A stretch of DNA of 64,000 nt, from assembly GCF_000147875.1 (NCBI RefSeq), contig NC_014507.1:1984001-2048000 (forward strand), in the 5' to 3' direction. Position 1 is the stretch's first letter. Each line of letters opens with the position of its first letter. Positions 1 to 64,000 of this stretch are shown here, piece after piece. The notes beneath the pieces are model-generated. The model was not told the origin of the DNA, did no database searches, and saw only the letters and a list, made by a program, of their open reading frames with translations. This DNA comes from Methanolacinia petrolearia DSM 11571. Lineage in GTDB: Archaea; Halobacteriota; Methanomicrobia; Methanomicrobiales; Methanomicrobiaceae. The position numbers and the translations under genes are program-made.

Positions 1-510
1 CTCAGGGATGTCCCGCTGAAAGATCCCCGGAATATCGACAAAATTGCAGCAGAAGTCGACGATTTAAGGCACAACCTGGAGCAGAAGATGGTGGAGGCAT
101 TCTCGACTCCGTTTGACAGGCAGGACATGTATACCCTCTCGAGGCATATGGACTATATCCTGAACCATACGAAAGAGACGGCAAGGGAGATGTATTCCTT
201 CGGTGTTTCGCCTGATGAGGCAATAATTAATATGGCCGAACAGATATTCAGGGGGACGGGACTAATGGTCGATGCAGTCAGGGCAATGAACAACGAGGAA
301 TCGAAGGTTGAAGAATATATCAGGATGGCAAGAAAGTCGATGCATGAAATCGATGATACCTATATCGAAAGTATGGCCGAACTCCTCCATACCGAAGATC
401 CCATGAATGCATTGAGAAAGGGGGAGATATACCATCATTTAAGGGAGATTGAAAGAGCTCTCAGGAGGGCGGTCGATCTTCTCCATAAGGCATTTTTGGG
501 GATGAACTGA
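1..510 (+). CDS. PhoU/DUF47-like protein, 5' end cut by window edge
   Basis: The reading frame is open from the first base and ends at a TGA at 508-510, so the N-terminus lies outside the window. The visible 169 residues are almost entirely charged helix, with repeated E/R/H-rich segments such as LSRHMDYILNHTKETAREM, as in the helical bundles of the DUF47 family (PhoU-like proteins often encoded next to Pit-type phosphate transporters). In that family the protein is cytosolic and thought to regulate the transporter; the partner gene would lie upstream and cannot be seen. Family assignment is by pattern only. Confidence 0.65.
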   Translation, partial: LRDVPLKDPRNIDKIAAEVDDLRHNLEQKMVEAFSTPFDRQDMYTLSRHMDYILNHTKETAREMYSFGVSPDEAIINMAEQIFRGTGLMVDAVRAMNNEESKVEEYIRMARKSMHEIDDTYIESMAELLHTEDPMNALRKGEIYHHLREIERALRRAVDLLHKAFLGMN

Positions 511-607
511 TCATTCCCCGCAATTCTGATATATTTTATAGATCGACGCGATTATCAAAATTAACAATAATTCCGGTTAAAAACAATATTCCACTGATAC
601 GAAATAA

Positions 608-617
608 TAAATATAAA
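608..617 (+). promoter_or_regulatory. TATA box for first Cache-HAMP gene
   Basis: The AT-rich element TAAATATAAA is centred 28 bp before the ATG at 641 and no SD precedes that ATG. Archaeal transcription usually starts 25-28 bp after the TATA centre, so the mRNA is inferred to be leaderless. Confidence 0.55.
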
Positions 618-640
618 CGATTTTAAATTACCCCTTACCA

Positions 641-2077
641 ATGGACCTTAGAACAAAGGTAGTAGTCCTGTATCTTTGCATAACATTAATGATAATATTA
701 TTCATAGGGATAGCCCTCCCTATATCATTAGAGGACGAAAATATCCATGTTATCTCTGAGAAATCGATTGAAACACTAAACCATATAGATTTTGCACTTA
801 CAAATTATATAGAGCATTCAAAATATGATGTCTACGCCTTGTCTCTCAATGAAAATATCGAGACCGACGATACATCCGGATTTTCCAATTTTTTAAATAA
901 TTCCGATAATTGCGGGTATTCTTCGAACGAAACAGAACAGAAAATCATTAAGGTGCTAAGAGATTTTCAATACACACACCCATATGTCCAGTCCGCCTAC
1001 CTGGGCTATGAAAACGGAGCATTCATAAGATCACAGCAACTGGGAAATATTACGACCTATGATCCCAGAACAAGACCATGGTATACTCTTGCAAAAGGGA
1101 ACCCGGGAGAGGTGGTAATTACACAGCCATATAAACCAATAACATCTTCCGACATAAAGATTGGAATCTCAAAGGCCATTGTGGATCAAAACGGGATCGT
1201 ATACGGCGTTGTAGGCACGGATATCACCCTGATAAACCTGACAAATTACATCTCAGGTATAAAAACGGACAATGAAGAAGGAGTGATAATGACCGACCGG
1301 AACGGAGTCATCCTTGCAAGCGGGAATTCATCTCTGCTTTTTTCAGACATTCAAAATATACTAAAGGATCAGACCGATAATTTCCTGAATACGGATGAAG
1401 GCTTTATAGTTATTAACGATTCATATTTTATCTATTATACATCCCCGGAACTTGGATGGAAGATCGGGGAGATTATTCCGTTCAGGATCTTAAACGAGCA
1501 GATTTACGAATCATTTATCCAGATCCTCATCTTCGTGGTATTTGCACTGGTTCTTCTCAGCATAATAACCATTTTTATGATAAATCGCACGGTGATCAGT
1601 CCGATTTCAGAACTAACCGAAGTCAGCAGGAGAATTGCCGAGACCAAAGATCTCGACCAGAAGATCAATACGGATATCGGCGATGACGAGATCGCGACAC
1701 TTGCCCGTTCTCTGAAATCGATGGTCGATACAATCCGCCAGGACGACCTGGAAAGGAAAGAGATGGAAAAGCAGGTCGCAATTTCAATAAAACAGATCGA
1801 GGATAATATAAGCAAATTGTCTATACTGAACGACGAGATCAGAAATCCGCTGACAGTTATCCTCGCCTGGGCCGAGATGGTCGAGGATGATAAGACCAAA
1901 GAATTACTGCTTAAACAGATATATGAAATTGATTCCAAGATTACAGATCTCGACAGGGGATGGCTGCAGTCTGAGAAGGTCTGGAAGTTCCTGCACCGGT
2001 ATTACGGGATTCAGTGCGGAGAAGGAGCCTGCGACGTTGAGAATACCGACAAAGAACCGGATGAAAATCCGGGATAA
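641..2077 (+). CDS. Cache-HAMP membrane sensor with degenerate kinase tail (paralogue 1)
   Basis: 478 residues: a transmembrane helix at about 7-27, an extracellular double-Cache domain at about 30-285 carrying the hallmark DPRTRPWY, a second transmembrane helix at about 290-315, a HAMP linker at about 315-370, then a coiled-coil tail. The tail holds NDEIRNPLTVI, which resembles the H-box of a histidine kinase (HELRNPL), but Asp stands where the phospho-accepting His would be, and no HATPase domain follows. It is therefore a ligand-sensing membrane protein without visible kinase activity; its output is unknown. It is the first of three tandem paralogues. The ATG follows a TATA box by 28 bp and has no SD. 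Confidence 0.8.
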   Translation: MDLRTKVVVLYLCITLMIILFIGIALPISLEDENIHVISEKSIETLNHIDFALTNYIEHSKYDVYALSLNENIETDDTSGFSNFLNNSDNCGYSSNETEQKIIKVLRDFQYTHPYVQSAYLGYENGAFIRSQQLGNITTYDPRTRPWYTLAKGNPGEVVITQPYKPITSSDIKIGISKAIVDQNGIVYGVVGTDITLINLTNYISGIKTDNEEGVIMTDRNGVILASGNSSLLFSDIQNILKDQTDNFLNTDEGFIVINDSYFIYYTSPELGWKIGEIIPFRILNEQIYESFIQILIFVVFALVLLSIITIFMINRTVISPISELTEVSRRIAETKDLDQKINTDIGDDEIATLARSLKSMVDTIRQDDLERKEMEKQVAISIKQIEDNISKLSILNDEIRNPLTVILAWAEMVEDDKTKELLLKQIYEIDSKITDLDRGWLQSEKVWKFLHRYYGIQCGEGACDVENTDKEPDENPG

Positions 2078-2166
2078 TTTTTTTTAAAATCTGCCGGCGG
2101 CAAAATCATCCTCAATCGACAATATAGTAAATTTCCGGGAAGAATAAGACTGTCCTAAAGACAAAG

Positions 2167-2174
2167 TATATATA
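2167..2174 (+). promoter_or_regulatory. TATA box for second Cache-HAMP gene
   Basis: TATATATA is centred 27 bp before the GTG start at 2198, with no SD between them, which suggests an independent leaderless transcript. Confidence 0.55.
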
Positions 2175-2197
2175 CTTTATTACCGCCCCTTAGCATT

Positions 2198-3628
2198 GTG
2201 AATCTTAGAACAAAGGTTATAATCCTATATGTTATCATCACCCTCCTGATAATTTTGTGTATAGGGGTGATATTGCCAATATCACTGCAGGAGCAGAACC
2301 TTAATGCCATCTCTGAGAAATCAATCGAAAAGTCGATGCATGTCGACTTTGCACTCTCCAATTATATAAATGAAGCAAAATATGATGTCCTCGGGTTGTC
2401 GCTGAATAAGATTGTCCGGACGCCGGATGATTCTGGGTTTACAAATTATCTGAATATATCCGATGAATCTTTTCATTCTTCCGGAAGCACTGTCGAAGAG
2501 GATATTGCAGACATTATGCGGGGATTCCAGGTGAGCCATCCCAACGTCCAGTCGGTATATATGGGCCGTGAGAACGGGGCGTTCGTCAGGTCTTATGCCT
2601 GGGAAAATGCTACAGACTATGATCCCCGGTCGAGACCATGGTATATCCTTGCCACCGAAAACCCGGATGAAGTTGTTATCACGGACCCATATATCCCGAT
2701 TACGACGCCGTATGTCAAGATCGCGATCTCCAAGGCCCTCGTCGACAATGACAGCAATGTCTACGGCGTAGTAGGAACGGATCTTAACCTTGTCAACCTG
2801 ACGGGCTATATTTCGGGAATCGAAACCGATTATGAAGGGGAGATGGTCCTTACCGATCACAACGGAACAATCATTGCCTGTAAAAATCAATCCGCCCTGT
2901 TTACAAATATCAGCAATCTGCTCAACAACCAGACCGGGACCTTCCTTGACTCGAACGAAGGAGTTCTGGTCGTAGATGACGGTTATTTCGTATACTATAC
3001 ATCTCCTGAACTCGGGTGGAAGATCGGGGAGATTATTCCGTTCAATGTTATCAACCGGCAGATCAACGACTCAATCCTGCAGATCCTCATCTTTGTGATC
3101 TTTGCCCTCTTCCTCCTCAGCATAATTACGATGTTTATCCTGAACCGCACGATTCTCAGGCCTCTTTCTGACCTTACCGAGGTCAGCACGAGGATTGCCG
3201 AGACCGGGGACCTCGACCAGGAGATTCGCGAGGAGAAGACGGACGGGGAGATAAAAAAACTTGCCTGCTCGTTCAAGGCGATGGTGGAGAAGATCCGCAA
3301 AGAGGAAGAGGAGAGAAAGAATATGGAGATCCAGGTGGCTGATTCCATAAAGCAGATCGAAGGGAATATGGGCGATATGGCGATCCTTAATGACGAGATC
3401 AGGAATCCGCTGACCGTGATCGTCGCCTGGGCCGAGATGGCGGACAAGGAGATAAGGGACAAGATCCTCGAACAGGTCGCGATCATCGATAAGATCATAA
3501 ATTCTCTCGACCGGGGCTGGCTCCAGTCCACGAAGGTCTGGAAATTCCTCAACCGCTACTACGGGATTCACAACAGGACGGATCAGGACAACAAAAAAGA
3601 GGAGGATGGCAAAGAAGAACACAGGTGA
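2198..3628 (+). CDS. Cache-HAMP membrane sensor with degenerate kinase tail (paralogue 2)
   Basis: 476 residues starting at GTG, with the same layout as its neighbours: N-terminal membrane helix (MNLRTKVIILYVIITLLII), double-Cache sensor with DPRSRPWY near residue 150, second membrane helix near 295-315, HAMP, coiled coil and the NDEIRNPLTVIVAWAEM tail. Asp again replaces the H-box His and there is no ATPase domain. The tail ends with LDRGWLQSTKVWKFLNRYYG, shared by all three copies, so the C-terminal domain is conserved in its own right. Extracellular ligand and output are unknown. It has its own TATA box, so the three genes are separate transcription units rather than an operon. Confidence 0.8.
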   Translation: MNLRTKVIILYVIITLLIILCIGVILPISLQEQNLNAISEKSIEKSMHVDFALSNYINEAKYDVLGLSLNKIVRTPDDSGFTNYLNISDESFHSSGSTVEEDIADIMRGFQVSHPNVQSVYMGRENGAFVRSYAWENATDYDPRSRPWYILATENPDEVVITDPYIPITTPYVKIAISKALVDNDSNVYGVVGTDLNLVNLTGYISGIETDYEGEMVLTDHNGTIIACKNQSALFTNISNLLNNQTGTFLDSNEGVLVVDDGYFVYYTSPELGWKIGEIIPFNVINRQINDSILQILIFVIFALFLLSIITMFILNRTILRPLSDLTEVSTRIAETGDLDQEIREEKTDGEIKKLACSFKAMVEKIRKEEEERKNMEIQVADSIKQIEGNMGDMAILNDEIRNPLTVIVAWAEMADKEIRDKILEQVAIIDKIINSLDRGWLQSTKVWKFLNRYYGIHNRTDQDNKKEEDGKEEHR

Positions 3629-3767
3629 TCCGATTCGGAAAATCCGGGCCGGTTGCTGTGATTACTTCACGTCCGTGCCGAATGATTCATGAGAAGATCA
3701 TGATTTCATTGAATCGGCTTTGGCCCGGCGATATTACAGGCATTTCACCCCGGCGGTGCAGCAAATA

Positions 3768-3778
3768 ATAAATACAAA
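3768..3778 (+). promoter_or_regulatory. TATA-like box for third Cache-HAMP gene
   Basis: ATAAATACAAA is centred 28 bp before the ATG at 3801, matching the position of the TATA boxes of the two paralogues upstream. Confidence 0.45.
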
Positions 3779-3800
3779 ATTATTGTATAGAGACTTTATC

Positions 3801-5219
3801 ATGGATCTTAAAACAAAGGTCATTTTTTTATACCTCATTATAGCCGTTATTGTTTTGATCCTGGTTGGCGTAGTCCTGCCGTCCTCGCTTGAAAAACAAA
3901 ATCTCGATACAATATCCGATATCTCAATCAGGGAACTGAAATATATCGATTTTTCACTTACAAACCTGATCAGTGAAGCGAAGTACGACATCAATGAGCT
4001 TTCGGTGAAAGATGTCGTACAGACACGTGACGATTCGGATTTTACAAGTTTTCTTAATGCATCGGAAGATACATTCGAGTATTCGATCGGGGAGAAGGAA
4101 CAGGATATCATCGATTTAATGCTGGAATACCAGACTACGCATCCGTATGTGAATTCGGTTTACATGGGAAGGGAGAACGGCACTTTCGTAAGGTCGCAGG
4201 AAAGGGCAAGAAACACCGCTTACGACCCGCGTGAAAGACCGTGGTATATCCTGGCAAAAGAGAATCCCGGAGAGGTTATGGTTACCGAACCGTACAGTTC
4301 GGTCACGACACCGGATATAAATCTCGGAGTCGTTAAAGCCCTCGTCGATCAGGACGGCGAGGTTTACGGGGTCATCGGAGCGGACATCACCCTGGAAAAA
4401 CTGAGGGAATACATTAACTCCATAAATACGGTGGAAGAGGGGGATATTATCCTCACCGACAGCAACGGGATAATCCTTGCGTACCGTAACTCATCATACC
4501 TTTTTACGGATATAGAAGGGATCCTGCAGAACTATACGCCTGCATTCCTGAATGAGGAGCAGGGGGTAATCTTCCTGGACGGAGACTATCTTGTATATTA
4601 CACATCGCCGGAACTTGGATGGAAGATTGGCGAGATATTCCCGGCCGAGTACATCAACCAGAAGATCAACGAATCGATCGTGAAGATCCTCGTATATGTA
4701 ATTATCACACTGATTTTACTGAGTGCACTGACCCTGCTGACACTGAATTATACAATAATCAAACCTATCTCCGACCTTACCGCGGTCAGCAGAAAGATTG
4801 CAGAGACGGGCGATCTCGACCAGAAGATCGATGTGAAAGGCACGGGAGAGATTGAGTCGCTGGCACGTTCCTTCAAGGCGATGGTTGACAGGATAGAAAC
4901 GGACGAGATCGAAAGGCTGGAGATGGAGAGGCAGATCGCGAATGCAGTCGTGCAGATAGAGGAGAATATGGGTCAGCTTGCAATTCTGAACGACGAGATC
5001 AGGAACCCCCTGACGATCATCGTGGCTAACGCCGAGATGGCCCCGGGTGAGAACGGGGAGCCGATTCTAAACCAGGCTTATGAGATCGACAGGATTGTCA
5101 GGCAGCTTGACAGGGAATGGCTCAGTTCGGAGAAGGTCTGGTCTTTCCTTCGCCGGTATTACGGGATTGATCACAGGAAGAACGATGAAGGGAAGAAAGA
5201 GGATGAAGATTCAAAATGA
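3801..5219 (+). CDS. Cache-HAMP membrane sensor with degenerate kinase tail (paralogue 3)
   Basis: 472 residues from the ATG at 3801. That start is chosen because MDLKTKV aligns with the starts of the two paralogues; the frame is open upstream but that extension is not conserved. Layout: membrane helix at about 8-28, double-Cache domain with DPRERPWY, second membrane helix at about 290-310, HAMP, coiled coil and NDEIRNPLTII. The His of the kinase H-box is again Asp, and no HATPase domain is present. The C-terminus is acidic and lysine-rich. The sequence has diverged more from copies 1 and 2 than they have from each other, judged by eye. Confidence 0.8.
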   Translation: MDLKTKVIFLYLIIAVIVLILVGVVLPSSLEKQNLDTISDISIRELKYIDFSLTNLISEAKYDINELSVKDVVQTRDDSDFTSFLNASEDTFEYSIGEKEQDIIDLMLEYQTTHPYVNSVYMGRENGTFVRSQERARNTAYDPRERPWYILAKENPGEVMVTEPYSSVTTPDINLGVVKALVDQDGEVYGVIGADITLEKLREYINSINTVEEGDIILTDSNGIILAYRNSSYLFTDIEGILQNYTPAFLNEEQGVIFLDGDYLVYYTSPELGWKIGEIFPAEYINQKINESIVKILVYVIITLILLSALTLLTLNYTIIKPISDLTAVSRKIAETGDLDQKIDVKGTGEIESLARSFKAMVDRIETDEIERLEMERQIANAVVQIEENMGQLAILNDEIRNPLTIIVANAEMAPGENGEPILNQAYEIDRIVRQLDREWLSSEKVWSFLRRYYGIDHRKNDEGKKEDEDSK

Positions 5220-5337
5220 ATCTTTTTCCCGAGATCATATCTCTTTTTTTTAGATATTTTCAGGATTTTTTTCATGAACAAATGTGATCGGAAAACTCCT
5301 GATGATAAAGTAAAGCTTAAATAGACCTCAAAACAGG

Positions 5338-5398
5338 CGAAAATCGGGTTTTTTAGCATCCACACAGAAGCCTCAGATTCCACGATCTCCTTGTCAGT
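5338..5398 (-). repeat. Short dispersed repeat, copy 1 (matches 61134-61198)
   Basis: The 389-bp gap 5220-5608 contains no convincing gene. Within it, the minus strand at 5358-5377 is identical over 20 bases to the plus strand at 61154-61173, and weaker similarity extends on both sides. Read as protein, both copies give EIVxSEASVW followed by a basic stretch, but neither sits in a convincing full-length gene. It may be a genome repeat or two relics of one gene. Confidence 0.5.
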
Positions 5399-5608
5399 CG
5401 ATATGAACATCGTCCTGAAAAAACAGGGCGATAGCGTGCCATCATATCGATGCAATTCGGGCTTTAATTCCTGTAAAAACGGCAGATTCACGCTTTTTAA
5501 AAGCGACCTTCAAAACCCCGTTCAAAACGGCAAAATAAGCTCAAATTGAGGAGTTTTTGGGAGAGGATCTCGTCAAAAAGAAGACCATAACAGGATATTC
5601 GGGATCTT

Positions 5609-5965
5609 TCATTTCCCTTCTTTGTGAAAGTCCAGGGCATTCAGTGCAAACCGGGAGTATGCAGCAGCCGGACCTCCTCCCATCTCGATTGCGACATCGA
5701 TTGTCTCGAAGATCTCCTTTTCGGACGCACCCGCCAGATGGGCCTGCTGAACATGCCATTCAATGCAGGGCTCGCATTTTGTAACGATGGATATCGACAG
5801 TGCCATGAGCTCCTTGTGCTTCCGTGAAAGAGCTCCGTCTTCGAACGCCTTCTTTTCCAGTTCGGTGAAAGACCCGTAAGTGCTGCAATTTTCCAAAAAA
5901 CGGGAATGAAGTTCTCTCCTGTCGACTATACCCTGGTTGATCTTGTCCCTGACGAATTTTTCCAT
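5609..5965 (-). CDS. Carboxymuconolactone decarboxylase/AhpD-like protein
   Basis: 118 residues, the usual length for a single-domain CMD/AhpD protein. It contains the characteristic helix with a redox pair, TKCEPCIEWHVQQA (CxxC followed by H), then the Gly/Ala-rich IEMGGGPAAAYSRFAL. Members of this family are small cytosolic oligomers. Those that keep CxxC and the downstream His act as alkylhydroperoxidase-type reductases or thiol-disulfide relay proteins. The physiological partner is unknown. It stands alone, convergent with the Cache-HAMP genes. Confidence 0.85.
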   Translation of the reverse strand: MEKFVRDKINQGIVDRRELHSRFLENCSTYGSFTELEKKAFEDGALSRKHKELMALSISIVTKCEPCIEWHVQQAHLAGASEKEIFETIDVAIEMGGGPAAAYSRFALNALDFHKEGK

Positions 5966-6256
5966 ACGATTCCGTCCTGATCTATAGGTTGCTCCGGTTT
6001 CAATTATTTTTTTCGTTGGAGAAATTGTTAAAATTCGGAGAGTTAGGAAAAGTCCAGACTGAACCCATTGGATTTATTTTCTGAGTCATGGGGCCTTCGT
6101 CTTTGGAATTCTTCAAAAGAGCTTAAGAAAATTATGAAGATGGAAAAGGTTAATGAATATAATACTGTCTAAGCATTCAAAGTATCAACTGATATTTGAG
6201 AGTGATTAATTTTTGATGACAAAAATATATCATCTCCATATTTCAATTTTTAGGAT

Positions 6257-7000
6257 ATGAGTGAAAAAAATTATACATATATCTTTTCTGGCAAAGTCTT
6301 TCCTGAACGAGCTAATGTAAACTATTCAAAATTGAATATGGCCATTAAATGGAAAGATTACCATATCAAGGGTATGGTTTCAATACTACTTTCACAAATA
6401 ACAGCCCGATTTTCATGTGATAAAAAAATTGTTGATATTTTAACGTTTAGAAATATTGTAAGTGAGCTCATTAGATTCATGGTTGATACAGTTGGTTATA
6501 CAAATGGGTGTGGTTATGATATTGAAATTACTTCTTGCATTGATTCTGAAGATAATATAACAATATTTGGTGTAAATATTGAAAATGACATAGAGAATTT
6601 TTCAAAACAAAGACCTTGTGGTGTTCCTGAAATTATTCAATTGGCTAATTCTGAATATGGACCCTACTTAAGATTTAGTTTTTCTGATTTGCGAGAATCA
6701 ATTAAAAATCCTAGTCAAACTGGTTTTTTTTGTTTTAGAGCCATCGAATCCTTAAGACAATATTTTGTAATTAAATACAGCCTTAGAGATCACCAATCAT
6801 GGGAAAAATTTAGGAATTGTCTAAATATTGAAAGGGATAAAATTGATTATATTAAAAATTTTTCAGACCCTGTGAGACATGGAAATAGGATTCATATTAC
6901 TTCAAAAGAACGACTTAAGGTCATGGCAGATACTTGGGATATAGTTGATAATTATGTTGAATATGGACTACAAAATTTAAAACAATGCAACTCAGAATAA
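6257..7000 (+). CDS. Unrecognised AT-rich protein, possible HEPN-like C-terminus
   Basis: 247 residues, clearly more AT-rich than the flanking genes, preceded by AGGAT just before the ATG. I do not recognise the N-terminal 140 residues. The C-terminal half is helical and includes FRAIESLRQYF and then DPVRHGNRIHITSKER; the R-x5-H arrangement (RHGNRIH) resembles the catalytic motif of HEPN RNases and related defence proteins. That resemblance is suggestive only. The composition and the adjoining AT-rich membrane-protein gene suggest a small horizontally acquired patch next to a tRNA gene. Confidence 0.55.
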   Translation: MSEKNYTYIFSGKVFPERANVNYSKLNMAIKWKDYHIKGMVSILLSQITARFSCDKKIVDILTFRNIVSELIRFMVDTVGYTNGCGYDIEITSCIDSEDNITIFGVNIENDIENFSKQRPCGVPEIIQLANSEYGPYLRFSFSDLRESIKNPSQTGFFCFRAIESLRQYFVIKYSLRDHQSWEKFRNCLNIERDKIDYIKNFSDPVRHGNRIHITSKERLKVMADTWDIVDNYVEYGLQNLKQCNSE

Positions 7001-7203
7001 TGGATTCATTAAATTATAAATTAATCTATATACCTAAATTATAAGACAAAAATACCTACAAAATATTCTAGGTGTTCGATAAAAAATCTCGACAAAACAA
7101 TTCATTTTAATTTAACAATAACACAATTTTCTACTAAACATAGGAAATTGCTAGTAAAGACTGAATTTTAATAAGATTCTAAATAAGGATAAATTTTTAG
7201 AGA

Positions 7204-7647
7204 TTGGAATTAAAAAAGAAATTGAAAATAATGATTGATGATACTTTATTTAGATTAATTATTATTCTTACTGCATTGATCTCGTTTATTGCGGGTCTTT
7301 ATGCACAAATTTCTTTAAAAATTTTTATCATTTTATTAATTTTTCTTTCTTTAATTGCGATTATTATTTTTCTGATTCGAGAGAAATTGGGAAAAAGAAA
7401 TTACATCAAAGATGTGACGCCAATACAAATATTTGCAGTTTTTATGTCAATCGTCACATTAAGTATAATTATATTGATTGGGGCAAGTGATTTTGTTTTT
7501 AATTATCCTTCGGAGGAATTATGGGGTTTGTTATCTACATCTTTAGCAATCTTAAGTCTATTACTTGTTTTTCATGATAAATCTAAAGGAGATACAAAAA
7601 TAGATCAATGCATTTCAAAGTTAGATGAATTATTAAATGTAAAATAA
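7204..7647 (+). CDS. Small AT-rich membrane protein
   Basis: 147 residues from a TTG start; an in-frame ATG at 7231 is the alternative. Four hydrophobic helices are visible: about 17-37, 40-58, 75-95 and 106-122, separated by short charged loops, with a hydrophilic C-terminal tail of about 25 residues. No enzymatic motif is visible. It lies 200 bp after the unrecognised AT-rich gene on the same strand and shares its composition, so the two probably arrived together. Function unknown; an effector paired with the upstream protein is a guess. Confidence 0.6.
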   Translation: MELKKKLKIMIDDTLFRLIIILTALISFIAGLYAQISLKIFIILLIFLSLIAIIIFLIREKLGKRNYIKDVTPIQIFAVFMSIVTLSIIILIGASDFVFNYPSEELWGLLSTSLAILSLLLVFHDKSKGDTKIDQCISKLDELLNVK

Positions 7648-7771
7648 TTTTTTTCTAATATTCTTTTATACATTAATCTCGAAAAAATAAGTTCATAAAC
7701 ATTTTTAAAGGGGTATACCTTCACTATAATATTTCTTCGAAAAAAATAGCTTTGAACCTTGAGTGACAAAA

Positions 7772-7843
7772 AGCCGCTGGGGGGACTTGAACCCCCGACC
7801 TGCTGATTACGAATCAGCCGCTATACCGCTAAGCCACAGCGGC
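7772..7843 (-). tRNA. tRNA-Thr (anticodon CGU)
   Basis: Read on the minus strand the sequence folds as a cloverleaf: acceptor stem GCCGCTG pairs with CAGCGGC, the T arm is GGGGGTTCAAGTCCCCC, and the anticodon arm CTGATTCGTAATCAG carries CGT at 7809-7811. The base after the acceptor stem is T, the archaeal threonine discriminator. CCA is not encoded. No intron is seen. Confidence 0.95.
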
Positions 7844-7916
7844 GAACCTTCCTCGAAGTTTCCTTAATGTATTGCGTCTTTAAAATTATAAGTTTGGTGT
7901 ATTGATCCCGGAGGCC

Positions 7917-8216
7917 TTACGAGTAGCCGTGGATCGTTACGTTGTTTTGGGCCTCGTCCTTCGAGTCCGCATGGGCGGAGATCTCGCCGAACTTTGCCTC
8001 GTAATCCACGATCGTCTTAGAAAGGACCTGCGAGAAGTTCTTCGCATGCTTCGGGCTGATCGATACGACGGACTTCGCACGCGCCTGGTTCGTTCCCGGG
8101 ATCTCGTGAAGGAAGACGAAGGTGAACTCATCGTCCTTATATGCCACCTGGATCCTGTTCGAGTAGACCGGATCGAGATCAGGCGGAAGATTGACTGTAA
8201 TTTCGCGCTTTTCCAT
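7917..8216 (-). CDS. DUF3467 family protein
   Basis: 99 residues, full length for the family. The pattern VYSNRIQVAYKDDEFTFVFLHE, followed by a region ending VSISPKHAKNFSQVLSKTI, is typical of DUF3467, a small beta-rich cytosolic family of unknown function found in bacteria and archaea. It lies between a tRNA gene and the Cas4-like gene on the other strand. Confidence 0.8.
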   Translation of the reverse strand: MEKREITVNLPPDLDPVYSNRIQVAYKDDEFTFVFLHEIPGTNQARAKSVVSISPKHAKNFSQVLSKTIVDYEAKFGEISAHADSKDEAQNNVTIHGYS

Positions 8217-8281
8217 AGATATTATTAGACCTCACCGACAATAAGAATTATCGGGGAAGATTAAATGCAGAGGGGGAATGC

Positions 8282-8947
8282 ATGGATTTCGTAACTATAT
8301 CGGGGATTGTCTCGTGCCATTTCTGCCCGGTAAGATACTATCTTGAAAAGAGCCGCGAGTATGGATCCGAGAAGCCCGAATACACCATCTCGAAGCAGAT
8401 CTCGTACAGGCTCGGGAGGGAGCTGTGCGAAGACGAAATCTGGGACGAGATCCTGATTGTCAACCCGGATATCGGTGACGACAGCTATCCGCTCTTCCAG
8501 GAATGGCTCGATAAATGCAGGAATTCGGAATGGCCGCTCCCAGCCGAAACCGACGTTCCGGTAAGATCGAACAAACTCGGGATAATAGGAAAGATCGACT
8601 GCCTCTACGAAGAAGAACCGAGGATCGGGATCGTCAGGGCGTCCCTGGCCCAGGAGACAGGGATCTACAAATCCGACCGGATACGCTCGGCGATGGCAGC
8701 GATCTGCGCAGGAGAAACATTCGGGTATGACATCGGAGATGTCGCCCTGCTCTATGTCCCGGACGGAAAGATGAAGATTTGCCGCCCGTCGGCATCCGAC
8801 AGGAGAGCGGGGCTTAGAGCGTTATCGGCTGCAAAAAAGATAGACAGGGGATACATCCCGGAGAAGAAAAACACTGACAGGTGCGATTACTGCTACCTGA
8901 AAGACTATTGCGATTCCGAACCCAAAAAGCTCTCGGACCTCCTTTAA
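8282..8947 (+). CDS. Cas4-like Fe-S protein, nuclease motif degenerate
   Basis: 221 residues. N-terminal CHFCPVRYYLEK and C-terminal CDYCYLKDYC give the cysteines expected to bind the [4Fe-4S] cluster of Cas4/Dna2-type exonucleases, and GKIDCLY matches the GxxD part of the PD-(D/E)XK fold. The following strand, where Cas4 has E-x-K, reads GIVRASLAQE, so the catalytic Glu and Lys appear to be missing. No CRISPR array or other cas gene is in the window, so this is a stand-alone member. It may bind DNA without cutting, or have another role. The fold is reasonably sure, the activity is not. Confidence 0.7.
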   Translation: MDFVTISGIVSCHFCPVRYYLEKSREYGSEKPEYTISKQISYRLGRELCEDEIWDEILIVNPDIGDDSYPLFQEWLDKCRNSEWPLPAETDVPVRSNKLGIIGKIDCLYEEEPRIGIVRASLAQETGIYKSDRIRSAMAAICAGETFGYDIGDVALLYVPDGKMKICRPSASDRRAGLRALSAAKKIDRGYIPEKKNTDRCDYCYLKDYCDSEPKKLSDLL

Positions 8948-9025
8948 TTTTTAAAAAACATATTTAAAAAAATTTTCAAAATAAAATCCGGGATTGTTAA
9001 AGGACTGCAAACCCCGGAATAATTA

Positions 9026-10087
9026 TTATATAAAATACTGCCATACCGCGAACAGGAACTCAAACCCGATCAGCAGTATAACAATCCATTCCAGGAAATA
9101 GGAATGCTGGATTCTTACCTCGTCCGAAAGCATCGAGTAGTTCTCCCTCAGGACATCGATCTTTCTCGTAACGCTGCCGCTCCACTGGCCGATCCTGAAC
9201 TCCTTCAGTGCAGTCTCGTAAACCCTTGCGTAATAGACATCCTCGGTGACCTTAATGAGGTTGTTCACTCTCTCGATAATCTCGTAGAGATCAGCGTAGA
9301 TCTCCATCGTGACAACCATGATCCCGTGGTACCTGTACATCCTCCAGAACCAGTACATCCTGTCGGCATCCTCGATGTCGTCATACATATTTTCAATCCG
9401 GTTCGTAAGCTCGCGATCATAGTACCTGAACTCGAACACCTGGACATTTGCATATTCTATGAGATCGATGATATCATCCGGAGATTCGGGCGAGATTATC
9501 AGTGCACCGTCCCAGGATATGATCACCTTGTCGTTGCGGCTGTAGCTCAGAACATTCCTTAAAGTCTCGTCCCTGAACTGATCCGAGAAGTCCGTTCCGT
9601 CGCACAGGAAGAGAGACACCGGATCGGGGGCATCAGTCTCCTTTTCGACCGTATAGATCGTATAATCCTCGTAGAAATCCTCCTCTATCACGAAGTCGCG
9701 GATATATATCGAGAAGATCTCGTCGAGGGTTTTCAGCGTAGTGTAAAAATGATCAGACAGACAATCCTTGTCGCCGAACGACAATGCGGTTTCATAAAGG
9801 ACGGCAGGACTACTCTCCCCGAGATCGCAGATGATACAGATACTGATTACACCGATATCGAGAATCTTTACCGACATCGACATCTCGTATGTTTTTCCAC
9901 CCGCCTCAACCGTAATCTGCCCCATATTAAGCACGAGCGGAGGCTTATCCATGACAATAGATTTTGGGTGAATCCTCCTGAAACGGGCCCTCGACGTAAT
10001 ATACTTCTCCGCAAATGCCTCTTCAAGTTCGTCGAGATTTACCGCCATCCCGGCATCGTATATCCTGTAAAACCGGATAGTTGTCAT
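9026..10087 (-). CDS. DUF155/RMND1-like protein with C-terminal membrane anchor
   Basis: 353 residues from the ATG at 10087, chosen because GGTGGAT lies 8 bp upstream; a TTG at 10096 is the alternative. The N-terminal half is a mixed alpha/beta region. Residues of about 215-320 are long charged helices, and the protein ends with HSYFLEWIVILLIGFEFLF, a single membrane helix next to the tail. That order, with LEWxIIxLI near the end, matches the DUF155 (Rmd1/RMND1/Sif2-3) family, in which the bulk of the protein is cytosolic. Function in archaea is unknown. Confidence 0.55.
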   Translation of the reverse strand: MTTIRFYRIYDAGMAVNLDELEEAFAEKYITSRARFRRIHPKSIVMDKPPLVLNMGQITVEAGGKTYEMSMSVKILDIGVISICIICDLGESSPAVLYETALSFGDKDCLSDHFYTTLKTLDEIFSIYIRDFVIEEDFYEDYTIYTVEKETDAPDPVSLFLCDGTDFSDQFRDETLRNVLSYSRNDKVIISWDGALIISPESPDDIIDLIEYANVQVFEFRYYDRELTNRIENMYDDIEDADRMYWFWRMYRYHGIMVVTMEIYADLYEIIERVNNLIKVTEDVYYARVYETALKEFRIGQWSGSVTRKIDVLRENYSMLSDEVRIQHSYFLEWIVILLIGFEFLFAVWQYFI

Positions 10088-10371
10088 GTTAATCAATCCA
10101 CCTGGATAATATCTCCATATGAGGATGCAAACGATATAAACTCTCGCGGGCGGTTAAAAACGGGAATACTAATTCCTTCGATAAACCGAGATTTCCCCCA
10201 CTAAAACCGTGTGAAATCCGTGACACAGAAATACGCGCCGCCGGAGTGCAGGCAGACTGCACCCGTCCCGGAAACCTGTCTCCTGTATTCTTTGAATCGA
10301 TCCGTTCCGCACCGGAAATGCAGCCTTCAAAACCTATAACTAATCAGAAAATAAACCAGAATCTGCAGGAA

Positions 10372-11046
10372 ATGGATGATTCAGTAATTCACGCTATAAG
10401 CATCCTGAGCGACAACTCAAAAGGCGTATTACGGGATGTTTCAGATATTATGGCTTCGAACGAAGCAAATATCGTCATGGCCCAGGCTTCCGTCCTCCAG
10501 GGCGGCCCGAGCATGGGAAGATCTTTTCTCTACTTCGAATACGAAGAGATAAACGAAACGGGAAAACTACTTGAGGAACTGAGAAGTCTCCCGTGCGTCC
10601 ATGAGGTGAGGACATATCAGCCGTTATCCAGAATATACGGAAAAAGAATCATAATACTCGGCGGCGGAGCACAGGTCGCACAGGTCGCGATGGGTGCAGT
10701 CAACGAAGCGGACCGCCACAATATCAGGGGGGAAAGGATCTCCGTAGACACGATCCCCCTCGTAGGCGAGATGACCCTTGCCGATTCCATCGATGCCGTG
10801 TGCAGACTCCCGAGAGTCTCCGTTCTCGTCCTTGCAGGCTCACTTATGGGCGGCGAAGTCTCCCGTGCTGTAGAGCGTGTAAAGGAGTTCGGAATACCGG
10901 TAATCTCGCTCAATATGGCAGGAAGCGTACCGCAGCATGCGGATCTCGTCGTAACCGACCCGATCCAGGCAGGAGTATTCGCGGTTATGCAGGCGAGCGA
11001 TCTCGCCGTCTTCAATATCGACAGGGTAAGGGGGCGTGTATTCTGA
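10372..11046 (+). CDS. ACT-domain/DUF5612 protein
   Basis: 224 residues from the ATG at 10372, where conserved sequence begins; the frame is open further upstream but that part looks non-coding. Residues 1-75 look like an ACT domain (VIHAISILSDNSKGVLRDVSDIM), the ligand-binding module of amino-acid-responsive enzymes. The rest contains a nucleotide-binding-like GKRIIILGGGAQVAQVAMG and a glycine-rich Rossmann-type segment. It is likely a cytosolic amino-acid-sensing regulatory protein of unknown target. Its stop codon overlaps or abuts the sua5 start, so the two are probably translationally coupled. Confidence 0.65.
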   Translation: MDDSVIHAISILSDNSKGVLRDVSDIMASNEANIVMAQASVLQGGPSMGRSFLYFEYEEINETGKLLEELRSLPCVHEVRTYQPLSRIYGKRIIILGGGAQVAQVAMGAVNEADRHNIRGERISVDTIPLVGEMTLADSIDAVCRLPRVSVLVLAGSLMGGEVSRAVERVKEFGIPVISLNMAGSVPQHADLVVTDPIQAGVFAVMQASDLAVFNIDRVRGRVF

Positions 11047-11054
11047 GGCTCAAA

Positions 11055-11621
11055 ATAGATGAAGCGGTACGGGTTCTCAGGAGAGACGGGATAATCGTAT
11101 ATCCCACGGAGACGGTTTACGGGCTCGGGTGCGACGCCCTTTCGGATGAAGCCGTCAGCCGTCTCTATGAGGCTAAATGCCGCCCTCTCTCAAAACCAGT
11201 CTCGATTGCAGTATCCGATATGGAGATGCTCCATGCAGTGGCAATAATCGATGAAGCGGAAGAAAAATTCATAAAACGATTCCTTCCCGGCCCTGTCACT
11301 GTTATAGTTCGTGCGAAAAAATGCATCCCTCCCGTCCTTACAGGAGGGACCGGCCTAATCGGAATCAGGATGCCGGACAACGATATCGCAATAGAAATCA
11401 TAGAAAAATTCGGATCGCCCATTACATCCACGAGTGCAAACCTGTCTGGAGACATCAGCCCGGTCACGGTAAGCCAGGTGAATGTAATATACGATCACAT
11501 CATCGACTCCGGAACACTCCCCGGAAACCCGAGCACGGTCGTGGATCTCGTAAACAGGAAGATAGTACGTGCCGGAGCCCAGATCGAGGAAGTGGCCTCT
11601 TTTATCGCTGAAATGGATTGA
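11055..11621 (+). CDS. sua5: Threonylcarbamoyl-AMP synthase (Sua5/YrdC); non-canonical start
   Basis: About 188 residues of the YrdC domain: DGIIVYPTETVYGLGCDAL, KCRPLSKPVSIAV and STSANLSGD are conserved nucleotide/bicarbonate-binding motifs. The enzyme makes threonylcarbamoyl-AMP from Thr, bicarbonate and ATP for the t6A37 modification of ANN-decoding tRNAs; the KEOPS subunit Pcc1 that completes the pathway is at 42926-43198. No ATG, GTG or TTG occurs in frame between 10800 and the conserved core. The start given is ATA 11055, six bases after GAGG; ATT 11040 and CTG 11043 are alternatives. The archaeal Sua5 C-terminal domain is absent, so it is a YrdC-type short form. Confidence 0.85.
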   Translation: MDEAVRVLRRDGIIVYPTETVYGLGCDALSDEAVSRLYEAKCRPLSKPVSIAVSDMEMLHAVAIIDEAEEKFIKRFLPGPVTVIVRAKKCIPPVLTGGTGLIGIRMPDNDIAIEIIEKFGSPITSTSANLSGDISPVTVSQVNVIYDHIIDSGTLPGNPSTVVDLVNRKIVRAGAQIEEVASFIAEMD

Positions 11622-11627
11622 TTTTTT

Positions 11628-12557
11628 ATGAAACAGATCAGACTGAGAGATTTTATCGAAGACCGGGATGGCTGCATCTACGCCGTTTCGGCCTACGATA
11701 ACGACAAAGCCGTAGGCTGCATCCTTAGATACGTACCCGACGAAAACGGCAGCAGGCAGTCTCCCGACGGAACCAGGTATACGAAATACGATTTTGAGGA
11801 GGCCTTCGATTATATCAGGAAGAACAAACCCGAATATCTCGATACAGTTCATCGCGTCCCGCTCGGGGATATAAAAAAGGTGCACAAACCCGAGGAGAAG
11901 ATCCAGAGCATCTGCCAAAGGGATAAAAGAGTGGATAAACTCGTATCCCTCTTCGATGTTCCGCCCGGAAATACAGGATGCACCGGCTCTCTTCTTGTGG
12001 GGCTTGAAAACGAGACCTCTGATATCGACATGGTCGTGTACGGGGATCACTGGTTTACCGCACAAAAAAACCTCATGAACGCCGTAGAAAGAGGCGGGAT
12101 GAAACCGCTGTCTGAAGAACTCTGGAAGAAGGTCTACAACAAGCGGGTTCCCGAGATCGATTACGAGACATTCGTCCTGCATGAAAAGAGGAAATGGAAC
12201 AGGGGAGAGATCGACGGAACATACTTCGATCTTCTCTACACGAGAGATTACGGCGATCTGAACAGGGTCAATATATCTAAAGGCGATGTCCTCGGTAAGA
12301 AGACGATCGAAGCCGAAGTCACCGATTCATCCCTGATATTCGACAGTCCGGCGATCTATTCGATCGATCACGACGAGATCTCCAAAGTCCTGTCGTTCAC
12401 TCATACATACAGCGGGCAGGCGGTTTCCGGAGAGATCATCGAGGCATGCGGATACGTCGAGGATCACGGAAATGAAAAGTGGCTCGTGATCGGATCTACA
12501 CGCGAGGCAAAGGGCGAGTATATAATATCGAAGACTCTTATCGAAAATTCAGGATAG
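11628..12557 (+). CDS. Nucleotidyltransferase-fold protein
   Basis: 309 residues. TGSLLVGLENETSDIDMVVYG is the Pol-beta superfamily signature (GS followed by a DxD pair, SDID), so a metal-dependent nucleotidyl transfer is likely. The N-terminal 60 residues resemble an archaeal domain with a conserved SPDGTRYTKYDFE segment. The C-terminal 60 residues look like a small beta barrel. Substrate unknown. It follows sua5 by 6 bp on the same strand, so it is probably cotranscribed with DUF5612-sua5, and a link to RNA metabolism is plausible but unproven. Confidence 0.7.
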   Translation: MKQIRLRDFIEDRDGCIYAVSAYDNDKAVGCILRYVPDENGSRQSPDGTRYTKYDFEEAFDYIRKNKPEYLDTVHRVPLGDIKKVHKPEEKIQSICQRDKRVDKLVSLFDVPPGNTGCTGSLLVGLENETSDIDMVVYGDHWFTAQKNLMNAVERGGMKPLSEELWKKVYNKRVPEIDYETFVLHEKRKWNRGEIDGTYFDLLYTRDYGDLNRVNISKGDVLGKKTIEAEVTDSSLIFDSPAIYSIDHDEISKVLSFTHTYSGQAVSGEIIEACGYVEDHGNEKWLVIGSTREAKGEYIISKTLIENSG

Positions 12558-12601
12558 ATTTTTGGATTTATAATATTCTTAATACTTTTTTCCGAAAAGG
12601 A

Positions 12602-13087
12602 TTATTCCGGATTGTTTCCCGCCAGTGAAACGACCTTCGCCTTTACCTCTTCCGCGTGGCCTTTGACCTTCACCTTCGGCCAGACCTCAACGATTACGCC
12701 CTCGGGATTTATCAGGTATGTCGTCCTGTCTACACCGAAGTATTCCCTCCCGTATAGTTTCTTCTTCTGCCAGACACCGTATTTTTCCAGGACAACATGA
12801 GTCTCGTCTGACAGCAGGATGAGATCGAGGGAATGCTTCTTCATGAATTTTTCATGGCTTTCACATGAATCAGGGCTGATCCCGATTACAATCGTATTCA
12901 TCCCCCTGAAATCGCTCATCTCAGCCGAAAATGTCTGTGCCTCAAGCGTGCAGCCGGTTGTGTTGTCCTTCGGGTAAAAATAAAGAATAACCCACCTTCC
13001 CCTGAACGCTTCGATACAAACCTCCGAATGCCAGGAATCAGGGAGGCAGAACGGTGGTGCGGTCTCTCCTACAGCTATCAGATCCAT
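12602..13087 (-). CDS. bcp: Peroxiredoxin, Bcp/PrxQ type
   Basis: 161 residues from the ATG at 13087; a GTG three codons upstream is the alternative. The fold motifs of a thioredoxin-like peroxidase are visible: ETAPPFCLP at the N-terminus, VILYFYPKDNTTGCTLEAQTF around the peroxidatic Cys (the usual TPGC reads TTGC), and GVDRTTYLINPEG. The second, resolving Cys normally five residues after the first is absent, so it is a 1-Cys variant or uses a distant cysteine. Role: reduction of peroxides in the cytosol. Confidence 0.9.
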   Translation of the reverse strand: MDLIAVGETAPPFCLPDSWHSEVCIEAFRGRWVILYFYPKDNTTGCTLEAQTFSAEMSDFRGMNTIVIGISPDSCESHEKFMKKHSLDLILLSDETHVVLEKYGVWQKKKLYGREYFGVDRTTYLINPEGVIVEVWPKVKVKGHAEEVKAKVVSLAGNNPE

Positions 13088-13203
13088 AATATTCACAGCA
13101 GATAGTGAGCAGACGGGAATAAATAACTATTTATCATGTGCACTAGCTGTAAGCCTTCGGATTTATAAACCGGCAACATACACTTATAATTAGGGAGATT
13201 GAG

Positions 13204-13923
13204 ATGCCGGTAATAAAAACTGAAAAGATCGCAAAGGAATACGGAGATTTAAAGGCCGTCGACGGGGTCAGCCTGGAAGTCGAAAAGGGCAGTCTTTTCG
13301 GACTCCTGGGGCCGAACGGCTCGGGGAAGACAACCATGATCAGGATGCTCACCGGCCAGATCAAACCTTCATCGGGTTCTGCCGAGGTTCTCGGCACCGA
13401 TCCGGCAAAGGAAGGCATAAAGGTCAGGGAGCTCGTAGGAATTATTCCGGAACAGGAGACACCTCCGAGTTTTCTCACAGCCGGCGAATACCTGTCGTTT
13501 GTAGCAAAGATCAGAAAGATCGAAGGAACTGAACTTGAAGAAAAATCGGACTGGTGGTTCGACTATCTCGACTTCGCAGATAAAAAAGATGTCCTCTGCA
13601 AAGACCTGTCACGCGGGACAAGACAGAAGCTTATGTTTGCACAGGCTTTCCTTCACGAACCCGAAGTCGCACTGATCGACGAACCGCTGATAAACCTCGA
13701 CCCGGTTATGCAGAGGAAAGTGAAGGAGTTCCTGAAAGATTATGCCGCTTCGGGCAACACGATCTTTCTCTCAACGCACATCCTCGAGATCGCAGAGGAG
13801 ATCTGCACCGAATTTGCAATACTACACAAGGGGAAACTCCTTCACACGGGAAAAACGGACGAACTGAAAGAAAAAGGCGTCCATCTCGACGATTTCTTCA
13901 TGGAACTCGTGGAGCGGAGCTGA
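13204..13923 (+). CDS. ABC transporter ATP-binding protein
   Basis: 239 residues. Walker A is GPNGSGKTT at about 37-45, the signature reads LSRGTRQKL (LSGG changed to LSRG), Walker B with the catalytic Glu is VALIDEPLINLDP, and the H-loop is STHILE. The order and the short helical domain fit ABC-2 type exporters (DrrA/NatA-like). It is followed after 4 bp by its likely permease. GGAGATTGAG precedes the ATG as SD. Substrate unknown. Confidence 0.92.
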   Translation: MPVIKTEKIAKEYGDLKAVDGVSLEVEKGSLFGLLGPNGSGKTTMIRMLTGQIKPSSGSAEVLGTDPAKEGIKVRELVGIIPEQETPPSFLTAGEYLSFVAKIRKIEGTELEEKSDWWFDYLDFADKKDVLCKDLSRGTRQKLMFAQAFLHEPEVALIDEPLINLDPVMQRKVKEFLKDYAASGNTIFLSTHILEIAEEICTEFAILHKGKLLHTGKTDELKEKGVHLDDFFMELVERS

Positions 13924-13927
13924 AAAG

Positions 13928-15340
13928 ATGCTCACACTGTTTGCAAACATGTTCAGGGAGGAGTGGCGTATGCACTCCACGCTCTTCGGCAGCCTCAATT
14001 TCGCCCTCTTCCCCGTTCTGATATTTGCTATCGCGTTCATGGGCACATTTATCCTGCCCCTTATATCGAATGTTATGGACATCATGCTCCTGAGCATCAC
14101 AGTACATGCACAGTTCGTTCTCCTCGGGATAATGGTCGGGTCTTTCGGAATCATGGGGAAGGAGGTGATGAACCGGCGATTCGGACAGGGAAGCCTGATC
14201 GCATATTCGGCACGGAGCCTGCCGGTCTCGGAGCGGATTGTTTTTCTCAATTTCGTTGTAAAGGATATCGTTTATTACTTCATTCTCTGGGTTCTTCCTT
14301 TCGGGCTGGGATTTCTGGTCGCATCCCCCTTCAACGGAATCGGGATTCAATACCCCCTGTTGCTGCTGCTTACGATGTCGCTAGGATTCCTTTTTGGATT
14401 ATGCACGATCTTCCTGTTATCTGCGATCTATTCGAGGAGCAAAACGGCGCTGTTTGCAGTCCTGGCAGCGATCATCATTGCATTCCTGGCGGCAGGAACA
14501 ATGTATCCACCCGAAACGATCTTATCAGCCCTTATTCTTCCGGTTCTCCTCTTCAACTCGTTTACAATTTCCGGGCTTGTGTTCACTATCTGCATAATTG
14601 CGATCCTCTTCGCACTCTCCATAGCATTCTTTACCCCCGCAGACACTGGTTCTGAAAAGCACTACCGGAACATACTGGATTCGTTCTCTCAAAGACTTGG
14701 ATTTTTAAAAGAAAACACCCTCGTCGCAAAGGATTTCATCGACCTCTACAGGAGCGGAATCGGAGTCGGCCAGATCATCTTTTCCTTTATTCTTCCGCTG
14801 GGACTGATCTGGCTGGTATTGTCATTCCTGACCGGTTTCATTACACAGGACAATATCCTGTTTACGATCGCTGTCGTAACCGGCATCATCGCGTCGACGA
14901 TGTACACATGGCTCACAGAGTTCGATTCGATCTCCGTATATCATTTTCTTCCCCTGAATATTTCGTCGGTTATAAGGGCGAAGGTCGGGACATTCACTGT
15001 CCTGCAGGCGATCCCGGTCATATTTTTAGTTGCAGTCGGGCTTCTCTCAGGCGATCCGGAAAGCATCCCCAATGCAGTCGTTCTCTGCCTCTCGATCTCT
15101 TTCTTCGAACTGGCCCTTATGATCAGGATGTGCGGACTTCAGCCGGGAGCGATGATCTACAATGTAAAGGTATTTTTAACATACATACTCGTAACCGGCC
15201 CGGTGATTCTCGTTCTCCTCGGGCTGACATTTGTCAGTACGTACCTGGCGTATTTTTCAGTAATCCTCTTTATACCTGCGTGGCTCCTGATCAAAAGCGG
15301 TTTTAGGAAATGGGATTCTGCCGATTATGCAGGATTTTAA
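13928..15340 (+). CDS. ABC transporter permease
   Basis: 470 residues with about 12 predicted membrane helices in two groups: about 30-240, then a hydrophilic loop around 245-285 containing RNILDSFSQRLGFLKEN, then about 285-465. It starts 4 bp after the ATPase gene, and the pair forms one complete exporter with fused membrane halves. No substrate-specific motif is recognisable; ABC-2 permeases of this type export lipids, drugs or ions. Confidence 0.85.
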   Translation: MLTLFANMFREEWRMHSTLFGSLNFALFPVLIFAIAFMGTFILPLISNVMDIMLLSITVHAQFVLLGIMVGSFGIMGKEVMNRRFGQGSLIAYSARSLPVSERIVFLNFVVKDIVYYFILWVLPFGLGFLVASPFNGIGIQYPLLLLLTMSLGFLFGLCTIFLLSAIYSRSKTALFAVLAAIIIAFLAAGTMYPPETILSALILPVLLFNSFTISGLVFTICIIAILFALSIAFFTPADTGSEKHYRNILDSFSQRLGFLKENTLVAKDFIDLYRSGIGVGQIIFSFILPLGLIWLVLSFLTGFITQDNILFTIAVVTGIIASTMYTWLTEFDSISVYHFLPLNISSVIRAKVGTFTVLQAIPVIFLVAVGLLSGDPESIPNAVVLCLSISFFELALMIRMCGLQPGAMIYNVKVFLTYILVTGPVILVLLGLTFVSTYLAYFSVILFIPAWLLIKSGFRKWDSADYAGF

Positions 15341-15393
15341 AACAAATAAGCCCTGAAAAAAGGTAGTTTTTGAATCTCCATACACCATAAATT

Positions 15394-16113
15394 TTAACTG
15401 TTTGAAATAGTGAACAAGGGTACCTGGATATCTCCGGAAGTAATTACCTTCCCCGAGTTCTTATCGATGATATCGTACGTCAGGACGTCGCCTGCATCGA
15501 TCCAAAACTGGTAGACCGCGTCATTGTTCATCCAGCAAAGTGAATTTGTATATTTATGAGTCTCATCATCATACATGCTAGTTACGAAATCGGCGTGTAA
15601 TACAAACCTGTCGCCCGGGTTCACCACGGTACCGTGATCCGGATATGTCTCCATATAAGTACCCCAGTTCCCGGAAAATCCAGCGATATTACCTTTATCA
15701 CCGATCGACCCGATATAGCTGTTACCGCCTTCATAAGGCGTATACGAATTCGACACGAGAGACTTCTCGTCGCTCTTCGACATTGAGCTAAGCTCCATAT
15801 CGATATTATTCAGGTTGATCGAATCACCGCCCTTGTGCTCGAAGACCACATAGACATCCGTCATTTTGCCATCTACTGCCGTCGGCCTGGCTATACCTTG
15901 TCCATAACGATCAGCCGAATTTGAGTCATAGGCACCATCGAACACTATCCCCGTGGCAAGGATCGCTGCCTGGGGAGCTGCGGAGGTATCACCGGCAACT
16001 CCTGACGCGAATGCCGAAACAACAGCGGCAAGGATGATTGTAACGACAAGCATCATCATAACACCCACAACAGGCGAGACTGCACTTTCATTTGATTGTT
16101 TTATGTCCTTCAT
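15394..16113 (-). CDS. Archaeal type IV pilin (distal gene of pair)
   Basis: 239 residues. The N-terminus ESAVSPVVGVMMMLVVTII is the archaeal pilin class III signal and hydrophobic assembly helix (DUF1628-type), cleaved just before the helix by a prepilin peptidase such as PibD/EppA. The remainder is a Ser/Asp/Gly-rich extracellular beta domain. It lies 6 bp behind the neighbouring pilin gene and shares its N-terminal 40 residues, while the C-terminal domains are unrelated in sequence, so the two subunits probably form or decorate the same surface filament. Confidence 0.85.
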   Translation of the reverse strand: MKDIKQSNESAVSPVVGVMMMLVVTIILAAVVSAFASGVAGDTSAAPQAAILATGIVFDGAYDSNSADRYGQGIARPTAVDGKMTDVYVVFEHKGGDSINLNNIDMELSSMSKSDEKSLVSNSYTPYEGGNSYIGSIGDKGNIAGFSGNWGTYMETYPDHGTVVNPGDRFVLHADFVTSMYDDETHKYTNSLCWMNNDAVYQFWIDAGDVLTYDIIDKNSGKVITSGDIQVPLFTISNS

Positions 16114-16119
16114 TTCATC

Positions 16120-16848
16120 TCACCCCTGTAATGCCACTGTTTCGTCCAGAATATACTTACCACTCGGGACGTGCAGGATCTTGACTTCGAGCTGGGCGTT
16201 CGAGGACACGCAGTCTTCCAAAACATCCACGGCATCATCATATGTGCTTGCATCGCCCGGGAATTCTTCTCCCGCCGGGACAAGCCCGAGCAGTTCGGCG
16301 GCACCGTAGGCCATGTATGTCCTCGCGATATCTCCCGGCATCCATGTAACTACCCCGAACCATGCAGGCGAATCGCCGGTTTCATTGATTCCCCCGATTA
16401 CATAACCGGTATAGGGAACAGTTACATTTTCCGTCGATTTACACGGATAGCCGTACTTCTGCTGGTCGTATACATGAGGCACACGTGAATACGAGGGGTG
16501 TCCCGCAAGAGAAGAAGAACTCAGGAGGGCATAAGGTGAGTCCGCGGCTTGTACATGCTTCACAACCGTGCTGTTGGGCAACGTAAGCCACGTTATAATC
16601 TCAACATCCTTCGTGGGAATGGGATCTCCACTGAGATGCTCTATACTGATGTCATATTCACCACTGGCTATATCTCCGCCGGTACTGATCCTTAAACTCG
16701 CCTGCGGTGCCACCTGCGTATCACCGGTGACACCCGAGGCAAAGGCTGAAACAACTGCTGCTAGAATAATTGTGACGACGAGCATCAGCATTACTCCCAC
16801 AACCGGAGAAACAGCACCATATTTTTCAACAACAATTCCTTTCTTCAT
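16120..16848 (-). CDS. Archaeal type IV pilin (proximal gene of pair)
   Basis: 242 residues with the signal/assembly helix AVSPVVGVMLMLVVTII, then SAFASGVTGDTQVAPQA, shared with the downstream pilin. The extracellular part includes VSSNAQLEVKILHVPSGKY near the end. An SD GGAG lies about 13 bp upstream of the ATG. It is the first gene of the pair, and the sequence just upstream holds a palindrome that could control both. Confidence 0.85.
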   Translation of the reverse strand: MKKGIVVEKYGAVSPVVGVMLMLVVTIILAAVVSAFASGVTGDTQVAPQASLRISTGGDIASGEYDISIEHLSGDPIPTKDVEIITWLTLPNSTVVKHVQAADSPYALLSSSSLAGHPSYSRVPHVYDQQKYGYPCKSTENVTVPYTGYVIGGINETGDSPAWFGVVTWMPGDIARTYMAYGAAELLGLVPAGEEFPGDASTYDDAVDVLEDCVSSNAQLEVKILHVPSGKYILDETVALQG

Positions 16849-16870
16849 TTTAATTGACTCTCCAAAAGTA

Positions 16871-16902
16871 CTACTTTAAAGATAAATATTCTTTAAAAGT
16901 AG
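16871..16902 (-). promoter_or_regulatory. Palindromic operator/promoter of pilin pair
   Basis: CTACTTTAAAG at 16871-16881 faces CTTTAAAAGTAG at 16891-16902 across the 9-bp AT core ATAAATATT. On the minus strand this core contains TATTTAT, the best TATA candidate for the pilin genes, so a dimeric repressor bound here would block TBP. The next 170 bp, up to the neighbouring gene, is AT-rich with no gene. Confidence 0.5.
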
Positions 16903-17083
16903 CATGATCAGATCGCGTCATCTTATTATATTAAAATATTGATCTTAGATTTAATATCAAGTACAACAAAATTATAAAAATATAATACAATAATTTGCAG
17001 AATTGATGGATCATTAAGCATAGAAATCCAAATTATCCGGAAAAAACCATCGATGCCCTAATTTTAACGGGAATAATAAAAGA

Positions 17084-18142
17084 TTATTTTTTGAAGAAGA
17101 AGATCAAACCGCACAGGAGCCCGGATATCACCAGAACAGGTGACAACGGGGAAGCCTGTGTCGGCGCCGAAGTTGTCGATGCAGTCTTTGCAACTGTCGA
17201 CGTGCCGGTTGCGGCACCTGTTTTACCGGTTACCTTCTCCTCTTCAGCATCCACCGATCCTTCTATGGCACCTCCAGGCATTACGAGCCCTTTGTTGTAT
17301 TCAAGAACATCGGGAATGGTGTCCACACCGTCGAGAGACTTAGGGAAATTGGTAAAGATAACCCTCTCCGCATCGATTCCGAGATCATTCAGGGCCTCTT
17401 CGACACCCTTGGCAAGCTCTCCGGACTGCATGTTCTCGATAACATACTTCACATTCGCGTATTTCTCAGGGTCCGCCTGGATCCTGTCGACAAGCTTTGC
17501 AGCTGTATAATTGCCGTTCATGTAAAAGTCAGGGGCGTAGAAGTCCACGATGTTTAATCCCAGCCACTGTTCAGCGGGTTTCTTCTGCCAGATCATCACA
17601 ATGACGTCCTGCCCGCCGATTGCCCCGGCCTCCTCATCAGAAAGATCAGCCAGGTTTATCGAATCGATGTACTCGGCATAGTTTCCCTCATAATAAGTCT
17701 CATTCCCGGGATCGGCAGCAATGAGCCAGCCCTTGACTTCATCCGCAAGCAGTACGGCATCGTCGGGTGTGTTCCATGACATATTAGGATCGCTGAGGAA
17801 TACCCAGTTGATCGTTCCGTAATCGTTCGCTTCCATGAACTCGTTCAGCGGCGGGATCACATACTGGCTGTCGACACTGCTGTTATGGCCCACGAAGAGA
17901 TCGGCAGTCGCAATAAAATCCCTGTTCATCTGGATCCTGTTGTTGATGATATCCCCCTGGAGATGTGGACAGATCGTCGGATCGGCGACATATATCGCAT
18001 CGACACGATCACCGCCGATCTGCGTTACAGGATCCCAAAGTACACTTGTCGTCGAAACGACATTCAGTGCGCAGACCGCGGGACAGCAGAGAACCAGAAC
18101 CGCGATTGCACAGATCGAAAAGAAAAAACCTAAACTTTTCAT
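17084..18142 (-). CDS. Metal ABC transporter substrate-binding protein (ZnuA-like)
   Basis: 352 residues: a signal peptide at 1-25, a cluster A-I (ZnuA/MntC/TroA-type) solute-binding fold, a Thr/Ser/Ala-rich stalk from about 300 and a C-terminal membrane anchor (PVLVISGLLCGLIFFFKK). It should capture a divalent metal outside the cell. The His-rich loop of zinc binders is absent; candidate ligands are His in PHLQGDI and VGHNSSVDS. It is encoded downstream of a permease and an ATPase in the same direction, forming a complete importer. Which metal is carried cannot be told. Confidence 0.8.
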   Translation of the reverse strand: MKSLGFFFSICAIAVLVLCCPAVCALNVVSTTSVLWDPVTQIGGDRVDAIYVADPTICPHLQGDIINNRIQMNRDFIATADLFVGHNSSVDSQYVIPPLNEFMEANDYGTINWVFLSDPNMSWNTPDDAVLLADEVKGWLIAADPGNETYYEGNYAEYIDSINLADLSDEEAGAIGGQDVIVMIWQKKPAEQWLGLNIVDFYAPDFYMNGNYTAAKLVDRIQADPEKYANVKYVIENMQSGELAKGVEEALNDLGIDAERVIFTNFPKSLDGVDTIPDVLEYNKGLVMPGGAIEGSVDAEEEKVTGKTGAATGTSTVAKTASTTSAPTQASPLSPVLVISGLLCGLIFFFKK

Positions 18143-18165
18143 AAAAAGTTGTTAAGAAATATTAT

Positions 18166-18999
18166 TTAATATCCTTTACTGTATGAAATTTTTCTCTTTG
18201 GGGATACGAACATCGAAATTACGAATACCAATGTAATCATAATCGCCGTTAAAGGCGCAACAGGAACCGAATAAGCCAGGCCTATTAATGCACCCACAAC
18301 GCTCACCGTGCCGGCAATTACCGGAGCAAGTATGAACATGGATTTCAGGCTGCTGCAGAACTGATAGGCCGCAGCTGCAGGGGTTACCAGCCAGACAAAG
18401 AGCAGAAGGCCGCCGACTATATTCAGGCTCAGCGAGACCGCGAGCGCGATCATAAACAAGATGACAAAATATAGCGGTTTAACACAAATCCCGGCGGCTT
18501 CGGCGATCTTCATATCGAATATGATCGCGGATATCTCCTTGTAGAAGAGATAGACGAAAACTATCGAGATTACGGATATTATCGCAAGTGCATAGATCTC
18601 CTCGCGGTAAAGGGAGATGACATCGCCGAAGAGAAGTGCGCTCGCGCTCATTCCCTTCCCGAGATACTGCATATACGCGATGAAGAAGACCGCGATCGCC
18701 ATGGTCATACCGAAGAAAACCCCGAGAATCGAATCAGTGGACATCCTCGAATATTCAGCTACGGGTCCGAGAAGGATCGCAACAAAAACGCCTGCAACAA
18801 CAGCGGCAAGCGTTGCATTTATTCCTGCAAACATCCCGATTGCGGCGCCGGCAAATGCCGCATGCGCCATTGTAAATCCTATGGATGAAACATTGAACTG
18901 TGTAACGATGACACCAAGTATGCTGCACGAAATTGATGCGAACAGCATGGCCTCTACAGCGTGGCAGACGATGTTGTTTGATATGATAAATTCAAGCAC
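18166..18999 (-). CDS. Metal ABC transporter permease (ZnuB-like)
   Basis: 277 residues from GTG at 18999, chosen because AGGAGG lies 8 bp upstream; an upstream in-frame ATG at 19065 would overlap the ATPase gene by 74 bp. About eight membrane helices. VTQFNVSSIGFTMAHAAFAGAAIGM and STDSILGVFFGMTMA are typical of the ABC-3 (ZnuB/MntB) family. The gene overlaps the ATPase gene by 8 bp, indicating translational coupling. Confidence 0.88.
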   Translation of the reverse strand: MLEFIISNNIVCHAVEAMLFASISCSILGVIVTQFNVSSIGFTMAHAAFAGAAIGMFAGINATLAAVVAGVFVAILLGPVAEYSRMSTDSILGVFFGMTMAIAVFFIAYMQYLGKGMSASALLFGDVISLYREEIYALAIISVISIVFVYLFYKEISAIIFDMKIAEAAGICVKPLYFVILFMIALAVSLSLNIVGGLLLFVWLVTPAAAAYQFCSSLKSMFILAPVIAGTVSVVGALIGLAYSVPVAPLTAIMITLVFVISMFVSPKRKISYSKGY

Positions 19000-19750
19000 C
19001 CGGGAATCCTCCTGAAACCGAACGTATTTTGCCCTCCACTTCACAGGGATCACAGGTCTCGTCAAGGGCGATCTTACCGTCGTTCATCGCAATGATCCGG
19101 ATACCGGTATCGGGCAGGGCGTCAAAGGCATGTGATACGATTACGATCGTACATCCTTTCTTCGCAAGATCTCCGAGAACACCGCTTACATATTCCCTCG
19201 TCAAAAGATCGAGATTGCTGAACGGTTCATCGAGAAGAAGTATATCAGGTTCCTTCACAATGCACTGGGCGATCAGGACCTTCTGCTGCTGGCCACCGCT
19301 GAGTTTTCCTATGGGATTTTTTGCGATATCCGTAATCCCGAGAAGCTTCATCGCGTCCGAAGCCTTTTCGAGATCCTCTCCTGACGGTTTTTTAAGGGGG
19401 CCGATAAGACCATATCTTCCCATGAGGACTACCTCTTCCGCAGAAAAAGGGGTCATGGGATCGAATGAAAAGTTCTGGATTACGTAGCCGACCCTTTTTC
19501 GGACATCCCTGCCGCAGGAACCGACATCCATATCGAGCACCTTCGCTTCGCCATGCGTGATCTTCAGCATCCCGTTGATCGTTTCGAGAAGAGTCGTCTT
19601 CCCCGCCCCATTGGGACCCCCGATTATAGCGAACTCACCGTGCCTGATCTCTATAGAGACATCCTTTATTACAGGATATTCTGCGCCTTCGTAGGCCGTA
19701 TAGATATTCTTCAGGCAGATTGCAGGTTCGCCGGAAGTTTTAGCATTCAT
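18992..19750 (-). CDS. Metal ABC transporter ATP-binding protein (ZnuC-like)
   Basis: 252 residues. Walker A GGPNGAGKTTLLE, signature KLSGGQQQKVLIAQ, Walker B LLLDEPFSNLD and H-loop IVSHAFD are all intact. It is the ATPase of the importer encoded downstream. Its start lies 1 bp after the stop of the FmdE-like gene, so the order of the operon is fmdE-like, ATPase, permease, binding protein. Confidence 0.92.
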   Translation of the reverse strand: MNAKTSGEPAICLKNIYTAYEGAEYPVIKDVSIEIRHGEFAIIGGPNGAGKTTLLETINGMLKITHGEAKVLDMDVGSCGRDVRKRVGYVIQNFSFDPMTPFSAEEVVLMGRYGLIGPLKKPSGEDLEKASDAMKLLGITDIAKNPIGKLSGGQQQKVLIAQCIVKEPDILLLDEPFSNLDLLTREYVSGVLGDLAKKGCTIVIVSHAFDALPDTGIRIIAMNDGKIALDETCDPCEVEGKIRSVSGGFPGA

Positions 19751-19751
19751 T

Positions 19752-20192
19752 TCAGATCCCGGAGACTTCGAACAGTTCGGAATCTTCGAGACCGTACATC
19801 TTCTCGGCGAACTCTTCGATGATCAACTCATAATCTTCGTCGGAAGACTTTGGAATCTCAAATCTTTTGGGGATCAGGATAATCTTCTTTTCGCCCGATT
19901 CGAACTCGCATTTCAGGTCGTCCGAGATCTCCAGTTCAATGTTTCTCTTGCCGATTGTACAGCCGCTTCCGAGCTGAACGCCGTCCGCAAGGCAGCTCTG
20001 GGGAGTCGTCCCTGAACAGTAAACCTTTGCCTTCATCTCAAATGGATTATTACCGAAATATTCAGATGCATATCGTCCTATCCTGTAACCGAGAACGATG
20101 TAAGGGCCGAGGTGGCCGTGGAAGAGGGCGAGGTCCCTGACAGAGTACTCCCTTTCCAGTTCCATATACCTGCAATGTTCATGCCATTTCAT
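19752..20192 (-). CDS. FmdE-like metal-binding protein
   Basis: 146 residues from ATG 20192, chosen for GGAGGAG 8-9 bp upstream. The FmdE core is visible: FHGHLGPYIVLGYRIG with a HxH-like metal site and then AKVYCSGTTPQSCLADGVQLGSGCTIGK with three cysteines. FmdE was named from the molybdenum formylmethanofuran dehydrogenase operon, but many homologues lie outside it and bind metal through this His/Cys site. Leading a metal-importer operon suggests a metal chaperone or sensor for the imported ion. The treble-clef C-terminal domain of longer FmdE proteins is absent. Confidence 0.8.
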   Translation of the reverse strand: MKWHEHCRYMELEREYSVRDLALFHGHLGPYIVLGYRIGRYASEYFGNNPFEMKAKVYCSGTTPQSCLADGVQLGSGCTIGKRNIELEISDDLKCEFESGEKKIILIPKRFEIPKSSDEDYELIIEEFAEKMYGLEDSELFEVSGI

Positions 20193-20315
20193 GCTTTTTC
20201 TCCTCCTTTTGCACGTCCCTGTAAATATCGACAATTTTGATCTTTGCAGGGCCTTGCAGTGTGTTAAAAATTCACTCTTAAAGATTAAAAAATTTTCAAA
20301 TTTTACATGAATGTA

Positions 20316-20327
20316 TTATTTATAATT
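20316..20327 (+). promoter_or_regulatory. TATA box for methyltransferase gene
   Basis: TTATTTATAATT is centred about 29 bp before the ATG at 20350 with no SD in between, so a leaderless mRNA is inferred. Confidence 0.5.
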
Positions 20328-20349
20328 ATTACCCACCGCAATATTATAC

Positions 20350-21018
20350 ATGGAGAAAGCGGAAGAGCACTTCAACAATACAGCGAAAAATTATGAAAAT
20401 CTGATAGAAAAGATAGTAAGCGATCATAAAGCATTTTTTAATCAGGCCGTAAGCCTCGTTCCGGATAACGGAGGAGATATTCTCGAACTTGGCAGCGGAA
20501 CCGGATATCTCACCGAAAAGATCATCGAAAGAAATCCCGGTGCATCCGTTACCTGCATCGACATGACACCCGAGATGATCGATGTGGCGATGGCGAAACA
20601 AAATCTCGAAGGTGTTGAATTTATTTTAGGCGACTTCAGGGAGAAATGGCCTGATAAAAAATTCGACATGATCATATCAACGCTCTGCTTCCATCACCTG
20701 CCCGACATCGACAGGGAATATATTATCGGAAAGATCCGAGATTCCTTAAAGGACAACGGTATCTTCATCAACGGCGACGTGTTCAAAGCCGGCGATCCAA
20801 CCCTTGATGATATGCTGAATGACAGATGGGAAAAGGCCATGATCAAAAACGGTCTTTCCACGGAACAAACATCAGGAATGATCGATAAGAGAAAGGCGGC
20901 CGCGAAATATATCGATACCCCGGAAGGGTTTAAAGAGAAATTGCTTAAGGCCGGATTTGAAAAGGTATTCTGCTTCTATTCATATGATATCTACGGGGTA
21001 TTTGCAGCCTTTAAATAG
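20350..21018 (+). CDS. Class I SAM-dependent methyltransferase
   Basis: 222 residues. Motif I ILELGSGTGYLTEKI, motif II CIDMTPEMIDVA, and motif IV MIISTLCFHHLPD define the Rossmann methyltransferase fold; the tail EKLLKAGFEKVFCFYSYDIYGVFAAFK is typical of UbiE/BioC-like members. Substrate unknown. It is transcribed alone, divergent from the metal-importer operon. Confidence 0.88.
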   Translation: MEKAEEHFNNTAKNYENLIEKIVSDHKAFFNQAVSLVPDNGGDILELGSGTGYLTEKIIERNPGASVTCIDMTPEMIDVAMAKQNLEGVEFILGDFREKWPDKKFDMIISTLCFHHLPDIDREYIIGKIRDSLKDNGIFINGDVFKAGDPTLDDMLNDRWEKAMIKNGLSTEQTSGMIDKRKAAAKYIDTPEGFKEKLLKAGFEKVFCFYSYDIYGVFAAFK

Positions 21019-21074
21019 CCATACCTCACTTCATATGAAAAGGTTCATTGGTTTGTATCTTCGAAATAAGAGCA

Positions 21075-22289
21075 ATGAATGTTTTGATGCAATACAGGCG
21101 TGCGGCAGTTCTTCTCATCGTCCTCCTTTTCCTGCCGGCTGTTGCGGCGGCCGGTTCCCAGTGGGAAACAAAAGAGATTCCTTCTGAAAACGAAAGCGTG
21201 CTCGGCGGAGCTATTTCCGGGGAGTATGTTATATTCCTGACATCAGGGGGAATGAACCAGAGTGACAACAGGATCAAACTGTATGATATCAGTTCGGGAG
21301 ACAGCAACATTATCGGTGCACCTTCCGAAGGAATGATGGTTACAGGCGAGGATCTTTCAGGGGATTATGCAGTATGGTTCGAAACGGAATCTATGGATAA
21401 TTATGAAGAAAACGACACGGATACAAAACCGAATTCCATCTACCTGATGAACATTGCAGAAGATAACACATCCGTCCTCAACCTGTCCGGAGATGCCGAA
21501 TGGCCTAAGATCGAAGGGAACAAAATTTTCTGGTCTAATTCATCCGAAGAATCATTAGAAACCAATTTTTGCATATATGACATTTCTACCGGAGAATCGG
21601 AGTATGTCCTGGCTGCCGACTACGCAGATTCCGCAGACATTGTATTCGACAACGGAAACGTGGCTTACGAAAATATGACCTCCCTGAATTTATTCAATAT
21701 CGAATCAGGGGAAGAGACTGTAATCTATGCATTCGAATCAGACAATAATTCAGGCACAAACATCGATTCATTCGATATGTCCGGCGATTACATAATCTAC
21801 ATCACACATTCTGTAGTGTTAGACGGAGATGACAAAGGAGTCTATTACGAACCGTTTATCTACACTATTTCTGCCAATAAAACCGAATCACTGAACCCGA
21901 AAACCGGAGAAGTTTCAAAATCCGTTGCCCTGACGGATCAAAAAACACAGCTGTTCTCACCGTTTACCGACGGAAGCAGGGCAGGTTGGAGCTACCAGGA
22001 TACCGATTCGGAATCGAAGATCATTCTCTTCGATCCTGCCACAGGCAATGCATCGACTATAACGACTGCGGGTACGGTAGGCGAGATCTCGCTTGACGAC
22101 GACAGGATGATCTGGACAAAGTCGGTATTTCCCTCATTCAGGAGTTCGCTTGTATATGCCTGGGAAAATGTAACCAAAGAAGAGAGTCATTCCACATCAA
22201 CTCCCGGTTTTTCGTTCATTGCATGCTTTTCCGGGATACTTGCAGCTGTCCTGATTTATACGGGTTTATCTGGCAAAAGAAAATTCTGA
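21075..22289 (+). CDS. Secreted beta-propeller (TolB-like) surface protein
   Basis: 404 residues from the ATG at 21075, where the signal peptide (RRAAVLLIVLLFLPAVAAAG) begins properly. The body has repeated segments of the type SGDYxVWF/DISSGESEY about 45 residues apart, as in six- or seven-bladed TolB-like propellers. The protein ends with a short Ser/Thr stretch, a membrane helix (FSFIACFSGILAAVLIYTG) and basic residues, so it is anchored on the cell surface. The protein at 36372-37769 has the same kind of repeats. Confidence 0.75.
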   Translation: MNVLMQYRRAAVLLIVLLFLPAVAAAGSQWETKEIPSENESVLGGAISGEYVIFLTSGGMNQSDNRIKLYDISSGDSNIIGAPSEGMMVTGEDLSGDYAVWFETESMDNYEENDTDTKPNSIYLMNIAEDNTSVLNLSGDAEWPKIEGNKIFWSNSSEESLETNFCIYDISTGESEYVLAADYADSADIVFDNGNVAYENMTSLNLFNIESGEETVIYAFESDNNSGTNIDSFDMSGDYIIYITHSVVLDGDDKGVYYEPFIYTISANKTESLNPKTGEVSKSVALTDQKTQLFSPFTDGSRAGWSYQDTDSESKIILFDPATGNASTITTAGTVGEISLDDDRMIWTKSVFPSFRSSLVYAWENVTKEESHSTSTPGFSFIACFSGILAAVLIYTGLSGKRKF

Positions 22290-22314
22290 AGTAAAAAAAT
22301 TCAATATTCTTTTA

Positions 22315-22983
22315 TTAGCCCGCACTTTTGAAACAGACCCCCGATCTTGTTGCCTTTCCGGAAGCGGCAAGATCGACCAGTGCATCCCTGAGCATTCCGG
22401 TATCGGCATCAAAGCCATAGATATCATGTAATTTTTTTCGAATTTCTCCCGGGGTGGCATATTCACCGGAGAGAACCTTTTTTGAAAAACCGAAGGTTTC
22501 CTCATACAGGGCCCAGGGATATACGATCCATCTCCATTTTTCAACGTACTTTGCATAGAAATCCGGTTCGTAAACCGAACAGTCCTTGTGATGGAGGACG
22601 CCCGTCCTGATCTCCACCGGGCCGAGGGAACTTATGTAATCTACCGCCGCTTTAAGGGTTTCACCGGTGTCGGTTACATCATCGATTATAAGGACCTTCA
22701 AATCCGAAATATCGTTTGAAAGGGGGAAGACCACGGTGACCTTCTCCTTTTTCTCCGCTGCAATTCCCCAGTGCTCTATTTTGATGCTGGTAAGTTTTTC
22801 ATGCAGCATATAATCGCATACGACTCTTGCAGGTACATAACCTCCCCTTCCGATTGCGATTACGATATCCGGACAATATCCCGAATTACGGATTTTATAT
22901 GCCAGAGTTCGTGAAAGATCCGCCGCCTCTTCCCATCCGACCAGCTCACATGAAAATGATCCTGCCTCTTCTTCCGGTGTCAT
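22315..22983 (-). CDS. Phosphoribosyltransferase-family protein
   Basis: 222 residues from ATG 22983. The PRPP-binding motif VLIIDDVTDTGET, preceded by IVIAIGRGGYVPARVV, is diagnostic of type I phosphoribosyltransferases, here most like the archaeal hypoxanthine/xanthine-type salvage enzymes. The C-terminal 60 residues form an extra helical region ending KSAG. An in-frame start at 23058 would add 25 residues with no family character, and the TATA box sits inside that stretch, so the shorter form is preferred. Confidence 0.85.
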   Translation of the reverse strand: MTPEEEAGSFSCELVGWEEAADLSRTLAYKIRNSGYCPDIVIAIGRGGYVPARVVCDYMLHEKLTSIKIEHWGIAAEKKEKVTVVFPLSNDISDLKVLIIDDVTDTGETLKAAVDYISSLGPVEIRTGVLHHKDCSVYEPDFYAKYVEKWRWIVYPWALYEETFGFSKKVLSGEYATPGEIRKKLHDIYGFDADTGMLRDALVDLAASGKATRSGVCFKSAG

Positions 22984-23003
22984 TAACGGAGAAGAGGAAG
23001 GAT

Positions 23004-23018
23004 TCAAATTTATAATTT
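23004..23018 (-). promoter_or_regulatory. TATA box for phosphoribosyltransferase gene
   Basis: On the minus strand AAATTATAAATTTG is centred about 28 bp before the ATG at 22983, with no SD between. This supports the shorter start and a leaderless transcript. Confidence 0.5.
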
Positions 23019-23049
23019 TGGGGGAGGAACACATCTCCAACAGGCAACC

Positions 23050-23112
23050 CTTGCGCAAGTTCGCTTCGCAGGCTCAGCGAACACGCCCTGACCTCAGGGC
23101 TTCGCGCTTGCG
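23050..23112 (+). other. GC-rich three-helix element in intergenic DNA
   Basis: Nested inverted repeats: CGCAAG 23054-23059 with CTTGCG 23107-23112, TTCGCT 23060-23065 with AGCGAA 23076-23081, and GCCCTGA 23085-23091 with TCAGGGC 23094-23100. The bases stack into a closed three-way junction, unusual in a genome whose gaps are AT-rich. The GCCCTGA/CAGGGC hairpin also appears in the RNA candidate at 40995-41097. It may be an RNA element or a DNA palindrome cluster. Confidence 0.4.
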
Positions 23113-23159
23113 ATAAATCTGCCCTCACGACCAGCTCTCAAATGAATAATAATTTCCAG

Positions 23160-23229
23160 AAAAAACGTTTATGAAACAAAGGTTTCATGGACTGTTTCAC
23201 GTAAATCACAACGTGATTTTCATGTAAAA
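23160..23229 (+). repeat. 70-bp two-hairpin repeat, copy A
   Basis: Differs from 40473-40542 at a single position (69 of 70 bases identical) and aligns without gaps with a diverged copy at 41138-41207. It holds two stems: TGAAAC/GTTTCA, and AAATCAC/GTGATTT around a 3-nt loop, the latter flanked by repeats of TTTCA(C/T)GTAAA. The rest of the gap to 23337 is GC-richer, with a hairpin GCAAGC/GCTTGC at about 23242-23259, and no gene. Confidence 0.8.
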
Positions 23230-23337
23230 CCACACTCCACAGCAAGCGGGGATGCTTGCCCATCCACGCTTGCGACATATCGCGATTGGGGGGAGGGTTG
23301 AAGGGAGGGGGATCTCCCCCTCCCTGTAAGAAAATGA

Positions 23338-23559
23338 CTACGATTCAGAATACTCCCCGAAAATAACCTTCACTCGTCCCACCTGTCCGTCTTCAAGCCG
23401 GACTTTAATCCCATGCGGGTGAAACGAGGAGTTTGTAAGGATCTCCTTCACTATTCCTTCGGTTGTTTTTCCGCTTATCTGGTCCTTTTTCAGGACAATG
23501 CCGACCTTTAACCCTGCCTTTATATTTTTACGATCTCTCGGATCCGGACTGGTCCCCAT
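23338..23559 (-). CDS. YwbE family protein
   Basis: 73 residues. The family pattern KNIKAGLKVGIVLKKDQISGKTTEG, followed by HPHGIKVRLEDGQVGRVKVI, covers nearly the whole protein. YwbE proteins are short, basic, beta-rich cytosolic proteins of unknown function; the KOW-like sequence suggests nucleic-acid binding. The 206-bp gap up to mcrA contains no gene. Confidence 0.88.
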   Translation of the reverse strand: MGTSPDPRDRKNIKAGLKVGIVLKKDQISGKTTEGIVKEILTNSSFHPHGIKVRLEDGQVGRVKVIFGEYSES

Positions 23560-23765
23560 AACTCAAAACTCCGTTACCAGTTAACCTGAAGAAAGTATAG
23601 ACTTTCTGGTGAAAACAGCAGACACACAATAAAAAAGATGCAGGAACTGAGATCCGAGGGTGAAATGAAAAAGGAGTGATTGCTCAACCCGAAAATAAAT
23701 GGCAAAAACGGATTGAAAATGGCTCCTTCCCACAGTTTAAAATATTTGGGGGCAGGGACAGCTCC

Positions 23766-25472
23766 CTACCTCGCCGGAATTATGAGAGATCTTTCTCCAG
23801 CCGGACTAAACTCGCGGATAGCACCCCTGGCGAATTCACGCCTCGGTTCCGCGAAGTCGAACGTAAGCGACGGGTCTGCGAATGTAATCTTGATCAGGGG
23901 CTGAAGACAGTAACCGTCTCCACGACCATAGTGTGCACTTGAAACAATGGCCGCATATTCTCCCTGGTGACCGACGTTCATCGCATAGTTGGGATAGTTC
24001 GGACCCCTGAATTCTCCTACGAGACCGCGGTCGGGCTCCATCGAGAGCGAGTTCGCCGAACCGCACTGGTCCTGAAGATCGTAACCGAAGAAACCTAAGC
24101 GGCTCCACCCGTCCTTATGCATCAGCATGCACAGGTACCATGCGTTGAGACCCGCATTCGAATTCCCGGTTGCAATCGAGGTCGAAAGACCGCATGCCGC
24201 AGCCATTACACCCGCACGCTGCGAACCGCCGAAGTGGTCCTCCATCATCGTCGGGAACTGCTCGTACTGCTCCATCGCATTAAGACAGACCTCGGTCGCG
24301 ATATCGTTGACGATATCCTGGGTCGGTTTGATCTTATCCGAAGGCGACGGATTCTTCCAGTCGACATTGTACTTGTCCCCGATATAATCCATTCCATAAT
24401 AAGTGAACTCGTCAAGGATGTTGTCGGTATATGCCGCGGTTGCATACTGTGTGAAACCCACACCGCCGGACATATACGATCCGAGCCAAATCTGGTCAAA
24501 GAGCATACATCCGCCACCTACAACCTCGAGAGCTGCTTTTGCAGGATCGTTCGGATATTTTCTGTTGGCCTGGATCATATCACCGAAGAAACCGAATTTG
24601 ATTCCTCCGGGTTCGTTCGGACCCCTGGCACGGCGGGCGGGGAGGATGGTTCCCATCTGAATTACACCTGCGTGCTTTGCGGCGAATGAAAGATCCGCAA
24701 CCGCCGCCTCGCCTGCGCACATGCGGTACGCAGCGATAAAGGACATTCCAATCTGCATTGCAGACCAGCGCGAGGTAGTACCTCCGTCGCACGTCCTCGA
24801 AACGATGGTCGGTATATGAATCGCCTGGAAGATGGACTTTCCAACCTCTTCCTTAAGCTCGGCCGCCTGGTTTTCAGGGAACAATTTGTCGATGTTGATC
24901 AGGTACTGTGGATCGATATCGTCCGCCAGTTCGTCGTCGCCTGTAAACACCTTGACGAAACAGTCGTCGGTAAGGGCCGGGTGGGTCTCGACCATATGTT
25001 CCTGGACGACCGCTCCGCCGGGCATCGCATGGTTTAAGATATGCAGATACTCGTTGATCGTCTCCGGGGTAACCTCCTTTCCGAGACGTTTCTGGAGTGT
25101 TGCGTGAGCCATATCCATACCGACGATAACGGTTCTCCTGATCTCGTCCCACATCTGCTGCATTGCAGCGTTGTTGACGAAGTGCAGGTCGTCACCCTCG
25201 ACAAAAGTGTTTGTTCCGGACACCTCGTAGGTCATAAGCTGGCGCTGACCCATCGGGATACCACCGAGATGGCATCTCTCAGGATCGTACATCGAAATTC
25301 CGCGCTTCTTTTCAATCTCGACGGTCTCCGCCATGAACTCACGCTTACGCGGGGACTGGCGAACGCCATCGAAATTGTAGAACGTCGTCCTTTCGGATTC
25401 TATATCCTGACCCTGGAATTTTTCCTTAAGAGCATTCAGGAAAAGCTTCTGGCTCCTTTCAATTTTTCCCAT
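23766..25472 (-). CDS. mcrA: Methyl-coenzyme M reductase subunit alpha
   Basis: 568 residues, the normal length. It carries the active-site segments of McrA: the region around [19 protein letters not shown] (positions known to be modified as methyl-His and methyl-Arg in characterised enzymes), [20 protein letters not shown] with the F430-ligand Gln, [15 protein letters not shown] with the thioglycine position and adjacent Cys, and [12 protein letters not shown]-type [18 protein letters not shown]. The enzyme joins methyl-S-CoM and CoB-SH to give methane and the heterodisulfide, as an alpha2-beta2-gamma2 cytosolic complex. It is last in the order mcrB-mcrG-mcrA, with only 3 bp after mcrG. It could be the mcr or the mrt isoenzyme. 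Confidence 0.98.
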
Positions 25473-25475
25473 AAA

Positions 25476-26240
25476 TCACTCCTCCTCCGTCGGCATGAAA
25501 CCGTATTTGGTCCTGAGCGAATGGATACGCTGAATATACTTCACATATTCCTTGTCGTCACGCAGTGCGGTTCCCACAAGTGAGTGGAATATCGTACTCT
25601 TCTCCCTCAGCCATTCCTCGTCCATCGGTTTTCCGACATAGACGGGGCGGTCGAGCGGGATACCGATCTGGTCCTTTACATAACAGACATTTCCGTCTTC
25701 GGCCAGGATGCATCTCTGGAGTGCATCGAACATCAGGCCGTCTTCGGCAAGGCGGAGGGAATGACCGTGAACCGTTGCGCCCCTGCATGACACAGTCGCG
25801 GGATCGAATACCTCGGTCTCGATCAGGATCTTCGAATACTGTTCCAGGTCTCTTTCACGACACTCGACGATCTGTCTGCCGGACAAGGTTCCGGGATCGA
25901 TTGCACGGAAACGGTACATCTCCATGTATGTCCGCTGGTAGGGCTGGCACGGTGCATTGAACATGGAATCGGCGAACTGGATATAGCGCACACGATCTCC
26001 GGCCTTTGCACCTTCAGTCGGTTTTACGAGTTTTCTCATCGGGTCATCGGGTTCCTGCTGTTCGGCAAGAGGAGGATGAGCCGACGGATATGCCTGTCCC
26101 GGTGCACGGTGTCCGAGAATAAGAATTATATCCTCATCCGTAACCGAGCGGATCTTGGATAGTTCGTATTCCGGGTTCATCTGGTTGCGCCTGTTCTGAG
26201 CGACAACCGAAGTTCCCGGACCATATTGCGGTTTGTACAT
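25476..26240 (-). CDS. mcrG: Methyl-coenzyme M reductase subunit gamma
   Basis: 254 residues. MYKPQYGPGTSVVAQNRRNQMNPEYELSKIR-type opening (QYGPGTSVVAQNRR), the DIILILGHRAPGQAYPSAHPPL segment and VRYIQFADSMFNAPCQPYQR are all conserved in McrG. It contributes to the F430 pocket of the reductase. It lies 66 bp after mcrB; in most methanogens mcrC and mcrD would sit between beta and gamma, but neither is present here. Confidence 0.97.
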   Translation of the reverse strand: MYKPQYGPGTSVVAQNRRNQMNPEYELSKIRSVTDEDIILILGHRAPGQAYPSAHPPLAEQQEPDDPMRKLVKPTEGAKAGDRVRYIQFADSMFNAPCQPYQRTYMEMYRFRAIDPGTLSGRQIVECRERDLEQYSKILIETEVFDPATVSCRGATVHGHSLRLAEDGLMFDALQRCILAEDGNVCYVKDQIGIPLDRPVYVGKPMDEEWLREKSTIFHSLVGTALRDDKEYVKYIQRIHSLRTKYGFMPTEEE

Positions 26241-26306
26241 ATTATCACATAGTCCAAATAACTCAGATTTTTGATAAATCCTAAATTACTGCCCTTTTTG
26301 GCAGAA

Positions 26307-27629
26307 TCAGGATAATGCGCTCACTCCTTTGGCAATCTGGTCGATAGGCTTGTTGAAAACGTCTATCTTGCCGTATGTTTCACCCATGACTTTCGAGGTG
26401 CTCTCCGGGGAGAACATCTGGGTACCTGCATCAAGAGAACACGCGGCGACCACGCACGGGATTGCAACACCGTTTGCGTGCCTTGTCACGACGTGGTTCC
26501 CGTTGAATATACCGGGACCTCCGCCACCGTAGATCGAATGGCTGAAGAAAGAAAATCCGACCGAAGTTCCCATCATACGGCCGAAGTCGCACGACGGAAG
26601 GCCCGTCTCGTGTTCAATCAGGTCGTTGAAGTAGAGCAGAGTCGCAGAAGCAGCCTGGGCGAATCTTCCCGCACCGCAGTTTACGATTGTTGCGGCGAGC
26701 TGGCCGGCTGCAACATATGCATTCCACATCATCGGATCCTTCGTGTCGTAGAACTGGAAGAAGCCGTCCTTACTACCCGGGGAGATTACCCTGTCTTCGA
26801 GGGCACGTTCTACAAGTGACTGGACAACGGTTCCGACGGTTCCGCTCTCTCCGTTCGCCTTGACGAGATCGTAGACCATATTGTTTGCATTGAGACCCTG
26901 GTAACCGTAAGCCAGGAGCAGATTGCGCTCGAATGGTCCGATTGCCATCCCCATTTCATAATGTCCGGCAAGCTCGAGAGTCGAAGCCAGAGCGACACCC
27001 TGAAGAGAATTCCTGTTCGTCATCATGACGTAATGATTGACAGGGATATTTCTCAGTGCAAATCCGATTCCCTCGTTGTTCTGCGGGATGGAAAGAATAG
27101 ACGTAACGAGTGACGCTTCCATATCCATTGTCTGCGGGTATGCTCCCCAGCAGGCTGCCTTTACAACAGAAGCATCAAATGCGCCGATATCGAAATGATC
27201 GACTATTGCATATGTCGTTGCGGATGCAACGGATGTGATTGCTGCATCATATGTCGCGGCATTTATGAGGCGTTTCGACGGGACCTGAACGAGAAGAAGA
27301 TTTCCGTTGTTGAATTCAAGAATTTCCGTGTCGTCGTCGTCTTCGATCTGGATCATACTCCTGATCTTTTCAACAAGGGCATCCTTGTTCTCCATTATCG
27401 GAAGATCAAGTTCCCTTCCCCTGATCCTGCTTTTGTGTTTCCCAAGCCTTCCGGTTTTGAGGGCGGTTTCGATACCCCCAAGATTGACATTAATCGTCCT
27501 TTTCGTCAGATCGATAATCTTCCCGGCCGCAGGATTAATCATCGGACTTATCTGTCTGAGATTAACATCGCTTTTGAGAAGTTTACCATCATCAGAATAT
27601 AGATCGATTGTATCTGAATATGCTACCAT
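26307..27629 (-). CDS. mcrB: Methyl-coenzyme M reductase subunit beta
   Basis: 440 residues, full length, first gene of the operon. DTIDLYSDDGKLLKSDVNL at the N-terminus, NRNSLQGVALASTLELAGHYEMGMAIGPFERN in the middle and GFSFFSHSIYGGGGPGIFNGNHVVTRH near the end are conserved McrB features; the latter includes Phe/Ser/Tyr residues lining the substrate channel. The start follows GGATGA by 6 bp. Transcription probably begins about 95 bp upstream, leaving a leader with a hairpin. Confidence 0.97.
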   Translation of the reverse strand: MVAYSDTIDLYSDDGKLLKSDVNLRQISPMINPAAGKIIDLTKRTINVNLGGIETALKTGRLGKHKSRIRGRELDLPIMENKDALVEKIRSMIQIEDDDDTEILEFNNGNLLLVQVPSKRLINAATYDAAITSVASATTYAIVDHFDIGAFDASVVKAACWGAYPQTMDMEASLVTSILSIPQNNEGIGFALRNIPVNHYVMMTNRNSLQGVALASTLELAGHYEMGMAIGPFERNLLLAYGYQGLNANNMVYDLVKANGESGTVGTVVQSLVERALEDRVISPGSKDGFFQFYDTKDPMMWNAYVAAGQLAATIVNCGAGRFAQAASATLLYFNDLIEHETGLPSCDFGRMMGTSVGFSFFSHSIYGGGGPGIFNGNHVVTRHANGVAIPCVVAACSLDAGTQMFSPESTSKVMGETYGKIDVFNKPIDQIAKGVSALS

Positions 27630-27665
27630 ATCAGTTCATCCTTAAATCTTTATTCAGATCTTTCA

Positions 27666-27709
27666 TTTCACAGACTTCCATAATTGAAAATTTATTAAAG
27701 CCTGTGAAA
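27666..27709 (-). promoter_or_regulatory. Hairpin in mcrB leader
   Basis: TTTCACAG at 27666-27673 and CTGTGAAA at 27702-27709 form a perfect 8-bp stem, extended inward by CTT/AAG after one mismatch. It lies between the inferred transcription start and the mcrB SD, so it could act in the RNA as a stability or translation control element. Confidence 0.4.
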
Positions 27710-27745
27710 ATCCCTAAATGGAACTATAGATCTTTTTTGGATTTG

Positions 27746-27756
27746 GTTTATAAAAG
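27746..27756 (-). promoter_or_regulatory. TATA box for mcrBGA operon
   Basis: On the minus strand CTTTTATAAAC is the best archaeal TATA match upstream of mcrB and would place the transcript start near 27724. The remainder of 27630-27922 holds no gene. Confidence 0.45.
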
Positions 27757-27922
27757 TTAGTTATTTTGATAACTTTTTTATTACTAATTAAAAAAATATT
27801 ACTTAAAATTTGTCATTTAATACATATATGTAATTTAAAATTTATGATCTGTTATTAATAATTGCGCGCATAAATATTACTACTTATTGTTAAAATTTTC
27901 CAAACGAAAATTATTCCAACCC

Positions 27923-28456
27923 TTACAAACCCGCAATACAATAATCGCACTGTTTTATTGCAGAATGCATGGTAAAGAACTTACATGAACTACAGTAATC
28001 CACACCTACAAGATCAAACACCATCCTGAGTGCCTTCGGAATTGCTTTTCGAACTTCATGGGAGAGACCAATCTCCATCGTTAGCTTAACAGCATTTTTG
28101 GGCTGACACCCGATTACAATCACCTCAATATAATCCTTAATCGACTGAAGCGATTCAGAAATTCCGCCGGGTTCTGCATCATGAATTCTGTTCCGGGGCA
28201 TGTCGGTAAATTTTATCAGTGTTGTTTCGCCGGGCGCAGATCCAAAATCAACTATATCAATGATTATGAGTTTTTTTGTCTCCCGTGGATCGAGCATACT
28301 GAAAACATAATCCGGACCGGCAGTACCGGCATCCACCGCCTTTACATTCCCGGGAAGGAAGGCTTTCTTCAGTTCTTCAATTACCGCAGGACCAAATCCG
28401 TCATCGGCAAACAAAGGATTCCCACATCCTGCAACAACTATTTCAGGATAAAGCAT
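27923..28456 (-). CDS. frhD: FrhD-like hydrogenase maturation protease
   Basis: 177 residues from the ATG at 28456, which gives the usual family start MLYPEIVVAGCGNPL; an ATG ten codons upstream is also open. The HycI/HybD-type protease fold shows GCGNPLFADDGFGP with the nickel-sensing acidic residue, and VDAGTAGPD further on. The C-terminus is Cys-rich (CSSCKFF and CDYC), as in FrhD of F420-reducing hydrogenase clusters. The family clips the C-terminus of the large subunit after nickel insertion. The hydrogenase itself is not in the window. Its position beside mcr and hmd genes is consistent with a shared H2-metabolism locus. Confidence 0.82.
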   Translation of the reverse strand: MLYPEIVVAGCGNPLFADDGFGPAVIEELKKAFLPGNVKAVDAGTAGPDYVFSMLDPRETKKLIIIDIVDFGSAPGETTLIKFTDMPRNRIHDAEPGGISESLQSIKDYIEVIVIGCQPKNAVKLTMEIGLSHEVRKAIPKALRMVFDLVGVDYCSSCKFFTMHSAIKQCDYCIAGL

Positions 28457-28742
28457 ATTTATCAGGCCTGATCTTTGTATAATCATTAAATATTCATAAT
28501 TAGTATTAAAATTTTTTATTATTTTAATATTAAATGATACAATAATTTAAATTATTGTTAATAATCTATGAAAGATCTGCCAAAAATCAGTCAGACACTT
28601 TCAACTTTTAGATCTCACCTGTCAAAGAAAGATCAGCACAAATAACTTTACAAAACAACAGTTCTAGAAGTAGTAATAAAAAAATAAATTTTAATATGAA
28701 TAATTAATAAGATAATTGTATTAATTATTATGAGCCCTGACA

Positions 28743-29798
28743 ATGATTACAGATATTTTATCAAAGATTGAAAACGGAAAAGAACCGGCAAAAAAAGAGC
28801 TGATACAGTTGTTTAATCCGGCAAATGATGAAGAATTTGCCCGACTCATTGAAACAGCCTTCAATATCAGCAGGGATAATAGAAAATTCATAAAGCTTAC
28901 ATCTACGATACATATAACAAATCTTTGTTATATCACTCCAAAATGCAAATACTGTGGTTTTGCAGCAGGAACGTCCACAGCCGGGTATTACAGGCCGTTC
29001 TCCAAAACCAATGAGGAGATCCTGAAATCCGCAAAAATAATCGAGGAGGCAGGAATACCGAGAGTCAGCTGCTCGGGAGCACACGGATATCACGGAGAAC
29101 AGGCAGTAAGGGCCGCAGAAATTGTAAAACAGGAAACTTCACTTGAACTTCTCGTCAACGTCGGTTTTGATTTCGACTCAAATATATTAAGAAAACTTGA
29201 GGATCTGGGAACCGACACCGTCTGCTGCAATCTTGAAACAATAAACGAAGCTATATTCAACGATCTAAAACCCGGAGAAGTACTGGATAACCGGATCAAG
29301 GCATGCCGGATGATATCGGAATCCGGGATCGAATTATCTTCAGGACTTCTCATCGGACTGGGTGAATCGCATGAAGATCGCATTAATCACCTGAATTTTT
29401 TACGAACGATTGAAGGGCTCGGAGAAATTCCGATCATGGGCTTTAACCCGTATAAAGGAACCCCGATGGAGAATCACCCCCCGTGCCCGCTCAGGGAACA
29501 GATGATAACCATAGCAATAACAAGAATTTTATTCCCTGATATCCGTATTACCGTCCCCACGCCGACCATTGGGCCGGAAAATGTGAAATTTTCCCTGATG
29601 GCAGGCGCAGACAATCTTGCAACTGTAATTCCGGAGAACTACCCGGTCGAAATAAAGGGCGTGGGATCCCCGGTCTGCGGAACATTGAAAGATGTTCTTG
29701 CAGTTATCAGGGAAATGGCCCTCAAACCGCAGCCGGGGCCGAAAAAATATCACATGACTAAAACAATCACGGTCGGCCATGTAGTCCGGCACGACTGA
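28743..29798 (+). CDS. hcgA: FeGP cofactor biosynthesis radical SAM protein HcgA (HmdB)
   Basis: 351 residues. The cluster-binding motif is CYITPKCKYC, the unusual CX5CX2C spacing that marks HcgA/HmdB among radical SAM enzymes of the BioB/HydE type. It is followed by RVSCSGAHGYHGEQAVRA. HcgA acts early in making the guanylylpyridinol of the FeGP cofactor of [Fe]-hydrogenase. It begins the hcgA-G series, divergent from the frhD-like gene across a 286-bp AT-rich gap (28457-28742), where AAATTTTAATATG near 28690 is a TATA candidate. The hcgB SD follows 10-20 bp after its stop. Confidence 0.93.
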   Translation: MITDILSKIENGKEPAKKELIQLFNPANDEEFARLIETAFNISRDNRKFIKLTSTIHITNLCYITPKCKYCGFAAGTSTAGYYRPFSKTNEEILKSAKIIEEAGIPRVSCSGAHGYHGEQAVRAAEIVKQETSLELLVNVGFDFDSNILRKLEDLGTDTVCCNLETINEAIFNDLKPGEVLDNRIKACRMISESGIELSSGLLIGLGESHEDRINHLNFLRTIEGLGEIPIMGFNPYKGTPMENHPPCPLREQMITIAITRILFPDIRITVPTPTIGPENVKFSLMAGADNLATVIPENYPVEIKGVGSPVCGTLKDVLAVIREMALKPQPGPKKYHMTKTITVGHVVRHD

Positions 29799-29818
29799 TC
29801 GATAAGAGAGGTGATCAG

Positions 29819-30304
29819 ATGAATTTGGAAGATTTCATTTCGAAGGCCTGCATTGAATCCTCGACCGGAATACGCAGGGGAGACAAAAGAGAGGAAACAG
29901 AAGGGATCAGGGAATACATCCTCAATTCAAAAACGATTGTAATTCCGAATTGCAATGATGAAAAAGTTGCAGCCGTAAACGAAGTTCTGGATGAACTGGA
30001 TCTCCCAAAAGCCGGTCACCTAAATATTCACACGGACAGCTGTGACGTCAGCCGGATGCCGGCAGTAACAAAAGCGTTAATGGCGCTTGATATGACAGAT
30101 GCCGACCTCATAATTGCAAGGGGAAGACTGGGAGTTCCGGGATCAGGCTCCATGCTTGTCATTGTGGACTGCAAAGGAAGACTGCTTTCCGCTTCTATCT
30201 CCCCATCGCATCATATTCACGGGAAAACGGTCTATCAGGCGGTGAAAGACGAAATGACCGATGCACTTTCAAGAATAGGTTTCGACATAAGCGGCCGGGA
30301 GTAG
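29819..30304 (+). CDS. hcgB: FeGP cofactor guanylyltransferase HcgB
   Basis: 161 residues, the length of the DUF3236 family that contains HcgB. IIARGRLGVPGSGSMLVIVD and SPSHHIHGKTVYQAVKDEM are the conserved blocks. HcgB transfers GMP from GTP to the 4-hydroxyl of the pyridinol precursor and acts as a cytosolic dimer. The SD GAGGTGAT ends 3 bp before the ATG, a very strong site and a useful reference for the hcgD start. It lies 20 bp after hcgA. Confidence 0.92.
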   Translation: MNLEDFISKACIESSTGIRRGDKREETEGIREYILNSKTIVIPNCNDEKVAAVNEVLDELDLPKAGHLNIHTDSCDVSRMPAVTKALMALDMTDADLIIARGRLGVPGSGSMLVIVDCKGRLLSASISPSHHIHGKTVYQAVKDEMTDALSRIGFDISGRE

Positions 30305-30311
30305 CAAATTC

Positions 30312-31106
30312 ATGACAAAGAATAATTCTGAATACGGTATTACCAGGACAGTGCGGACTTTTTTTTCAAAATATACAATCTGTAACATCGTTGATGGAAT
30401 CACGGAAAAAAAATCAGATGCCCTGCTCCGGTGGATGAACGAAAATGGGATCTGCCCGGAGAACGTCCTTGTAATAGGTGCATACCTTACAGGAGCCGGT
30501 CTTTCAAAAGCTCTCTCAAAAAAATCAGAAGTAACTGTTCTCGATATAAATTCCGAAATCAAAAATCTTCTTGATCCCGATGTAACTTTCAGTTGCAATA
30601 TTGATGAGGCTGTAAGCCGGAATTACGACATGATAATAGACACTTCAGGGTTCGGCGGGATCGATCCAGACAAACTGCAAATGCTGAATAGTCCCGAAGT
30701 ATTCATTGTTGAAAATCCCTGCTCCGAAGGCAGTGACAATTTCCTGAACAGGTTTAACAGAAGTGTTCAGCTATTAAGAAGTTCAAAAGCTGAAAATAAA
30801 GGGATCTTATGGACATCGGGACTCAATTCCAAAACATCGGGAACCATGACACTCACAATAGATACTCTTCGCAGATCGATGAATGATGCCAATAAAATCA
30901 ACGGAGTATTATACAGCACTACGAATATGGAATTCTTCGAGAGAATACTTTTCAAGGAAAAAAATCCGGATAAATTCCTTAAAACCCTGGATAAGAAAGC
31001 ACTGGCAGTATCTTCTCTCATTGAAACGGACTGCGATGAGATCATTGACAGCAATCTCAAAAAAATTAATTCAACTATTCTGGATTTTAGAGGTGATTAT
31101 AATTAA
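30312..31106 (+). CDS. hcgC: FeGP cofactor methyltransferase HcgC
   Basis: 264 residues. It has a Rossmann-type fold with NVLVIGAYLTGAGLSKALS and VTVLDINSEI in the SAM-binding half, followed by GFGGIDPDKLQ. HcgC methylates C3 of the pyridinol using SAM. The family (DUF1188) is found almost only in methanogens with hmd. It begins 7 bp after hcgB and its TAA at 31104-31106 overlaps the proposed hcgD start. Confidence 0.9.
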   Translation: MTKNNSEYGITRTVRTFFSKYTICNIVDGITEKKSDALLRWMNENGICPENVLVIGAYLTGAGLSKALSKKSEVTVLDINSEIKNLLDPDVTFSCNIDEAVSRNYDMIIDTSGFGGIDPDKLQMLNSPEVFIVENPCSEGSDNFLNRFNRSVQLLRSSKAENKGILWTSGLNSKTSGTMTLTIDTLRRSMNDANKINGVLYSTTNMEFFERILFKEKNPDKFLKTLDKKALAVSSLIETDCDEIIDSNLKKINSTILDFRGDYN

Positions 31107-31845
31107 AGCAAAATTACTTTTCTGGAAGATCGAAAGAAAGGTTCCATTGTCACTGGCGTTCCCATATGATACCGTCGGGTATCTCGGTACAAAATCTGCA
31201 GAAGATCTGGATGTCAATAAAATCCTTATGATGATGGATTATATTCCGGTTCAAAAGGGGATTGAAATAGATTATGATGCCTATGATCTTCTTGTTCTTC
31301 ACCACCCGCCGGTGACCAAGCCCAAAATTCCTTCATACGTGATCCACTCAAACTGGGACATCGTTTCCGGCGGTGCATGCGACGCACTTGCCGACTGCCT
31401 GAATATTACCGTTCATGACGTTTTTGATAAGAAAGCCAGGCTAGGAAGGATAGGGACATTCGAAAGAGGGCCTGTTCCGCTGCCTGAATTCTGCAAAACC
31501 GTTAAGGAAAAACTTTCACTAAATACACTCAGAGTAGTAAATTTCGATGAAAATACTGAGATTAACAAAATCTGTTTAATACCGGGTTTTGGTCTTAATC
31601 CAAAATACATAGAGATGGCAGATGAAGAAGGTGCAGATCTCTACCTTTCAGGTGATCTTACACATCCCGGGGCCATACTGGCAAAAAATTCAGGACTCGT
31701 GCTTATAGATGCAACCCATCATGCTACTGAAGTCCCGGGATTATACAGGCTGCGGGAACTGATCACCGAGCTTGGGATTGAAACTGAGATCATAGATACA
31801 AAAGTTCCGTGGGAGTATTATTCCGGAAATCGCGGAAACATTTAA
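31102..31845 (+). CDS. hcgD: Nif3-like protein HcgD, proposed AUU start
   Basis: 247 residues. The Nif3 fold is indicated by LLVLHHPPVT (metal-binding His pair), IHSNWDIVSGGACDALAD and LSGDLTHPGAILAKNSGLVLIDATHHATE. HcgD binds two iron ions and is proposed to supply iron for the FeGP cofactor. No ATG, GTG or TTG is plausible: the only GTG, at 31093, lies inside the SD AGAGGTGAT (31089-31097). ATT at 31102, four bases after that SD and overlapping the hcgC stop, best fits the spacing seen at hcgB; ATA 31099 is an alternative. The protein would begin IKAKLLFWKIERKVP. Confidence 0.88.
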   Translation: MKAKLLFWKIERKVPLSLAFPYDTVGYLGTKSAEDLDVNKILMMMDYIPVQKGIEIDYDAYDLLVLHHPPVTKPKIPSYVIHSNWDIVSGGACDALADCLNITVHDVFDKKARLGRIGTFERGPVPLPEFCKTVKEKLSLNTLRVVNFDENTEINKICLIPGFGLNPKYIEMADEEGADLYLSGDLTHPGAILAKNSGLVLIDATHHATEVPGLYRLRELITELGIETEIIDTKVPWEYYSGNRGNI

Positions 31846-31875
31846 ATTTGTTATAAGGTACCGGGTGATGAGAGA

Positions 31876-32532
31876 ATGTCACTGGAAAAAGAAGAAAACA
31901 CTGAAGATCTGGAGAGAAAAAAAGTCCCGCGTGGAGAAGTTACTCTGATCGGCCTCGGAAGGCTTGGCTTCAGAACCGGGCTTAACCTCATCGAAGTTCA
32001 CCGGGGCGGACCTGAAAGAATAACTGCAATCGACGGCCAGAAGATCTCTGACGATGATCTCGTATTCAAAATCCTGGGAGCAAAACCCGGTGAATACAAG
32101 GTTGATTTCTTTGAAAAACTTGCAGGGCCGGATAACTCAAAAAAAGTTAAAGGGATAAACCGGAATATTTCAGGAGATAATCTTGACCTTATACGCGGGG
32201 ACGTAGTCTGCATCGAAATCGCCGGAGGAAATACTCTGCCGTTAACGGCCGGAATAATAAAAAAAGCTCATGAAAAAGGGATATCTACAATCAGCACGAT
32301 GGGCGTTTTCGGGCTGGGACACGAGGAGATAAAAGCAACCGATATCAGTGAAGGAGATCCCGGCAACCCCATTGTAAGCGGTCTTAGAGAATATGGGATC
32401 GATGAAAATCATCTCCTTGTCGGAACGGGAAAGCTGATCAGGGACTGGGAACCTGTAACACCGGCAATTCTCGAGAAAACAGCTATCGTCATGACTTCGG
32501 AGATATTGAAAACCCTGAAGGATAAAAGATGA
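31876..32532 (+). CDS. hcgE: FeGP cofactor biosynthesis protein HcgE (ThiF-like)
   Basis: 218 residues. GEVTLIGLGRLGFRTGLNLIE is the nucleotide-binding loop of the ThiF/E1-like fold, and RITAIDGQKISDDDL fits the same family. HcgE adenylates the carboxyl group of guanylylpyridinol with ATP, preparing it for thioester formation by HcgF. The typical ThiF zinc cysteines are absent, as in HcgE. GGTGATGAG precedes the ATG as SD, and its stop overlaps the hcgF ATG by four bases. Confidence 0.9.
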   Translation: MSLEKEENTEDLERKKVPRGEVTLIGLGRLGFRTGLNLIEVHRGGPERITAIDGQKISDDDLVFKILGAKPGEYKVDFFEKLAGPDNSKKVKGINRNISGDNLDLIRGDVVCIEIAGGNTLPLTAGIIKKAHEKGISTISTMGVFGLGHEEIKATDISEGDPGNPIVSGLREYGIDENHLLVGTGKLIRDWEPVTPAILEKTAIVMTSEILKTLKDKR

Positions 32533-33023
32533 TCAGGATAGCCACCGCCGAATGTTTCACCCATGGCAGAATCGGTCTGGAGATCCATGCCATCTCACGC
32601 GGATATTATATGAATATCAGCCATACGCTAAACTTTGAACCGTCACGCCTTTCATTAACTGCATCGCTTTTTATACCGACTCTTTCAGGAGTGAAGAGCA
32701 TACTCGGATTCGAACCGCTTGAACCTGACGATCTGCTGGACGGGATCAAGGTATACAATGATGAAAAGGATAAAATTATGGCAGTGAAGATGGCGGAAGC
32801 CGTCAGATCAATAACAGGAGCTGATATCGGAATCGGCAGTACTGCAGGGATCGGAAAAGGTGCGATCGCCGTTGCAGATGAAAGAACAGTACTTACCGGC
32901 TCCTCCGGCGTTTATGCAGATCTCAGGACATCCGGTGCGGATATAATTATGAAGAGACAGGAATCCGGTATAGAAGAAGCCTTTGTACTCCTTGAAAAAA
33001 TTTTAATTGAAAACTATTCATAA
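32529..33023 (+). CDS. hcgF: FeGP cofactor biosynthesis protein HcgF (UPF0254)
   Basis: 164 residues, the normal size for UPF0254. IRIATAECFTHGRIGLEIHA at the start contains the conserved Cys (CFTHG) that forms the thioester with the activated pyridinol, and GIGSTAGIGKGAIAV is the second family block. It acts right after HcgE, with which it overlaps (ATGA), so the two are probably made in fixed ratio. The 170-bp gap to hcgG is AT-rich with a TATA candidate near 33150, so hcgG may have its own promoter. Confidence 0.92.
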   Translation: MIRIATAECFTHGRIGLEIHAISRGYYMNISHTLNFEPSRLSLTASLFIPTLSGVKSILGFEPLEPDDLLDGIKVYNDEKDKIMAVKMAEAVRSITGADIGIGSTAGIGKGAIAVADERTVLTGSSGVYADLRTSGADIIMKRQESGIEEAFVLLEKILIENYS

Positions 33024-33193
33024 AATCATCCTTTAAATTAAACTGCCATATTTGCAGAGTAATTTCGCTGAAATCTGCCACATACAGTCATAAGTATTTC
33101 AATTATTTTTTAATACAATTTTAATAAAACATATGAATAAGTAATTTAAATTTTATATATTATCTTACTTTAGAGAAATAACCAGGTGTAAAA

Positions 33194-34711
33194 ATGTATG
33201 ACTTAGTAAAAAAAGCCGTTCTCGATCCCTACGCAGCGTGGGAATTGTCAAAAATGGACAAGAGTCCTGCTGAAATAGTCGAAGCCGTCTCACGGCTCGA
33301 CCGTGATGAGGCTATGAAACTGGGTATGAACTTCAAAAGATTCCCACTCGGGTGCGATCTTACTGAAATACTTGTTGGAACATGTGCTTCCGATCTCGAT
33401 AAAATAGATATTCTGGGCAACAGCATCCTCTCCGATTCAATAGGTGCATCGATTCACGTTTGTGCATATGCCTTCGCGGATATCGCCGAAGCAAACGGAA
33501 TGAGAGGGATCGATCTGTTCAGAGAAGTAAGGGAAAACACCGAGGTTCCTCTTGACCTCGATCACTTCGGAAAATTCGGCCCGATGAGATTCCCGAAGGA
33601 CATAACCGGATGCTGGGGTCAGTGCTACAATGAAGGGCCTCCTTTTGACGGATGCCCGAGGGACAGGATACATTCCAGGCTCATTGATAAGGAAGAAGAT
33701 GCACTGGGCGAAAAAGACGAATGGATTAAACTCTCATCATCAGTTGCAATAAACCTCACATGCATACAAGGCGCCGAAGGGCACGCTGCGCCTCTGGACG
33801 AAGCCATTGAAGTTGCACAGCTCGGAAAAAAATATGGTAAGGGAATTGAAGCGATCATGTTTGTCGGCGACGGGTATGAAGATCTCATCAAAGGTTTTAC
33901 CACTGCAATAGATATGGGGGTCGACGTGTTCGTGATCGAAGGCGGACCTTTCAATCTGGCTGAAAACCGTCTTGATGCATTCGCACGTGCCATTGCCATG
34001 GCAAGAATTCTTGTACCGGGGAAGATTGTCGTAACCAACGGAGCCTATGAAGACGAATGCCGTGTAGGTCTTCGTGCAGGATTAAATGGAATAATTACAG
34101 GATTCCCAAAAAATCATCACGGTTATATGTGCGGCTATTCGCCCGGCACAGCAAGAAGGGGAAAATTCGGTCTTCCCAGGATAATACGGATTATTAAGGA
34201 AGAGGTTCAGGAAGACCTTACAAAAGCGCCAATCCAAAAAGACGAACTCGAATCACTTGCACGTGCTGTAAAAGTAGTAGACCCTGTCAATGTTTATCCA
34301 CGAAAAATAGGTTTTGCACCGGTTGGAGACGCACACTGGGTGTGCCTGCCTTCGACTCCGATCTACGAAAGAGTAACTGTTAAAAGAACGGTGCATGACA
34401 TAAGAAAAATGGCCGAAGAAGGAAAGATCGGGGATAGCATTGCACTCCTCGGCGGCAGATTTGCATCATGGGTCATTGCAAAGGAACTTGAAGGTTATGT
34501 TGACCAGATCACAATCAGTGACATCGATCCATGGGTTGAAAAAATTTCTGTGGAAAATCTTCAGTCCGAATTGAAGGCGAATATATACACCGGGAATTCA
34601 GATGACAATGCCGCTTATAAAAATTCTGAAACAGCAATTGTATGTACAACAATCCCTTCCATCTCAAATAAGATCTCAAAAAATCTGAATGATGCCATAA
34701 CTCTCATTTAA
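33194..34711 (+). CDS. hcgG: FeGP cofactor biosynthesis protein HcgG (HmdC)
   Basis: 505 residues. The N-terminal 150 residues contain FKRFPLGCDLTEI and DITGCWGQCYNEGPPFDGCPRD, a Cys-rich stretch found only in this family. A central TIM-barrel-like part (NLTCIQGAEGHAAPLDEAIEVA and VFVIEGGPFNLAENR) follows, and the C-terminal 150 residues resemble a fibrillarin-like methyltransferase fold (IALLGGRFASWVIAKELEG). HcgG acts late in FeGP assembly, probably at the iron-ligand stage. It is next to hmd, whose own promoter lies in the following gap. Confidence 0.92.
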   Translation: MYDLVKKAVLDPYAAWELSKMDKSPAEIVEAVSRLDRDEAMKLGMNFKRFPLGCDLTEILVGTCASDLDKIDILGNSILSDSIGASIHVCAYAFADIAEANGMRGIDLFREVRENTEVPLDLDHFGKFGPMRFPKDITGCWGQCYNEGPPFDGCPRDRIHSRLIDKEEDALGEKDEWIKLSSSVAINLTCIQGAEGHAAPLDEAIEVAQLGKKYGKGIEAIMFVGDGYEDLIKGFTTAIDMGVDVFVIEGGPFNLAENRLDAFARAIAMARILVPGKIVVTNGAYEDECRVGLRAGLNGIITGFPKNHHGYMCGYSPGTARRGKFGLPRIIRIIKEEVQEDLTKAPIQKDELESLARAVKVVDPVNVYPRKIGFAPVGDAHWVCLPSTPIYERVTVKRTVHDIRKMAEEGKIGDSIALLGGRFASWVIAKELEGYVDQITISDIDPWVEKISVENLQSELKANIYTGNSDDNAAYKNSETAIVCTTIPSISNKISKNLNDAITLI

Positions 34712-35014
34712 ATTTCAATTTTTAATCACGTCAACGGATGATTGATTTATACGAATTCTGTGGTGCCCTGTCTGTGAACAGATAATACTGATATGCATTG
34801 ATTTCGGTCACTGGTTATTAACCAGCCCTACATTTCTCAGGTTCAAATAAAAAAATTTATATCAATTAAAGTGCACTTTTTCATATTGTTTGAAATAAAT
34901 GTAATAACTCATATTACAATTTATTCAAATAATAAAAATTAATATTACATTAGTTAAATAAAATCTAAAGAAATTAGATTATAATTGATTAATGTGATAT
35001 CGAGAGGTATAGTT
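34712..35014 (+). promoter_or_regulatory. hmd upstream region
   Basis: 303 bp without a gene, strongly AT-rich in its second half. A TATA-like AAATTTATATC near 34854-34864 would give a leader of about 125 bp; a second AT-rich box near 34965 would give a short leader. GAGAGG at 35002-35007 is the SD for hmd. No clear operator palindrome is visible. Confidence 0.4.
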
Positions 35015-36043
35015 ATGACCATTAAAAAAGTTGCAATCTTGGGAGCAGGATGTTACAGAACACATGCTGCAACAGGAATCACCAACTTTGCAAGAGCATG
35101 CGAAGTTGCGGAAAAAGTTGGCAAACCGGAGATAGCGATGACGCACTCCACAATTGCCATGGCTGCAGAGTTGAAATACCTGGCTGGAATAGACGATATC
35201 GTCATCTCGGATCCGTCATTTGCCGGTGAATTCACTGTTGTGAAGGACTTCGATTACAATGAAGTCATCAAAGCCCACAAAGACAATCCCGAAACGATTA
35301 TGCCGAAGATCAGGGAGAAGGTTAACGAACTCGCCAAGACAGTTCCAAAACCCCCGAAGGGCGCCATACACTTTGTTCATCCCGAAGACCTAGGCCTGAA
35401 GGTAACGACTGACGACAGGGAAGCAGTACGTGATGCAGACCTGATAATCACCTGGCTGCCAAAAGGCGACATGCAGAAAGGCATTATAGAAAAATTCGCA
35501 GGAGATATCAAAGAGGGAGCAATAATCACCCACGCCTGTACGATTCCGACAACCCTTTTCTATAAGATATTCGAGGAACTCGGTATCGCAGATAAGGTGG
35601 AAGTTACATCCTATCACCCCGGCTCAGTTCCTGAGAACAAGGGCCAGGTCTACATCGCGGAAGGATATGCCTCAGAAGAAGCTATCAATACAATATACGA
35701 ACTTGGAAAGAAAGCCCGCGGACATGCCTTCAAACTTCCTGCAGAACTTATCGGGCCGGTATGCGACATGTGTGCAGCACTTACCGCTATAACCTACGCC
35801 GGACTGCTTGTATACCGTGATGCCGTTATGAATATTCTCGGTGCACCTGCCGGATTCAGCCAGATGATGGCGACGGAATCACTGGAACAGATCACCGCCT
35901 ATATGAAGAAGGTAGGCATAAAGAACCTTGAAGAGAACCTTGACCCGGGTGTATTCCTTGGAACTGCAGACTCAATGAACTTCGGACCTATCGCCGAGAT
36001 CCTTCCCACAGTTCTTAAATCACTTGAGAAAAGGGCAAAATAA
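35015..36043 (+). CDS. hmd: [Fe]-hydrogenase (H2-forming methylene-H4MPT dehydrogenase)
   Basis: 342 residues from the ATG at 35015, preceded by GAGAGG; an upstream in-frame start would add a tail not found in Hmd. KVAILGAGCYRTHAATGITNF is the conserved N-terminus with the active-site His, ALTAITYAGLL lies in the dimerising C-terminal domain, and ITHACTIPTTLFYKIF holds the Cys that binds the iron of the FeGP cofactor. The enzyme reduces methenyl- to methylene-tetrahydromethanopterin with H2 in the cytosol, without nickel or Fe-S clusters. Its cofactor genes hcgA-G lie directly upstream. Confidence 0.97.
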   Translation: MTIKKVAILGAGCYRTHAATGITNFARACEVAEKVGKPEIAMTHSTIAMAAELKYLAGIDDIVISDPSFAGEFTVVKDFDYNEVIKAHKDNPETIMPKIREKVNELAKTVPKPPKGAIHFVHPEDLGLKVTTDDREAVRDADLIITWLPKGDMQKGIIEKFAGDIKEGAIITHACTIPTTLFYKIFEELGIADKVEVTSYHPGSVPENKGQVYIAEGYASEEAINTIYELGKKARGHAFKLPAELIGPVCDMCAALTAITYAGLLVYRDAVMNILGAPAGFSQMMATESLEQITAYMKKVGIKNLEENLDPGVFLGTADSMNFGPIAEILPTVLKSLEKRAK

Positions 36044-36062
36044 TCTCATTTTTTGAGATTAT
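36040..36062 (+). terminator. Hairpin over the hmd stop codon
   Basis: ATAATCTCA (36040-36048) and TGAGATTAT (36054-36062) form a perfect 9-bp stem with a TTTTT loop that includes the stop codon. It may end or stabilise the transcript. The following 309 bp up to the convergent gene holds only AT-rich DNA and an unconvincing 65-codon frame. Confidence 0.5.
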
Positions 36063-36371
36063 CCCATTTATATTTGACAGGTTTGTATTCTATTCATAAC
36101 ACCTTACCGGGAGAAGAAGATTACTTCTGTGCAACACACAACACATATTTCGGATTTATTTGCCTCAAGTCCCCGCATGAAATGAGCATATCCAAAATAT
36201 CAAATATTTTGACTGAATTAATAAAGCATTTAAAATTGAATAATTACTGATTTAACATAAACGGACTCTATGACCTGTATCAAAATTGGCAGGACATCCA
36301 CATTTTTAAAGGCAGTTTTTACTGACAATTAATACCAGGATAACCAAAAAAATCCATTAGAACTTAAATAA

Positions 36372-37769
36372 TTAATACCAGCAGATATCGTAATCAATAT
36401 CTCCGGGAACTTTTTTTCCGGTAACGGCAACTGTCCACCTGCCTGAATTCAGAAGATCATCACTGATGTTCGAGATTGTCATGCGAACTGCACAATCATC
36501 ATTGCCGTCAGCATCATCGTCAAAGATCCACATATTGCCCGAAGGGCTTACAACAGACAATGACAATTCTGAAGAATTCTCAGTCCACCTAAGTTCAAAA
36601 GACAGCTGTTCTGTAATTTCAGTAGGGACAAGCGAGTACCAGTCCGTATCTCCTTCCCGGATGCTGCTGAAAAAACGAACTTTGGTTGAAGGGGTTGGGA
36701 GAGGAGTTGGAGTTGCATCGTCGATGCCGTCCTCGTCATCACTCAAAAAATCTCTCCCGTCATCTAAAAAACTGTGAAGATATATCTCGTGATCATCTCC
36801 CCGTGCATTCAGCCATACAACATAATCACCCGAAACTTTAGGAAACTCCTGTTTTGAATCGGGAGATATCTCTCTGGTGACTCCGGAGTCGAGATCTTGG
36901 ACAAACAGATGCCCGCCCCAGGGGAGATTACTGGGGTATGATCCCAAATCAAGCCAGGCTATATAGTTTCCGGAAATATCGGGACATAACTGTGCCGAAT
37001 CCGAAGGATAAACAATGTCGGATTTCCCGGTATCGATGTCGTAAAGGAATGTATTATAATAGCCGTCGTCATTCATGCCTGTCCATACAACATGGTTCCC
37101 GTCGATTGACGGGGGTTGATAAACAACCGGAACCTCTGCTCCTGTGAATGACATATAACCGTTCTGTTCGTTCAGGTTATGAAGACAAAGTTCCATCGTC
37201 CCTTCATAGACATCCGTTTTGATGAAAGCGATCCAGTCCCCGGATATCGCCGGATAATCAAATGAATCAAACATCCCGCCGGATATTTCACTATATTCGC
37301 CTGTGGAGATGTTATATATCCTGAGTATTGATCTCTTGTCATCGATCTTTTCCACCCAGACTATGATATCACCGTCGATCACCGGTGAATACTGCGAATT
37401 ATTCGAATACAGAAATGTAATCTCCCCTTCCGATTCGTCATACAGGAATATCCCTCTCTGGTCGGACCATACGTACCTGTCGCCTGAAAAGTCAAGACTG
37501 AACTTACCTGAAGGGTCAGCAACCACGAGCTCCTGCATACCTGTGGATATATTATACCTGTGAATCGAACTCTGGAGAAGACGGTTCTGGTCCAGATCAT
37601 ATTCGAGCCATGCCACTACATCATTATCAAAGACTATGGAGTTATATCTCGCAACATCCCCCAGCGAGATAAGTTCGGCATCTGAGATCTCCTGAGCGCA
37701 GCAGGGGCATACAAGAATTAATACCATGATTAACAGGATAATAGTGATTTTTTTCATAATCCCGGTCAT
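36372..37769 (-). CDS. Secreted beta-propeller protein with C-terminal PPC-like domain
   Basis: 465 residues: signal peptide (ITIILLIMVLILVCPCC), then about seven repeats of the type ISGDYVVWLNARGDDHEIYLH roughly 45 residues apart, as in TolB-like propellers. The final 90 residues (GDTDWYSLVP to DYDICWY) resemble a PPC-type beta-sandwich with an Asp-rich DDDADGNDD. It has no membrane anchor, so it is secreted or held by partners. It starts within the stop of the upstream gene (ATGA) and ends the three-gene surface operon. Confidence 0.72.
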   Translation of the reverse strand: MTGIMKKITIILLIMVLILVCPCCAQEISDAELISLGDVARYNSIVFDNDVVAWLEYDLDQNRLLQSSIHRYNISTGMQELVVADPSGKFSLDFSGDRYVWSDQRGIFLYDESEGEITFLYSNNSQYSPVIDGDIIVWVEKIDDKRSILRIYNISTGEYSEISGGMFDSFDYPAISGDWIAFIKTDVYEGTMELCLHNLNEQNGYMSFTGAEVPVVYQPPSIDGNHVVWTGMNDDGYYNTFLYDIDTGKSDIVYPSDSAQLCPDISGNYIAWLDLGSYPSNLPWGGHLFVQDLDSGVTREISPDSKQEFPKVSGDYVVWLNARGDDHEIYLHSFLDDGRDFLSDDEDGIDDATPTPLPTPSTKVRFFSSIREGDTDWYSLVPTEITEQLSFELRWTENSSELSLSVVSPSGNMWIFDDDADGNDDCAVRMTISNISDDLLNSGRWTVAVTGKKVPGDIDYDICWY

Positions 37770-38857
37770 TTCATCCTCCTGTGATAGCCCGCAACTGCGA
37801 TTACAAAAGCGATCATGGAAACAAGATATGCCGTCTCTACCGGGCTCTGCTGCATATTTCCGGAATTATCACCTGCATTATCCGGTGTGGAATCGGGGAC
37901 CTGATCTCCGGACAGGTCTTTTGTATCGGGGTCTACCGCATATGTCTGTACGACGAGGTCGTCATCTTCGTTATCGGTCACCGAATAACTCTCATTATAG
38001 ACGTTGAATGTCGTTACTGCATCTGAATCTACATCAGATCCCTCTACGACAACCATATACTCCCCGGGCCCCAGGCCGGACGTATCGATACTCTGCTCCC
38101 ATGTATTGTAGGGATCGCCCTCAATAATCCCGGTCCGTTCGATGATCTGGTCCTTGAAATACGGATCATCAAGGGCTGTAGGTCCAATCGAGACGATCAG
38201 ATCCTTTCCTGATGCAATATTCGTGGTCCCGGACAACTCCAGCTCTTCACCTGTCGTAATGTCCGGCAGAGTACTCTGGTCATAGCGAATCCAGGGTACT
38301 TCAGAATACATCTCAAGCTTAAGGTAAGGGCTGCCGTCATCTTTCAGTTCCTTCTCGAATTCATCGCTCGATTCAGGGAAATTATCAGATTGAACCAGCC
38401 CGGATTTTCCGTCAACGAAATAAAGATAATATCTTCCCGACGGCAGCTTGTAAGCCTGAGTGTCATCAAGGATCACGCCGCTGCCATCAAGCCTGCCGTT
38501 GCTCCCGACGCTGTACTTCACGTATACATTTTTATCAGGATTTCCGACAGCTCCGGCCTTGTACAACCATATGCCTATCTCCGATCCGGGCTCTCCCGTC
38601 ACCGTCGCCGTGAACTTCTGATCCTTTGCAAGAACGCCGTCCGACTTTGTAATATCCGGATATAACCCGACTTCATAGTCAAAACCTGGAGAAATATAGC
38701 AATTCTCCGAATATAGAGAATCTTCGGTTATAACTCCTGCGGAGGATACCGATACGATTAGGCACAGGAGGAAAAATGCAATAAATCCCCTGATGGTATT
38801 TCCGGGATTCCATGCGGGCGAAAATTCAGTTGATTTTCCCGCGATATTAGATCTCAT
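37766..38857 (-). CDS. Membrane-anchored surface protein (DUF3821-like)
   Basis: 363 residues: signal sequence at about 25-42, an extracellular region of tandem beta domains each ending in a pattern like DTSGLGPGEYMVVVEGSD, then a Thr/Asp-rich stalk with NMQQSPVETAYLVSMIAFVIAVAGYHRRMK as C-terminal anchor. Segments TFNVYNESYSV and AVDPDTKDLSGDQVPDSTP are shared with the upstream gene product, so the two are paralogues. This class resembles DUF3821 surface proteins of Methanomicrobiales; function unknown, probably cell envelope. Confidence 0.65.
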   Translation of the reverse strand: MRSNIAGKSTEFSPAWNPGNTIRGFIAFFLLCLIVSVSSAGVITEDSLYSENCYISPGFDYEVGLYPDITKSDGVLAKDQKFTATVTGEPGSEIGIWLYKAGAVGNPDKNVYVKYSVGSNGRLDGSGVILDDTQAYKLPSGRYYLYFVDGKSGLVQSDNFPESSDEFEKELKDDGSPYLKLEMYSEVPWIRYDQSTLPDITTGEELELSGTTNIASGKDLIVSIGPTALDDPYFKDQIIERTGIIEGDPYNTWEQSIDTSGLGPGEYMVVVEGSDVDSDAVTTFNVYNESYSVTDNEDDDLVVQTYAVDPDTKDLSGDQVPDSTPDNAGDNSGNMQQSPVETAYLVSMIAFVIAVAGYHRRMK

Positions 38858-38858
38858 A

Positions 38859-40136
38859 TCACGACCACCTCATTGCAGAGGGGATTATCTTCGTTACCGG
38901 AGAACCGGAAATTGCCTTTAGATCTTTAGTATTCTTATCCACTACATAGGATGTCACCGAAACCCGGCCTTCACCCGGATCTTCCACCGAGTAGTTACCA
39001 TCAAAGACGTTGAAGAGGCAGGATACATTACCGAGGCCCTGGGTGCTTTCCACCGAAATCAAATATTCTCCTGCCCCCAGGCCGGACGTGTCGATAGTAT
39101 AATTCCACTTATTTACAGGCCCGTTATCTTCAACCCGGATACCTCTTTTGATCAGGTTCCCGAAATTATCCTGGTCTACAGCCGTAGGATTTATCAATAC
39201 TTCGAGTAGAGTCTGATCTTTGAGATTTGTCTCACCTTCAAATGTAAGGACGGTCCCTGCAACCGCCATGATTTCCTCGTCAGAACACAGACTAATCCAC
39301 GGATCTTCCGCATTAAAATCGAATTTCTGGTAATTTACGCCTTTCGTTGCGTCAAGTTCATCTTCGAAATCTGAATACCCGGCAGGAGCTTCGGTTTCTT
39401 CAGTCAAACCAGAATCCTCGGGTACTGCATACACGAAATATTCCCCTGGTGGGAGGGTATATGAGTCAAAGACCGAAAGAATCTCTCCATCGACATTACC
39501 GTTGCAGTCAGCGCTGATTTTTTTATAAACAGGGAAATCATCAGTGACTGTATCTGAATATATCCATACTCCTATTTCGGAGTCGGCAGGGGCTTCGCCG
39601 ATCAGATTAAGAGCCTGCCCTTTTGCAAGATTCACACCGTCTTCTTCATTATCAAGCCTTAACTTGGGATTTGAAACTGAGGTTCCCCTACATATATCCG
39701 GGTTTCCGGAACTTTGGATAACTCCGTAAATCGAGGTGTCAGGGAAGATATGGATCATCTTCACGTATTCCTGGTCTTTATGATCCTCCTCCCAAATCGC
39801 CAGTTTCCAGTCTCCCGGGATATGTTCTTTCAGAGATATCTTTTTCGATAATGTGCTCTGACCTTCCGAAAGTCGTGTCCTGCTCCACTGACCACCATGA
39901 CCGCTCAGTCTACCGCGATGAGGATACGAAGTCACCAGTGTGAAATTGTAACATATAATAGATCCCGCCGGATATGTCGTCTCCACAAATATTCTCATAG
40001 AATCGTTCTGTGAAAATTCATCAGGTATCTCCTTGACGATTATTTTGTCGTCAGCAGAAACCTGGACGATCCCTCCCATGAATATTAATAAAAATAATAC
40101 CAGGAGGCATTTTATTCCGATTAAACTTTTATTCAT
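38859..40136 (-). CDS. Secreted surface protein without anchor (DUF3821-like)
   Basis: 425 residues from the ATG at 40136, which places the signal peptide (LIGIKCLLVLFLLIFMGG) at the N-terminus; an upstream start would add ten polar residues. It shares with its downstream neighbour the C-terminal domain containing DTSGLGAGEYLISVES and VDKNTKDL, and has a longer N-terminal part. Unlike the neighbour it ends without a membrane helix, so anchoring must come from a partner or it is released. The next gene starts 2 bp after its stop. Confidence 0.65.
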   Translation of the reverse strand: MNKSLIGIKCLLVLFLLIFMGGIVQVSADDKIIVKEIPDEFSQNDSMRIFVETTYPAGSIICYNFTLVTSYPHRGRLSGHGGQWSRTRLSEGQSTLSKKISLKEHIPGDWKLAIWEEDHKDQEYVKMIHIFPDTSIYGVIQSSGNPDICRGTSVSNPKLRLDNEEDGVNLAKGQALNLIGEAPADSEIGVWIYSDTVTDDFPVYKKISADCNGNVDGEILSVFDSYTLPPGEYFVYAVPEDSGLTEETEAPAGYSDFEDELDATKGVNYQKFDFNAEDPWISLCSDEEIMAVAGTVLTFEGETNLKDQTLLEVLINPTAVDQDNFGNLIKRGIRVEDNGPVNKWNYTIDTSGLGAGEYLISVESTQGLGNVSCLFNVFDGNYSVEDPGEGRVSVTSYVVDKNTKDLKAISGSPVTKIIPSAMRWS

Positions 40137-40472
40137 TTGATCACTCTCCGATTCGAGATACAACAATCTTTTATGCCTCCTATGTAAGTGATTTCTGTGA
40201 GAGATTTCGCTTTTATTTAATGATGCATAGTAATCAGGTTAAGAGCTGACAACTTCAGTCATCTTATTAGAAGTCCGGCGTCGTTTACTGAACGAACAAC
40301 CCCGATTACATGCACTCCGATACGTCAGTATTACATTTTGATTATATTATCAGATCTCTCACATAAATCAAATATTACAACCGGATGATAGAATAAAAAA
40401 AAGGAGGTGACCTCAAGAAATCCCCGGCATAATTTATGACACTATAAAAAATTGTTACATAAGACAAATTCC

Positions 40473-40542
40473 AAAAAACGTTTATGAAACAAAGGTTTCA
40501 TGGACTGTTTCATGTAAATCACAACGTGATTTTCATGTAAAA
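40473..40542 (+). repeat. 70-bp two-hairpin repeat, copy B
   Basis: One base different from copy A at 23160-23229. It sits in the 635-bp gap 40137-40771, between the start of a surface-protein operon and tRNA-Gly. The gap also shows AGGAGGTGACCT near 40402-40413, a short palindrome, and no gene. Confidence 0.8.
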
Positions 40543-40771
40543 GAAATCGCAGAATAAAAGACAGAATAATCGGTGCAGTTTCAATTAGACCAGAATTGTG
40601 AAAACCAGACCAGAAGAGTAACAATCAGAATCACTATGACACCACAGCAATTCAATAACCAAATATATCAATAACTTTTTTTGTGACAGGCACAGGATGG
40701 CACTTTATAATACACAGACCCTGCATAATATTTCAGAAAAAATAATCAGGAACACTTTATACAGAAAAGAA

Positions 40772-40842
40772 TGCGATAACCGGGATTCGAACCCGAGTCA
40801 GAGGCTTGGGAAGCCACCGTCCTACCGCTAGACTATTATCGC
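40772..40842 (-). tRNA. tRNA-Gly (anticodon CCC)
   Basis: On the minus strand the acceptor stem GCGATAA pairs with TTATCGC, the T arm is ACTCGGGTTCGAATCCCGGT, and the anticodon arm GGCTTCCCAAGCC has CCC at 40808-40810. Discriminator base A. CCA is not encoded. Confidence 0.95.
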
Positions 40843-40956
40843 ACAGCTGCTGATGCAGAATTATTTGTTGTTGTTTTTATCAGATAAATCTTATTTATGG
40901 AGATCGTTGGCACCACCAGGCAACCCCCATGCGATTGTTTTATTATCACTTATTTG

Positions 40957-40965
40957 AAATATATA
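40957..40965 (+). promoter_or_regulatory. TATA box before structured RNA candidate
   Basis: AAATATATA centred at 40961 predicts a transcript start near 40987, just before the first helix of the RNA candidate at 40995. Confidence 0.5.
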
Positions 40966-40994
40966 TGAAGCACTGATTTCTATCGTGCTGGCTT

Positions 40995-41097
40995 ATGTAA
41001 GTCCGACGTGCCCGACCGAATTGAGACGGCACTGCCCTGAATCCAGGGCTTTGGGATTACAAAAAGGTCAGTTATGGCTCTTTTTGTGGACTTACAT
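40995..41097 (+). ncRNA. Candidate four-helix structured RNA
   Basis: The closing helix pairs ATGTAAGTCC (40995-41004) with GGACTTACAT (41088-41097). Inside it are GTGCC/GGCAC (41008-41012 with 41028-41032), GCCCTG/CAGGGC (41034-41039 with 41044-41049) and ACAAAAAG/CTTTTTGT (41059-41066 with 41080-41087). All are perfect, giving a cloverleaf-like four-way junction of about 103 nt. It matches no RNA class I can name. It lies upstream of rps15 on the same strand, so it could be a free RNA or part of the rps15 leader. Not a tRNA: no T-loop or acceptor end. Confidence 0.6.
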
Positions 41098-41137
41098 GAC
41101 ATTGCGGACAATATTTTCGTGTTCGCTGAAATTATCT

Positions 41138-41207
41138 TCAAAACACGCGTGAAAAGATTCTTTCATGCGATGTTTGCCGGAAATCACACAGTGATTTCGA
41201 AATAAAA
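41138..41207 (+). repeat. 70-bp two-hairpin repeat, diverged copy C
   Basis: Aligns with copies A and B without gaps: TTTCATG, then TTT, then AAATCACACAGTGATTT at the same spacing. The second stem is fully kept with a changed loop, and the first keeps TGAAA/TTTCA while the loop differs. It ends 16 bp before the rps15 start. Confidence 0.65.
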
Positions 41208-41222
41208 ATAAGGTGGTGAAAA

Positions 41223-41681
41223 ATGGCAAGAATGCATGCCCGTCGGCGCGGAAAATCCGGTTCGGTTCGTCCGCTCCGCACAGAGGCACCAGAATGGTCA
41301 AACAAGGACCCCTCAGAGATCGAAAAAACCATCATAGATCTTAGAAAGGAAGGAATGTCAAGTGCAGGCATTGGGCTCGTAATGCGTGACAAATACGGAG
41401 TTCCGAGCGTAAAACTTGCAACAGGCAAGAAGATCGAACAGGTCCTCGCAGAGAACGGACTTGCGCCCGAGATCCCTGAAGACCTCAGGAACCTTATAGT
41501 TAAGGCTCTCGGAATGCGCAAACATCTCGATGAGAACAAGAAGGATATCCACAACAAGAGACAGCTCCTTCTCACCGAAGCAAAGGTTCGCAGACTCGGG
41601 AAGTACTACGCAAAATCCGGCAAGATGCCAAAAGACTGGACATACAAGCCGGATACAGCAGAGTTCCTGTTATCAAGATAA
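41223..41681 (+). CDS. rps15: 30S ribosomal protein S15 (archaeal uS15)
   Basis: 152 residues, the usual length in archaea, with the archaeal/eukaryal N-terminal extension ARMHARRRGKSGSVRPLR and the S15 core LRNLIVKALGMRKHLDENKKDIHNKRQL. It binds the central domain of 16S rRNA early in 30S assembly. SD AAGGTGGTG lies 4 bp before the ATG. It opens an operon with recJ, pcc1 and rps3ae; the leader contains repeat copy C and possibly the structured RNA. Confidence 0.97.
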   Translation: MARMHARRRGKSGSVRPLRTEAPEWSNKDPSEIEKTIIDLRKEGMSSAGIGLVMRDKYGVPSVKLATGKKIEQVLAENGLAPEIPEDLRNLIVKALGMRKHLDENKKDIHNKRQLLLTEAKVRRLGKYYAKSGKMPKDWTYKPDTAEFLLSR

Positions 41682-41708
41682 TCGTAGCATCAGGATAATC
41701 GAAGATAT

Positions 41709-42926
41709 ATGTCCATTGAAACATCGGCAGGCCTTGTTGCTGAGAAACTTGAAAAATCCGACTATGTAAGGGTGTTCGGGCACCACGATGCAGACGGCAT
41801 AGCCGCAGCTTCGATAATATGCCACGCACTCTACAGGCAGGGAAAGAAGTTTCACCTCAGCATAAAATCAGGGATAAAACCGGAAGATATCAGGAGCCAC
41901 GAGATTACTGTTCTCTGCGACCTAGGATCATCCATGGAAGACCTGCCCGAAGACACGGTGGTAATAGATCATCACATTCCGTGTTTCAATGGAGAGTACC
42001 ATATCAACCCGCGTCTTTTCGGAATAGACGGAGAACTGGATCTCGCCGCATCAGCGGTCGCCTACATGGTCGCAGATCATATGGGAGACAACCGCGACCT
42101 GTGCAGTCTCGCACTGCTCGGGATGATCGGAGACCACCAGGAGATCGCCGGCAAAAACGCAGGGATCGTGAACGAAGGAATTGCAAACCAGTTCATAACC
42201 CCGGGACGGGGAATCCCTCTTGCAGGGGACGACATAACCGAAAAGATATACACGGCAACAGACCCTTACCTGCCCGGAATCAGCGGCAACCCTGAAAAAG
42301 CTCAAAAGATGGTCGAAAAATTCTTCGACGACAGCGAAAACGGATACGAACAACTCCTGTCGGCAATTGTCCTCGAGACAGCCTCCGCAAACAACGAGAG
42401 AGCGATGTGCTCCCTGTGGGGAGATACATGGGAACTCCAGCGGGCGGTAATCCACGATGCCCACACGCTTGCATCGGTAACAGAATCATGCGGACTCTCC
42501 GGAAGAGGAGGTCTTGCAGCGATGCTATGCATGAGAAACGATGAAACCGTGGATGAGGCAAAGGAGATTGCATTAAAGCACAGGCTCGAAACGATCGAGG
42601 CGATTGCATCTGCAAAAAGATACAACGAAGCAGGTCCGGCGATCTTTAAGATCGAGAATCCGTCCGTATCAAGCAGTGTGGCAGATGTTCTTGCAAGAGA
42701 CGGACTGCTTGACGTACCCGTGCTCACAATAGCAAAGATCAATGGAAACTATTCCGTATCGGCCCGCTGTCCTGCCAAAATCAACATTGACTTATCGACA
42801 GTCATGAAGGAGGCAGCTGAGTCTGCAGGAGGCACCGGAGGCGGCCATAGATCGCGTGCAGGAGCAAAGATCGGAGAAGATCAGCTTATGCCTTTCATCA
42901 AAAACATCGAGGAGGCGCTTGCATAA
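41709..42926 (+). CDS. RecJ-like DHH exonuclease
   Basis: 405 residues. The DHH motifs VFGHHDADGIAAA and VVIDHHIP mark the catalytic domain with its Mn-binding Asp/His, and GTGGGHRSRAGAKI is the DHHA1 substrate-binding motif. In archaea such proteins include GAN, which works with the replisome (GINS), and RNA exonucleases. The position between rps15 and pcc1 is conserved in Euryarchaeota and hints at RNA or translation functions too. Its stop overlaps the pcc1 ATG. Confidence 0.9.
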   Translation: MSIETSAGLVAEKLEKSDYVRVFGHHDADGIAAASIICHALYRQGKKFHLSIKSGIKPEDIRSHEITVLCDLGSSMEDLPEDTVVIDHHIPCFNGEYHINPRLFGIDGELDLAASAVAYMVADHMGDNRDLCSLALLGMIGDHQEIAGKNAGIVNEGIANQFITPGRGIPLAGDDITEKIYTATDPYLPGISGNPEKAQKMVEKFFDDSENGYEQLLSAIVLETASANNERAMCSLWGDTWELQRAVIHDAHTLASVTESCGLSGRGGLAAMLCMRNDETVDEAKEIALKHRLETIEAIASAKRYNEAGPAIFKIENPSVSSSVADVLARDGLLDVPVLTIAKINGNYSVSARCPAKINIDLSTVMKEAAESAGGTGGGHRSRAGAKIGEDQLMPFIKNIEEALA

Positions 42927-43198
42927 TGCAAATTTCCGGCAGAATAGTCTCAAAACATACCGATGCCCGTTGCATCGCGGAATCATTGTCAGCGGACAAT
43001 CTCCTTTCCATGGAGACGAAGGCAGACGGAAACAACGTGGTGTGCGAGATCAGGGGAGAGAAACTGAGGTCGGTTATCGCATCGGTCGACGATTATCTGA
43101 TGAATCTCTCGGTTGCAGAGGATATCTGCAGTCTGGGAAATAAAAACGAAGATCAATCCAGGATTACAGGAAAATCAGAGAAAACAGAGGTGAATTAA
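42926..43198 (+). CDS. pcc1: KEOPS complex subunit Pcc1
   Basis: 90 residues. ADGNNVVCEIRGEKLRSVIASVDDYLMNL is the Pcc1 core. It is the dimerising subunit of the KEOPS complex, which transfers the threonylcarbamoyl group from the Sua5 product to A37 of tRNA. The C-terminal 15 residues are charged and probably disordered. It overlaps recJ and its stop overlaps the rps3ae start by one base. Confidence 0.88.
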   Translation: MQISGRIVSKHTDARCIAESLSADNLLSMETKADGNNVVCEIRGEKLRSVIASVDDYLMNLSVAEDICSLGNKNEDQSRITGKSEKTEVN

Positions 43199-43803
43199 TG
43201 GCACCAAGAAGAAAATCAGTTGGAAGAAGAGTTGAAGGCTGGAAAGCCAAAAGCTGGTACAAGGTATACGCTCCCGACTACTTTGACAAGGCGTACCTTG
43301 GCGATACAATCGCAAACGAGCCCGAGAAAGTCAACGGGCGCGTAATGCAGACGACACTCGGCGAGATGGTTCAGGATTACTCCAAGCAGAACATCAAGAT
43401 GAGATTCAGGATCACAAATGTTGCAGGAGATTCCGCATACTCCGATTTCGTCGGGCATGAACTGACAAAAGACTACCTTCGTGCAATGGTCAAGCGCCGC
43501 ACATCAAGGATAGACAGCATTGTTCAGGTAACAACAAAGGACGAAAGAAAGATCCGCGTAACCACAAGCTGCTTCACGATTAACCGTGCAGATGCAAGCC
43601 AGGCGCATGCAATCAGAAAAGCAGTGACTGAATATGTCGTTGCAAGGGCAGCGGAACTCACCTACGACCAGTTCGTAAAAGAGATGGTCATGGGCGACAT
43701 CTCCCGCGAAGTCTTCAAGATCGTAAAGAAGCTTCACCCCATCCGCCGTGTTGAAGTGATCAAATCAAAGGGAACTGATACAAAGGCCGCAATCGTCCAG
43801 TAG
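43198..43803 (+). CDS. rps3ae: 30S ribosomal protein S3Ae (eS1)
   Basis: 201 residues. KAKSWYKVYAPDYFDKAYLGDT, MRFRITNVAGDSAYSDFVGHELTKDYLR and VTTSCFTINRADASQ are conserved S3Ae blocks. The protein is specific to archaea and eukaryotes and sits on the 30S platform. The ATG overlaps the pcc1 stop, so it should be translationally coupled. Confidence 0.97.
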   Translation: MAPRRKSVGRRVEGWKAKSWYKVYAPDYFDKAYLGDTIANEPEKVNGRVMQTTLGEMVQDYSKQNIKMRFRITNVAGDSAYSDFVGHELTKDYLRAMVKRRTSRIDSIVQVTTKDERKIRVTTSCFTINRADASQAHAIRKAVTEYVVARAAELTYDQFVKEMVMGDISREVFKIVKKLHPIRRVEVIKSKGTDTKAAIVQ

Positions 43804-43821
43804 ACTTAAGAGGTGTAATAA

Positions 43822-44106
43822 ATGGGAAAAACAGGAATCACAGCATGGACCCAGATCAAGAGCGTCGGCGGTCAGGTAAGGCTTGTACCCCAGAAGGAGA
43901 CAAACTACAAGAAGCCCGGCCCCAACCAGCGCTTTAAGTCAGGTTCGAAGCTCAGAAGAGCAACACAGAAGACCCAGGACACAGGCCGCGGAGGACCACG
44001 CGGCGGCAGAAGACCAGCACGCGGAAGAGGCCCCGTGCACGATCCGCGCTGCAGAAGGCGCATCAAGAGATCCCAGTCTTCGATAAAGGGTGCTAAGGGC
44101 AAATAA
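43822..44106 (+). CDS. Small basic conserved protein (DUF5350-like)
   Basis: 94 residues: GKTGITAWTQIKSVGGQVRLVPQ, then a KPGPNQRFKSGSKLRRA stretch and a long Arg/Gly-rich tail (RGGPRGGRRPARGRG). The tail is typical of RNA-binding proteins. The N-terminal block is like that of DUF5350, a small euryarchaeal family of unknown function. The SD AGAGGTG lies before the ATG, and it follows the ribosomal protein gene by 18 bp, so it is probably expressed with it. Confidence 0.7.
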   Translation: MGKTGITAWTQIKSVGGQVRLVPQKETNYKKPGPNQRFKSGSKLRRATQKTQDTGRGGPRGGRRPARGRGPVHDPRCRRRIKRSQSSIKGAKGK

Positions 44107-44149
44107 TTCTTAAGAATTAAATCCCTTTATTTATATTAGGCGAATTGAA

Positions 44150-44509
44150 ATGACACAGAAAAAACAGGCAGTAATGAATTATCTTTTTTCCGAAAGAGCC
44201 AAAACAAACCTGATAACCGCTTCAAAGATGCTAGCCCTCGTCGAAGGCTTCAAAGGGGCAGAAAAATCCGGGGCAAAGAAATTACTCACGATCTTCATTG
44301 AATCCGTCCAGTCGGAACTAGGGGAAGGATACGGAAAGACCGGTCAGGCTGAATTTAATAACGCCTCGGGGCTGCTTGACAACGCCAAACAGTTCATCGA
44401 ATTCGATGACTTCGAAAGGGCGACACTCGAGATCAGCAAAGCGGTAACCGAATGCACAACACCTGCACAGAATTCATGGCAGGTACTCTCTGAAAATGAA
44501 CTCGTCTGA
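44150..44509 (+). CDS. Conserved helical protein, unknown
   Basis: 119 residues, entirely helical by composition, with no transmembrane helix, Cys motif or known active-site pattern. Its end overlaps the start of the nitroreductase gene by 14 bp, so the two are translationally coupled. I do not recognise the family. Confidence 0.7.
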   Translation: MTQKKQAVMNYLFSERAKTNLITASKMLALVEGFKGAEKSGAKKLLTIFIESVQSELGEGYGKTGQAEFNNASGLLDNAKQFIEFDDFERATLEISKAVTECTTPAQNSWQVLSENELV

Positions 44510-45023
44510 ATTTTATGAATTCCTCTCCGGAAGGTCTTCGGTCAGGGAGTTTTCTCCTGAAGAAGTCTCAGACGAAGAGATCGAATTTATTATAAGATGT
44601 GCATCTGCGGCACCCAGTGCAGGAAACAGGGAGTCGTGGGATGTCGTAATTGTCACTGACGAAAGCATAAAGGAAGATCTCTCCGATGCGGCGTTCGGTC
44701 AGGAGCACCTGATTACCGCCCCCGTCATCCTTGCAGTCTGCGCCAATTACGTGCGTTCGATGTCGCAGTACGGCGAGAGAGGAATTCTTTACGGAATAGA
44801 AGACGCCTCCATTGCATGCACATACATGATGCTCGCAGCACATTCAGCCGGGCTTCATTCATGCTGGACCGGCGCTTTCGACGATGAGGCGGTAAGCGAA
44901 ATCCTCGATCTTCCACAGCATGCAAGACCCGTGGCCCTGCTTGCAGTCGGGAAAGGAAAGATGCCGCATAAGAAAACCGGCAGGATGCCTGTTTTGGAAC
45001 ATATACATAATGATACCTGGTAG
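44496..45023 (+). CDS. Nitroreductase-family flavoprotein
   Basis: 175 residues. GRSSVREFSPEEVSDEEI is the FMN-binding N-terminal motif, CASAAPSAGNRESWDVVIV the second block, and the C-terminal GKGKMPHKK ends the flavin site. The family uses NAD(P)H or other donors to reduce quinones, nitro compounds or flavins and works as an FMN dimer. The physiological substrate is unknown. It overlaps the gene before it. Confidence 0.85.
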   Translation: MNSSEFYEFLSGRSSVREFSPEEVSDEEIEFIIRCASAAPSAGNRESWDVVIVTDESIKEDLSDAAFGQEHLITAPVILAVCANYVRSMSQYGERGILYGIEDASIACTYMMLAAHSAGLHSCWTGAFDDEAVSEILDLPQHARPVALLAVGKGKMPHKKTGRMPVLEHIHNDTW

Positions 45024-45032
45024 TTGTTGATT

Positions 45033-45371
45033 ATGACCGATTATCTTGTGACACTGGATGCGGCATGGATTTTGAAGGATGTAAAATCCCTTGACGACGC
45101 AATCGGCATCGCTATAAGCGAGGCTGGAAAACGCCTGAATCCAAGTGCTAAATTTGTTGAGATTGAGATCGGGCAGCTGGCCTGCCCCTATTGTGAACAG
45201 GAGATGAGCAGCGCCCTGATCGTGGGGACTACAGCTCTTGTAGGACTGGCTCTTGAGATGAAGGTCTATAAAGCCGAATCGGAAGAGCACGCGAAAAGGA
45301 TCGCGAAATCGGTTGTAGGAAAGGCATTGAGAGATATTCCGCTTACAATCGTCGATGTCGAGGAGATATAA
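45033..45371 (+). CDS. UPF0212/DUF555 family protein
   Basis: 112 residues from the ATG at 45033 (a TTG three codons before is also open). [46 protein letters not shown] with CxxC, and [14 protein letters not shown]-type sequence identify UPF0212, a family confined to euryarchaea. The CxxC and a nearby acidic stretch suggest metal binding. It lies 3 bp before the PfkB gene. Confidence 0.85.
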
Positions 45372-45374
45372 TCC

Positions 45375-46268
45375 ATGATCACGGTCGTCGGCCACACAGC
45401 GATAGATCATATCTGCAAGGTTCCGGTCTTCCCGGAAAGGCACGGTTCCGTACCTGTAACCGACCATAAGGTATACTATGGCGGCGGGGCGGCCAATATC
45501 GCCGCAGGTATCGCAAAGCTTGGCGGTGAATGCGAACTCCTGAGTGCGGTGGGCGACGAATTCGAAGGAAGCGATTACGACAGTTGGCTGACCTCCCTCG
45601 GGGTCGGAAAGAGATTCATCGTAGTCGACGGCAAGAGAACCGCAACCTGTTTTCTGTTCAACGACGAGAAAGGAGACCAGATGACCTTCTTCGAATGGGG
45701 TGCATCGAGGGCTTTTGCCGAATCGGAACCACCGGCGCTCGACTTCGTCCATATGGCAACGGCGGACCCCGGATACAATGTGAAAGTTGCTGAGAAGGCA
45801 GGTTTTTCTTCATTCGATCCGGGCCAGGATCTTATCAACTACTCTAAAGAGCAGCTCGAAGCGATCATAGAAAACATAGACATTCTCTTTGCAAACCATC
45901 ATGAGGTCAGAAGGATGACCAAAATGCTCGGTGTGCAGGAAGACGAGCTTATCGGCCGGATCCCTGTCTCTATAATCACAATGTCCGGAGACGGTAGCGA
46001 GATTCATGCCGAAGGCAGCGTACATAAAATTCCAGTGGTGCCGGTGACACTCGCAGATCCGACGGGTGCAGGTGATGCATACAGGGCAGGTTTCCTGACG
46101 GCTTACCAGAAAGGATATGATATTCTTACAGCCTGCAAAATAGGAACCGTATCGGCTTCCTTCACCGTAGAGGTAATTGGATGCCAGACAAATCTTCCGG
46201 ACTGGAAGACCATGTCTGCAAGGTACAATGAAAATTTCGGCAGGCTTAAAGAACCGGAAACCGAATGA
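45375..46268 (+). CDS. PfkB-family carbohydrate/nucleoside kinase
   Basis: 297 residues. DPTGAGDAYRAGFL is the PfkB signature 2 with the catalytic Asp, and YGGGAANIAAGIAKLGG the substrate-binding block. The family phosphorylates sugars or nucleosides with ATP (or ADP in some archaea); in methanogens one branch is a broad nucleoside kinase. Substrate cannot be told. It is cotranscribed with the UPF0212 gene (3-bp gap). Confidence 0.88.
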   Translation: MITVVGHTAIDHICKVPVFPERHGSVPVTDHKVYYGGGAANIAAGIAKLGGECELLSAVGDEFEGSDYDSWLTSLGVGKRFIVVDGKRTATCFLFNDEKGDQMTFFEWGASRAFAESEPPALDFVHMATADPGYNVKVAEKAGFSSFDPGQDLINYSKEQLEAIIENIDILFANHHEVRRMTKMLGVQEDELIGRIPVSIITMSGDGSEIHAEGSVHKIPVVPVTLADPTGAGDAYRAGFLTAYQKGYDILTACKIGTVSASFTVEVIGCQTNLPDWKTMSARYNENFGRLKEPETE

Positions 46269-46303
46269 TAGATAACAGAAGACCGGAATAATAAAAACAG
46301 GAT

Positions 46304-48055
46304 TTGGTAGGGTTGGCGCAGTCTGGTGATACTAAGATAGAAGGTCTAAGCAGATATCTTTTCATTGCACCATCATGGCAGAGATCGCTCCTGTTTATTT
46401 TTATTATGGCATTTGCCATTGATGCGGTAAGTTTTTTAAAAAGTCATGAGATCCAGCTTTTCGGATTTTTCGGTTACTTCCTCCCGGCATTACTGGCATT
46501 TATACTTACAATTCCCCTTGTCGCGATATGGGGAAAAAGAATTACACTTAACAGATCGGCGCTTCTCGCCCTTGCATGTACAGTGTTTTCAATACTGGTC
46601 AGTCTCTTTCCCATACTTTTGATATTTGAAGGCATATTCCCGCTTCTTTACTCCGTATCACTTGGATTGATCTTTGCCATACGCCTGATTGTTCTCGTAG
46701 CTATTGCAGATTACAGGATCTCAAGGATGCTCCTTCCGGCATCAGTACAGAGTCTGGCGGCGATGGCGGCGGGAACATACTATTTCGGGACGGATTTTCT
46801 CCTGTTCGCAATATTCATACACATCCTGTTCGGGATCAGCGTCTTCCTCTTCCTGTGGCTCATAGAAAGGCCGCTGAAGAAAAATTTCCATATAAGTGCC
46901 CTGAACTTCATAAATGCGTTTATTGCGCACAATACCGACGGGTCGAAAGCACTTGAGGACTTTTTCCGCGATATCGGTGAAGAGGTATTTGTTCCGCAGA
47001 CGTCTTTCTTTTTCAGCAGGGAAGGAAAAAAGGATGTCATGGTTACCATACCCAACCTCCATCCCGGACCAATGGGGGAGATCGGCGGCGGGAACCTCCC
47101 GAAGATTCTCTGCCACTCTTTCGACGAAGATACCATGGTTCCTCACGGATGTGCGACACATGATTTCAACCTTGTCTCGGAGGACGAGATTAAAAAGATT
47201 GTATCAGCTGTAAATAAAACGCGGGATGAGATCGATTACAGTCCTTATGCGGGCAAATCACAGAGATACGAATATAAATCGGTTCAGGTTCTCGCCCAGC
47301 AGTTCGGTGATTCCATCCTCCTTGTTACGACGAGATCCCCTGAGATGACCGAGGATCTTGATTACTCGATCGGCCTCTCGATCATGTCGGAAGGCCACAG
47401 ACTCTTCCAGGATGTGGGATTCATAGACGGGCACAACTGCATGGTGGACGTTACTAGTCCGATAATGCCTGCATCCAGGCTTGCCTATGAGTATATTAAC
47501 GCCTCTGTTACCGCGATGGAAGAGACAAAGAAAGAGAATCATATGCTGGAATTTGAGATCGGCTACTGTCATTACGAAATGCCATTCTCAAGAGAAGAGG
47601 GATTCGGCGATCTCGGGATGCAGGTTCTTGCAGTAAGGACAGATAACCAAACGACAGCATACATACTCTTTGACGGAAACAACATCGAAAAAGGAGTCAG
47701 GGAGAAGATCAGGAATAGAATTCTCGATATCGTGGATGAATGCGAACTGATGACTACAGATACGCACGTGGTTAATACAATGAGCGGGAAGAATCCTGTT
47801 GGCTACAGGATCAACGCAGAAGAGATACTTCCTCATGTGCTTTCGGCAGTTGAGGCAGCTATAGAAGACCTTTCACCTGCCAGGGCAGGTGCGACCACGG
47901 CGTGGTGCGAAGGGGTTGTGGTATTCGGTTCCCAGAGGATCTCCCAGCTTGCAAGCACTGTCAACACAATGCTGACTTTTATTGCGCCTCTGGGTGCAAC
48001 CATCGTCGTTCTTGCGTTTATATTTTCGATTATTGCGTATCTGTTTTTGGTCTGA
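46304..48055 (+). CDS. DUF2070 membrane protein
   Basis: 583 residues: six to seven N-terminal membrane helices (about 25-205), a large soluble part with TIPNLHPGPMGEIGGGNLPK and HDFNLVSEDEI, and a last membrane helix at the C-terminus. This order is typical of DUF2070, found in Euryarchaeota, whose soluble domain has conserved His/Asp residues that suggest metal-dependent hydrolysis. No ATG fits; TTG at 46304 or 46313 is the likely start. Confidence 0.85.
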   Translation: MVGLAQSGDTKIEGLSRYLFIAPSWQRSLLFIFIMAFAIDAVSFLKSHEIQLFGFFGYFLPALLAFILTIPLVAIWGKRITLNRSALLALACTVFSILVSLFPILLIFEGIFPLLYSVSLGLIFAIRLIVLVAIADYRISRMLLPASVQSLAAMAAGTYYFGTDFLLFAIFIHILFGISVFLFLWLIERPLKKNFHISALNFINAFIAHNTDGSKALEDFFRDIGEEVFVPQTSFFFSREGKKDVMVTIPNLHPGPMGEIGGGNLPKILCHSFDEDTMVPHGCATHDFNLVSEDEIKKIVSAVNKTRDEIDYSPYAGKSQRYEYKSVQVLAQQFGDSILLVTTRSPEMTEDLDYSIGLSIMSEGHRLFQDVGFIDGHNCMVDVTSPIMPASRLAYEYINASVTAMEETKKENHMLEFEIGYCHYEMPFSREEGFGDLGMQVLAVRTDNQTTAYILFDGNNIEKGVREKIRNRILDIVDECELMTTDTHVVNTMSGKNPVGYRINAEEILPHVLSAVEAAIEDLSPARAGATTAWCEGVVVFGSQRISQLASTVNTMLTFIAPLGATIVVLAFIFSIIAYLFLV

Positions 48056-48450
48056 TTTTTCCTGAACCCGAATGCAATTTAAAAGCAGGTTAAAGAGTTT
48101 TCACCAAAGATCAAATTCAATGATAATAGCGATATTGAATTTCATTTTCCGGTAAGTTATTCTCTCCGGTTACAGGCGGCCTTAGAACTGGAGTAGAGCT
48201 GGAATGAAGCAGAATATTACATTAATAATTGTAATCAATTTTGCGTCAGTTATGATTTTTGTCACATCTCTGAAATAAAAAGCACCAAAAAAACATTCTA
48301 TTTATCAAAATTGTTTCTAGCGAATATAAGCAACATAAAAATTTAATTAAGTATCATACTCAAAAGTCTAATAATTAACATTGTAGTGATCCGATGGTAT
48401 TGCTTGACAAAAAGCAAAAAAATTTATTCATTCTTTGTTGGAGAAAAAAG

Positions 48451-49047
48451 ATGAAATTAAATAAAGAAGAAGCATTCACAGGTCTTGAGGCTGCAATTGT
48501 CCTTATCGCATTCGTCGTTGTAGCAGCAGTATTCTCATACGTAGTGCTCGGAGCCGGTTTCTTCACAACACAGAAGGCACAGGAAGTTGTCTATACCAGT
48601 GTCGATCAGGCAAGTTCGAGTATCGAGATACTTGGAGATGTTTATGGGATTGGAGACAGTGGTTCAAGCTCTACTTATATTGATTTGGTCAGATTTACAG
48701 TAGGCCTTACAGCAGGCGGATCAGCAATAGATTTCTCACAGACTACACTGACATACAGTGACAAAAACATTGTCTTCAGGCTGGACAACGTAAACACTAC
48801 AGGTCTTACAGACTATACTACTGTAGATACTGCAGTGGGATGTTGGGGCGTTATCAGGATGGCAAACAACGACAGCAGCGACCTGCTTCTTGAAAGCCAG
48901 GAGCAGTTTACAATCCTTGTCAACCCGATAGAAGCAATCGATACAAATCAGGACTTTGAGATTCAGATCCGCCCCGCGGTAGGCACAGCATATGCAATCG
49001 AGAGGTCGGCACCTGCAAGAATTACAGGCGTAAACACCTTGTACTGA
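48451..49047 (+). CDS. flaB: Archaellin (flagellin), intact
   Basis: 198 residues from the ATG at 48451, preceded by GGAG at the right distance. The class III signal KLNKEEAFTGLEAAIVLIAF and the hydrophobic assembly helix VVVAAVFSYVVLGAGFFTTQ are typical of archaellins; the peptidase cuts before FTG. The rest is the outer beta domain with several Asn-Ser/Thr sites. The archaellum motor genes are not in the window. The 395 bp before it (48056-48450) hold no gene; a TATA candidate ATAAAAATTTAATTAAG lies near 48336. Confidence 0.92.
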   Translation: MKLNKEEAFTGLEAAIVLIAFVVVAAVFSYVVLGAGFFTTQKAQEVVYTSVDQASSSIEILGDVYGIGDSGSSSTYIDLVRFTVGLTAGGSAIDFSQTTLTYSDKNIVFRLDNVNTTGLTDYTTVDTAVGCWGVIRMANNDSSDLLLESQEQFTILVNPIEAIDTNQDFEIQIRPAVGTAYAIERSAPARITGVNTLY

Positions 49048-49060
49048 GGAGATGACGATA

Positions 49061-49672
49061 ATGAAGATGTTTAAATCAGAAGAATGATTTACCGGTCTTG
49101 AGGCTGCAATTGTCCTTATTGCATTTGTCGTTGTAGCGGTAGTATTCTCATATGTAGTGCTCGGAGCAGGTTTCTTCACAACACAGAAGGCACAGGAAAC
49201 CGTTTATTCAAGTGTCGACATGGCATCATCAAGTCTTGAAGTTCTCGGCGACGTCTAGGGGTGGGGGAGACACAAGTACTAGTGTGATTAAAGGAGTCCA
49301 GTTTGTCGTCGGTCTGACTGCCGGAGGAAGCTCGGTTGACTTTGCCCAGACAAACATGGTATCCACGAATTCATCAAAGATCGTTGATCTTGAGAGGGAC
49401 ACAAATATCAACAGCAGTTCATCAAATGTAGTATTTAATAGCACATATTCGGGCGACACTTGGTATATCATCGACATCCAGAACAACGAATCGGGAGATG
49501 GCGGAGCGCTTCTTGAAAATCAGGAGCAGTTTACAATCTATGCAAATCTTGATAGTGCAAAAGTTACACCGAATGAAGCGTTCACGATCGAAGTCAAGCC
49601 CCCAATTGGTGCATCCTACGCTATAAACCACAAGGGACCGCCAGGATCACTAACGTGAGCATACTCTACTAA
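49061..49672 (+). pseudogene. Second archaellin, broken by stop and frameshifts
   Basis: Starts as ATG 49061 with an SD GGAG, but codon 9 is TGA (49085-49087) at the position of Ala in the intact copy. The frame then runs through GLEAAIVLIAF to GDV and meets a TAG at 49255, where GGGGTGGGGG follows; the rest of the protein continues in another frame (VVGLTAGGSSVDFAQ). A further one-base shift near 49637 restores ARITNVSILY before TAA 49670-49672. Three separate lesions make it non-functional as written. The first 150 bases are almost identical to the intact gene, suggesting recent gene conversion. Confidence 0.85.
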
Positions 49673-49689
49673 AAACTTTTTTTTAAAGG

Positions 49690-49735
49690 AATTGCAACGA
49701 AGGGTACTGACCGAAGGACTCCCCCCTTTCGAAAC
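49690..49735 (+). repeat. Decayed repeat unit W beside tRNA-Leu locus
   Basis: GCAACGAAGGGTACTGACC followed by GAAGGACTCC and CCTTTCGAAACC resembles the unit starting at 49873 by eye. The gap 49673-50093 holds no gene, only these repeats. Confidence 0.4.
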
Positions 49736-49830
49736 CTAAGGCGACCTGTGGTCACCCATGTAGCTCCAAAGCAATATTAAAAACACCTTCCCACTTACAA
49801 TTTATAAAATTCAATTTTACGTAATACGAT

Positions 49831-49880
49831 TCTTTATTAATTCTAAACAACTATTTTATTCTGCATTTTTTTGCGAGGGT
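49831..49880 (+). repeat. Direct repeat X, copy of tRNA-Leu upstream region
   Basis: 47 of 50 bases match 50052-50101, the region directly before and into the intact tRNA-Leu. The copy runs into GCGAGGGT of the tRNA and is then followed by an unrelated, decayed tRNA-like stretch to about 49915. Confidence 0.8.
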
Positions 49881-49937
49881 TGCTGATCGAAGGGCTCCGT
49901 CCTTTCTAAACCCGGGAAAAGTGTAAAAATATTATTG

Positions 49938-49981
49938 GCGAGGGTTGCCGAGCTTGGCCAAAGGCGCTGGACTTAAGATCT
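49938..49981 (+). pseudogene. 5' half of a tRNA-Leu, 3' half missing
   Basis: GCGAGGGTTGCCGAGC, followed by GGCCAAAGGCGC and the anticodon stem part CTTAAGATC with TAA anticodon, is the 5' half of a tRNA-Leu. After the anticodon loop it continues into unrelated AT-rich DNA, with no T arm or acceptor 3' strand. Confidence 0.7.
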
Positions 49982-50051
49982 TATACACTATAAAGGCACT
50001 GGATTTAATTTTTTATTGATAATCAGAAATCCCAAATATATAAAAAGCGAC

Positions 50052-50101
50052 TCTTTATTAAATTTCAACAACTATTTTATTCTGCATTTTTTTGCGAGGG
50101 T
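50052..50101 (+). repeat. Direct repeat Y, upstream of intact tRNA-Leu
   Basis: Partner of 49831-49880 (three mismatches). It includes the promoter-proximal sequence and the first bases of the tRNA gene. Confidence 0.8.
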
Positions 50102-50178
50102 AGGTAAGCCAGGCCAAAACCGGCGGACTTAAGATCCGTTCTCGCAGGAGTCCATGGGTTCGAATCCCATCCCTCGCA
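50094..50178 (+). tRNA. tRNA-Leu (anticodon UAA)
   Basis: Acceptor GCGAGGG pairs with CCCTCGC, the anticodon arm GGACTTAAGATCC carries TAA, there is a long variable arm (TTCTCGCAGGAG) and a T arm ATGGGTTCGAATCCCAT. Discriminator A. An AT-rich box near 50034-50044 is a promoter candidate. It forms the left edge of the accessory island. Confidence 0.93.
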
Positions 50179-50284
50179 TCTAACAAATCCTCTTTCTTAT
50201 TTTTTCTTCCACTTGGCACTCTTCAACTTTATAACACGCTCATTCCTATCCTGTTCTGGTGCTAAAATCGCACCAGGAACAAAC

Positions 50285-50428
50285 ATGAAAGAAATCAATA
50301 AACAGACACTCGATCACATCTACGATCCCATAGCAAAGCTAGTCTGGGAGAAATGGATCGCCGAAGGAAAAGCAAAACTCATCGACAATACGCCCGGAGG
50401 CGAAACATGTCAAGCTCAGAACAGATAG
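50285..50428 (+). CDS. Small protein, start of accessory island
   Basis: 47 residues from ATG 50285 (CAGGAA upstream). The sequence is polar and helical, with a conserved-looking DPIAKLVWEKWIAEGKAK. Its end overlaps the next gene. Function unknown; such short genes ahead of a replication protein are common in archaeal plasmids and viruses. Confidence 0.5.
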   Translation: MKEINKQTLDHIYDPIAKLVWEKWIAEGKAKLIDNTPGGETCQAQNR

Positions 50429-50679
50429 ACGGCAGCCCCCAAAACAAATCGTGCGGGAACACAAATTCGACGGGAACTGCCAACAACTCTTCTACCTCTG
50501 AAAACTTAAGCAAAGCGGCCGGGCCCGTCCCCCTCTATCTCCTGCCGCAGACACTCTCACAGGAGATCCACGAATTCGGAGATTCGATCATCGAAGTTAA
50601 TATACGGAGAACACGCGGCCACAACTATCTTCTCAGGCTGACCGCTTCCGCAAAGGAGGAAAGGGCCGATGAATCCTGA
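50407..50679 (+). CDS. Small hydrophilic protein, unknown
   Basis: 90 residues from the ATG at 50407 (CGGAGG upstream). The first 35 residues are Ser/Asn/Thr-rich and probably disordered, the rest resembles a small beta fold (IIEVNIRRTRGHNYLLRL). It overlaps both neighbours, so the short genes and the PrimPol gene form one operon. Confidence 0.55.
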   Translation: MSSSEQIDGSPQNKSCGNTNSTGTANNSSTSENLSKAAGPVPLYLLPQTLSQEIHEFGDSIIEVNIRRTRGHNYLLRLTASAKEERADES

Positions 50680-51022
50680 GCCCGGAAAGATCAGCATATG
50701 CGGTGACGACTCGCTCCGGATCGAGGCTGGAGGCATGCGTCTCTTTATCACGACAGAAGACGTGAAGAGCCTCATCTTCTACGGCCGAGTAGTCCCGATC
50801 TCGAAATCGGTTTGCAGAACCGGAGAGGGAGGGATCACCGAGAGTTTACTATCCATCGAGGGCCACGCTGCGATGAATGCCGGAGGAAAGGCGGTGACCT
50901 TCTTCACCACAAACGGCCACTACATCCTCCCGCTCATCTCCCTGCAGAGAGTTGCAAGGGGAGAGGCGGTGTCCGCACCACTCTTCCCCCTGGAATACGA
51001 TTCACCAGAGGGAAGAAAATGA
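50669..51022 (+). CDS. Small beta-rich protein, unknown
   Basis: 117 residues from ATG 50669, overlapping the previous gene by 11 bp. The pattern of short alternating hydrophobic strands (ISICGDDSLRIEAGGMRLFI) suggests a small beta fold. Its TGA overlaps the ATG of the PrimPol gene (ATGA), so it is part of the replication operon. Function unknown. Confidence 0.55.
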   Translation: MNPEPGKISICGDDSLRIEAGGMRLFITTEDVKSLIFYGRVVPISKSVCRTGEGGITESLLSIEGHAAMNAGGKAVTFFTTNGHYILPLISLQRVARGEAVSAPLFPLEYDSPEGRK

Positions 51023-53844
51023 CCGGAGAGATTGAAAAGGCCCTCTCCATTCTTTTTCCCGCGGGAGGAGTTGTCGAGCTCCGGGCTCTTGCCGATTACA
51101 ACACTCACAGCGGATACTTCGACGACTACGCCGCACTCGCTGAGAAGGCAGACCGGATAAACCGCATCTCCGATGTTCACGGCGTATATGTCACCCTCAA
51201 CGAAGTCAACCCGGCGCTTCTCTCGCGGAGGGCCAACCGCGTGAAGATGAAGCTCGGGCGAAAGGACGCAACGACTGCCGACGCCGATATCATCCGCCGG
51301 CGGTGGCTCCCGGTGGACCTCGACCCAGTCCGGCCGAGCGGGGTTTCATCGACCGACGAGGAACACGAAGCAGCCATTTCGAAGGCGGAGAAGATCGCCG
51401 GATTTCTGGAAACCATCGGGTTCCCCCGGCCGGTCCTCGCCGACTCAGGGAACGGGGCCCATCTTCTTTATTCAATCGACCTCCCGAACGAAGACGACGC
51501 AACCGCCCTGATCAAAGACTGCCTGACCACGCTTGACGCCCTCTTCTCTGACGATACCGTGACTGTCGATGCAGCGAACTACAACGCGGCCCGGATATGG
51601 AAACTCTACGGAACAATTTCCTGTAAGGGCGACAACACTCCCGACCGGCCGCACCGGATGGCAAAGATCATCGAAGCCCCGGAGGAGATTGAAACAGTCC
51701 CGGCCGAAAACCTCCGGAGGCTTGCAACCCTTCTCCCGAAAGACCAACCGAAGCCGTCGGCGAAGAACGGAGAAAAAGCAATCAATCTCTCCCGGTGGCT
51801 CTCCGATCACGGGATCGCGGTTGCAAGCGAAAGGCCCTGGCAGGGCGGGACACTCTTCGTCCTCGAAGACTGCCCTTTCTCCTCCGCCCACAAGGACGGG
51901 GCCTTCGCGATACAGTTCGACAACGGCGCGATCTATGCCGGCTGCCACCACAATTCCTGCGGCGGCGGGAAACAGAGATGGGCCGAACTCCGGGCGATGC
52001 ACGAGATAAAGAAAGGCAAAAAGGAACGGGCGAAGAAAAGATCGGAACCGCCGGCCCCCTCTTCCCCGGAGAACGAAGAGTCACCGGAGAGAACAAAGGC
52101 CATTGAGATCCTACGGACCGGCGACCCGATCGCCTTCATGCTTGACACGTTCAACATCGAGCATGTCGGGGACCGGATCGTCGCCGAATGCCTGATAATG
52201 TCGGTCGTCTCACAGTCGGTCCTGAACACGAAGGGCCTGCACGTCTCGATCTCCGGAAACTCCGGCAAGGGAAAGACACACGCCTGCAGCACGATGCTCA
52301 ACCTCATCCCACCGGCATATCGACTGAAGGGAACAGTCTCGAACAAGGCCCTCTTCTATCATGAAAACCTGCGACCCGGAACCGTGCTGCTCTTCGACGA
52401 CGTGACAATGTCCGAAGACATCCAGGAGCTCCTCAAGTCGGCGACCGCAAACTTCCGGGAGCAGATCGAGCACCGGACTCTCACCACCGACCGGCAGCTC
52501 CGGGTCTGCAAGATCCCCGATCGGTGCGTCTGGTGGCTCGCGAAGGTCGAGAACATCGGCGACGACCAGGTGATGAACCGCATGCTCACCGTCTGGATCG
52601 ACGACTCCGCCGACGAAGACCGGGCCGTCCTTGAGCACATGAAGAAGGTCGAGGCCGGTGAGATCAAACCGGACGAATCCGCAGCCGAAACCTGCCGGGC
52701 CATGTGGGATATCCTCAAGGAAGACTCCCTGAATGTTGCGATCCCGTTTGCGACCCGCATCCAGTTCCTTGCCTCGTCCAACAGGCGGAACCCGGCGATG
52801 CTCTTCGACCTCATCAAGTGCCATGCCAGGCTGAACTTCTGCCAGAGGAAGAAAGATGAAGACGGCAGCATCATCGCACAGAAGGAAGATTTCGATTCCG
52901 GAAAGAACCTTTACACCAGAATTAACGGGGACACCGGAGGACAGGAAACCAAGCTCACGAGGAATGAAGCGGCCGCACTTTCGGCCGTTGCAAAGGCTGG
53001 TATGATATCTTTCTCCGTCCGCCATATCCAGGAGCTGACCGGCCTTTCGTATTACCAGACATACCGGATGTTTCACGGTTACAACTCACGCGGAACGAGT
53101 TATGCGGGCCTTCTTGAAAAGTGCCCGGCCCTGACCTGTATCGATACGACTGTGACGCTCGACGAGGACGGCTATTGTGTCCGGAGGCGCGAGAACCATT
53201 ACACCTTCGATATCGAGATGTATAAGGCATGGATCGGAGGCGGGGATGTCTGGCTCGACGAACCTTTTGACGGTGGAGATAATGACGACGATGACGGGGA
53301 GAATGACTCCCCCGATTCTCCCGCCGACCTTTGCAGCATTGCAGCAGATTTACAGCAGGTACGCAAAGGTTGCTGCAAAGATCAAAAATCCGAAATTTTA
53401 TCCGGATCATCAAAAGAAGATGATAATGTATGTACTAGTACATGTACAGATAGTATTTTGCGTACATCCGCAGGAACACAGAAGGAAGGGAGTGTGTCTC
53501 CTTCAAACTGTGACTCTTGCTGTGAATCCGGCGGTGCTGCAAACAAAATCAATCGGGACAATAATTATCATGCGTTTACTAAACTATCAAAGGATATTCC
53601 GTCTTTAGGATTGCAAGACTGCTGCAAAACCCTCCACAGCGGGAAAAGTGCTGCAAAGGTCCGGCCACTCCCTGGTGTTCTCGACCACCGCGATTTTGAA
53701 AGAGTGAACAAGGAGCTCGGGAAGTGTGATCTCTGCGGAGAGGGCAAGGCCGTTTTTTCTTCGAAGGAGCTGAGGACGAATATCTGCGAGAGATGTTTCG
53801 GGAGGCTGTTGAGAGAGGATTTGAAGAAAGAAGGGGTGAGGTGA
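51019..53844 (+). CDS. PrimPol-helicase fusion with C-terminal zinc finger
   Basis: 941 residues from ATG 51019, overlapping the stop of the previous gene. Residues of about 1-220 are an archaeo-eukaryotic primase-polymerase: VDLDPVRPSG gives the DxD metal site and ADSGNGAHLLYSID the next motif. Residues of about 400-640 form a helicase/ATPase: Walker A SGNSGKGKTHA, Walker B VLLFDDV. The tail has a zinc finger (CDLCGEG and CERCFGR). Such fusions replicate plasmids and viruses. Residues of about 755-900 are Ser/Asp/Cys-rich and low in complexity. The AT-poor composition differs from the rest of the island. Confidence 0.85.
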   Translation: MTGEIEKALSILFPAGGVVELRALADYNTHSGYFDDYAALAEKADRINRISDVHGVYVTLNEVNPALLSRRANRVKMKLGRKDATTADADIIRRRWLPVDLDPVRPSGVSSTDEEHEAAISKAEKIAGFLETIGFPRPVLADSGNGAHLLYSIDLPNEDDATALIKDCLTTLDALFSDDTVTVDAANYNAARIWKLYGTISCKGDNTPDRPHRMAKIIEAPEEIETVPAENLRRLATLLPKDQPKPSAKNGEKAINLSRWLSDHGIAVASERPWQGGTLFVLEDCPFSSAHKDGAFAIQFDNGAIYAGCHHNSCGGGKQRWAELRAMHEIKKGKKERAKKRSEPPAPSSPENEESPERTKAIEILRTGDPIAFMLDTFNIEHVGDRIVAECLIMSVVSQSVLNTKGLHVSISGNSGKGKTHACSTMLNLIPPAYRLKGTVSNKALFYHENLRPGTVLLFDDVTMSEDIQELLKSATANFREQIEHRTLTTDRQLRVCKIPDRCVWWLAKVENIGDDQVMNRMLTVWIDDSADEDRAVLEHMKKVEAGEIKPDESAAETCRAMWDILKEDSLNVAIPFATRIQFLASSNRRNPAMLFDLIKCHARLNFCQRKKDEDGSIIAQKEDFDSGKNLYTRINGDTGGQETKLTRNEAAALSAVAKAGMISFSVRHIQELTGLSYYQTYRMFHGYNSRGTSYAGLLEKCPALTCIDTTVTLDEDGYCVRRRENHYTFDIEMYKAWIGGGDVWLDEPFDGGDNDDDDGENDSPDSPADLCSIAADLQQVRKGCCKDQKSEILSGSSKEDDNVCTSTCTDSILRTSAGTQKEGSVSPSNCDSCCESGGAANKINRDNNYHAFTKLSKDIPSLGLQDCCKTLHSGKSAAKVRPLPGVLDHRDFERVNKELGKCDLCGEGKAVFSSKELRTNICERCFGRLLREDLKKEGVR

Positions 53845-53926
53845 ACCGCACATTTTAAAAAAACTGCCTCGATAATCACATTGATAATTTCTCTCCAGAA
53901 ATTAATTTAAACTTCAAGTCGTAATT

Positions 53927-54301
53927 ATGATCAACAAACAAATACCTGTTGATGCGGTGTGCGGTAAAATGAAAGAAAAATTTTTGGAAATTGTTAATGA
54001 GTCAGGAAATTTGAATTCCAAGTTATTTTCACTTAGCCGGATAAAAATCCTGTGGGCGTTATCAGAACTCGGCGAAGACGGAGCAACAGCAAGGCAGATA
54101 AAAAACGGCCTTAATATCGGAAGTGACGGCTCGACATATTCAAATTTAAATGCGCTTGTAGAAATGGGTTACCTGCGGATGGAAAAGGTCAGATTTGAAT
54201 CAAAAGAAAATCTTGAATTGTATGTACTTACTCCCGCGGGACTTGAAGAGTGGAATAAAATAAAAAACTGGTTCGATATGCTTGTCTGTGAGGGTGAATA
54301 A
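53927..54301 (+). CDS. Winged-helix transcription regulator
   Basis: 124 residues. LSRIKILWALSELGEDGATARQIKNGL and the following NALVEMGYLRMEK form a winged helix-turn-helix of the MarR/ArsR type, with a beta wing VRFESKENLELYVLTPAG. TTAATTTAAAC lies about 25 bp before the ATG, so the mRNA is likely leaderless. It is first of three genes ending with a MazF-like toxin (1-bp gap to the next), so it may control the module. Confidence 0.75.
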   Translation: MINKQIPVDAVCGKMKEKFLEIVNESGNLNSKLFSLSRIKILWALSELGEDGATARQIKNGLNIGSDGSTYSNLNALVEMGYLRMEKVRFESKENLELYVLTPAGLEEWNKIKNWFDMLVCEGE

Positions 54302-54302
54302 A

Positions 54303-54833
54303 ATGGGAGACTGGAAAAAAGCGATTGCTGTGTTTGAGGAGATGGATTTTTCCTTAGACTGCGATGAATTCGAGGATAAAATAATAGGCCAGAAGACGAT
54401 ATGCCTTCTCCAGTTAAAGGGTATGAACCTGAATTATCCTTATGGAATGTATGTCCGCGGCTCTTACTCTCCGGCATTCACCAAAGATTATTACGATCAC
54501 AAACAGGAGTTTAAAAGCCTGAGTTCAGGTGCTTCATTATCGGATGAAGAGAAAGCGATGGTAAATACTCTTGATAATCTCTTCCAGAAGAACGCTCCTC
54601 TTCTTGAGATCGGTGCAACATATGCCTATATTGTTGAGAAAACGAACAGGTCGTCCGTAGAAGCATTCCGTATTATAAAAGAGACAAAGGGATTTTATCG
54701 GGACACACAGATTGCAAAGGGTATTTCAAAGGCAAAGGAATTTTTATTCGAACCAACTGAAAAAGATCTTGAGTGGCTTAAAAAAGAGACCGGGCCGATG
54801 CAGCGGGCATCTATTAAATCCATGAGGCATTAG
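54303..54833 (+). CDS. YwgA-like protein, possible antitoxin
   Basis: 176 residues from ATG 54303, right after the regulator's stop. CLLQLKGMNLNYPYGMYVRGSYSPAF resembles the YwgA family block in which a helix is followed by a Gly-Tyr/Pro turn. YwgA-like and related Panacea/DUF4065-like proteins occur near toxins and mobile elements. Here it lies between a wHTH regulator and a MazF-like toxin (2-bp gaps), so an antitoxin role is a reasonable guess, unproven. Confidence 0.55.
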   Translation: MGDWKKAIAVFEEMDFSLDCDEFEDKIIGQKTICLLQLKGMNLNYPYGMYVRGSYSPAFTKDYYDHKQEFKSLSSGASLSDEEKAMVNTLDNLFQKNAPLLEIGATYAYIVEKTNRSSVEAFRIIKETKGFYRDTQIAKGISKAKEFLFEPTEKDLEWLKKETGPMQRASIKSMRH

Positions 54834-54835
54834 GA

Positions 54836-55168
54836 ATGATATTTCAGGAACCCGGCGAAGTCTGGTTCATTGAACTCGAAAACAGTCGCGGGCACGAACA
54901 GTCGGGGACCCGCCCGGCAGTCGTTCTTGCCAAATCTTATGGGATGCATACGGTTGTCCCTTTTACTACATCGGAAAATGCCGCTAATTTCCCCCATACA
55001 CATATGGTTGAACCCGACTCCCAAAACGGCCTTTTGAGTTTAAGTTTTGCAATGTGTTTTCAGGTTTTATCACTCGATGAAGACAGATTTCTTAGAAAAG
55101 CCGGGGTCTTATCCGAAAGTGATCTAAACTGCATAAAGGAACTTTTGAGAGATCTTCTGGATTTATAA
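54836..55168 (+). CDS. MazF/PemK-like toxin
   Basis: 110 residues. The N-terminus EPGEVWFIELENSRGHEQSGTRPAVVLA is the MazF/PemK pattern (GxxRPxxVL), and VVPFTTSENAANFPHTHMVEP the next strand. MazF-type toxins are mRNA-cutting endoribonucleases. It follows the YwgA-like gene by 2 bp. Confidence 0.82.
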   Translation: MIFQEPGEVWFIELENSRGHEQSGTRPAVVLAKSYGMHTVVPFTTSENAANFPHTHMVEPDSQNGLLSLSFAMCFQVLSLDEDRFLRKAGVLSESDLNCIKELLRDLLDL

Positions 55169-55281
55169 TCGCCCCTTCAGTTTCGAATCTCCGGAGAATA
55201 AAAAATTTTTATGAGACTTACCGTGGCTCTGAAAAAATCGCACCACTGGTGCGAGAAATAGGCTGAAGTTATAATATCAGC

Positions 55282-55518
55282 CTAAACCCCCTCCTGAATG
55301 TGGTCTTCTTTCATCCCTTTCATAAGCGCAACTGCCAAATCATAACTCTCGACGGCGAGACCCGCAAGAAGAGCCTCCTCAGTTGCCATCTCCCTTAGAA
55401 CCTCTATTCTGGACAAAGCTTCCCACTCGGCACGGTTTTGAGCAACTTCCGCTATTGACGATTTTAGAGATTCGTAGAGAAGTTTTTTATCCGGATCAAT
55501 AATCGAGGGAATAGACTC
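55282..55518 (-). CDS. Small helical protein, unknown
   Basis: 78 residues from the ATG at 55518, chosen because the upstream extension contains the divergent operator DNA. It is acidic and helical (SLKSSIAEVAQNRAEWEALSR) with no known motif. It is divergent from the AbrB-like gene across the repeated operator, so the two may be controlled together. Confidence 0.5.
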   Translation of the reverse strand, partial: ESIPSIIDPDKKLLYESLKSSIAEVAQNRAEWEALSRIEVLREMATEEALLAGLAVESYDLAVALMKGMKEDHIQEGV

Positions 55519-55596
55519 CATCACCACCACCTGGGGCCGTCGCCGATCTCTTCGATATATCCAACATTTGATATGAACATTTTTTGTCCCCCCATA

Positions 55597-55671
55597 TACA
55601 GCATATTTTACAGTATGTATTACAGTATTGAGCCGCTGGCATATATAATTTACCATGCAAAATATACTGTA
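55597..55671. promoter_or_regulatory. Operator with 12-bp-spaced repeats and TATA box
   Basis: TACAG(T/C)AT occurs at 55597, 55609 and 55621, exactly 12 bp apart, and its inverse ATACTGTA at 55664-55671 overlaps the start codon of the AbrB-like gene. ATATATAAT at 55640-55649 is the TATA box, centred about 26 bp before that ATG, giving a leaderless mRNA. The layout suggests autorepression by the AbrB-like protein. Confidence 0.65.
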
Positions 55672-55844
55672 TGACCGTCGTAGGAAATGGGCGCGTTGTA
55701 TCTCAGGGAAATGCAAAAACGAAGTATCTAACGATACCCTCTGCATTAGCTACGGATTCAAACTTTCCATTTGAAGAAGGAGAGCAGGTCAAAATCATAA
55801 TAGACCCACAAAACAAACGCTTAATTGCCGAAAAGATAAGATAA
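55671..55844 (+). CDS. AbrB-like small DNA-binding protein
   Basis: 57 residues (ATG 55671, TAA 55842). NGRVVSQGNAKTKYLTIPSA and EGEQVKIIIDPQNKRLIAEK match the swapped-hairpin AbrB/SpoVT fold (here with TIPSAL in place of the usual TIPKxL). These are small dimeric repressors, often antitoxins or plasmid regulators. Its own promoter carries a repeated operator. No toxin gene is immediately downstream; the nearest is the MazF-like gene about 500 bp upstream. Confidence 0.75.
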   Translation: MTVVGNGRVVSQGNAKTKYLTIPSALATDSNFPFEEGEQVKIIIDPQNKRLIAEKIR

Positions 55845-55922
55845 TCTCAAAAATGGCAGGAAACAATTTCCCCTGTTGAAAATCTAAAGAGTACATTCAT
55901 AAAACCTTCATAACTTCATACC

Positions 55923-56074
55923 GCTCTCCTCGATCACCACGATTTAAAAAGAGTGACTCAAGAGCCTGGGAAGTGCGATCTCTGCGGGAAAAGTAGGGCC
56001 TTTTATCTTTGAATGATTTGAGGACGAATTTCTGTGAGGGATGTTTTGGGAAGCTTTTGAGGGAGGAGGGTTAA
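55923..56074 (+). pseudogene. Fragment of PrimPol-helicase C-terminal zinc finger
   Basis: Translates as DHHDLKRVTQEPGKCDLCG, then after a one-base frameshift LRTNFCEGCFGKLLREEG and a stop. This matches the last 55 residues of the PrimPol-helicase (DHRDFERVNKELGKCDLCG onwards). With the intact end at about 53680-53844 it brackets the MazF and AbrB genes as an imperfect direct repeat. Confidence 0.8.
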
Positions 56075-56088
56075 GAAGATTAAGGGTT

Positions 56089-56223
56089 TTATTTTGGTTT
56101 TTTCCCCTCAGGGGTGTGAGCAGACAAACACCGTTTTTCGGTCCCATTTTTACTCAAAGGCTTAATTTTAATAGGAGTTTTCTTCCCATTTTCTGATTTT
56201 TTCCCTTTTTTATCATCAGCCAT
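56089..56223 (-). CDS. Short Lys-rich protein 1
   Basis: 44 residues, ATG 56223 to TAA 56089. The sequence is highly basic (MADDKKGKKSENGKK start, PEGKKPK end) with no hydrophobic core, so it is probably disordered. It is one of three similar short genes on this strand. Function unknown. Confidence 0.5.
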   Translation of the reverse strand: MADDKKGKKSENGKKTPIKIKPLSKNGTEKRCLSAHTPEGKKPK

Positions 56224-56277
56224 AATAAGAACTACGAATTATGATTAAAAAAAAGTTTAGAATAATTGTAATACAGA

Positions 56278-56400
56278 TTATCCCAATTTTCTCCCCTTGG
56301 GGACTTGAGCACTGTTCTTTACTTTTACCGTTCCTGGACTTACCGGTTTAGCAGTAACAGGAGGAGGAGAATTTTTAGAGGGACTTTTATCTTTTCCCAT
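56278..56400 (-). CDS. Short Lys/Pro-rich protein 2
   Basis: 40 residues, ATG 56400 to TAA 56278. MGKDKSPSKNSPPPVTAKPV shows the same basic, Pro-rich composition as its neighbours, with no recognisable domain. It lies about 50 bp after the membrane-protein gene on the same strand. Confidence 0.5.
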   Translation of the reverse strand: MGKDKSPSKNSPPPVTAKPVSPGTVKVKNSAQVPKGRKLG

Positions 56401-56448
56401 GATATTGTGTTATAGTTCATAGTATATAAAAAAAAGTCAGAATATAAA

Positions 56449-57126
56449 TTAAAAAAAGGTATTAATGATCAATTTGGAAAAGGTCACAATATCCAATTCT
56501 AATAATGAAAGTATTAAAATTCCAAAAATAATCAAGTTTAATAAAATTAAAAATAATGTAATTACATATCCATCTTTTAATATAGAATATGTTTTTCGAT
56601 TGGAATCATAGGAATCTATTGTGTGATACAAAAAATCAGAAACTATCTGATATTTCTCAACTCTTGATAACTTTTCACGCCTTTCCTCTCCAAACACCGA
56701 TGGATATTTGTATTCCTTTGGTAATAGAAGGAATAAAAAAATAACAAATGTTAATATAGAAAAAATTAAAAACCAACCGAAAACGTAATAGCTACTATCC
56801 AGCATTTCTCTAGTCCCTAAAAAATATAAAAAGACAGTCGTTTGTATAGTTACCAATACAAGAAATATCTGAAAAGATGCAATAATTTTTGAATTTATTA
56901 AATTTATATTCAAACCAAACCTATCAAACTGAATTCTTGCTTCTTCAAGAATTAGCGAAGTTCTTTCAAATAGATCATTTTTTTCAAATATTGAGTATAT
57001 TTCTTCTTCTTCCTCAGAACTGATTTCATCAGGATCTTCAACATCACCGTCTTTTCTTAAACATTTAGATAAACAGGAACCAAATTTATAAACAGATTTT
57101 AGGGGATTATTCCCTTTTATTCCCAT
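56449..57126 (-). CDS. Membrane protein, unknown
   Basis: 225 residues: an acidic, Glu-rich N-terminal part, two membrane helices (about 90-108 and 118-140), a soluble loop and a third helix near 190-210. No known motif. Residues of about 50-70 (LFERTSLILEEARIQF) match the short protein at 57376-57468, so that gene is a truncated relative. Strongly AT-rich. Confidence 0.6.
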   Translation of the reverse strand: MGIKGNNPLKSVYKFGSCLSKCLRKDGDVEDPDEISSEEEEEIYSIFEKNDLFERTSLILEEARIQFDRFGLNINLINSKIIASFQIFLVLVTIQTTVFLYFLGTREMLDSSYYVFGWFLIFSILTFVIFLFLLLPKEYKYPSVFGEERREKLSRVEKYQIVSDFLYHTIDSYDSNRKTYSILKDGYVITLFLILLNLIIFGILILSLLELDIVTFSKLIINTFF

Positions 57127-57375
57127 ACAAAGTAATTATATTCAAAAGATATTATTTTTTTTATAACAGTTTGAATGTCAATGAAATTTTAGAACCAATG
57201 AACGTCAATTACGATCACACCACCAGGGGATCTCTATTATTAATGAATAAATATGAATAGAGAATTATGTCACAAATAAACTAAGCCTGTGACTAAGGAC
57301 ATTGGTAAAATGAAATAATATAATGTAAATAATAGTGAAGTTCATGAGGAAAGTTGCCCTGAACTCTAAAATGTG

Positions 57376-57468
57376 CTAAGTAAAAAATATCTTGGCTTCT
57401 TCAATGATTATTGATGTCCTTTCATATAGATCTTCTTTTTGCTCATCAGATAATTCTTCTTCAGTCAT
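57376..57468 (-). CDS. Short protein, truncated relative of the membrane protein
   Basis: 30 residues, ATG 57468 (overlapping the previous stop) to TAG 57376. EDLYERTSIIIEEAKIFFT matches the N-terminal part of the membrane protein at 56449-57126, but the rest is missing, so it is probably a fragment kept in frame by overlap with the preceding gene. Confidence 0.5.
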   Translation of the reverse strand: MTEEELSDEQKEDLYERTSIIIEEAKIFFT

Positions 57469-57608
57469 TTGGATATTACCTCAGGGTTTACGTGACCGTC
57501 TCCCTTTGCTTTTTTAATAATAGCCGTCCCATTTTCTTTACCTACAGGCCGAGGATTTACCGGAGGTCTGCTTAGAGGTTTTTTTGGAAGTTTTGCTTTG
57601 TCTCCCAT
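57465..57608 (-). CDS. Short Lys/Pro-rich protein 3
   Basis: 47 residues, ATG 57608 to TGA 57465. KLPKKPLSRPPVNPRPVGKE has the same composition as the two short genes downstream. Its end overlaps the next start (ATGA). Confidence 0.5.
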   Translation of the reverse strand: MGDKAKLPKKPLSRPPVNPRPVGKENGTAIIKKAKGDGHVNPEVISK

Positions 57609-57673
57609 ACGAGATAAATAAGATCTGATCTGTATTATACGGATTACACAACCGCAAATATAAGCAATAACCG

Positions 57674-57838
57674 TGATCGGTTTGCGACCCATTTACGATC
57701 CATTTGCGATCCAATTGCACCTTGAAAAATTTATAAAATACTTTTCAAAAACTCATAAAATATTCATCAAAATCTTATCAAAACCATTTTTACGCCTTGC
57801 TTACGATATCAAATTTCGATCCATTTGCGATCCATTTA
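57674..57838. repeat. Iteron array with AT-rich centre, candidate origin
   Basis: 11-bp units of CGATCCATTTG type occur at 57674, 57685, 57696 and 57707 (one degenerate), and again at 57817 and 57828. Between the blocks lies about 90 bp of very AT-rich DNA. This arrangement, next to an Orc1/Cdc6 gene, is what a plasmid-type replication origin looks like. Whether it still fires is unknown. Confidence 0.7.
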
Positions 57839-57915
57839 CAAGGAGTCACAAGTGCTTTCGATGAGGTTACGAGAGAACCCGTAATATATAAAAATTAATT
57901 TTGGGCTTAATATTT

Positions 57916-59037
57916 TCACAAAACCTTCAACACCTCCTCAACCTCATACCTCAATGAAATCTCCCTCGTCTGCCCTCTCCCCTGGAGAGGCGTCAGGGAA
58001 ATAATCTCCATCGACTCCAGCTTATTCAGCCGTTTGTAAAAGTTGGCAGGCCCCGTTGAAAGCCTTTTATTTAAAACTTCATAGAGAGCTCCGGAGGTCG
58101 GCAGCTCTTCACTGTCACGAACCACTTCAGCCAGGACCGCCAGGAATTTTTTCTCCTCCGGAGACAAGCCCCCGATTGCATCCCGTAACCGGATATCCTT
58201 CGCAGAGACAGATGTCGATACATCCTCTGCAAGGACTTCCTTCCTTGCCGCCTTCTCAGCATTTGCAACAGATTCTTTTATTATCGTAAGGCCGACACGG
58301 AGATCCCCCGCTGTAACCGTTCTTTGAGTAATAAGATCCAGGACCTCACCTGACATCGCCCCCGGATAAAGACCGCAGCGTACTCTCCGGGAAAGGATCT
58401 CGCGGACCTCCTCGTAGCCGTAAGCAGGAAAATAAATATCAACGGGCCTGAAGACCGACCAGACCGCAGAATCGACTTTGGTCATAAGGTCGATCTCCAT
58501 GTTGCTCACGGCCGCAATCACTCCGAGTCTTGCACCCGGAAATTCTTCGTAAAGACGGAGCAGTACATAGAGAATATCATTCAGCCTGTTTTCATACATC
58601 AGATAATTCACATCATCGAGACATACGACTGCAACCGTCCGCGAATCCGAAAGGTAATTTCCTATCTCATTGTAGACCTTCCGGAACGCAATCCCGGTGG
58701 TCGGCGGATAATGCCCAAAGATCCGGTTGAATATTGAACCGAAGATCGAAACCCGTGTCCGGTCGTTCTTGCAGTTGATATATACAGGCAGGACCCGCTT
58801 TGTCGTCTGTTCGATCTCGGAGAAGAGCACCCGGACCGAGGTCGTCTTCCCCGTTCCGGGAAGGCCCCGGAGAACTGAGTTGAACGGTCGGCCCCCGGCC
58901 ATCGCCGGCCGGATGGCATAGGCCAGTTCGCTGAGCTGCGTATCTCTGAAATTAAACTGCTCCGGTACATGATCTATCTCAAAAATATCGGGGTCCCTGA
59001 AGAGAGTCTGGTCCCCCATTAGCAAGTTTCTCTTCAT
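57916..59037 (-). CDS. Orc1/Cdc6-family initiator protein
   Basis: 373 residues. Walker A LRGLPGTGKTTSVRV, Walker B VAVVCLDDVNYLM, sensor 1 region IAAVSNMEID and a winged-helix C-terminus (FLAVLAEVVRDSEEL to YEVEEVLKVL) are as in archaeal Orc1/Cdc6. It binds origin DNA and loads the helicase. The gene runs toward the iteron array. Encoded in a mobile island, it probably drives the element's own replication. The 169 bp upstream carry an imperfect GAAAGTAT/ATACTTTC inverted repeat. Confidence 0.92.
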   Translation of the reverse strand: MKRNLLMGDQTLFRDPDIFEIDHVPEQFNFRDTQLSELAYAIRPAMAGGRPFNSVLRGLPGTGKTTSVRVLFSEIEQTTKRVLPVYINCKNDRTRVSIFGSIFNRIFGHYPPTTGIAFRKVYNEIGNYLSDSRTVAVVCLDDVNYLMYENRLNDILYVLLRLYEEFPGARLGVIAAVSNMEIDLMTKVDSAVWSVFRPVDIYFPAYGYEEVREILSRRVRCGLYPGAMSGEVLDLITQRTVTAGDLRVGLTIIKESVANAEKAARKEVLAEDVSTSVSAKDIRLRDAIGGLSPEEKKFLAVLAEVVRDSEELPTSGALYEVLNKRLSTGPANFYKRLNKLESMEIISLTPLQGRGQTREISLRYEVEEVLKVL

Positions 59038-59206
59038 TATTATGAATTTTTATGATGCGTTATAAGCCTGAATTCTGAGTGGCGTGAAAGTGGAAAGTAT
59101 CAAATTACTCATTTTTGTTTATTCATACTTTCATAACCGGGCCATTGTATATCCCGAATGATGAGAGATAACAGGAAAGACACGTTAATTACATCTGAAT
59201 AAATAC

Positions 59207-59599
59207 ATGAATTTGATGAAGAATACTATCAATCCAAGTATTATGTCCGGAAAAAAGTGCTTTATTTATACGATTCTTCTTTTCATCCTTGCCGGCGTTT
59301 TTGAAATTGGCGGGGGATACCTCATCTGGATATGGTTAAGGGAAAACGGAAGTTTGATTTTTGCATTTTTAGGAGCGATAGTCCTGTTTTTATATGGAAT
59401 CGTACCCACTTTCCAACCCTCCCATTTTCATAGAATATATGCGACTTATGGAGGCATTTTTGTTGTAATGTCGCTTTTATGGGGTTGGATCTTTGATAAA
59501 ACTCTTCCTGATAGTTACGATTTAATTGGTGCTTTAATAATCCTAATCGGGGTTTCAATTATCTATTACTGGCCGAGAAAGGAGGAATCATTACAATGA
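59207..59599 (+). CDS. YnfA/UPF0060-like SMR family protein (first of pair)
   Basis: 130 residues with four membrane helices. FEIGGGYLIWIWLRE and RIYATYGGIFVVMSLLWGW are the family blocks. The N-terminal extension (MNLMKNTINPSIMSGKK) may be shorter if a later ATG is used. YnfA/UPF0060 proteins are small multidrug-resistance-like transporters. It overlaps its paralogue by four bases. Confidence 0.8.
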   Translation: MNLMKNTINPSIMSGKKCFIYTILLFILAGVFEIGGGYLIWIWLRENGSLIFAFLGAIVLFLYGIVPTFQPSHFHRIYATYGGIFVVMSLLWGWIFDKTLPDSYDLIGALIILIGVSIIYYWPRKEESLQ

Positions 59600-59922
59600 A
59601 CGCAGGAATATCCCTGATACTTTTTTTCCTTGCCGCACTTTTGGAAATCGGAGGCGGATATCTGGTCTGGTTATGGCTAAGGGAAAACAAAGGTGCATTT
59701 TTTGGATTGATGGGAGCGATAACACTTGCAATTTATGGAATCATTCCAACCTTACAGGATGCACATTTCGGCAGGGTTTATGCTGCATATGGAGGTATTT
59801 TTATTGTTTCATCTTTGTTATGGGGTGCAATTGTCGATAAGAAAAATCCTGACAGGTATGAAATCATAGGGGCACTAATTGCTCTTTCGGGGGTTATTGT
59901 TATGTTTTACATCCCGCGCTGA
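59596..59922 (+). CDS. YnfA/UPF0060-like SMR family protein (second of pair)
   Basis: 108 residues, four membrane helices, typical family length. LEIGGGYLVWLWLRENKGAF and GRVYAAYGGIFIVSSLLWGA match the first gene. The ATGA overlap gives close coupling, so the two subunits may work as a pair with opposite orientation in the membrane, as known for some SMR pairs. Confidence 0.85.
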   Translation: MNAGISLILFFLAALLEIGGGYLVWLWLRENKGAFFGLMGAITLAIYGIIPTLQDAHFGRVYAAYGGIFIVSSLLWGAIVDKKNPDRYEIIGALIALSGVIVMFYIPR

Positions 59923-60014
59923 GCGTGTTTTCACCAGGAGGATTTAATATAGAGCACAATATTTTTTATTTAATTCATGACTTCAATGATTGAAGACATC
60001 CTCAAAGAAATTCG

Positions 60015-60245
60015 TCATTGCAAAAACTTCATCAGCACAGCAACAAGACCCCCCGCACCGGCCCCGACACCGGCGGAGATCTGCCGCTCGCGACCTGCCG
60101 ACTCCGACTTAAAACCTTCGAGGTCGCGGATGCGGTTCTCATGGTCTCCGATAGACTCCTTCATCTCCTCAAGCGTCCTGCAGATCCACTTCACGTCCCG
60201 GTTCGTCTCGACGATCATGTCCCTGTTACTCTTCTCTTCTTTCAT
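60015..60245 (-). CDS. Small coiled-coil membrane protein, unknown
   Basis: 76 residues from the ATG at 60245 (AGGAGTG upstream; an ATG at 60308 would add 21 residues). A coiled coil (WICRTLEEMKESIGDHENRI) is followed by a Gly/Ala-rich C-terminal helix that could span or touch the membrane. Similar layouts occur in phage haemolysin XhlA-like proteins, but the resemblance is general. Confidence 0.45.
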   Translation of the reverse strand: MKEEKSNRDMIVETNRDVKWICRTLEEMKESIGDHENRIRDLEGFKSESAGRERQISAGVGAGAGGLVAVLMKFLQ

Positions 60246-60401
60246 TGTGCGTTCGTTCACTCCTGCGGATAAATTCGGCAGAAACAGGGATAAATCGAAC
60301 TGTATCAACTATCTGATACAGTCACGCTAATTACCCAAAAGATCGAGTAATTAAATGCCTGTTCCAGTACCCGGGGAAAAGGCAGGCAGGAGAAAAAACG
60401 A

Positions 60402-60905
60402 ATGGCAGATTTCATCGAAACTACCAACACCAAGTCGGCCACTCGTGAGCTTGCAGCCTCCATCGCAGACGTTGCAACTTTCCAGAGTATCATCCAGTCG
60501 GTGATCAATGACAACCCCTTCGGCTGCACTGCTTACACTCAGAGCGGTGTGTCGCATGACGGGGTCGAGGTCAACCGCGAGAGTTATACCGCGAAGATCG
60601 TCTTCGAGGATAATGCGGCAGAGAAGGTCGGGACTCTTTCCGTCAAGTGTCCCACTGCTTCTTCAATGAACAGTGCTGCCGGCGCAATCCTCGCAGACGC
60701 GGATCTTGCCGTTGCCGTTGGCGGTGATCCCGTCCGCGATGCAGAAAGCGATACTTATTCCTGCCAGCTCAAGTGCCATGACGCAAACAGCGAGACCTAC
60801 TATGTCACCTTCAGTCGCGACAAAGTCAGGATCAGTTCTTACGAGGACGACTCCATCCTGACCGTTGTCGAGACCTGGGCCGACACTGTGGCCGCTCTTG
60901 CCTGA
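60402..60905 (+). CDS. Unknown soluble protein at island edge
   Basis: 167 residues with a strong SD (GGAG, 10 bp). Composition is balanced and soluble, with mixed helix and strand. The C-terminal TYYVTFSRDKVRISSYEDDS suggests a beta-rich half. I do not recognise the family. Position next to element genes suggests a plasmid or viral structural or accessory protein, but this is a guess. Confidence 0.6.
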   Translation: MADFIETTNTKSATRELAASIADVATFQSIIQSVINDNPFGCTAYTQSGVSHDGVEVNRESYTAKIVFEDNAAEKVGTLSVKCPTASSMNSAAGAILADADLAVAVGGDPVRDAESDTYSCQLKCHDANSETYYVTFSRDKVRISSYEDDSILTVVETWADTVAALA

Positions 60906-61133
60906 ACAGAATTTCGAACACCGGGGAGGGAGACTCTTTTCAACTCCCTTTCCGGGGAAAATAAGCTTATTTGGGGCATATTTTAGGTTTTTTTGAGATC
61001 GGATTTTACCTGGTTGAGGAGTTGTTCTGGAAGGCGGCATATTTTCGGATATTTTTAGGATTAAAGGCTGATTTACCGTTTTCCACATGGGCCCGCAGAG
61101 CCCCTCAAATTTCTCAGACGGTGTTTACCCTGT

Positions 61134-61198
61134 CTGAACCTGAAATAGTCCATTCTGAGGCTTCTGTGTGGATCGAAAAAAGGGCAATTCGGGCTTTT
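61134..61198 (+). repeat. Short dispersed repeat, copy 2 (matches 5338-5398)
   Basis: 20 bases at 61154-61173 are identical to the minus strand at 5358-5377. The 547-bp gap 60906-61452 holds this repeat, an unconvincing 79-codon frame that contains it (ending EIVHSEASVWIEKR and a basic tail), and the promoter of the next operon. Confidence 0.5.
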
Positions 61199-61328
61199 TT
61201 TAAGAGATAGTGCTATAAGAAATTCCATATAAAATAAGGAGAACAAATTATTTTATGAACAATACTTTGAGATCTCATTTAAGTGTTTAAGCTTAATCAA
61301 TCTAGTTAATTTTCATCAAAAAAAATAA

Positions 61329-61340
61329 TTTATATAATAA
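61329..61340 (+). promoter_or_regulatory. TATA box for dsrE-selD operon
   Basis: TTTATATAATAA centred at 61334 predicts a start near 61360, leaving a leader of about 90 nt before the dsrE-like gene. Confidence 0.5.
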
Positions 61341-61430
61341 CTCCAAACCAAAAATTGTGGCATAGGGGGCAGTTATGATTAATGTTTTATAGAGATTTAC
61401 CTCTACAATTTCATTTTTTGAATCATTAAA

Positions 61431-61447
61431 CCTCCATTGCCCGGAGG
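61431..61447 (+). promoter_or_regulatory. SD-sequestering hairpin in dsrE-selD leader
   Basis: CCTCC (61431-61435) faces the SD GGAGG (61443-61447) across a 7-nt loop, so the ribosome site can be hidden. GGGCA (61367-61371) could instead pair with TGCCC (61438-61442), giving an alternative fold in which the SD is free. The arrangement is like a translational switch. Confidence 0.45.
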
Positions 61448-61452
61448 AAAAA

Positions 61453-61809
61453 ATGAGTGTAAATCAAAGAATAACCGTAGTCATAGGAGACGCACCCTAT
61501 GGCAATGAGAGACCATTTTCAGCATTGAGATTTACTGTAGCTGCTCTCATAGAAGAAATGGAAGTAAATATTTTTTTAATTGAGAATGGAGTTTATTTAG
61601 GAATAAAAGATCAGGCTCCTTCAGATTACCCTTCTCACGAAAACCTTCTTGTTGAAGCCTATGAAAATGGTGCAAATATAAAAGCCTGTGGACCCTGCTG
61701 CAAGGCTCGCGGTTTAACACAGGAATGCCTTTTAGAAGGAATTCAAATGGCAACAATTCATGATTTAGTAGATTTTGTCGTTCAAAGCGAGAAAACAATA
61801 TTCTTCTAG
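61453..61809 (+). CDS. DsrE-like sulfur-carrier protein
   Basis: 118 residues with the DsrE/TusD-like fold and an unusual Cys cluster, ACGPCCKARGLTQECLLEG, where the CC pair replaces the single active Cys of other members. DsrE-type proteins carry persulfide sulfur to a partner. It opens the operon with a TusA/YedF-like protein, SelD and a DUF2099 protein, and is much more AT-rich than the island beside it. Confidence 0.8.
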   Translation: MSVNQRITVVIGDAPYGNERPFSALRFTVAALIEEMEVNIFLIENGVYLGIKDQAPSDYPSHENLLVEAYENGANIKACGPCCKARGLTQECLLEGIQMATIHDLVDFVVQSEKTIFF

Positions 61810-61820
61810 GAGTTTTATCG

Positions 61821-62048
61821 ATGGTAAAAACTTTAGATGTTACTGGGAAAAGCTGTCCTATACCAGTTCTGGAAACCAAAAAAATGCTTAGATCTATGGC
61901 ATCAGGAGAGGAATTATTAGTTGTCGTAGATTACCCTCCTTCAAAGGATAACATCATCAGATTCGTAAACCGTGAGAACGATTTGGTTTCAAACGTAACG
62001 GAAGAGGATTCAAAAATATTTATATTAATCAAAAAGGGAGGGGATTAA
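61821..62048 (+). CDS. TusA/YedF-like sulfurtransferase
   Basis: 75 residues, normal for TusA. LDVTGKSCPIPVLETKKML carries the CPxP motif whose Cys takes up the sulfur (or selenium). YedF-like TusA paralogues are often found next to SelD, where they are proposed to deliver selenium. It lies 1 bp or less before selD. Confidence 0.88.
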   Translation: MVKTLDVTGKSCPIPVLETKKMLRSMASGEELLVVVDYPPSKDNIIRFVNRENDLVSNVTEEDSKIFILIKKGGD

Positions 62049-63095
62049 ATGAGCGATATCGAAAAAAGAAAATTAACTAGTATTGCACCTTTGTTTGGAT
62101 GCTCTTGTAAACTTCCTGAAACCGAATTGGAAACTTTGTTAGAAGATATAAACATTAGTTATTCTCCAGAAATCTTATGTCCTGGTGATGACGCTGCTGT
62201 CATAAAGATCAATGATGACCTTGCAATTATAAAAACGACAGATTTTTTCACTCCAATTGTAGACGATCCGTATATTCAAGGCAAAATTGCAGCTTGTAAT
62301 GCAACAAATGACGTTTATGCAATGGGAGCAACCGAAATTGTTGGCGTTTTGGCATTATTAGGTATTCCTCGTGAATTACCTCTAGAAAACGCAAGAATGA
62401 TGCTCAAAGGATTTCAGGATTTTTGTAACAGCATAGGCACATCCATTGTTGGAGGCCACACGATAATAAATCCCTGGCCTTTTATTGGAGGAGCTGTAAC
62501 TGCAATATCTTCGCCGGACAAAATAGTTTACCATTCCGGAGCACAACCCGGAGATGTTTTGCTATTGACAAAACCTCTGGGGATACAACCTGCAATGGCA
62601 TCCACACGTTTATCCAGTGAATATTCTTCAATTATTCAATCCACATTAGATTCGGATATTGTAGCTAATGCTGTAAATTTAGCAATAGAATGTATGACTA
62701 CATCAAATCTCAACGCCGCTAAAGCAATTAATGAAGTTGGTGCAAATGCCTTGACAGATGTCACGGGTTTTGGACTATACGGGCATGGATTGAATATTGC
62801 TAGAAAAAGCAACGTATCTTTGAATATTGATTTAATTCCAATTATTTCTGGAACTTTAGAACTATCGGCTCTTTTTGAACATGGTCTTGAAGAAGGAAAA
62901 TCAGCCGAGACTGCCGGAGGGTTATTAATGTCAGTTTCAGAGGAAAATTTGGATGAAATTATTCATTCATTAAATAAGTATAATGTCCCGGCTTATGAAA
63001 TTGGAACTGTTAAAGAAAAAGGAAATGAACACGTTGTCATTGACAATCCTGAAATATTAGAGATTTCATCTCTAAGCGTAAAATTTGAAAGTTGA
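62049..63095 (+). CDS. selD: Selenide, water dikinase (SelD)
   Basis: 348 residues, full length. FGCSCKLPETELETLL near residue 20 holds the catalytic Cys (with a second Cys and the Lys after it), GDDAAVIKI and TTDFFTPIVDDPY form the metal and ATP site, and GGHTIINPWPFIGGAV the next conserved block. The enzyme makes selenophosphate from selenide and ATP. The first catalytic residue is Cys, not Sec. No Sec-synthesis gene is in the window. The ATG follows the TusA-like stop directly, and the DUF2099 gene follows 17 bp later. Confidence 0.95.
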   Translation: MSDIEKRKLTSIAPLFGCSCKLPETELETLLEDINISYSPEILCPGDDAAVIKINDDLAIIKTTDFFTPIVDDPYIQGKIAACNATNDVYAMGATEIVGVLALLGIPRELPLENARMMLKGFQDFCNSIGTSIVGGHTIINPWPFIGGAVTAISSPDKIVYHSGAQPGDVLLLTKPLGIQPAMASTRLSSEYSSIIQSTLDSDIVANAVNLAIECMTTSNLNAAKAINEVGANALTDVTGFGLYGHGLNIARKSNVSLNIDLIPIISGTLELSALFEHGLEEGKSAETAGGLLMSVSEENLDEIIHSLNKYNVPAYEIGTVKEKGNEHVVIDNPEILEISSLSVKFES

Positions 63096-63112
63096 AACAA
63101 TGGAGGTGCTTT

Positions 63113-63964
63113 ATGGATAAAAATGATCATATAATCGAGGTCGCAAAAGGTAGAATTCAAATATCCGATGGAGAAGTAACGGTTATTTCGAAACCAAAGA
63201 TTAAGTCTTGTCCGACATGGCAACGTGTATTAAACATCTCTGGTGAACTAAATGAACCGATTATAAAAGAGATAATCGAAAGAAGAATGGAACTTGGAAA
63301 ACTCTTCCAACCCGACAGAATACTGGAAAGCGACAATTTAATTTTTTCTTTTGGTGCATCGGAATTACTTTTTTGCGCTCTGAATGAGGGTATAATAGAT
63401 GCTGCCGTTTTGGTTTGCGATGGCGCAGGAACAATTATTAGTGACAAGCCAAAGGTTGTCCAGGGTGTTGGGGGATGGATGTCAGGAATGATAAAAACAA
63501 GCCCGATACCTGAAATAATTAGCCGACTGGAAGATTTGGGTACAATTGTTGTTGATAAAGAAAATGCAATTATTAATCCTCTGTATGGAGTTCAAAAAGC
63601 AATTGAAAATGGATATCGCAATATTGCAGTTACAGTAGCTGAAAACGATATTGATCTTATTCCTAAAATTAAGGAATTGGAAAATGGATGCAATATCTCA
63701 ATTTTATCAATTTGTACAGGAGCAATTTCTAAAAAAGAAGCACAAATTCTTACTCAGGCCGATCTCGTCTGGAGTTGTGCCTCAAAGGAGATAAATGAAG
63801 TTGTAGGCCCGGAATCGATTTTTACTACAAGAAGGTGCAAGCCAATTTATGCACTATCAACCAAAGGGAAAAAGATGATTTTGTCTGGTGCATCGCAATA
63901 TACCAGTCATATGGAATTGTTTGTTACTAGTGAGCCTACAACTCAGCCTTATCCATATATCTAA
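63113..63964 (+). CDS. DUF2099/methanogenesis marker protein 8
   Basis: 283 residues from ATG 63113 (GGAGGTG, 5 bp upstream). IEVAKGRIQISDGEVTVISKPKIKSCP, GVGGWMSGMIKTSPIPEII and TGAISKKEAQILTQADLVWSCASKEI are DUF2099 blocks. The family is a genomic marker of methanogens (marker 8), with conserved cysteines in KSCP, VCDGAG and WSCAS, and unknown function. Being last in an operon with DsrE, TusA and SelD links it to sulfur or selenium trafficking. The window ends 36 bp later. Confidence 0.85.
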   Translation: MDKNDHIIEVAKGRIQISDGEVTVISKPKIKSCPTWQRVLNISGELNEPIIKEIIERRMELGKLFQPDRILESDNLIFSFGASELLFCALNEGIIDAAVLVCDGAGTIISDKPKVVQGVGGWMSGMIKTSPIPEIISRLEDLGTIVVDKENAIINPLYGVQKAIENGYRNIAVTVAENDIDLIPKIKELENGCNISILSICTGAISKKEAQILTQADLVWSCASKEINEVVGPESIFTTRRCKPIYALSTKGKKMILSGASQYTSHMELFVTSEPTTQPYPYI

Positions 63965-64000
63965 AAAATTATTTTTAATAAACTCCTTATTATCGGACAT

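Follow-up and report, generated by a model that had tools for sequence, protein, structure and literature searches.

A conserved alternative fold in the S15 leader of Methanomicrobiales suggests a built-in switch upstream of rps15

We examined a 64,000-nucleotide stretch (the window) of the genome of Methanolacinia petrolearia, an archaeon earlier named Methanoplanus petrolearius SEBR 4847 (PMC3035365, PMC4149034), and in particular the 5′ leader of rps15, the gene for ribosomal protein uS15. Pfam assignments give the gene order after the leader as S15, a recJ-like DHH protein, a Pcc1-domain protein and S3Ae (Table 1). A tRNA-Gly (CCC) gene at 40771-40843 on the minus strand is transcribed away from the leader, with about 95 nt between it and the likely TATA box of rps15.

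Table 1. Features of the rps15 leader and neighboring genes; positions are those of the window.
Feature	Position	Strand	Basis or remark
Likely TATA box of the rps15 promoter, TTTTATTAT	40938-40946	+	Consensus position in relatives
P0 hairpin AGCAC...GUGCU, start of RF03137	40969-40989	+	Rfam alignment; in both folds
Possible state A extension GGC, pairing with GUC 41067-41069	40990-40992	+	99% of cells paired, 78 sequences
Shared 5′ arm AUGUAAGUCC	40995-41004	+	Partner 41054-41060 (state A) or 41088-41097 (state B)
P2 stem-loop, 5 bp (41008-41012/41028-41032)	41008-41032	+	Rfam model; covariation
P3 stem-loop, 6 bp (41034-41039/41044-41049)	41034-41049	+	Rfam model; minimum-free-energy fold
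State A 3′ arm GGAUUAC, end of Rfam model	41054-41060	+	Rfam alignment; 100% paired, 78 sequences
Hairpin with U tract in its 3′ side	41059-41087	+	Hairpin before U tract in relatives
U5 tract, putative termination signal	41081-41085	+	Run of at least four U after motif in relatives
State B 3′ arm GGACUUACAU, absent from Rfam model	41088-41097	+	Conservation; pairing in relatives
Extra 5′ UTR from switch to rps15, with further predicted hairpins	41098-41222	+	Fold prediction
rps15 (ribosomal protein uS15, 152 aa)	41223-41681	+	Pfam PF08069, PF00312
DHH/DHHA1 protein (recJ-like), first gene 3′ of rps15	41709-42926	+	Pfam
rps3ae (S3Ae)	43198-43803	+	Pfam PF01015

The segment 40969-41060 was identified by cmscan as RF03137, the S15-Methanomicrobia ribosomal protein leader, at 66.7 bits against a gathering cut-off of 42.2. 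The match spans the whole model (1-74 of 74), stands 24 bits over the cut-off and is the only one in the window from clan CL00121, S15-Halobacteria (RF03143) not being retained. This leader was published in 2020 (Eckert and Weinberg, PMC7247131), with the claim that it imitates the multistem junction at which S15 binds 16S rRNA; S15 binding and rps15 repression were predicted there on comparative evidence, and recJ and rps3ae are named among the regulated genes. The window has the same context, with the Pfam S15, DHH/DHHA1 and S3Ae genes following the leader in that order. The rps15 transcript carries this RNA as its S15 autoregulatory leader, whose place in the S15 leader family we regard as virtually certain.

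The first-pass annotation had recognized a structured RNA upstream of rps15, as conservation and compensatory changes in relatives now confirm, and had matched it to no known RNA family, which the RF03137 score refutes. The covariance search in Methanomicrobiales that it proposed recovers the RNA in 183 of 199 genomes, but as a family already described; none of 240 genomes of the same phylum beyond the order yielded a match. This occurrence, together with the match in the window, rules out an unknown family. It disposes likewise of the same annotation's free-standing cloverleaf RNA of about 105 nt, to which we give next to no probability: the very stable fold would suit such an RNA, but the sequence matches an rps15 leader family, in the relatives examined lies within the 5′ leader between a conserved promoter-like box and rps15, and carries a U tract inside the cloverleaf.

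The TATA box first assigned to this RNA, TATATATA (about 40958-40966), is probably misplaced. It ends a few nucleotides before the P0 hairpin, so that transcription would start within the conserved motif, and we rejected it as the promoter for this reason. Relatives have a YTTADNW box whose positions cluster at 51-54 nt ahead of the 5′ arm, or 23-26 nt ahead of the first hairpin. Judged by this consensus position, the true TATA box of the window is likely to be TTTTATTAT, which lies within CGATTGTTTTATTATC and resembles the CGATA(C)CCTTAATAT of relatives.

The four perfect helices (10, 5, 6 and 8 bp) of the first-pass annotation are all present as described and make up the minimum-free-energy fold of 40957-41097. 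They had been judged unlikely to arise by chance, in agreement with the energy of this fold (-50.3 kcal/mol, z = -5.1), which none of 200 dinucleotide shuffles equaled in stability. The 10-bp helix is a closing stem joining 40995-41004 to 41088-41097, and the 8-bp helix joins 41059-41066 to 41080-41087. A fifth hairpin at the 5′ end (stem 40969-40973/40985-40989) had been overlooked, and is part of RF03137.

The closing stem is not that of the family model. In the Rfam structure, here called state A, G40997-A41000 pair with U41057-C41060, and C41003-C41004 with G41054-G41055; this fold makes the multistem junction likened to the S15 site. In state B, the cloverleaf of the earlier annotation, the arm 40995-41004 pairs instead with a second 3′ arm just beyond the U5 tract. 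The same 5′ strand is used in both, so the two states are mutually exclusive; the cloverleaf stem is genuine, but belongs to an alternative conformation missing from the Rfam model. The window RNA agrees with RF03137 in sequence, in the P0/P1/P2/P3 fold, in gene context and in taxon, but the model stops at 41060, without the hairpin, the U tract or the second 3′ arm at 41088-41097. A literature search, confined to main texts, turned up no description of this second stem. We also considered an extension of state A (40990-40992/41067-41069); this was rejected, as its covariation is weak and it competes with the hairpin 41059-41087.

Conservation of state B was examined in 131 collected leaders, 78 of which were placed in an alignment built without structure information. 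Ungapped pairing of the 5′ arm with a downstream 8-mer at all eight positions occurs in 74 of the 131, against 2.3% of shuffled downstream regions, and at least seven of eight B pairs, with one bulge allowed, in 122. From the start of the U tract it is mostly 5-7 nt to the start of the B arm. Within the alignment the core of this arm is conserved at 0.71-1.00 per position and the positions beyond it at less than 0.55. Paired cells make up 93%, and 14-45% when the partner is slid by 1-3 columns. With the shuffle limited to the 16 nt that follow the U tract, B folding fell from 115/122 to 57/610. Taken together, conservation, position and the shuffle test make the case for state B, which by these sequence comparisons is kept across almost the whole order Methanomicrobiales, and which is very probably real and functional. 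The leader combines two conserved, mutually exclusive folds with a common strand, and has a termination-like signal beside them in the U tract, as expected of a two-state r-protein attenuator; that it is a two-state RNA is well supported, as is its switch anatomy.

Nine leaders have weak or missing B stems: all four sampled of genus g31, some of family f2 and a few divergent ones. In the g31 leaders (L106, L107, L112 and L113) the first hairpin is rearranged, CTCTTCTC replaces the U tract and the second arm is weak; these divergent leaders may regulate differently. Four leaders of the Methanocorpusculum-like family f6 (L038, L048, L125 and L126) have very long extra loops in the hairpin before the U tract. 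In these leaders the U tract begins 55-76 nt after the motif, and both it and the second 3′ arm are still kept.

The S15-Halobacteria leader RF03143, of the same clan CL00121, has the same junction (GCAARUCYGAC ... GGGAUUGC) and also lies upstream of rps15, but its closing stem is arranged otherwise; in five sampled leaders from five genomes any alternative 3′ arm did no better than chance, and a U4 tract was absent. Five further rps15 leaders, from families f8 and f14 (L245, L246, L247, L254 and L255), have no Rfam match and have CTTCGCCA in common, mostly with a TATA-like stretch 20-30 nt ahead of it; in L255 it forms the loop of a perfect hairpin, GTACAG-CTTCGCCA-CTGTAC. From their sequences these are possibly a different, undescribed S15 leader.

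Covariation could be followed at position 41001, which is unpaired in the Rfam structure and pairs, with 41091, in state B only. The pair is GC in 55, GU in 12, AU in 9 and AA in 2 leaders of the 78-leader alignment; the corresponding counts among 77 named relatives are GC 47, GU 19 and AU 9, with A never opposite C. The rps15 tree of these relatives requires three G-to-A changes at 41001, always in lineages with U at 41091; an independent-pairs sign test had only three pairs to work on, and so no power. In several species of the Methanospirillum-like genus g35, U40998 is replaced by C and its state A partner is then G (GCAA with UUGC), while the B arm, GGAUUUUGC, pairs with one bulge. P2 covariation is strong at 41011-41029 and 41012-41028. 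When all column pairs were ranked against a tree-based null, only two P2 pairs stood clearly above it and the B stem was not singled out, the ranking being too weak here because the stems are nearly invariant. The 8-bp core being so little varied, formal covariation is limited to one pair with double changes. Independent changes from G to A number only three, and by these sequence counts the covariation for state B alone is modest.

With both states forced, B has the lower energy in 98% of leaders, by a median of 7.7 kcal/mol; the window values are -49.9 kcal/mol for B and -36.8 kcal/mol for A. The order of folding was taken from equilibrium folds of transcript prefixes, and is not a statement about kinetics. 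By this measure the growing window transcript forms A from 41060, loses it from 41086-41089 and attains full B at 41097. Among 122 leaders, the 5′ arm has A-type pairing at the U tract in 114 and B-type pairing 16 nt later in 115, and both are seen in 107.

In 123 of the 131 leaders the motif is followed by a run of at least four U, the other eight having no U4 tract. A hairpin ends 0-1 nt before the tract in 119 of the 123 (median z -2.4). Poly-U stretches after the motif are the sole such feature in the main text of PMC7247131. We found no support for the idea that the tract is freed in A and paired in B, its unpaired fraction being 0.39 in A and 0.33 in B; in the window it is paired within the hairpin 41059-41087 in both states. 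These features call to mind a bacterial-type intrinsic attenuator, in which the hairpin 41059-41087 and its U5 would terminate alone and B would be a by-product. Such an attenuator would be helped by the holding of A at the U tract in most leaders, and by the mention of poly-U in PMC7247131. It leaves the conserved B arm unexplained, however, and a hairpin is not strictly required in archaeal terminators (PMC8716108); we hold such an attenuator to be improbable. Bacterial r-protein leaders and attenuators (E. coli S15; Rho-independent) are alike in that an r-protein binds one of two exclusive leader folds, but the window RNA is not a member of those families, and its deciding 3′ arm lies after the U tract. 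That placement suits a factor acting behind polymerase, such as FttA, rather than a hairpin terminator.

The archaeal termination ribonuclease FttA (aCPSF1) binds U tracts, and in tests with two-tract RNAs no fewer than four U in each sufficed for binding (PMC8716108). FttA contacts nucleotides -1 to -36 behind polymerase, favors U-rich RNA at -30 to -36 and cuts 22 nt back from the RNA 3′ end (PMC11616081). When the U5 of the window is placed at -30 to -36, the arm 41088-41097 falls at about -18 to -33 and covers the cleavage site.

We propose that the nascent RNA would fold first into state A. Excess S15 would bind and lock this state, 41088-41097 would remain single stranded, and FttA could then act at the U tract, turning rps15 down. 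Were S15 absent, the RNA would refold to the more stable B once 41088-41097 exits polymerase; B would pair the stretch that FttA needs and so remove its substrate, and transcription would go on and rps15 be made. We give this whole explanation, a two-state S15 leader with FttA termination at the U tract, a probability of about 55%. That S15 favors A and represses is probable, while for the output we infer transcription termination at the U tract at roughly even odds. More tentative, and somewhat short of even odds, is the idea that an r-protein sets the strand behind polymerase paired or free for FttA, which would be ligand-controlled FttA-dependent termination without a bacterial-style terminator/antiterminator pair. 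The hairpin and U tract, which together resemble an intrinsic terminator, count against the FttA mechanism, as they would act before B forms.

The distance between switch and gene bears on a further alternative. From the B arm to the rps15 start codon there are about 125 nt in the genus of the window and 18-30 nt in much of the order; measured from the end of the arm over the order, the median is 27 nt (quartiles 23-63 nt). The extra 5′ UTR at 41098-41222 is seen within the genus (in L052, and in altered form in L053), as is a hairpin predicted in it at about 41180-41200, GAAATCAC-aca-GTGATTTC (L052; altered in L053). In the classic S15 leader of E. coli the target is translation, and in the same manner the exchange of A and B might alter access to the rps15 ribosome-binding site or trap the 30S subunit, the U tract being incidental. 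With the B arm of most relatives so close to the start codon, the ribosome-binding site would lie just behind it, which favors such translational control. The 125 nt that separate arm and start codon in the window speak against it, and by eye no GGAGGU-complementary stretch of the leader switches with A and B; we consider it unlikely, though it keeps an appreciable share of the probability.

Control might also be exerted on RNA stability or processing, with the B helix cut or protected by a ribonuclease and S15 altering mRNA half-life rather than termination. The mutually exclusive folds and the stability of B would fit, as would the additional hairpins in the 125-nt UTR of the genus, but the keeping of a U tract between the two 3′ arms (123/131 leaders) is then unexplained, and we give this reading little weight.

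The S15 leader identity was known; what the present analysis adds is the conserved alternative fold, which plausibly makes the protein-binding motif a switch. That this second fold is incompatible with the known one suggests that the leader has a built-in on/off switch. As to how archaeal r-protein leaders lower expression, the main text of PMC7247131 points only to poly-U stretches. With one strand common to it and to the S15 site, the conserved second fold is a concrete, order-wide candidate for the expression platform, and it tells precisely which bases to mutate. Were the switch FttA-based, it would reveal how archaea can place factor-dependent termination under the control of a ligand-binding RNA.
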